Part shown: positions 1-22,806 of the stretch, piece after piece
Layout of the letters: each line of letters opens with the position of its first letter
Numbering within the stretch: the stretch's first letter is position 1
Virus record (IMG/VR): IMGVR_UViG_3300010392_000930
Coordinates: 1 to 22,806 of that record
DNA: 22,806 nucleotides
From: a virus
Strand: one strand, 5' to 3'
Notes under the pieces: generated by a model
Seen by the model: the letters and a program-made list of their open reading frames with translations, nothing else
Databases searched by the model: none
Told to the model about the DNA's origin: nothing
Position numbers and translations under genes: made by a program

Positions 1-1275
1 AAGATTAGCCCTAGAGACCCCAACGGTGTTATTGTAAATAACATCAGTACTCACCACCCCGCTCTCTATGATCACGCCCTTGGTCATGGCGTTGAAGTTA
101 TTATGCTGAATTTGGTTGGCTGTAGACTGTCTAAATCCAAGACCGCGCAAGATGACCCCGTATCTATCTCTAGTTCCCACGGTTCTTAGTATTTCATTAT
201 CGTGGATCTTGTTGTAGTTCGATGCTATATCAAAGGCAACAAAGTCTTCTGTAACCGATGCTATGTCATCATACAGCAAAACAAAGTTATCACTAAAGTG
301 GTTGTGGTTTGATGAGTTGCTATCTTCATCGGGGATCAGTACTGCATTAAGGGATACCGCAAAATGATTGTCTTGAACGGCTAGATAGTTTTCATCGCCA
401 GATTTAACAACGCCTTTCACACCTCCAATAATGTGATTATTGTTAACAACAAGCCCCCCTGATCCGTTTACATTAACGGCGACGTCAAAGTACGTGAAAT
501 CGCAACTATCAACAATTACATTATTTGAATCAACACAGTCTAGGCAAATTGGAGTGAGAGCGCTCACACTATCACCTTGCAGTGTTGACTTATTGATAAC
601 TGACTGACTGGCCTTGTCTAGTCTGATGCAGGTTGACCAGTACCCTGAGTCAATGCCCGCAGCTTTGGATAATAGGAATTGGAATTGCTGGTTATATGGA
701 TTGCTTAGATTTCCTGTGTAATTCATGCCCGTATACAAGCCTAGATCCTTCGTGTATAGGCCTACATTCCTAAACACAAGTGGCGCTCGTATATCGGCAT
801 TACTATTATTTACAATAAACCCATCACAGCCGCTAAACACAAAATAATCATTTATATTTGACGCTCCTGTAAACTCAAATGTTACATCGTCAAGAGTTAT
901 TGTGTTGGTTAAGAAGTAGCTACCAATGACGGACACTTGCTTTATCTCATTGCCTTTAACCCAAGCCAGTACTCTATTGAATTGTGTAGATTGATCAATC
1001 TCAACACCAGACACCATGCCAAAGGTTCTAAGATCAATAGATGGGCCTTTGGCTAATAACTCAAGCTGATTCCCATTTGCTAAGTTATGATATGAGCCGC
1101 CGTCATCTATGCCTGTACCTGTCGGAACAACAATATATTGAGCGCCTCCGCCGTCGCTTGTGTCGTAGTATCGTGACGTTTTGACTGTATCACCGATCTT
1201 TAGGGTTTTATCTGCCTTTGCGTCTGCTATGGAGTCGTATTGGCCTTTAATCTTTCTTCTTACTGTAGTTACCAT
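1..1275 (-). CDS. Second tailspike / receptor-binding protein, beta-helix type (partial, C-terminus beyond left edge)
   Basis: The frame is open without a stop from the ATG at 1273-1275 to the window edge, giving at least 425 residues. A GAGAGG ribosome site lies 6 bases before the ATG, which supports this start. The first 25 residues are basic and short; no P22-type head-binding domain is present. Residues 27-86 (YYDTSDGGGAQYIVV ... GGSYHNLANGNQLELL) closely match residues 222-285 of the neighbouring spike. The rest is rich in Asn, Val and Ile with motifs such as NNNHIIGG, DNHFAV and HNNFNAM, the spacing expected of a right-handed parallel beta-helix. By family knowledge such proteins bind or cleave surface polysaccharide. 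How it attaches to the virion is unclear: it may dock on the first spike or on the tail. It is the last visible late gene. Confidence 0.85.
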   Translation of the reverse strand, partial: MVTTVRRKIKGQYDSIADAKADKTLKIGDTVKTSRYYDTSDGGGAQYIVVPTGTGIDDGGSYHNLANGNQLELLAKGPSIDLRTFGMVSGVEIDQSTQFNRVLAWVKGNEIKQVSVIGSYFLTNTITLDDVTFEFTGASNINDYFVFSGCDGFIVNNSNADIRAPLVFRNVGLYTKDLGLYTGMNYTGNLSNPYNQQFQFLLSKAAGIDSGYWSTCIRLDKASQSVINKSTLQGDSVSALTPICLDCVDSNNVIVDSCDFTYFDVAVNVNGSGGLVVNNNHIIGGVKGVVKSGDENYLAVQDNHFAVSLNAVLIPDEDSNSSNHNHFSDNFVLLYDDIASVTEDFVAFDIASNYNKIHDNEILRTVGTRDRYGVILRGLGFRQSTANQIQHNNFNAMTKGVIIESGVVSTDVIYNNTVGVSRANL

Positions 1276-1314
1276 TTTAAGCCTCTCTAATTCTTGCTTG
1301 GGTTAATTATCGCT

Positions 1315-3600
1315 TTATGTGGCAATAAGACCGTGATTGCGCATAGCGTTTAGGATTTGGTTTATTTTTGCCTGCTCATCCCCGCCTACAGAATCCCCTA
1401 TGGCTGCCTGCTGTGCGCCCAGAACTTTCACATCGTCCACACTGTAACTACCCACGGTATTAACACCACCTGAATTGGTGACTTTAAACTTAAGGCGATC
1501 ATCCCCGTCCCCAAAGTCCAGCAACCTACCCTCACTCCCGATATTGAAAACCACGGAATCAGGGTCGCTCATTACAAAACGATCTAGGTTTGTACAGTTG
1601 AAGTATTTGTTGTTGATAAGCTGATTGAAATTACCAGTACCGTTTGATGTGTCGTTACCACCATCAGCAATACCCGTAACATTGTTGTCACTAATGTTGT
1701 TGTTCGCACTTTGGGTTCCTGTAGGCGTGTACGTTTGGAGGATAAATGCATCGCCAAATGATATTGATGTATATAGGGGGTTTTTCCCATCAATAGTATT
1801 AAACCCAACACTACAGCCTACGCAGCCACTAAGATCGAATGCAATTCCACTCGTAAATGTTGTAGGCGGGATTGCACCATTATCCATAGTGTGGCCAATG
1901 TTTTTCACTGTGTTACCTAGCATGGTGACACCAGTGCAGTCATCCATCCTAAATGCGCGCCATGCGCCCTCATTTGTATTGCCAATAATAGAGGCACCCG
2001 ATATTGATGCGCCAATGTACTGTAGGCTGATCGGTAGCAACGTGTTTTGCCCGTGACAGCCAGTAATACTGATATTCTCGGCGGCGCGTTTAACTGTCAC
2101 CCCTGCACAGCTATTAATAGAGTTTTGATTGCGGATTTTGACGCTTTTTGTGATGCCAAATTCTATATTATCTCCTGACATATAGACGCCCGCGTCTCGC
2201 TGGCCATAGTCCGTACAGTCATAAACTTTTACGTTTACCGCGCCAGCGGCGAATAACCCCCCATCACCCCCTGCAAGATTCCAATGGTCGTAACTGCCTA
2301 CTGTTGTAATGCCCTCTAGGTGAACCTCATCAACCGCTGGCTGACTGCCGCTATCAGTGTAGTAGCACTGCATATATATGGCTTCAGCGGTTGCAGTGGT
2401 TCCGACATTGACTGGCGGGTACGGCACAGAGAATGGGACTGATGTGGAGTTCTTTTGCAAGCGTTGGTCAAACCTACCACCCACCCACTTCCAGTTTAGT
2501 AGCCTACTGGGCAGTCCCGCGCCGTCAGCGGGTACTGTGATTCTAATCATATCCCCGTCAATGTCATCCGCTATGAATACTGCACTATCATCGCAAAGCA
2601 CATCTAAATCACTAACGAAGTTGTCAATCAGTGCGCCATCGGTGTTTGCACCCTTGTTGCTGATAAAATACTCGCCATCGGGCACATATAAAGGGCGCCC
2701 AAATCTAATGGCATTTATAAGGCTTGATGATATATCTGTGGCGCCGTCATTCTTAGTCCCGAAAGATAGCAGATTGACGCGACCATCAATAATCAGTTCA
2801 AGTTGGTTGCCATTGGCCATATCGTGATATGAGCCGCCGTCATCCACACCCGTCCCGTTTGCCACTACTGCGTATGTAGCGCCTCCGCCATCGTTTTCCG
2901 CATAGTATCCAGCGGTTGCAACAATACTACCAATAGGTGTAACCGTGTCTGCTATAGCCTCAGCAATATTCTCGTAAGTGAGTGCTTGCAACTCTGACCA
3001 GTTTAGAAGTGTGCGGCCATTTACAGTGCTCCCTCCAACATTTAGCACCTCTGGAGCGTAGAAGATTATATCTATATTTGTACCTTCTGGCGGGGCTACG
3101 CTAAAGACAATATTACCATCGTCATCAACCGTATAATCCAAAGAGGGGTATTGCGTGACACCATCTAGGCGAACAAAAAAGACAGCCGGATCATAATCTT
3201 GCGTAGCGGGAGAGCTGTAAATGGTAGAATTACCATCGGCTATCTGTCTAGGATGAACCTCTGGAATAGATGCGGAGCTCTCGGCATTCACTCTACTGAA
3301 GTAGTAAACCTGATTGTCATTTCTGTCATCAACACGCATAGAGTATGCGCCATCGACTAGAAGTGTTACATAGTTCCCGCTGCCATCAACGGGATAGCCG
3401 CCAGCACTAGTCCTGACTGGCTGAGCCAAGGGAACTTCGTCTCCGTCCTCTTGCCTGCCAAAGACCTGCTTTTGATTTGATGGGATATCAGCAGCCATTA
3501 GATCTGGCTCACCTATCCATATTTTTGCATTGAATAGCGGTCTACCGCGCTCTGGATCACCAAAGTACCCTAACGGGAGTCTTACTATTGAGTTTGCCAT
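1315..3600 (-). CDS. Tailspike with P22-type head-binding domain and beta-helix body
   Basis: 761 residues, start supported by AAGGTG upstream of the ATG. Residues 1-105 match the P22 gp9 head-binding domain (IWIGEPDL at 27-34, then VFGRQEDG, PLAQPVRTSAGGYPV, YSMRVDD), which fixes the spike to the tail hub. Residues 140-183 (FFVRLDGVTQYPSLDYTVDDD ... IDIIFYAP) resemble a connector found in many podophage spikes. Residues 222-285 are the module shared with the next gene. The segment from about 290 to 640 has beta-helix character (SITGCHGQN, ASIIGNTNEG, VTMLGNTVKN). The C-terminus ends in an LNAMRNHGLIAT helix, a motif seen at the ends of trimeric phage fibres and at the P22 needle end (LRAHGLID). 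Expected to be a homotrimeric adhesin or glycan-degrading enzyme; no catalytic residues can be assigned by eye. Confidence 0.9.
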   Translation of the reverse strand: MANSIVRLPLGYFGDPERGRPLFNAKIWIGEPDLMAADIPSNQKQVFGRQEDGDEVPLAQPVRTSAGGYPVDGSGNYVTLLVDGAYSMRVDDRNDNQVYYFSRVNAESSASIPEVHPRQIADGNSTIYSSPATQDYDPAVFFVRLDGVTQYPSLDYTVDDDGNIVFSVAPPEGTNIDIIFYAPEVLNVGGSTVNGRTLLNWSELQALTYENIAEAIADTVTPIGSIVATAGYYAENDGGGATYAVVANGTGVDDGGSYHDMANGNQLELIIDGRVNLLSFGTKNDGATDISSSLINAIRFGRPLYVPDGEYFISNKGANTDGALIDNFVSDLDVLCDDSAVFIADDIDGDMIRITVPADGAGLPSRLLNWKWVGGRFDQRLQKNSTSVPFSVPYPPVNVGTTATAEAIYMQCYYTDSGSQPAVDEVHLEGITTVGSYDHWNLAGGDGGLFAAGAVNVKVYDCTDYGQRDAGVYMSGDNIEFGITKSVKIRNQNSINSCAGVTVKRAAENISITGCHGQNTLLPISLQYIGASISGASIIGNTNEGAWRAFRMDDCTGVTMLGNTVKNIGHTMDNGAIPPTTFTSGIAFDLSGCVGCSVGFNTIDGKNPLYTSISFGDAFILQTYTPTGTQSANNNISDNNVTGIADGGNDTSNGTGNFNQLINNKYFNCTNLDRFVMSDPDSVVFNIGSEGRLLDFGDGDDRLKFKVTNSGGVNTVGSYSVDDVKVLGAQQAAIGDSVGGDEQAKINQILNAMRNHGLIAT

Positions 3601-3636
3601 GTTTCACCTTTTGATTTTGGTTTGTGGTGATTGTGT

Positions 3637-5520
3637 TTATTTGCTTAAAAGCGTTTTAATTGATTTCAGGGCGTTGGCTTCATTAATCCCTCTAGCTTTC
3701 TCTGCTGCCTTGGCCACGCCTTTAATAGCTAGGTCACCCATTCCTGTAGGTGTTGCCGATCTTGCTGCGCCTTCTATAGCTTGCTCCACCTGACCTTGTA
3801 AGGATGTTCTAGCTACAGGGCCGAATACTCTGTCTAGCTCGTCCACAAATAAAGTCTGAGATAATAGGTCGTCATCGAAGGTGGTACCGTATTTCTTGGC
3901 CACGCCTTCAATTTCATCAATGGAATCCAAGAGCCTAACCCTTGACTGAGCATTGCTCATAAGGCGGCGCAACAAAGTTCCCGTAGCTTTATCTGCGCTA
4001 CCACTAGATAAATCCATCTTACGCCCTGCCACATCTTGCAAGGCATCTAAGGCGCTTATCGTATCGGCGTACTTTGTATTGGCTGCATCGTATTTAGGGA
4101 AGTTTTCATCAAGGATTTGATCAAGGCTAGACCGTAGATTCTTAAGCACTCGCTCAGTCTTTCCGCCCAACCCCTCGCCCTGCTTCCCGTAGGTTACGTT
4201 TTCATCAATGTACTTTTTGACTCTATGCAACTCATAAGCGTTAGGTGCCTTATCTTTGGCCAGTCTTGCCACTATGCGCTTAATGGCCATTTCTGGAGCG
4301 GTCAAGTCTTCGATGTCTGAGCCTTTAAAATTAGGAGTTATCTTTCCATCTCTGCGCTCTAGGGTTACACCCATTTCATCCAAGTCATTCATAAAACGAT
4401 TAATAGCGGGCGAGCTATCGACATCAACACCCTTTAGCTCTTGAGATGCTTTCTCTAATTCTTGGCCAGCATCTTTATTGGTCTTTCTGATAGTTTTAAC
4501 GCGCTCCATTAGGGAGTCACCAGCAACGTCACTAGGGCGATTCCTAATAGCAAAAGCCTTATTCTTTTTGCCTTTTTCTAACACATCAACCATCTTGGAC
4601 ATTTTAGATCTGTCAGTCTTAGAGCCAGCTTTAACCGCTGCAATGACTCCCTCGTCAAACCCTTGCTTGATCGTCTCGACCGCTGCCCTATCTGTAGTTA
4701 CTTTTGGGCCGCCAATATCTAGGGCTTGCCTAAGTTTGCTAGTAGCTTGCGGGCCTTCTAGCACTGGCACACCTTCAGGTGCTCTAGTTGTAGGATCTTT
4801 TAATTTAAATCTTGCCGTCTCTACATCAGGCTCACCAGCCTGAAGCATTCGCCCTATCTTCTGCTTAGTCGGGCTTTGATATTTGAATACACCGCCCGCA
4901 ACCTCCGCAACCTTCGCTGCCGGAGCTGCTGCCTTAGCAACCTGTGGCACAGCCGCCCTTCCAAGTTGCGCCGCCTGCTGAACAGGACCGGCCAGTCCAG
5001 CTAAAGGAGCTAATGCCTCACCCGCCTCACCAATGGCTTGCACATATTCCCGACCTGTTTCCGTCCTAGGCGCATAAGTAAGATCTTGCATTAGGTCTGC
5101 TGCGCGTTGTTCAATCCTATCCGCTGCCTCTCGTGATCCGAACTCACCTGATCGGATTTCCTCAGCCAGTCCTTGCAAGGTACCTCCAATCATTCCAAGC
5201 GTTCCGCCAGTTGCACCAGTGGCAGCGGTTAAGGCTGCTTCTCCCGCGCCTACAGCTTTTTCGCCAATAGTGGGTTCTGGTTGTGGCGCTTCTGGTTTTA
5301 TCTCGCCGTAAATATCAGGAATATCACCACTTCTAGCTTCAAACTCCTGCTGGGTTAGGCTCTGAGGAATTGGCTCGCCTGCCGATGGCGGCTTCATATC
5401 GTCTAGAAAGTCCTGCTCAGTGGCAAAACCTGAAGCAATAGCTTTTTGCATAATGGCTTCTTTTGGCGTCCCTTCTGGAACGCCTTTTATAATCTTACCG
5501 TTAGGTAGGCGAACATCCAT
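3637..5520 (-). CDS. P22 gp16-like DNA ejection (internal virion) protein
   Basis: 627 residues; P22 gp16 is 609. The N-terminus (VRLPNGKIIKGVPEGTPKEAI) is the short 'PNG...PEGT' module that also begins P22 gp16 (ANGKTFTFPDGTSTED). Residues 88-119 form a Gly/Ala-rich hydrophobic stretch (AALTAATGATGGTLGMIGG) that could insert in a membrane. The remainder is charged and largely helical. It is the last of three consecutive genes in the P22 order 7-20-16. By homology it is packed inside the capsid and injected with the DNA to help it cross the cell envelope. Its ATG overlaps the previous stop (TAATG), so translation is probably coupled. The assignment rests mostly on position, length and the N-terminal module. 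Confidence 0.8.
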   Translation of the reverse strand: MDVRLPNGKIIKGVPEGTPKEAIMQKAIASGFATEQDFLDDMKPPSAGEPIPQSLTQQEFEARSGDIPDIYGEIKPEAPQPEPTIGEKAVGAGEAALTAATGATGGTLGMIGGTLQGLAEEIRSGEFGSREAADRIEQRAADLMQDLTYAPRTETGREYVQAIGEAGEALAPLAGLAGPVQQAAQLGRAAVPQVAKAAAPAAKVAEVAGGVFKYQSPTKQKIGRMLQAGEPDVETARFKLKDPTTRAPEGVPVLEGPQATSKLRQALDIGGPKVTTDRAAVETIKQGFDEGVIAAVKAGSKTDRSKMSKMVDVLEKGKKNKAFAIRNRPSDVAGDSLMERVKTIRKTNKDAGQELEKASQELKGVDVDSSPAINRFMNDLDEMGVTLERRDGKITPNFKGSDIEDLTAPEMAIKRIVARLAKDKAPNAYELHRVKKYIDENVTYGKQGEGLGGKTERVLKNLRSSLDQILDENFPKYDAANTKYADTISALDALQDVAGRKMDLSSGSADKATGTLLRRLMSNAQSRVRLLDSIDEIEGVAKKYGTTFDDDLLSQTLFVDELDRVFGPVARTSLQGQVEQAIEGAARSATPTGMGDLAIKGVAKAAEKARGINEANALKSIKTLLSK

Positions 5521-6404
5521 TACATATCCCCCCAGTTAACCACTTGAGTGTCTTTTGTTGGGAGCTTTCCGGCTATCTTGTTTTTAGCTTTGGTCGTCAT
5601 CTCTTCAATGTAATTAAGCTCCCGCTTGAATTCATCTTCAGACATACTTAAATCAAGCGCCGAAGCTGCGGCGGCTAGTTTTTTACCTTCATTCTCAGAA
5701 AGCGCCCCCATTCCTTTTAGCCTACCAACCTCATTCAAAAATTGCTGGCTTTTCAACTGCTCCAATCTAGCCTCAAAGTTAGCCGCCTCTGATCCTGCTA
5801 TTGTTGGAAGTAAGGAGCTAGTCCCTACCGCAGCTTCTAGGCCGCCACCAGTCTTTAATTGCGTGATTGTGTTCAGTGTGCTTTCAACGGTTGCCAAGTC
5901 GGACTCCAAGCCCTCTTGTACGTCTCGCTTAGACTGATCTAGCTTTGATCGCCTATCTTGTATCTTTAGTTGCAACTCTTCACGCTTAAGTTCGTTATCT
6001 TCACGCTTTAATTGTTGCTCTAACTTTCTGGCCTGATTTTCTAGTTTACGCTGCTCTAGTGCCATCTTCTTAACGTCTATGGATTCACGCTGATAAGGCG
6101 TAATTTCTTCAGGCTGGCCGATCTGCTCTAATTGAGCCTGCTCCATTTGTAGGGTGGTTTGCTGTCGTAATTGCTGGGCCTGCTTAGGGTATTTGGTGAA
6201 AACCTCAGTTAATAACTGCTGTTTAATCTTTGGATCTTGAGCGGCATTAACCTGACCCATAGCCGTTAAGAACTCTTGAGCTTTGACCGCTTCTTGCTCT
6301 TGTTGGCGCTCTTGTGCAAAGTAGCCGCCAGTAGCCTTGGCAAGATCGCCTAGGCCGCCCATGCCAAAAGACAAAGCGGGAGTCACTGTAAAAGGATTAG
6401 CCAT
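5520..6404 (-). CDS. P22 gp20-like DNA ejection protein
   Basis: 294 residues, shorter than P22 gp20 (471). Residues 110-180 are a long charged, Gln/Lys/Glu-rich heptad region, a probable coiled coil. Residues 187-268 carry a block typical of phage DNA-transfer proteins: GLEAAVGTSSLLP, then FEARLEQLKSQQFLNEV, then LKGMGALSENEGKKLAAA, then FKRELNYIEEM. It overlaps the previous gene by 8 bases and the next by one base (TAATG), giving a coupled ejection-protein operon. By homology it enters the cell with gp7 and gp16 homologues and forms part of a trans-envelope channel. The identification as gp20-like is from order and the C-terminal block. Confidence 0.8.
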   Translation of the reverse strand: MANPFTVTPALSFGMGGLGDLAKATGGYFAQERQQEQEAVKAQEFLTAMGQVNAAQDPKIKQQLLTEVFTKYPKQAQQLRQQTTLQMEQAQLEQIGQPEEITPYQRESIDVKKMALEQRKLENQARKLEQQLKREDNELKREELQLKIQDRRSKLDQSKRDVQEGLESDLATVESTLNTITQLKTGGGLEAAVGTSSLLPTIAGSEAANFEARLEQLKSQQFLNEVGRLKGMGALSENEGKKLAAAASALDLSMSEDEFKRELNYIEEMTTKAKNKIAGKLPTKDTQVVNWGDM

Positions 6405-7338
6405 TTTTAATTTCCTCTAGGCGCTGCTCTACCAATTCTTTATGGATGCGCTTATATCCATCTTCACCCGTTACAACCAAATCAGGCCAGACCTGTTCAA
6501 CATCCTGAGCTAGATAGCCGCGCTCTTTGCCGCTCTTGCCTAGCCTCTCAGCCTCGCCATTCCACTCCCATTCGTAATAAGGGATGAATGGATGCGACGT
6601 GTGCTTGATTAGGTTTATATTTTCTTTTAGTCGTTTATCAGATATGGCCGCCGCTCCTAGCATTCCACCAAGTCCTAGGAGATTTCCCATGGCTTGCTGC
6701 TCAGCTTGCGCCCCTGCCGTAATGCCTTGGGCTTGCGTTGCCCCGATGCCCGCCTGAGCTTGTGCGATCTGAGGGACCATGCTTGGTAGACTTGCAAGCG
6801 AACCAAGACCTGCTAGTCGCTGCTGCTCTTGCTGTTGTTGCTGCCCAAACGATTGCATAAGTGCTTCATTTTGAAGTTGGGTGTTGTAATTAATTAAACT
6901 TGATGTTGTCGCGCCGCCACGAAGACCCCCGCCCGACGCTGTTGCTCGTCTAGCTAAGGACTCTTCACCAGCTTCTCGACCACCTAAAATGGATTGGTAA
7001 AGCGCGCTATCTTTGGCTTGAGCTATCTGCTGCTCTTGTGTTGGGCGTGTAGGATCAATCTGGCTGAAATCATACTGTCCTGTAGGGTTTCCGGCGGCAT
7101 CCAATTGAGGAGTTAGGCCAATTCCGTAATACGCACCTAGCTGACTGAGAGCGCCCTCGCGGAAAGCTTGTGGCATTGCTTCAGTCTGCATTAGGTAGTC
7201 CAATGCCTCTCGCTGAGCCTCGGCGCTTATTCCGGCCGCATCTTTAGCTGCTTCTGAAGCTGTCTCACCCGTAAGGCCGCCGTACAATTGTGTACCCGCA
7301 TCTTCTAGTCCTGCAAAGGCGTTGCTTGCATCACCCAT
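6397..7338 (-). CDS. P22 gp7-like ejection protein with C-terminal S74-type chaperone domain
   Basis: 313 residues. Residues 1-230 are rich in Ala, Gln and Gly with stretches such as GQQQQQEQQ and AQAQAGIGATQAQG, common in internal virion proteins; LLGLGGMLGAAA before residue 231 is hydrophobic. Residues 232-313 match the peptidase_S74 / intramolecular chaperone family: SDKRLKENI at 233-241 (the SDxRLKxNI signature with candidate Ser233 and Lys238) and GYLAQDVEQVWPDLV at 274-288. That domain normally ends tail spikes and fibres, trimerises them and cuts itself off. Here it is short, about 80 residues, and lies on a protein in the gp7 position. Whether cleavage occurs cannot be told from sequence. 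It overlaps both neighbours by 8 bases. Confidence 0.8.
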   Translation of the reverse strand: MGDASNAFAGLEDAGTQLYGGLTGETASEAAKDAAGISAEAQREALDYLMQTEAMPQAFREGALSQLGAYYGIGLTPQLDAAGNPTGQYDFSQIDPTRPTQEQQIAQAKDSALYQSILGGREAGEESLARRATASGGGLRGGATTSSLINYNTQLQNEALMQSFGQQQQQEQQRLAGLGSLASLPSMVPQIAQAQAGIGATQAQGITAGAQAEQQAMGNLLGLGGMLGAAAISDKRLKENINLIKHTSHPFIPYYEWEWNGEAERLGKSGKERGYLAQDVEQVWPDLVVTGEDGYKRIHKELVEQRLEEIKNG

Positions 7339-7783
7339 CTATATCCTTCCTCTGTAGACCCATTATGTAGCGGTCTATTAGTTGGCCGCCTTTCATTATT
7401 GATTTCTTGTCCAAGCCTTCATCTTCAAAGCCCGCGAACTTCGCAAAATTGTAAACATCCTGATAAATCACAGGAATCTTACAAATAAACTTTTGAATTT
7501 CTGGCGCTGCATTCTTCTTCATCTCAGAGAAAAACAACTTAGGCATTTGCTTTGCCTTATCTCTATGCCTTTCCGGTATGTTTATATGGATAGTCATTGT
7601 TGTTTTATTTTCAGGATGAAGCCTAATAAACCCTATTAGCTCATCACCGAAGACGCCTACATATAAGTGATCTCTATGAAGCCTAATATTATCAGCATTC
7701 GTATAGTCATCAGAGATTCTATCTAAAAGCTCAGCGTCTATGATTTCCGACGCTTGATCCGGTGTTATTAGCTCAAACCTCAT
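7331..7783 (-). CDS. P22 gp14-like protein (DUF2824, GNAT-like fold)
   Basis: 150 residues, between the needle and gp7-like genes exactly as gene 14 is in P22 (172 residues). The sequence shows an acetyltransferase-like pattern: HLYVGVFGDELIGFIRLHPEN as a beta hairpin, TMTIHINIPERHRDKAKQM as the strand and helix over the cofactor site, and a C-terminal FAKFAGFEDEGL segment. The canonical acetyl-CoA loop (R/QxxGxG/A) is replaced by RHRDKA, so activity is doubtful. In P22 gp14 affects head assembly, but its role is poorly defined. It overlaps the needle gene by 4 bases (ATGA) and the next gene by 8. Confidence 0.75.
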   Translation of the reverse strand: MRFELITPDQASEIIDAELLDRISDDYTNADNIRLHRDHLYVGVFGDELIGFIRLHPENKTTMTIHINIPERHRDKAKQMPKLFFSEMKKNAAPEIQKFICKIPVIYQDVYNFAKFAGFEDEGLDKKSIMKGGQLIDRYIMGLQRKDIDG

Positions 7784-8505
7784 ACTGTATTCATCTGCTT
7801 GGCGTCCTTCATTTGCTGTAGAAGGTCGTTGAATTGAGTGATCAAATCTAATACATCATTATTAATCAGTGAGTTAATCTTGGCCTTACATTCGTTTGTT
7901 AAAGCGGTTTGCTGATCCGCATAAGCTTGGTCATAAGTGGCGGGAGCCGCGCCCACGTCCGCCGTAGCTATGACTGTGGTGGTAGCAGATACATCGGCCA
8001 CCAAGTCAGCTAAAAGCACAGCACCACCTATGGCGGTTTGCGCATAATCCTCAGTACCCACATTATCACCAGTTACACCATGAGCAGCCGTTAGCGCCTC
8101 ATGCGTGTCTAGGTTAGCCGCACCTTCATCTATGGCCGCTTGCACCTCGATAGCTGTATAGCCGCTAGTGGTGCCATCATAAGAGATTGCGCTAGCGGCA
8201 TGAGCGCCTGCCGTGTTACCTATATGATCACTTATAGCTATGGCGTTAGCGGCTATATTGTCTGCGTTATTGCTAACGCCTAACGTGTTAGAGTCTATTT
8301 CGTCCTGCTGATCTATGTTTGTTTGTGTGTTTACAGCAACTTGCTCCTGAAGAGTGCTGCTTTCTTCATTTAGAGTCGTCACCTCTTCTCGCGCTTCGAT
8401 GTAATCTTTAATAAATGAATCGGGCAGCGAGGTCATAGCTTTTAGATCTTTATAGGAGAATCTAAACTGCCTACGCCTTAACGCCTCTTCTTTAGATATA
8501 GCCAT
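7780..8505 (-). CDS. Tail needle-like protein (P22 gp26 position)
   Basis: 241 residues; P22 gp26 is 233. Residues 1-35 form a basic head, and residues 36-94 are a heptad-rich coiled coil (REEVTTLNEESSTLQEQV, then NTLGVSNNADNIAANAIAI). The middle has the fibre-type segments YTAIEVQAAIDEG and AAHGVTGDNVGTEDYAQTAI. The C-terminal 45 residues are helical again (INSLINNDVLDLITQFNDLL). Such a layout suits a trimeric fibre that plugs the portal channel and pierces the outer membrane. It lies directly after the gp10-like gene with a one-base stop/start overlap, as in P22. Sequence identity with gp26 itself is low, so the call is from position, size and coiled-coil architecture. Confidence 0.7.
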   Translation of the reverse strand: MAISKEEALRRRQFRFSYKDLKAMTSLPDSFIKDYIEAREEVTTLNEESSTLQEQVAVNTQTNIDQQDEIDSNTLGVSNNADNIAANAIAISDHIGNTAGAHAASAISYDGTTSGYTAIEVQAAIDEGAANLDTHEALTAAHGVTGDNVGTEDYAQTAIGGAVLLADLVADVSATTTVIATADVGAAPATYDQAYADQQTALTNECKAKINSLINNDVLDLITQFNDLLQQMKDAKQMNTV

Positions 8506-9953
8506 TAGGAGGCATCCACATCAAACAAACCAAAGGCCATGCGGTTTCTTGAGATACCGCGAAATTTAAAGCCCACCCAGTCACGAACATAGCCTAATGC
8601 ACGCGCTACAAACCTCTGTCCATAGTTATACCTATCGCCGTAATTCATGGAGTATTCATGACCGTAGGTTCTACCATTTTGCGTCGTACTTAGGAATACA
8701 GTTGCATCCTCAACATCTCCAACTATTCCGGCTATCGTTTCAATTTCTATTCTATTGATTGATAGAGACTCAGCCATGACGAAAGGGGAGAATAAAAGCC
8801 ACTCTGCCATATTTCCATAATGAGTAGATTCCGTGTTATCAAATATGCCCAACGTGCCATCCAGTCTATCGCCCACAATAAACTGATTAACCCTTGGGTC
8901 TTGTACAAAGTCTTTTGCCCTGTATGGCTTGTCGCCAGTAGTGTCTGTTTTTAACTTAGACCATGATAGGTTTTTGCCTGCCATTCCAGCTATCGTCGGA
9001 TTGAATAGTAGCGTGGTATCAGGAAGGTGAAAGATGATCATCTCAATGTCATCCTGAACGATAGAATCTACAACAATGGTTTCTAGTTGGTCGTCAGTGT
9101 AAGTGCTCAGTGTCTTTTCAATATCTCGACTGGCTACCTTCTGATAGCTGCCCGAGCGGTACATATAAACACTAGGGGCGCTCTCTTGATCTCTACCCAC
9201 TAAATACCAACTACCCTTAGACAAGGCCATTGAATGAGTCCCAACAACACCTAGGCGGGATGATTTCTGGTTTAATGGGGAAAACGCAAAGCCAGACGCT
9301 CCAGTTAAATAGAAGTGCTCAATGGAGCGAGAGCCAAAAACAATCAGCTCATCATTCTCAGCCTGCCTCAGTGCGTAAGTATAATCAGCGACAAACTCCG
9401 CAACCGACTCGGCATCAACAAGCCAAACTTCCTCCTTGTCTACGCCCGCGAATTCATCAAATTGAGAGTGGTAGATTCTCTCGCCATCGGTCAAAAACAT
9501 AATGGAAGAGACATAGCAGCCAGATACCGGCTTACCCACAACACTTCCTATAGCAGGGTTGTCTGTGATTTGCCTAAACCCATCTGTAGGATTGTAGTAG
9601 TAGAGGCCAAGACCTCGAACAATGGCGATGTTATCAAATGAGAACCATAGCTCAGCCTGACCAACACCGCCAACGTTTCCTAAAACTGTCACCTCGCCAG
9701 TAGATGATACGCTGACAAAATCGACTCCCTGAACGCGATAATGCCCTTCAAAACCTTGGGCAGAGCACCAGATACCGCCATTGGATACATCAGACGAAGT
9801 GCCGAAAGAGGTTAGGCCTTGGATTTGCTGCATATACCCTTGAGCACCAAGGATAGGTTTGGGAATGGCGTACATATTAACGGCCAAGGCGTCTCTATAA
9901 TCAACCTTACCCGCATCCATTTTGTCGCCCTGAATTAGGGTTACAGCAGCCAT
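8505..9953 (-). CDS. Packaged-DNA stabilisation protein, P22 gp10-like tail hub
   Basis: 482 residues; P22 gp10 is 472. Matching blocks run along the whole length: YRDALAVNMYAIPKPILGAQGY (P22 YIDYLPVNMLATPKEILNSSGY), ELIVFGSRSIEHFYLTGAS (P22 FIVCFGSSTIEYFSLTGAT), SAPSVYMYRSGSYQKVASRDIEK, IIFHLPDTTLLFNP and FLSTTQNGRTYGHE. In P22 six copies of gp10 bind the gp4 ring, close the portal vertex and carry the tailspikes. The ATG at 9951-9953 has no clear ribosome site, because a 40-base hairpin lies directly upstream; no better start is visible. The downstream needle gene overlaps its stop by one base. Confidence 0.93.
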   Translation of the reverse strand: MAAVTLIQGDKMDAGKVDYRDALAVNMYAIPKPILGAQGYMQQIQGLTSFGTSSDVSNGGIWCSAQGFEGHYRVQGVDFVSVSSTGEVTVLGNVGGVGQAELWFSFDNIAIVRGLGLYYYNPTDGFRQITDNPAIGSVVGKPVSGCYVSSIMFLTDGERIYHSQFDEFAGVDKEEVWLVDAESVAEFVADYTYALRQAENDELIVFGSRSIEHFYLTGASGFAFSPLNQKSSRLGVVGTHSMALSKGSWYLVGRDQESAPSVYMYRSGSYQKVASRDIEKTLSTYTDDQLETIVVDSIVQDDIEMIIFHLPDTTLLFNPTIAGMAGKNLSWSKLKTDTTGDKPYRAKDFVQDPRVNQFIVGDRLDGTLGIFDNTESTHYGNMAEWLLFSPFVMAESLSINRIEIETIAGIVGDVEDATVFLSTTQNGRTYGHEYSMNYGDRYNYGQRFVARALGYVRDWVGFKFRGISRNRMAFGLFDVDAS

Positions 9954-9998
9954 AATAAAAACCCATGCAAATTACTAATAGTATTTTAACATGGGTTT
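9954..9998 (-). terminator. Long hairpin with T-run directly before the gp10-like start
   Basis: Outer arms AAACCCATG (9959-9967) and CATGGGTTT (9990-9998) pair perfectly. Inner arms AAATTACTA (9969-9977) and TAGTATTTT (9979-9987) pair at 8 of 9 positions around a single-base apex. Read on the minus strand, the 3' arm ends in GGGTTTTTATT, the form of an intrinsic terminator. The gp10-like ATG follows only 5 bases after the arm, so the element could also mask that start. Confidence 0.7.
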
Positions 9999-10025
9999 GT
10001 GGTTGTTGATAGTTTGAGCTAATTA

Positions 10026-10568
10026 TCAGGTGAACATCTCAAACACCAGTGACGACGCGCGAACGCTCAGGCTACCTGTTGTATCGCTAGCTAGTGCAAC
10101 CCCGACTATATCGCCAGCTTGGGCGTTAAAAGATCCTATTCCGGCAAGGTTTCCTATATCACCTGTATTGGGCAACCTCGCGTGAACTGATCGAGGGGAC
10201 AGGATTGTTACAGCATTCCTCTCAATTGAAAATACAGCGCCAGCTGTTGTGTTGTTTGCGGTATGCTCAATATCCGCATAAGCGCTAACAACTACAGCGC
10301 CAGCCGCCAAAACCTTAACCCTCCCATCTGGCTGTGTCTCGAATGCAGAGCCAGAATTTAATTGCTCAGAATATCCATTAAGCAGCGTAACAAAGTTGGC
10401 TGCGTATACAGTCGGATCAAGATCATTATCACCCGTCCCTGTTACGGCGACTGTAAAGGCAGGAGATGGGTGCGTAATTGACACCTGACAAAGACTCTGC
10501 TTAATACTGCTACCGCTGCCTCCAATCCTTTGAGGGCCGATGCCGATAGTTTGTGGTCCTAGTGTCAT
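10026..10568 (-). CDS. Beta-sandwich virion protein, possibly C1q/TNF-like head or tail decoration
   Basis: 180 residues, not firmly recognised. The N-terminus TLGPQTIGIGPQRIGGSGSS is a flexible Gly-rich arm. Residues from about 85 (GRVKVLAAGAVVVSAYADIE, then GAVFSIERNAVTIL, GSFNAQAGDIVGVAL, LSVRASSLVFEMF) show the alternating strands and 'aG-x-Y' to 'aGD-x-v' spacing of C1q/TNF-type jelly-roll domains, common in phage fibres and decoration proteins. Its ATG overlaps the upstream stop (ATGA). It lies between the gp4- and gp10-like genes, where P22 has no equivalent, and is followed by a strong hairpin terminator. A structural role is inferred from position and fold pattern only. Confidence 0.7.
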   Translation of the reverse strand: MTLGPQTIGIGPQRIGGSGSSIKQSLCQVSITHPSPAFTVAVTGTGDNDLDPTVYAANFVTLLNGYSEQLNSGSAFETQPDGRVKVLAAGAVVVSAYADIEHTANNTTAGAVFSIERNAVTILSPRSVHARLPNTGDIGNLAGIGSFNAQAGDIVGVALASDTTGSLSVRASSLVFEMFT

Positions 10569-10891
10569 GGTGTAACTCCTTTTAACTCTTGGTCATTCAC
10601 GATAATGAAGCCGTCCGATACATCCGAGCCTGTCACAGTGAATTGATAGGTATCCGTATTGAATTGATACAAAAGAGTTTGCGGGGCGGTAAAACTGATA
10701 GTTCCATCAGGGATGGACTCGTACTCTTGAGAGTCAAAAGCGCGTGCTTTAATTTCAACCGTCCCAGTAGTAGGGTTGCCGTCAACCTCAAAACTTACTT
10801 GGTGGTAAAAGGTGTTGTTTTCGCTGCCAATAGACTGGAGGTTTTGAGACTCATAAACCCCGTTCGCTAATGGCACTAAGAATCTAGCCAT
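10565..10891 (-). CDS. Small beta-rich virion-associated protein of unknown function
   Basis: 108 residues, not recognised as a named protein. It is almost entirely predicted beta strand: FYHQVSFEVDGNPTTGTVEI, KARAFDSQEYESIPDGTISF, TLLYQFNTDTYQFTVTGSDV and DGFIIVNDQEL. The layout looks like a single beta-sandwich of the kind found in small head- or tail-attached proteins. It forms a two-gene coupled unit with the next gene (ATGA overlap). Upstream is a 154-base structured gap. A minor capsid or adaptor role is possible but not shown. Confidence 0.65.
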   Translation of the reverse strand: MARFLVPLANGVYESQNLQSIGSENNTFYHQVSFEVDGNPTTGTVEIKARAFDSQEYESIPDGTISFTAPQTLLYQFNTDTYQFTVTGSDVSDGFIIVNDQELKGVTP

Positions 10892-10954
10892 GTATAGCCT
10901 CTCAATGAAGGATTACGCGAAGGGAATTTTAAGCCCCGTACAGCTAGGGCATTA

Positions 10955-11019
10955 TGTGAAGGTTGTGAAGGTAATAGGCGGCTGATCAACCTAGTGTTGA
11001 CCCCCTTCACAAGATCAAC
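10955..11019. repeat. Structured gap between gp4-like and 108-aa genes: tandem 9-mer and nested inverted repeats
   Basis: The 154-base gap 10892-11045 has no gene. It contains two adjacent perfect copies of TGTGAAGGT (10955-10963, 10964-10972). TTGTGAAGG (10963-10971) pairs with CCTTCACAA (11004-11012), and inside that loop TCAAC (10986-10990) pairs with GTTGA (10996-11000). GATCAAC occurs twice (10984-10990, 11013-11019). No T-run follows on either strand, so it is not a standard terminator. It may be an RNA structure or a protein-binding site. Confidence 0.5.
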
Positions 11020-11045
11020 GCCTTAATTGTACTACATTTGCTTTA

Positions 11046-11786
11046 TTATGGAGTAATAATTCCATAAGTTTGGCGATTGCAATCCTTGACTATAAAGTTC
11101 TTTTGAACTGTGAACACATCGGTCGAATTAGTCTTGGTTGCCGTTATGCAAAGAGTGAAGCCGCCAATAGTCGAAAAGGTCAATTGAGCGGTTGAGGTTG
11201 TTTCTGCATTAACTACGTTGTCAATCTCAACACTGCCATTTGCAACCTCCCACGACGCACTCACAAGCTCCTCGTCAATAAGCCATGCGCTAAAATCTTC
11301 AGTGTAATTAAGTACATCATCAAGAAATACATAATCAGCATCATTATTAGCGGCTGGCTCAGGGTAGAATCGGCGGCTTCTATAGTCCCACTCATTGCCT
11401 GACCCAAATGGCAATGTAGAAGGCAGTTCCGATTCTGGAGCGTTAACCGTGATTTGCTCTAGCGTCCGCATCCCGTCACTAGCTCTCTTGGCTAAAGACG
11501 GTGTTGCTTGCTTACCAAATAGATCAACAAGGCGAAGAGCTAGAACACTCTTAAAAGGTCCAGCCATTTCAGGCGTTAAACCTGAAGTATCCGCAGGATC
11601 ACTAAGCCCATAATCACTAGGCTGCTGCCAATTAACATCAACGCCGCTGCCTTTTAATTCACTCGCTAAGTCATCCGATTCCTGAATACCAGCTGTAATT
11701 TCATCGGGGCTGGCTGTTAATGTGAGGCCGCTTATACGTAGAATGGTATAAGCGCCATTCACTAGGTCGCCTTTGTTGATCTGCAT
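11046..11786 (-). CDS. P22 gp4-like head-completion protein with beta-sandwich C-terminal extension
   Basis: 246 residues; P22 gp4 is 166. Residues 1-145 follow gp4: MQINKGDLVNGAYTILRISG at the start (P22 MQIKTKGDLVRAALRKLG) and, later, LPSTLPFGSGNEW ... RRFYP (P22 PSRMPTGSGN ... WHYFP). In P22 gp4 forms the first ring bound under the portal after packaging. Residues 150-246 have no P22 counterpart: the segment LNYTEDFSAWLIDEELVSAS, VANGSVEIDN, AQLTFSTIGGFTLCITATKT and VFTVQKNFIVKDC suggests an added Ig-like domain, common on phage surface proteins. It ends the head gene block before the structured gap. Confidence 0.8.
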   Translation of the reverse strand: MQINKGDLVNGAYTILRISGLTLTASPDEITAGIQESDDLASELKGSGVDVNWQQPSDYGLSDPADTSGLTPEMAGPFKSVLALRLVDLFGKQATPSLAKRASDGMRTLEQITVNAPESELPSTLPFGSGNEWDYRSRRFYPEPAANNDADYVFLDDVLNYTEDFSAWLIDEELVSASWEVANGSVEIDNVVNAETTSTAQLTFSTIGGFTLCITATKTNSTDVFTVQKNFIVKDCNRQTYGIITP

Positions 11787-11788
11787 GG

Positions 11789-12058
11789 TTAGCCTCTGGC
11801 TTCTTCAACCTTTTCTTTGATTGTTTCCAGCTTAGCACGACCACCAATTTTTTTGCCTGTTAGTTGCTCATACTCATCACGAAGCTGGCGCTCTTCTTCT
11901 GACATCTCACTAACTTCGGTAGGCGCTTGTAGTTGGTCTACGTGTTGAACCCATCCATCGCCCGTGAAGTGGTCGAACGTGTCTTGGTCGTTAATCATTA
12001 CCTTGTAATAGCCGAGTTCTGTTTTTGCTGATTTAAAAATAGTCTTTACGCTTTGCAT
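11789..12058 (-). CDS. Small head protein with C-terminal HeH/LEM-like helical motif
   Basis: 89 residues from the ATG at 12056-12058, chosen because AGGTGG lies a few bases upstream and because a longer reading starting at 12130 would overlap the coat gene and run through a terminator hairpin. The N-terminal part (VKTIFKSAKTELGYYKVMIN) is beta/alpha mixed. The last 37 residues (EEERQLRDEYEQLTGKKIGG, then RAKLETIKEKVEEAR) resemble the short helix-extended-helix motif seen in small phage head proteins. It lies between coat and gp4-like genes, separated from the latter by two bases. Exact function unknown; probably head-associated by position. Confidence 0.7.
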   Translation of the reverse strand: MQSVKTIFKSAKTELGYYKVMINDQDTFDHFTGDGWVQHVDQLQAPTEVSEMSEEERQLRDEYEQLTGKKIGGRAKLETIKEKVEEARG

Positions 12059-12069
12059 TTTTCCACCTG

Positions 12070-12097
12070 TAAAAAGAAGGGGGGCCGAAACCCCCTT
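12070..12097 (-). terminator. Intrinsic terminator after the coat gene
   Basis: On the minus strand AAGGGGG and CCCCCTT pair perfectly (12091-12097 and 12077-12083) around a 7-base loop and are followed by CTTTTTA. It lies 19 bases past the coat stop and just before the ribosome site (AGGTGG, 12064-12069) of the next gene. It probably reduces readthrough so that coat is made in excess over downstream head proteins. Confidence 0.75.
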
Positions 12098-12116
12098 GAG
12101 TGCTACTAGCAACCTA

Positions 12117-13394
12117 TTAAGGGTTGCCACCCATTTTCACACCCCAAGCAGGGTTGAAGGTTGCGAATGTTGGAAGCAAGTCAAAGCGGTAACGGTTCTT
12201 ATTGCCTACGCCATCAGAGAAGCGGTGAACACGGATTGAGTTTCCGTTGAAGTTCAGCACATTGGAATCCAAGGCGTGAAGCTTAGGCAGAATAACCGAG
12301 CCCATGCCTACAAAGTCTTTGCAGTATGCAAGCTCGGGGCGATAGAAGGCATCAGCCGTGCTATTAAGCACCGTTACTGCATCCGAGGCTGTAATAGGAG
12401 CATCAACAGTATTAAACGCGCCATTTACGCCAGCCTCATTAATTGCGGCACCTGAGATGTTTACCGTAATATTGCCCGAACCGTCAGCCGTTGCGTCATC
12501 AAGCACTGTTGCGGTGAATTTAACAGGAACACCTGCTTTGCGAAGCACTTTGCGGTTGCGCATATTAAGAAGGTTTGAACCCTCAAACTGCAAGGCTGTT
12601 CCTGCCTTTAGTGTTCCCGTGGTAGGTGTCGCCCCAGCAAGAACCACCGTCATGCGGTAGGTGTTCTTATAGGCATTATATGTAGCCAGTGGCGTAGCTT
12701 GTACAGTTAGGCCGCTAGTGGTGTTGCCCGCTTGGAACTCTGGTAGGTTGTTGGTTGTAAGAACATCCAAGCCCGCAAAATTCTTTTTGACCAACGCACT
12801 GGACCAAGCATCACCAACTTCGCTATTCACACCCAACTGAGTCTGAAGGTCAGCCAAGTCTGACTCTGTGAAGTTGTTGATCACACCGTAAGACATACCC
12901 TGAGGCGCGCCGATTTCTTTTAGCAGGGCACCCGCCGCCGCAACATCAGACCACTTAGCAATAGGGCTATCAGGATCACCAGTTTGAAGTGCTGCATTCT
13001 TAGCCATATATAGGGCCAGCTCACTTTCCAAGGTGGTAGTCATGTCCATAGCGATAGGGTCTAGAAGTTCATCTAATTGATCAGCCTCTAATGCCTCCTC
13101 AACCTGTGTATTCTCAACAAACACAGTGATGTAGTCAGATACTTCAGCCTGTACTCGACCAACTTTTACAGGATTGGCGGTTGATGAGGACATATCGCCG
13201 TCGGCTGTACGCTGCGGCACATATTGCGGTGGGCGCTTCATAGCAACCGAGCCGTAGTCTTTGCCCGTGGATGCGTCGAAGTCGTCTACAAGCTGCTTGG
13301 ATACAGTTTTACCTAACACCTGATTAGACTCAAAACGTCGGGCAAATGCCTTTAATAGCTTTGTATTGGTATTACTTTGATAATCGTTAGCCAT
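12117..13394 (-). CDS. Major coat (capsid) protein, P22 gp5-like
   Basis: 425 residues; P22 gp5 is 430. Position directly after the scaffold and size fit the P22 coat family. The pattern is also right: an N-terminal helix and arm (LLKAFARRFESNQVLGKTVS), KDYGSVAMKRPPQYVPQRT like P22 NTIWMPVEQESPTQEG, DYITVFVENTQVEEALEAD, then TTTLESELALYMAKNAA for the HK97-fold spine. The region from about 215 to 330 contains a beta-rich insertion (LTVQATPLATYNAYKNTYRM, ATPTTGTLKAGTALQFEG, FTATVLDDATADGSGNITVN) in the place of the P22 I-domain. The C-terminus (YRFDLLPTFATFNPAWGVKM) is strand-rich. It assembles the procapsid around the scaffold. A terminator follows the gene. Confidence 0.88.
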   Translation of the reverse strand: MANDYQSNTNTKLLKAFARRFESNQVLGKTVSKQLVDDFDASTGKDYGSVAMKRPPQYVPQRTADGDMSSSTANPVKVGRVQAEVSDYITVFVENTQVEEALEADQLDELLDPIAMDMTTTLESELALYMAKNAALQTGDPDSPIAKWSDVAAAGALLKEIGAPQGMSYGVINNFTESDLADLQTQLGVNSEVGDAWSSALVKKNFAGLDVLTTNNLPEFQAGNTTSGLTVQATPLATYNAYKNTYRMTVVLAGATPTTGTLKAGTALQFEGSNLLNMRNRKVLRKAGVPVKFTATVLDDATADGSGNITVNISGAAINEAGVNGAFNTVDAPITASDAVTVLNSTADAFYRPELAYCKDFVGMGSVILPKLHALDSNVLNFNGNSIRVHRFSDGVGNKNRYRFDLLPTFATFNPAWGVKMGGNP

Positions 13395-13405
13395 TTTTGG
13401 CCTCC

Positions 13406-14203
13406 TTAAATGATTTTCGCATCAGGGAATTGTCGGCTGAAATCATCTTTTTCAGCCATTCCGCCGCCATTAATTTCAGCTAATGGCTCTGGTGCATTAG
13501 ATACTTTTGGTGTCTTTGATAAAGCTTCGGCCTTGACCTGATTTTCGATCTTGACCGCCGCCGCTACCGGAGACATGTTTAACACTTCATACATAAGAGC
13601 TGGGTTCTCAGCCAAGTGAACCGCGATAGCTGGGCCATTAGGGTCAGACATAATATGCTGAGCCAACTCAGGCTTCACACCTGCATTAGCAATTGTCTGC
13701 TCTGCTGCTCCTAGCTTATCTAGATCAACACCCGATTTCTGTGCATTATCAACCCATGAATCAATAAGCTGCTTCTGCTTAACCTGCTCTTGTGTCTTAT
13801 TCTGTTCTTCTAGCTGCTTTTGATACTGTGACCTTGCAGCGTCTTCAGCAACTTTTTGGCTATATGCAACAAGATCAGCATTGTACTTGCGCATAGCTTC
13901 TTCATCGTAAATATCATCAGGAACACTAGGAGCCTGAATAGATCCACTTTGAACAGGTTGCACACTTGGTGTATCTGCCTTTGCCTTTTGGGATTCCTCC
14001 AACTGCTTACGCAAATCGTCAGCTTCCCGCTTTGCTGCATACTTTTCGGCTGTAATCTTATTAATACGAGCCTGAACAGAATCGTGTTTTTGTTCGTGGC
14101 TTTCTCCACTATCCGGCGATGAATCGGAGCCCTGTACTTGCGAGTCTTCTGGCTGGCCTTGCTCTAAAGGTTCGGTTTCTGGGGTGTTAGCATCTTCAGT
14201 CAT
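13406..14203 (-). CDS. Scaffolding protein, P22 gp8-like
   Basis: 265 residues; P22 gp8 is 303. Very acidic, disordered N-terminus (TEDANTPETEPLEQGQPEDS), then charged coiled-coil helices (ARINKITAEKYAAKREADDL, KQLEEQNKTQEQVKQKQLID), a compact middle (GVKPELAQHIMSDPNGPAIA) and a short C-terminal tail ending KDDFSRQFPDAKII. This is the normal character and position of a scaffold between portal and coat. It shapes the procapsid and leaves when DNA is packaged. Its ribosome site AGGAGG is strong but sits in a small hairpin (14209-14221). A good minus-strand promoter with tandem repeats lies 54-110 bases upstream. Confidence 0.85.
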   Translation of the reverse strand: MTEDANTPETEPLEQGQPEDSQVQGSDSSPDSGESHEQKHDSVQARINKITAEKYAAKREADDLRKQLEESQKAKADTPSVQPVQSGSIQAPSVPDDIYDEEAMRKYNADLVAYSQKVAEDAARSQYQKQLEEQNKTQEQVKQKQLIDSWVDNAQKSGVDLDKLGAAEQTIANAGVKPELAQHIMSDPNGPAIAVHLAENPALMYEVLNMSPVAAAVKIENQVKAEALSKTPKVSNAPEPLAEINGGGMAEKDDFSRQFPDAKII

Positions 14204-14208
14204 TTAAG

Positions 14209-14221
14209 CGCCTCCTAGGCG
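14209..14221 (-). promoter_or_regulatory. Ribosome site of the scaffold gene inside a small hairpin
   Basis: On the minus strand CGCCT-AGG-AGGCG forms a perfect 5-base-pair stem with a 3-base loop; the AGGAGG ribosome site (14211-14216) is split between loop and 3' arm, 7 bases before the ATG. The hairpin could modulate scaffold translation. P22 scaffold synthesis is known to be autoregulated after transcription, but a link to this element is inference. Confidence 0.5.
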
Positions 14222-14256
14222 AAGTAAACCGCGATAAGGTCGCGTACCTTGGCTAT

Positions 14257-14285
14257 ATTTTAACCCTAGTGATAGTTAAAGGCAA
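14257..14285 (-). promoter_or_regulatory. Probable sigma-70 promoter for scaffold-coat
   Basis: Read on the minus strand, TTGCCT (14280-14285), a 17-base spacer and TAAAAT (14257-14262) match the -35/-10 consensus at 4 and 5 of 6 positions with ideal spacing. It points to the scaffold gene, 54 bases away. Two near-identical 15-mers overlap it, suggesting regulated use. Confidence 0.55.
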
Positions 14286-14312
14286 TTAAGGGTGGGTTAG
14301 TGATAGCTAAAG
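14267..14312. repeat. Tandem 15-base operator-like repeat over the promoter
   Basis: TAGTGATAGTTAAAG (14267-14281) and TAGTGATAGCTAAAG (14298-14312) match at 14 of 15 positions and begin 31 bases apart, about three helical turns, so a bound protein would sit on the same face of the DNA. One copy covers the promoter spacer and the other lies upstream of the -35. I saw no further copy in the window. Confidence 0.55.
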
Positions 14313-14367
14313 TTAATTTTAATCAAATATCAGGCAGTGCTAGGCTATGTAAAACAAAGGAGGATTT

Positions 14368-14451
14368 ATGAAAGACACAAAAAACACCAAAGATAAGGAA
14401 GTTGTGTTCAAAGGAGAGAGCACTGGATTAGATAAGACTTGCGAGCACTAG
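14368..14451 (+). CDS. Opposite-strand 27-aa micro-ORF between portal and scaffold
   Basis: ATG to TAG on the plus strand, against all other genes. The product is MKDTKNTKDKEVVFKGESTG followed by LDKTCEH, hydrophilic and unrecognised. The start is preceded by AAAGGAGGA, close to a perfect ribosome site at ideal distance, which is the main evidence for translation. The ORF is bracketed by AGGAGGAT (14358-14365, the ribosome site itself) and its exact complement ATCCTCCT (14454-14461), so a folded transcript could hide the start. No convincing plus-strand promoter was found. It may be a moron-like insertion, an antisense leader or chance. Confidence 0.4.
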   Translation: MKDTKNTKDKEVVFKGESTGLDKTCEH

Positions 14452-14472
14452 GGATCCTCCTCTCATAAGAGC

Positions 14473-14541
14473 ATGGTTAAACAGCAAAGACTACTTAACA
14501 CAATGCTCAGTGAGATTATCAGAAGCAATAAGGGTGATTAA
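14473..14541 (+). CDS. Opposite-strand 22-aa micro-ORF ending across the portal stop
   Basis: ATG at 14473, 22 residues (MVKQQRLLNTMLSEIIRSNK then GD), a single amphipathic helix. It follows the 27-aa micro-ORF by 21 bases on the same strand, and its TAA overlaps the portal stop codon on the other strand. The ribosome site is poor (AAGAG almost touching the ATG). Only its adjacency to the first micro-ORF makes it worth listing. Confidence 0.2.
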   Translation: MVKQQRLLNTMLSEIIRSNKGD

Positions 14542-16685
14542 ACCCCTTCCTCTCCCGCTACCGTAACCATTGTGACTTGAGGTGTAACAGCTTGAATATT
14601 CTCTATCTGTTGCGCCACGCTCTCACCACTTGTCTTCTCAGCATCGGCTAGCTTGTTCATAGTGTCCGCTTTGGTGTTTTCGATATTCGCCACACCTTGA
14701 GCTTCGTCTAAGTTTTGCTTGCGGGCGCTTTGTAGTGCTTGAAGCTGTAGCTTGGCCTTGTCAACCTCTTGCTGCTGGGCTTTGAGTTGCAGCTTAGCTG
14801 TTTCAAGTTGAGCGGTGAGCTGAAGCTTGGCTTGTTCGTTCTGAGCTTTCATAGCTTCGGCTTGAGCTAGGATCTGCTCTACACTTGGCGCTTGTGGCTG
14901 CTGAGCCATCACAGCCATTTGCTGCCTCTCTTCATCCGTCATCTGCTCGGGTGGTATCTGGCCAGCCTGTAATAACTGTTTACGCTTGCGCTCGGATACT
15001 TGGTCAACCATTGGGGCGTCGATAGCTTTAAGCATAATATCACCCGCCTGCTGTACAACCGTAGGATCAACTTGAGCATATTTAAGCAGCGCGTCTAAGC
15101 CAGCCTCTTGACGGTTAGCGAATGCCGGACCCGCGTCACAAATAACCTTGTACTTTCCGCGATTAAGATCATTCTTCTTAACCATCTGGCCTGTCTGTTG
15201 GTCATAGATTTCTTCATTGAGAACAACCATATCTTCAGAACCATCTATACCTGTAATGGCAAATTGACGCTTGGTGTCGTAGACCACTGGAATAGTCTCC
15301 ACCAACACCTCACACGTTCTACGGATGCCATCAATAATAGAGTTCACCCATTTACGAGTCGCAGCGGTTCCACGGTCTATTTGCATTCTCACGGTATCTT
15401 CTGACATGCGGCCAGAAAAATCACCCTGCATGGCACTAAAGACATTGGCCTGCTCCTTAATGTCGATAGCCATTTGATTCCCTAGGGTGTTTAGGTGCGG
15501 GCTTGCTTGTGCCACCTGCTGATAGAACGGTGGCGGCACTTCGCCATCAGGCGTATAGAATTGAACAGGGTCAGCACTAATATTCATCCGCGCTATCTGG
15601 TCTTCATTGCCTTTTGCCTGCCCCTTGGTCATCCACCATTTCGATCTAGGAGCAAGCGCACCTTCCTCTATCTCTCTTGATTTTGCATAGTTATGAACAC
15701 GCTGGGCGTCTAGTTCTTTGAGCACAAAACCTGAATAGGTAATCTTTGAATTACTACCTATATGCTCATAGTTACCGTAAACCGTAATGATAGGATTAGA
15801 TTTGAACGGCGTCGGCTTCTCGTATTCAATAATTCCATTGCCATCAAATAGCGAATAACACCAATTGAAGTCATCCACTTTTTTGGTCTTAACTACTGTA
15901 ATTCCAGATTGGGCCATTTCGTCCACAATCTTCTCAAAGTCGTCATTGACTTCAAATACCTCACCATTAGACATTTGAGCAATTTCTATAAGCCTTTTCT
16001 TCTTATAGTATCGCTCGGCAATCACCACCACTTCCGGCTCGTGGTTGCTATAGGTGTAATCTTCATCGTAGTCATCAACACTTACAGGCTGCCTATCGGG
16101 CCACCGCTCCTTGTACTCTTGTAGGCTAATTGAAGTTAAGACATACATATAATCAGAGTCGGAACTGTCTGCCTTCTTACTGGCGTTGCTACCCCATACG
16201 CGGTTAATAGCATTGGGAATAGGTACGATGTATAGGTCTTGCTCAAATGACCATTCATCGGCGTACTTGGCTCTAACCATCCATGCATCAAAGCCCCTGC
16301 GCATTACACGACGGCAAGCATTTCTAAAAGTAGCGTCAGACCTCGATTCATTTTGGATGGAGCGAATCATCCCTTCATAAGTAAGAGCTGTATCTTTATC
16401 CGCCCCTGAGTTAGAAGGTTTAACATTGCAACCAAAGTCCATGTCTTCAATGTCAGCCATCATAGACTCTAGGACTGGGGTAATCTTATCGAATGTATAG
16501 CGGGGGCGTTTTTGAGAATCTAGGGTTTGGGCTATCTCATCTTCCCACTGCCCGTCCTTATCCAATAGAAAGCGGTCGCACTCCCTAGCGTTTTCACGTT
16601 GATCAACGTCAGACTCTTGGTTTTCCTTTAGCTGCTGCATCCAGCCTTGGAACTCATTTCTTAATTTTTCTTCTTTGGTTGCCAT
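14538..16685 (-). CDS. Portal protein, P22 gp1-like
   Basis: 715 residues; P22 gp1 is 725. Diagnostic blocks: ENARECDRFLLDKDGQWEDE near the N-terminus, FDKITPVLESMMADIEDMDF (P22 [20 protein letters not shown]), RVMRRGFDAWMVRAKYADEW (P22 EQIEAGVGAWRLVTDYED), NPIITVYGNYEHIG, and KYKVICDAGPAFANRQEAGL (P22 [20 protein letters not shown]). About residues 590-690 form a Gln/Ala/Lys-rich heptad region (LTAQLETAKLQLKAQQQEVD) matching the helical barrel crown of P22. Twelve copies form the channel for DNA packaging and exit, binding terminase outside and ejection proteins inside. It follows the large terminase gene with an 8-base gap. Confidence 0.93.
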   Translation of the reverse strand: MATKEEKLRNEFQGWMQQLKENQESDVDQRENARECDRFLLDKDGQWEDEIAQTLDSQKRPRYTFDKITPVLESMMADIEDMDFGCNVKPSNSGADKDTALTYEGMIRSIQNESRSDATFRNACRRVMRRGFDAWMVRAKYADEWSFEQDLYIVPIPNAINRVWGSNASKKADSSDSDYMYVLTSISLQEYKERWPDRQPVSVDDYDEDYTYSNHEPEVVVIAERYYKKKRLIEIAQMSNGEVFEVNDDFEKIVDEMAQSGITVVKTKKVDDFNWCYSLFDGNGIIEYEKPTPFKSNPIITVYGNYEHIGSNSKITYSGFVLKELDAQRVHNYAKSREIEEGALAPRSKWWMTKGQAKGNEDQIARMNISADPVQFYTPDGEVPPPFYQQVAQASPHLNTLGNQMAIDIKEQANVFSAMQGDFSGRMSEDTVRMQIDRGTAATRKWVNSIIDGIRRTCEVLVETIPVVYDTKRQFAITGIDGSEDMVVLNEEIYDQQTGQMVKKNDLNRGKYKVICDAGPAFANRQEAGLDALLKYAQVDPTVVQQAGDIMLKAIDAPMVDQVSERKRKQLLQAGQIPPEQMTDEERQQMAVMAQQPQAPSVEQILAQAEAMKAQNEQAKLQLTAQLETAKLQLKAQQQEVDKAKLQLQALQSARKQNLDEAQGVANIENTKADTMNKLADAEKTSGESVAQQIENIQAVTPQVTMVTVAGEEGV

Positions 16686-16693
16686 TTGAGCAC

Positions 16694-18388
16694 CTAAAAT
16701 AAGGACTGGAAATTCACTTCCACCGTGTCTATTTGTTTCATTATACTTGACTTGTCGCGTGAAAGCACAGCAGCGTCAAATATGTTTGGCGAAGGGATGA
16801 CCAGTCTCGACCCGTCAGGCAATTGAACGCCCTTCCTTAGCTCGGGTTTAGTGTAGAACTTAACTGTGTCAGCAGGCTTTATTGGAGTCTTACAAGCTTC
16901 CGCCTTTAGCTTCTCCATCATATCCGGCTTGATACCTGTCTTCGTCTCAGGATCGTAAGACTTAAAGCTTATGAGTGTATCGGGGTCATGATATTTACCC
17001 TCCACTACTGCCTCCCATGTTCTAAATACCGCCTCAGCAAAGCTGATAATATTTTGAGCTTTCTTATTATGAAGAACGTCTTTGTTTTTTAGTTTGTTTG
17101 CCCTATTGGTTAATCCGGCTGTCTCACTCTTGAATTCAGCCTCCGGGCTATGTATTTCGCTAGACCCTTTGTAAGCATAGATATTTACATTCTTTCCACT
17201 AAACGCCTTATCCACATTATCCCTTAGCGTTGCACCCAAGCCGTCAGCATCATATCCAAATGAATCGCAACCATGAGATATGGCAATCTTGCAAGCCTCA
17301 TCTATCTTGCGGTTGCCATTCTCAGCTTCTATCTCTCTCGCATCAAAAAAGACTATTCCTTGTCTAGATACAAAGCCACATGGATCGTTACCAGTATCGG
17401 ATGGATCGCACGCTGAGGTGATAGCGCCTCTTTGTTCTATGCCTAGTTTCTCATGGGCATCAATACAAGCCTTGAACCAGTCCTCTTTAATCACTGAGTT
17501 GGCCACATCATCATTGAACTTTCCAAGCCATATGCCATCGAACCTTGATTGACTCATAATGCCTCGCTTAACCTTGTTCTGGTCTTTCTCAATCTCTTGC
17601 CTTAGTGACTCATCATGCATAAACCAAGGGTTGTCCTCATAGGTGAGCTTGATGATTAGATGGTGCTCATCTTCATAGTACCCATCTCTATCTATATCAG
17701 CCTGATAAGGGATTATGAATTCCTGAGACATTGGGTCTTGGCTCGATCCTGTGTTCCATAGATACCAAAGCTCAGCTCCTAATATATCCCTTAGCGTTGG
17801 GCCTAGTGTGTCGATAGTCTTCTGACTGGTCTTCTCTGCCTCCTCCATTAGAAAGCGCTTAAAGTCCGCCGCGCCTTTCATGTCAAGGATGTTTGCCATA
17901 CCCCCGAATACGAACTTCCCGCCATTGGTGTTTCTTATTTCCCATTTAGAGGGAACGGATATAAAGCCACCCAATCCAGATTTGGATATAGTTGTCTCAA
18001 TACCGGAGAATATAGAGTCTTTTAATGACTTCATTCGCTCACGAAGCACGTAGTTCTTAATTCCGGATGAGTGAACCTCTGCCGTAAACACATTCTGAGC
18101 AAACATAGTCTTCATTCCACCACGTCCGCCAAAAAAGCATTTATATTTTTTGTACTTGAGTATGGCAGGCTCTAGCTTTGGGACTAACAATACAGTGGGC
18201 TCATCATCAGTGGGGTGCATATCCCCTATGGTGCCCTTCCATTTACGAATAATATTAGGGATTAACTCACCGTCAATATTGTCTACCCTATCAACTATCC
18301 CGTAGACAGTAGGCTCTAATGTGCCTGACTGGGCCTTGGCCAATGGCTTAATTCTATCTATCTCTTTAAGTAAGGCTGCATTAGCCAT
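16694..18388 (-). CDS. terL: Terminase large subunit (packaging ATPase and nuclease)
   Basis: 564 residues. ATPase: Walker A-like GGRGGMKT at 87-94, where Met replaces the usual Gly before Lys, Walker B FLMEEAEK at 179-186, and a coupling motif WNTGSSQDP at 211-219. Nuclease (RNase H fold): three acidic sites in ACDPSD (Asp328), GYDADG (Asp380) and NIFDAAVL (Asp538). The order and SRFDGIWLGKF segment fit the Terminase_3/PBSX-type group rather than P22 gp2 itself. The first 75 residues are an extra N-terminal segment before KYKKYKCFFGG. It pumps DNA into the procapsid and cuts the concatemer. The ATG overlaps the small subunit gene by 8 bases. Confidence 0.93.
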   Translation of the reverse strand: MANAALLKEIDRIKPLAKAQSGTLEPTVYGIVDRVDNIDGELIPNIIRKWKGTIGDMHPTDDEPTVLLVPKLEPAILKYKKYKCFFGGRGGMKTMFAQNVFTAEVHSSGIKNYVLRERMKSLKDSIFSGIETTISKSGLGGFISVPSKWEIRNTNGGKFVFGGMANILDMKGAADFKRFLMEEAEKTSQKTIDTLGPTLRDILGAELWYLWNTGSSQDPMSQEFIIPYQADIDRDGYYEDEHHLIIKLTYEDNPWFMHDESLRQEIEKDQNKVKRGIMSQSRFDGIWLGKFNDDVANSVIKEDWFKACIDAHEKLGIEQRGAITSACDPSDTGNDPCGFVSRQGIVFFDAREIEAENGNRKIDEACKIAISHGCDSFGYDADGLGATLRDNVDKAFSGKNVNIYAYKGSSEIHSPEAEFKSETAGLTNRANKLKNKDVLHNKKAQNIISFAEAVFRTWEAVVEGKYHDPDTLISFKSYDPETKTGIKPDMMEKLKAEACKTPIKPADTVKFYTKPELRKGVQLPDGSRLVIPSPNIFDAAVLSRDKSSIMKQIDTVEVNFQSLF

Positions 18389-18836
18389 CAGATAGACCTA
18401 GGTGCTGCTTAATCTCTTCTAGCTCTTGCTTGATCTTAGTGTCTACCTCTACATTAGAAACGTGCTCATTAGAGCGAAGGAACAGAGAGCCAACATCAGC
18501 AGGAATAATGCCTTTAGCCATTGCTAGCAAAACAGCATCCGCCTTTTCTAGTCTTGTGCCATCTTCAGGGTATTCAAAGGCAACTGGTTCTAGTACCGCC
18601 TTTAGGCTTGCCCATCCTTTGTCCCCCATCCACTTAAGAAGCATTGCACTATCTTTATCTTCAACACTGAAAGCCCGCTTAGCTACTTCTTTGAAGTAAA
18701 GCGTCTCAGCCTGCTCACTGGTCTTACATAGGGGCATAGCAGCCTTGATGCCCTCTAGTACCAATGTCTTCCCGCTTTTGCCTCTACGCTTACTGGGTTG
18801 CGCATCTTCGCCGAATGTCGTGCTACTCCTAGCCAT
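18381..18836 (-). CDS. terS: Terminase small subunit
   Basis: 151 residues directly upstream of and overlapping terL. The N-terminus is basic (QPSKRRGKSGKTL), then helical (LVLEGIKAAMPLCKTSEQAE, FKEVAKRAFSVEDKDSAMLL, DAVLLAMAKGIIPADVGSLF), and the C-terminus is an acidic coiled-coil-like tail (VDTKIKQELEEIKQHLGL). These fit a ring-forming DNA-recognition subunit that selects the packaging site. Length agrees with P22 gp3 (162). Its ribosome site is weak (GGG next to the ATG), and a short terminator-like hairpin lies 35-60 bases upstream. Confidence 0.8.
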   Translation of the reverse strand: MARSSTTFGEDAQPSKRRGKSGKTLVLEGIKAAMPLCKTSEQAETLYFKEVAKRAFSVEDKDSAMLLKWMGDKGWASLKAVLEPVAFEYPEDGTRLEKADAVLLAMAKGIIPADVGSLFLRSNEHVSNVEVDTKIKQELEEIKQHLGLSDG

Positions 18837-18870
18837 CCCGTAATTAACCCGTATAAAACTATGTGAAGGA

Positions 18871-18893
18871 TAAAAAATGACCCGTTAAGGTCA
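18871..18893 (-). terminator. Short hairpin plus T-run upstream of terS
   Basis: On the minus strand TGACC-TTAACG-GGTCA is followed at once by TTTTTTA. The stem has only 5 pairs, so it is a weak terminator; it would separate the small early genes from the terminase genes. In lambdoid phages an antiterminator acts before the late genes, but no such gene is recognisable here. Confidence 0.45.
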
Positions 18894-18910
18894 GTAAGTG
18901 ACAATAATTA

Positions 18911-19084
18911 TCAGTCTTGATCGGTTGTCATTTTGTCTTTCTTAACTATGTAGCAGTCACCTGCGTCACTCATAGCCTTGCCTCGATCTATCTTGATTAT
19001 AACATTCTTAATACCATCAGGCGATAAATCAAACAATTCTAGTAAGCTATTGAATTTACTGGTGTTTTCTACTAATTGAGTCAC
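18911..19084 (-). CDS. Hypothetical 57-aa protein, GTG start
   Basis: The product MTQLVENTSKFNSLLELFDL continues SPDGIKNVIIKIDRGKAMSD and ends TDQD. It starts with GTG at 19082-19084, overlapping the previous stop (GTGTGA context), so it would rely on translational coupling; AAAAGG lies about 13 bases upstream. An internal ATG at codon 38 has a better ribosome site (GAGGCAAGG). Helix then two strands then a charged tail; no family recognised. It is the last small gene before the terminase genes. Confidence 0.55.
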   Translation of the reverse strand: MTQLVENTSKFNSLLELFDLSPDGIKNVIIKIDRGKAMSDAGDCYIVKKDKMTTDQD

Positions 19085-19242
19085 ACCTTAACGCTGACCT
19101 TTTTGCTTTCTTCAGGGTTTGGCACAGTAGGTAGATCATAAGCGGCTAGCAACTTCCTATAATCCCTTACCGTTTGCCACTCCCTGCGCTTCTTTTCGCT
19201 TGGTGTTTCTGCCACTAAGCTTATTTTGGCTTTGTCACTCAT
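19081..19242 (-). CDS. Hypothetical 53-aa hydrophilic protein
   Basis: MSDKAKISLVAETPSEKKRR then EWQTVRDYRKLLAAYDLPTV and a charged end. The ATG at 19240-19242 is preceded by AAGGGTGA, a fair ribosome site, and an in-frame TGA lies just upstream. The EKKRREWQTVRDYRKLLAAY part looks like a basic helix. No family recognised. It is coupled to the next gene by overlap. Confidence 0.6.
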   Translation of the reverse strand: MSDKAKISLVAETPSEKKRREWQTVRDYRKLLAAYDLPTVPNPEESKKVSVKV

Positions 19243-19278
19243 TCTTCACCCTTGCCTCGCAACTTCTTAATGTTAGAA

Positions 19279-19476
19279 CTAATATTTTTCTTTCCCTTCT
19301 TTAGCGGCATTATAGCTCTCCTTCCTGTATTTATGGTCTGACCACGCATTAAACGCAGCAATGAAAACATAAGATACTGCAACCGCAGAAGATACAAGAA
19401 ACGCGGCCTCGTCAGTCGTCAGGTTCATGAAGCCTAGATTTGTCCCTGCCACTACATGATTTCCGCTTATGTTCAC
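19279..19476 (-). CDS. Small single-span membrane protein (lysis-region candidate)
   Basis: 65 residues starting with GTG at 19474-19476, overlapping the stop of the upstream membrane protein by 4 bases (GTGA). One membrane span at about 21-43 (EAAFLVSSAVAVSYVFIAAF) is followed by a charged tail (WSDHKYRKESYNAAKEGKEK). The size and topology would suit a holin, antiholin or inner-membrane spanin, and the position just before the terminase genes is where many lambdoid phages keep lysis genes. No endolysin is visible, so the role is a guess. Confidence 0.6.
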   Translation of the reverse strand: MNISGNHVVAGTNLGFMNLTTDEAAFLVSSAVAVSYVFIAAFNAWSDHKYRKESYNAAKEGKEKY

Positions 19477-19558
19477 GTCTCACGTCCATTGCCAGAGCTA
19501 TGACCAAATAAATAGCCCAACCTAGAAATGCCATGCTTAATATCTGCCAATAGCTCAT
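19412..19558 (-). CDS. Possible overlapping 48-aa membrane protein
   Basis: From the ATG at 19556-19558: MSYWQILSMAFLGWAIYLVI then ALAMDVRREHKRKSC and a polar end. The strong hydrophobic span followed by a basic tail is what a real small membrane protein would show. But it lies out of frame across the 3' end of the 162-aa gene and the 5' end of the 65-aa gene, and it has only a weak ribosome site. It could be an embedded lysis gene or chance. Confidence 0.3.
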   Translation of the reverse strand: MSYWQILSMAFLGWAIYLVIALAMDVRREHKRKSCSGRDKSRLHEPDD

Positions 19559-19961
19559 GAAGGGTCCACGGTTTAGATGGGAGCAGTAACAATAGGGCAA
19601 TAGTGAACATGGCAACACCTATCAGTAATTCGTTGACCGTGTTCATTATTGAATTGTGTAATGCTGGGCCACTTACTACGCCTATAGCAGCCAGCTTCGA
19701 AAAAGATAGGGCAGCCGCAATAGATGTCATCAAGGTCATCCATGCGCCTATGTTGTCACCTTCGTCTCGCCAGTATTTAATGCAGCCAAGGGCTATGATG
19801 ATATTGATAGAAGTGCAAATAATGAGCATTGATACAACGTCCAAACCTGTATAGGCCACAAGCTCACTTGCTACGAACCCGCTTGCGACTATTACTGCTA
19901 TCTTTGTTCTTCTTACGATTAGGGCTAGAATCATTAGCCCCACTAGAATCATCGGTGTCAT
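19473..19961 (-). CDS. Polytopic membrane protein, unknown (lysis-region position)
   Basis: 162 residues, start supported by AAGGG upstream of the ATG. About five hydrophobic segments: 3-17, 20-38, 42-62, 73-96 and 110-128 (ELLIGVAMFTIALLLLLPSK), then a soluble tail. The first span begins at residue 3 without a cleavable signal. No known holin or transporter motif is recognised; five spans are many for a classical holin. It forms a coupled pair with the 65-aa membrane protein. A membrane role in lysis or superinfection exclusion is possible. Confidence 0.65.
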   Translation of the reverse strand: MTPMILVGLMILALIVRRTKIAVIVASGFVASELVAYTGLDVVSMLIICTSINIIIALGCIKYWRDEGDNIGAWMTLMTSIAAALSFSKLAAIGVVSGPALHNSIMNTVNELLIGVAMFTIALLLLLPSKPWTLHELLADIKHGISRLGYLFGHSSGNGRET

Positions 19962-19976
19962 CTTTAGCCCTTGGCT

Positions 19977-20138
19977 TTATGCCTTTTTTACATTGCCGTT
20001 ACGATCTTTTTTCGCCTTAATACCAGTACCAAAAGCGGTCTTAGAAGGCTTCTTCTTTCGTAACTTTGCGCCATTGGCGTTTGATGTCTTTACGGGCTTT
20101 TTCTTTGCGGGCTTCTTTTTCGGCTTTGAGTAGGCCAT
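19977..20138 (-). CDS. Lysine-rich 53-aa protein overlapping the upstream gene
   Basis: MAYSKPKKKPAKKKPVKTSN then ANGAKLRKKKPSKTAFGTGI and KAKKDRNGNVKKA. The ATG is at 20136-20138 with AGGA about 10 bases upstream. The product is extremely basic, with repeated K-K-K-P units, like small nucleic-acid-binding proteins. Its first 98 bases overlap the 3' end of the 72-aa gene in another frame, and it continues beyond that stop to 15 bases before the membrane-protein gene. Without it the interval 19962-20040 would be empty in an otherwise gapless operon, which supports it. Confidence 0.5.
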   Translation of the reverse strand: MAYSKPKKKPAKKKPVKTSNANGAKLRKKKPSKTAFGTGIKAKKDRNGNVKKA

Positions 20139-20259
20139 TGTCAATCATTCCTAGAGTGTGAAGGTGTTGGTATGTTTGAATTCTAAGTGCGTATATTGTG
20201 TTTATTTTTTCAGCGTCAGTCAAATTTAGCTTGTCTGCTAGCAATGTTCGTGATTGCAT
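20041..20259 (-). CDS. Hypothetical 72-aa helical protein
   Basis: MQSRTLLADKLNLTDAEKIN then TIYALRIQTYQHLHTLGMID and a very basic end (KAEKEARKEKARKDIKRQWR). It overlaps the 3' end of the 77-aa gene by 44 bases, and its ribosome site is weak. The N-terminal half is amphipathic helix; the charged C-terminal end coincides with the overlapping lysine-rich gene, so part of its composition may be forced by that frame. No family recognised. Confidence 0.5.
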   Translation of the reverse strand: MQSRTLLADKLNLTDAEKINTIYALRIQTYQHLHTLGMIDNGLLKAEKEARKEKARKDIKRQWRKVTKEEAF

Positions 20260-20449
20260 CTAATATCTCATCTACTTCTAACACCATGGCTTTTTCCATT
20301 ATTGTATTTGGTGTTCTTGTTACCTCTATAAGGGATAGCGCAAAGATTAAAGGGTGTTTTAGGTAGTTATTATACTGACCGCCAAGCGGATATATATTAA
20401 CCATATCATGGCGACTTATAACCACCACCCCCTTTTTGCAAGCTTCCAT
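20216..20449 (-). CDS. Hypothetical 77-aa protein
   Basis: MEACKKGVVVISRHDMVNIY then PLGGQYNNYLKHPLIFALSL and a helical end (MEKAMVLEVDEILDAITNIA). The ATG has a good AAGGGG ribosome site 6 bases upstream. A perfect TATAAT hexamer lies about 26 bases before the start, without a clear -35. No family recognised. Confidence 0.6.
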   Translation of the reverse strand: MEACKKGVVVISRHDMVNIYPLGGQYNNYLKHPLIFALSLIEVTRTPNTIMEKAMVLEVDEILDAITNIASRQAKFD

Positions 20450-20475
20450 TTTGCGCCCCTTGATTTATGAGCGCA

Positions 20476-20745
20476 TTATACCGCACATTGATTTAATACT
20501 CTCCTTACTCGGCTTTTTAGTGCATCTCTAAATCTCTGATCAACCATTCTATTCTTGATCATTTTCTGAGCTGCCTCTTCTGCAAGTGCAACTTCTTCTT
20601 CTGTGAATGTGCCTAAATACTCTTCATTACGATCTATTCGACAATGAAGGCGGTATTTGTCTTTACCATATCGGCTTTTGCAGATATTTAAATCTTGCTT
20701 AGGTTTAGGCTTTATCTTGTTTAATTCATGCTCTGTAAAAATCAT
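20476..20745 (-). CDS. Hypothetical 89-aa basic protein, possibly AP2-like DNA-binding
   Basis: Starts three bases after the previous stop codon begins (TAAATG) with GGGGGAG upstream. The middle, YGKDKYRLHCRIDRNEEYLG then TFTEEEVALAEEAAQKM, recalls small AP2-type domains, where three strands ('kYRa-i' and 'yLGtF') precede a helix ('eEAa-A-eaA'). The C-terminal FRDALKSRVRRVLNQCAV is a basic helix. The family match is by eye and weak; DNA binding is therefore an inference. Confidence 0.6.
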   Translation of the reverse strand: MIFTEHELNKIKPKPKQDLNICKSRYGKDKYRLHCRIDRNEEYLGTFTEEEVALAEEAAQKMIKNRMVDQRFRDALKSRVRRVLNQCAV

Positions 20746-20934
20746 TTACTCCCCCGCGTCATTGTATCCGGCCATCCATAGATGGAAGTTAATTATTTCT
20801 TTGCTGTGGCCACCTTCGTGGTTAACACCAGATACCGCAGCTCTAGGCATTGAGTAAGGACATGTAGAGCTACCCTCGAATGCTAGCCTAGCCTGCACAC
20901 CTGCTTTGTACTGCTCTGTTTCTTCAGGATTCAT
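20746..20934 (-). CDS. RMF/CrpP-like small protein
   Basis: 62 residues, good GGAG site 7 bases before the ATG. EQYKAGVQARLAFEGSSTCP (8-27), then Y and, near the end, LWMAGYNDA match the ribosome modulation factor pattern 'G-x-A/G ... CPY ... W-x-x-G-W/Y-x-D/E-A' (E. coli RMF: GYQAGIAGRSKEMCPY ... WLGGWREA). Here about 25 residues separate CPY from the W...GY end, longer than in RMF. RMF dimerises resting ribosomes; CrpP-type relatives on mobile elements have been linked to quinolone resistance. The phage role is unknown. Confidence 0.65.
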   Translation of the reverse strand: MNPEETEQYKAGVQARLAFEGSSTCPYSMPRAAVSGVNHEGGHSKEIINFHLWMAGYNDAGE

Positions 20935-21166
20935 CTTCTAGCTCCTCTATAACCTCTTCTAGTCTCCCGACCTCTTCTTCTAGCTCCTCAATCTTTTCGC
21001 CAAGATTACACCTTTCAGATTCAAGCTCATCGGATAGATCATCCCTCTCAACCTTGATTTCCGTCACCAATTCAAAGAGTCTTTTAGCAAAAGGATCGCT
21101 ATCATTAATTGAAAAATGAACCTCTAATTCTTCTATCGTTAAATTAGCGATGATTGATTCATGCAC
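20924..21166 (-). CDS. Acidic coiled-coil protein, 80 aa
   Basis: The N-terminus HESIIANLTIEELEVHFSIN leads into a long Glu/Leu-rich heptad region (DDLSDELESERCNLGEKIEE then LEEEVGRLEEVIEELEDE) that should form a coiled coil. It overlaps the upstream gene by 28 bases and the downstream gene by 11, so it is part of the dense early operon. No family recognised. Confidence 0.65.
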   Translation of the reverse strand: MHESIIANLTIEELEVHFSINDSDPFAKRLFELVTEIKVERDDLSDELESERCNLGEKIEELEEEVGRLEEVIEELEDES

Positions 21167-21375
21167 CCTGCTTTCTCCTTATCTAGTTTTAATTCAATAC
21201 CTTGATACTTAAACCCATCGGAAACACCAAGCTCTCTAAACTGCTCACTGGTCAACCTAGCAACCTTTAGCTCCCTTCCCGCCTTTTCCATATAAGACTT
21301 CAAATCAATCACTTCCTTTAAAATCTTCTTTGCCTTGGCGGTCTCTTTTAATATCTCTCTTTTAGTTGCCCTCAC
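21139..21375 (-). CDS. Hypothetical 78-aa helical protein, GTG start
   Basis: Start GTG at 21373-21375 with AAGGGG 7 bases upstream, overlapping the 60-aa gene by 14 bases. The N-terminal half is a basic helix (RATKREILKETAKAKKILKE), and the second half is mixed (TSEQFRELGVSDGFKYQGIE). No family recognised. Confidence 0.6.
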   Translation of the reverse strand: MRATKREILKETAKAKKILKEVIDLKSYMEKAGRELKVARLTSEQFRELGVSDGFKYQGIELKLDKEKAGCMNQSSLI

Positions 21376-21544
21376 CTTCTTTCCCCTTTGGAGTTGCTAT
21401 TGTCATCTCTGCCGAGTAGTGAGCATTTAAAATCATATCTATAGCCTCACTCAAAACAAATGGCGGAACCCGCTTTAGATATTGGTCGCCTTTTCTCCAC
21501 TTTTGATGAATTCTCAAAATATCATACGCTTCGTTTAACTTCAT
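21362..21544 (-). CDS. Hypothetical 60-aa protein directly after the attC-like array
   Basis: MKLNEAYDILRIHQKWRKGD then QYLKRVPPFVLSEAIDMILN. It resembles the short helical 'WR-G ... eAID' proteins common in phage early operons. Its ribosome site AAAGGG lies immediately beyond the R box of the leftmost attC-like site, 4-5 bases before the ATG. Unlike the two genes upstream, no attC-like site follows it; its stop overlaps the next gene. Confidence 0.65.
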   Translation of the reverse strand: MKLNEAYDILRIHQKWRKGDQYLKRVPPFVLSEAIDMILNAHYSAEMTIATPKGKEGEGN

Positions 21545-21552
21545 ATTTCCCT

Positions 21553-21604
21553 TTATAACACTTCATTCAAAGGACGCTTCGCGCCGTTGAATTCGGCGTT
21601 AGCT
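21553..21604 (+). other. attC-like site 1
   Basis: R'' TTATAAC (21553-21559) and R' GTTAGCT (21598-21604) share the TAAC/GTTA pairing. Between them ATTCAA (21565-21570) pairs with TTGAAT (21587-21592), and GG-A-CGC (21572-21577) pairs with GCGCC (21581-21585) with one bulged A around a TTC loop. The left half (TAACACTTCATTCAA) closely resembles the left half of the aadA1 attC (TAACAATTCGTTCAA). The 59-aa gene's stop is in R' and the 60-aa gene's ribosome site abuts R''. Confidence 0.7.
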
Positions 21605-21778
21605 GTCTTTAGTCTCTTCTAAAGCGTGGCTTGCATTAATTAACGCCTGAAAGTGGGCAGTGCAACCTGGTCCCACTCCATTTTCGTCAGTCTGTAGGAG
21701 TGGCGTAACATCGTTCAGTTGTTTTACAGTTGCTTTTAGTGCTTCCCTTAATAGTTTAATGTCTTTATTCATACTCAT
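21599..21778 (-). CDS. 59-aa cassette-borne protein, unknown
   Basis: MSMNKDIKLLREALKATVKQ then LNDVTPLLQTDENGVGPGCT and a final helix (AHFQALINASHALEETKDS). The ATG at 21776-21778 has GGAG 8 bases upstream. The stop TAA lies exactly within the GCTAAC box of attC-like site 1, and the start is about 20 bases beyond the R box of site 2, typical of integron cassette genes. Two helices joined by a Gly-rich loop; no family recognised. Confidence 0.7.
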   Translation of the reverse strand: MSMNKDIKLLREALKATVKQLNDVTPLLQTDENGVGPGCTAHFQALINASHALEETKDS

Positions 21779-21799
21779 GTTTCAGTCTCCAAAATTAAC

Positions 21800-21861
21800 A
21801 GCTAACAAAGCAATCATGCTTGGACTTCGTTTCACTCAGCCGCATATTGCAGGGGTTATTC
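21800..21861 (+). other. attC-like site 2
   Basis: R'' AGCTAAC (21800-21806) and R' GTTATTC (21855-21861). GCAAT-C-ATGC (21810-21819) pairs with GCATATTGC (21842-21850) over nine pairs, leaving one extrahelical C on the left arm, that is a bulged G on the minus strand. An extrahelical G in this arm is the feature that sets strand choice in true attC sites. The centre (GGACTTCGTTTC) is a variable loop. The stop codon of the 45-aa gene lies in R'. Confidence 0.7.
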
Positions 21862-21993
21862 GTCTTCAATTTCATCTTCTGGTAGATTAATTTCTTCTGC
21901 GCATTCAATGTGATAATTACCACTAGAGTGGCTTACATAGTCATCATTAGAATAAATGCTTGTTTTACAGTGCTGACATAAATCAACGTACAT
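21856..21993 (-). CDS. 45-aa cassette-borne protein with LIM/zinc-ribbon-like CxxC...HxxC
   Basis: The start at 21991-21993 is chosen over an upstream in-frame start at 22053 because GAGAGGTGAG precedes it and because the longer form would read through attC-like site 3. CQHC (6-9) and HIEC (27-30 region, in SGNYHIECAEE) form a C-x2-C...H-x2-C set likely to bind one zinc, half of a LIM-type finger. The tail is very acidic (LPEDEIEDE). Such small zinc proteins often mediate protein or nucleic-acid contacts. Its stop lies in the R box of site 2. Confidence 0.7.
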   Translation of the reverse strand: MYVDLCQHCKTSIYSNDDYVSHSSGNYHIECAEEINLPEDEIEDE

Positions 21994-22008
21994 ACTCACC
22001 TCTCGGAC

Positions 22009-22064
22009 GAATAACAAATAATTCAAAAGGACGGCGCAGCCGCCGTTTAACATGGTGGTTATAA
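22009..22064 (+). other. attC-like site 3
   Basis: R'' GAATAAC (22009-22015) and R' GTTATAA (22058-22064). ACGGCG (22031-22036) pairs with CGCCGT (22041-22046) around CAGC; next to it TT-C-AA (22022-22026) pairs with TTAA (22047-22050), again leaving an extrahelical C on the left arm. The left half (AATTCAAAAGGACG) is clearly related to that of site 1 (CATTCAAAGGACG). The stop codon of gene P (22059-22061) lies in R'. Confidence 0.7.
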
Positions 22065-22748
22065 TCGATCTCGCATAGCCTTTAATCGGCTTATTGCGTC
22101 ATCTTTATTTGTTGGTGTTGGCTTATTCTCAATCGCCTTTCTTGGCGGGGGCGCTTCATCCAGCGAATTCCCGCTTTTTAAGTGCTTGAGCGTTCTTCTG
22201 TATTCATCTAGCCAATACTTTTTATGCTTCTCTACATTCATATGTCGCCATGAGTGCAGATCACCAAGATTGTTCAATGTGTGCCAGACCTCTGGTGACA
22301 ACCCTATCGGCTGGCGCCTCTCCCCTGGTAGGCATTGATAATCAACGATTTCTTTATACGACCCCTCTGGCGTCTTAACGCCTGCTGGCAAATCACCCTC
22401 CTCACAGTAGCCTAGAAACACGCCTATAGTCGGCAAGAATGGGCTACCCGCCTCCTTCACTCTATTCAGGGCGTAATCAATGATTCTCTGCTCGTTAATG
22501 CCTGCCGCCATTAGACTATTGAGCCACTCTCTCTTAATTGTCTTTAGTAACTGCTCCTTCTCCCCCTGCGCCATTCCTGCCAAAGACTGCTGCCATGCTG
22601 GGCATATGGCCTGAAGCTTATGAATGATATAACTGATAACCTTTCTATCTTGCTCTGTATCCTGCTGCTTATTTACCGCCAATAGCTCAGATTCAGAAAT
22701 CCGTGTCGTTAAGGTTTGTAAGTGCTGCCTTGCTTCCTGATTGTCCAT
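22059..22748 (-). CDS. P: Replication protein P-like helicase loader
   Basis: 229 residues; lambda P is 233. The core VISYIIHKLQAICPAWQQSL ... IKREWLNSLMAAGINEQRII ... AGSPFLPTIGVFLGYCEEGD aligns with lambda P (INGVFSQLLATFPASLANRD ... IRRQWVLAFRENGITTMEQV ... NRPFLPSPGQFVAWCREE). The C-terminal DAISRLKAMRDRL also matches the lambda P end in pattern. In lambda, P takes DnaB helicase from the host and delivers it to the O-bound origin. Start supported by GAGGG 7 bases upstream. It overlaps the O-like gene by 56 bases, and its stop falls in attC-like site 3. Confidence 0.88.
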   Translation of the reverse strand: MDNQEARQHLQTLTTRISESELLAVNKQQDTEQDRKVISYIIHKLQAICPAWQQSLAGMAQGEKEQLLKTIKREWLNSLMAAGINEQRIIDYALNRVKEAGSPFLPTIGVFLGYCEEGDLPAGVKTPEGSYKEIVDYQCLPGERRQPIGLSPEVWHTLNNLGDLHSWRHMNVEKHKKYWLDEYRRTLKHLKSGNSLDEAPPPRKAIENKPTPTNKDDAISRLKAMRDRL

Positions 22749-22806
22749 TTTCTTTCCCTCTTTGAATCCATGTTCTAACTGTTGCCTTCCAGTCCTTCAT
22801 TCTATT
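22693..22806 (-). CDS. O-like replication initiator, C-terminal fragment (continues past right edge)
   Basis: The last 37 residues of a gene entering from the right edge: NRMKDWKATVRTWIQRGKEN then GQSGSKAALTNLNDTDF. The DWKATVRTWIQRG helix is the usual C-terminal element of phage O/DnaD-type replication proteins ('W-aT-RnWi-R'). It overlaps the start of gene P by 56 bases in another frame, an O-P order like that of lambda. Only the tail is visible, so the DNA-binding domain and the origin cannot be assessed. Confidence 0.65.
   Translation of the reverse strand, partial: NRMKDWKATVRTWIQRGKENGQSGSKAALTNLNDTDF

Follow-up and report, generated by a model that had tools for sequence, protein, structure and literature searches.

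A probable branched pair of tailspikes in a P22-like podovirus fragment, with a candidate docking peptide on the second spike

Introduction

The closest described counterparts of the locus reported here are phages in which one receptor-binding protein carries another. In the TSP4/TSP2 pair of E. coli phage CBA120 (PDB 7rej, 6w4q), an XD2-type jellyroll lies behind the anchor (PMC8825819, PMC7506556), a D3' domain stands ahead of the beta-helix, and the second spike has no virion anchor of its own. The XD2 domain of TSP4 is the binding site of TSP2, and the XD2 and XD3 domains of T4 gp10 bind other trimers (PMC8825819). D3' makes a small contribution to trimer association in TSP2, and its boundaries have been placed at residues 270-328 of TSP2, 503-557 of TSP4, 209-269 of Fri1 gp49, 37-96 of AM24 and 23-82 of AS12 (PMC7506556). 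In Klebsiella phages of the KP32 and KP34 types, the first receptor-binding protein (RBP) combines an anchor with a T4gp10-like domain, or a separate adaptor is used, and the second, as in K1-5 and SP6, has a short conserved start peptide (7-29 residues) and its own depolymerase body (PMC6872550).

Results

Two spike genes at the end of a P22-like fragment

The DNA analysed (the window, 22,806 nucleotides of the IMG/VR virus record IMGVR_UViG_3300010392_000930) encodes proteins that by Pfam match the P22-type portal (PF16510, E 5e-124), the P22 coat family (PF11651, E 2.5e-54) and the packaged-DNA stabilisation protein (PF11134, E 2e-49), and on these matches its source is assigned to the P22-like podoviruses. 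The fragment is described as marine phage DNA. Two spike genes, read from the minus strand and separated by 39 bases, come last at its low end:

1315..3600, minus strand: spike 1, complete, 761 aa (P22-type head-binding domain, XD2-like docking domain, D3' module, beta-helix-type body)
1276..1314, minus strand: intergenic gap between spike 1 and spike 2, 39 bp, holding the ribosome-binding-like AGAGAGG at 1282-1288
1..1275, minus strand: spike 2, 425 aa, ended by the contig edge at base 1 (N-terminal peptide, D3' module, beta-helix-type body)

Further genes, to which no function is assigned, separate the gene of the head-closure protein from those of the spikes, and a 241-aa protein is encoded at 7780-8505. 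Searching viral contigs with the complete spike sequences found no relatives of the whole spikes, and relatives of the window were reached instead through its gp10-like gene. The gp10 protein of one contig (L003) is identical to that of the window; this contig has ~1.7 kb beyond the gene, and spike 2 used as a query on the whole L003 record gave no match.

Spike 1 has the following parts outside the module that it shares with spike 2:

3289..3597, minus strand: P22-type head-binding domain (virion anchor), residues 2-104 (Pfam PF09008, E 4.5e-11)
3037..3273, minus strand: XD2/T4-gp10-like docking domain, residues 110-188 (HMM, profile and AF2 fold match)
1318..2733, minus strand: body and C-terminal tail, residues 290-761 (sequence comparison)

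The Head_binding match (PF09008) exceeds the gathering score, and against the PDB the anchor matches 7sg7, 1lkt and 8eb7, the main matches ending at residue 104. The domain is 66-68% identical between spike 1 and the P22-like relatives L004 and L007, and a search with it returned three loci only. Homology shows that spike 1 would attach to the virion through this P22-type head-binding domain. Farther along, residues 281-579 are 37% identical to a tail spike of an Aeromonas phage.

Spike 2, as the preliminary description had stated, is without such a domain: Pfam gave no head-binding match in it, and its module is preceded by 12-14 residues only, so spike 2 has no virion anchor. Its ATG lies at 1275, downstream of the AGAGAGG at 1282-1288, and the open frame extends merely 9 codons upstream of this ATG (434 codons in all). 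Its parts are:

1240..1275, minus strand: candidate docking peptide MVTTVRRKIKGQ, residues 1-12, similar to the M[TV]TK.NNRMIDG of relatives' second spikes
994..1239, minus strand: spike 2 copy of the shared module, residues 13-94, predicted D3' fold (BLASTP, profile, AF2 model against the PDB)
1..993, minus strand: beta-helix-type body, residues 95-425, incomplete (weak Pfam NosD match)

The AF2 model of spike 2 is of low confidence past residue ~140, and we draw no claim from its body.

The shared module is probably an old likeness and a generic fold

It had been noted from the sequence that the two spikes contain close copies of one module, and BLASTP bears this out (48/112 identities, 43%, E 2e-21), a likeness at the protein level that exceeds chance. 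The motifs DGGGA-Y, GTG-DDGGSYH and ANGNQLEL are found in both spikes, and the alignment, residues 209-315 of spike 1 with 13-124 of spike 2, covers the extent first proposed (222-285 and 27-86) and is somewhat longer. A reported identity of 20 bases, GATGACGGCGGCTCATATCA, is exact:

2734..2976, minus strand: spike 1 copy of the module (~80 residues), residues 209-289, predicted D3' fold (BLASTP, profile)
2825..2844, minus strand: 20-base exact match, spike 1 copy, coding for DDGGSY plus 2 bases, with a 17-nt core
1088..1107, minus strand: 20-base exact match, spike 2 copy, with the 17-nt core

The DNA identity of the modules can mostly be put down to their shared amino acids, since 32 codons are identical among the 82 identical residues where 30.1 were expected from codon usage (P 0.37); the longest run of identical codons, 6, is somewhat unusual (P 0.01). 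Recent gene conversion of the module was rejected, synonymous sites being no more alike than expected, and a nucleotide search for the module among phage records gave a single trivial match. With no excess of synonymous identity, the suggestion that the module is a reservoir for swapping spike bodies is not supported, nor is that of exchange exactly at the module, for relatives with the same head-binding domain change architecture at residue ~105, ahead of it. The two window modules are nevertheless mutual nearest relatives (53% identity) and sisters in the tree (support 97/83), which leaves room for an older exchange or duplication at the module, and an old duplication or a shared mosaic source would fit its presence in both spikes. 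Sister modules were also seen in the tandem pair of contig L015 (96/89) and in the internal pair of VSW-3 (99/97), on long branches. In the L015 spike pair the N-termini ahead of the modules are alike too, so that the modules are not the sole common part.

An iterated profile detected the module 33 times, in spikes and fibres that belong to P22-like, SPO1-like, T7-like, N4-like and other phages. Its position in the protein ranges from 15 to 497, and a beta-helix-like body commonly comes directly after it; VSW-3 has it twice within a single chain. Against the PDB the module profile matched two Acinetobacter phage spikes, 8oq0 (E 9e-5) and 6c72 (E 0.004). Starting at residues 7-12, the model of spike 2 can be aligned with 6w4q from residue 266, 5w6h from 499, 6c72 from 204, 5w5p from 29 and 6eu4 from 16, with Z scores of 6.2-7.8 that are moderate and computed over whole models. 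Because these five boundaries coincide with those published for D3', and because of the profile matches, the module is predicted to be the known D3' tailspike fold, a generic element before the beta-helix, and the ~59-residue fold directly ahead of a beta-helix that characterizes D3' is found here.

A candidate docking domain in spike 1 and an apparently diverged peptide in spike 2

An HMM built from other phages, with the window left out, recognized the docking domain in spike 1 at E 3.2e-23 and did not find it in the spikes of the P22-like contigs L004, L007 and L011 or of Vibrio phage 1.275.O; L007 and 1.275.O have a single spike. The docking-domain profile matched residues 201-260 of CBA120 TSP4 in the PDB (E 6e-4). 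Its AF2 model (mean pLDDT 74.5) superimposes on residues 185-251 of TSP4 with Z 8.4 and an rmsd of 2.2 A over 67 residues, and on T4 gp10 with Z 6.6. XD2-like jellyrolls are frequent in phage tails, and T7 gp17, T5 and others match the model nearly as well. As the counterparts in TSP4 and T4 gp10 bind trimers, residues 110-188 of spike 1 are a plausible candidate for the socket of a second spike, and spike 1 has the combination of a virion anchor and a T4gp10/XD2-like domain by which the first spike of an anchor-branched two-RBP system is recognized.

The start of spike 2, MVTTVRRKIKGQ, is apparently a diverged copy of MTTKVNNRMIDG, a type of start that recurs among second spikes of numerous marine phages, mostly of Vibrio, from unrelated families. 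Aligned with one gap, it retains the residues M, T, V, R, I and G of MTTKV(N)NRMIDG, and the NNRMID core is missing. On a position matrix it ranks 2 of 755 N-termini, with P 4e-4 on random sequence and 0.003 on its own shuffles, in a comparison undertaken once the likeness was already apparent. The peptide match of the window is only moderately significant and is the weakest link of the docking model. In the PDB the peptide part had no counterpart in any chain, hits falling mainly on the beta-helix start, and the string NNRMIDG occurs in no paper of the open literature searched.

The peptide is intact elsewhere. In the P22-like Vibrio phages 234P9 and 5P1a, a spike with anchor and XD2 domain is followed 1 bp on by another beta-helix protein, whose sequence starts MVTKTNNRMIDG and in which D3' is absent. 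Starts of the form M(T/V)TK.NNRMIDG are also found in second spikes of Vibrio phages outside this family, namely Zobellviridae (1.264.O, PS32B.11, VPMCC5, 521E56-1), the Schitoviridae phage pVa5 and podovirus 526E57-1, as well as in the large phages D69 (three copies) and K469 and in the jumbo phage 2.275.O, and the XD2-like domain is present in all of these.

Peptide and docking domain occur together, and the module does not follow them

A tblastn search with the docking domain gave 42 phage records, all Vibrio, and a search with the peptide gave 36, of which 32 were Vibrio; 29 records were common to both lists, and at E 0.01 no docking domain was found in 7/36 peptide records. PS32B.11 carries the peptide though it was not listed by the peptide search. 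Among viral contigs, a DNA pattern for NNRMIDG was present in 30 and stood at the start of a long frame in 22. The docking domain was found in 19 of these 22 (15 in the fetched stretch and 4 more in the whole record), and the remaining 3 end <1 kb upstream of the peptide gene, so that all 19 assessable contigs have it, mostly in the gene directly upstream on the same strand. It was found in 0/26 control contigs (7 in which the pattern lay elsewhere, 15 that carry the D3' module and 4 P22-like relatives), one of which, L012, gave a marginal match in another search. The phages in these counts are related to varying degree, and the counts are therefore not independent; several unrelated families are represented.

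When the search was begun with the domain instead, each of the three closest contigs proved to have a peptide gene next to it, two of these contigs having been seen before. The third, L088, encodes an almost body-less, adaptor-like domain protein of 267 aa and then a spike starting MTTKVNLRMIDQ. In L077 the domain gene is accompanied by a second spike cut to ~20 codons (the peptide, then a stop). Distant homologues of the domain are large tail proteins in which a peptide partner is absent, and phage 275E43-1 has the domain with no second spike within the stretch read.

The D3' module behaves otherwise. It is in 0/29 distinct peptide-bearing second spikes and in 1/35 distinct docking-domain proteins, namely spike 1 of the window, and 35 module proteins are without the docking domain. 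On these counts the module was rejected as a marker of branched systems, and its absence from the 29 second spikes and from 34/35 domain proteins means that docking would need no module. Together with the small part that D3' plays in the TSP2 trimer (PMC7506556), this speaks against the earlier proposal that the module is a docking or trimerisation joint.

Discussion

We consider it likely that the window encodes an anchor-branched apparatus in which spike 2 is held on spike 1 by a peptide in the XD2-like domain. Spike 1 would bind the virion through its P22-type head-binding domain, and the XD2/T4-gp10-like jellyroll behind this anchor would be the docking site, by analogy with CBA120, G7C and the Klebsiella phages. 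The XD2-like trimer of spike 1 would receive the N-terminal peptide of ~12 residues on spike 2, a step that we infer because peptide and domain co-occur near-perfectly in relatives; since the peptide match in the window itself is the weakest link, we go no further than calling the arrangement likely. The D3' domains of the two spikes would descend from an old duplication or a common mosaic source and be dispensable for docking. The two different beta-helix bodies probably attack two surface polysaccharides, as suggested by known two-RBP phages (PMC6872550). Of what had been proposed from the first inspection, then, the branched receptor-binding system finds support in an anchorless spike 2, the XD2-like domain and the relatives of the peptide, and the module as joint or swap point is not supported.

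Three other readings were weighed against this one. Spike 2 might act outside the virion, as a free depolymerase, or its gene might be decaying after loss of the anchor, as the missing anchor, the incompleteness of the gene in the contig and the truncated second spike of L077 could suggest. We think this unlikely, as a ribosome-binding-like site and an intact 425-codon frame lie beside spike 1, the gene order and a conserved N-terminal peptide needless for a free enzyme recur across several families, and the 234P9 relative is annotated (by annotation only) as a virion structural protein. Somewhat harder to credit is attachment of spike 2 elsewhere, to the tail hub or to an adaptor such as the 241-aa protein: the unassigned genes ahead of the spikes would offer candidates, and adaptors are separate proteins in other phages, e.g., K1-5 gp37 (PMC6872550), but here an XD2-like domain lies within spike 1, and in nearly all relatives the peptide genes follow XD2-bearing genes. 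That the D3' modules of the two spikes themselves form the joint, packing, mixing or aligning the trimers, is improbable, for although the modules are sisters in the window and in L015, and the docking of CBA120 TSP1 and TSP3 by head domains shows that small N-terminal folds can dock (PMC8825819), those head domains are D1/D2 and not D3', the part shared in L015 includes the preceding N-termini, and the module occurs in phages without a spike pair seen and doubled in one VSW-3 chain.

A wider proposal, which we rate as likely as not, is that one peptide-socket pair, the NNRMIDG-type peptide and the XD2-like domain, serves generally to plug additional spikes into marine phages, mostly of Vibrio, that belong to many unrelated families, letting spikes move between P22-, T7-, N4- and T4-like and jumbo phages, and that the window has a diverged, possibly privately co-evolved version (an RRKIKG peptide and an altered socket) with an added D3'. 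If true, this would identify the joint by which a two-spike apparatus is really held together. It would also provide a short sequence tag with which additional receptor-binding proteins that lack annotation, most of them currently entered as hypothetical, could be detected in marine phages. A peptide-socket pair across unrelated tails would also be a direct route for exchanging host-range determinants between families. We found no description of a P22-type anchor with an XD2-type socket, or of a multi-family marine peptide, in the open literature searched, which leaves most subscription journals outside it.

To our knowledge, the P22 and Sf6 spikes have neither an XD2-like domain nor D3' between anchor and body. 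Spike 1 shares with these tailspikes (PDB 1lkt, 7sg7) the head-binding domain and the beta-helix body. Vibrio phages 234P9 and 5P1a, for whose spikes we found no experimental work in the literature, resemble the window in their P22-like gene order, their spike with anchor and XD2 domain and their anchor-less second spike starting M-V-T; in contrast, their second spike is D3'-free and its peptide is the canonical NNRMIDG. CBA120 likewise has the XD2-type jellyroll, the D3' and the anchorless second spike, whereas in the window the anchor is a P22 head-binding domain, one XD2-like domain was seen with no XD1 or XD3, and in spike 2 a 12-residue peptide stands in the place of the XD2-XD3 region of TSP2. 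The KP32/KP34-type and K1-5/SP6 systems, whose second RBP also starts with a short peptide, have T7-type anchors and unrelated peptides, whereas the window combines a P22-type anchor with a peptide apparently related to NNRMIDG.

S74-like C-termini and a probable exchange of spike bodies

In the P22-like relative L004 (15044-17143) we found the same head-binding domain as in spike 1, the first of the window's two tandem spikes (68% identical), followed directly by a D3' module, the tailspike fold that spikes 1 and 2 have in common ahead of the beta-helix; the body behind it is fibre-like and unrelated. Aeromonas phage AeroV_348 has a tail spike that matched residues 281-579 of spike 1, in its body (window 1864-2760), with 37% identity over 299 residues. 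Baseplate wedge proteins and a tail sheath initiator are annotated in the record of this phage, and the match suggests that spike bodies have been exchanged across different tail types. In L015, a contig with two tandem spikes (2978-5462), the D3' module (70% identical) and an N-terminus of ~50 residues are both common to the pair, and an S74-like C-terminus terminates the first.

The Peptidase_S74 domain (endosialidase chaperone) usually serves as a trimerisation chaperone for spikes and fibres. In the window it lies at the C-terminus of the following protein:

6397-7338, - strand: virion / DNA-ejection-like protein with C-terminal Peptidase_S74 (PF13884, E 1e-8)

A C-terminus resembling that of this protein was also seen in L004 and in L007, another P22-like relative.

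Docking domains and their partners

A pair of XD2-like domains, the proposed sockets, is present in some first spikes:

L047 8287-10932: first spike with two XD2-like domains
L050 8512-10785: first spike with two XD2-like domains
L069 7059-8156: first spike with two XD2-like domains

Vibrio phage D69 has three second spikes bearing the N-terminal peptide, the proposed plug; it is as if docking sockets and peptide plugs were equal in number. In the viral contig L088 (705-1505) the docking-domain protein has only 267 residues, is nearly without a body and is directly followed by a peptide-bearing spike, and it looks like a separate adaptor. In L077 (297-2600), a docking-domain spike is followed by a second spike reduced to ~20 codons (MAITKTNNRMIDGSVVNVLD, the next codon being a stop), resembling the truncated second RBP on record for Klebsiella phage KpV767 (PMC6872550).
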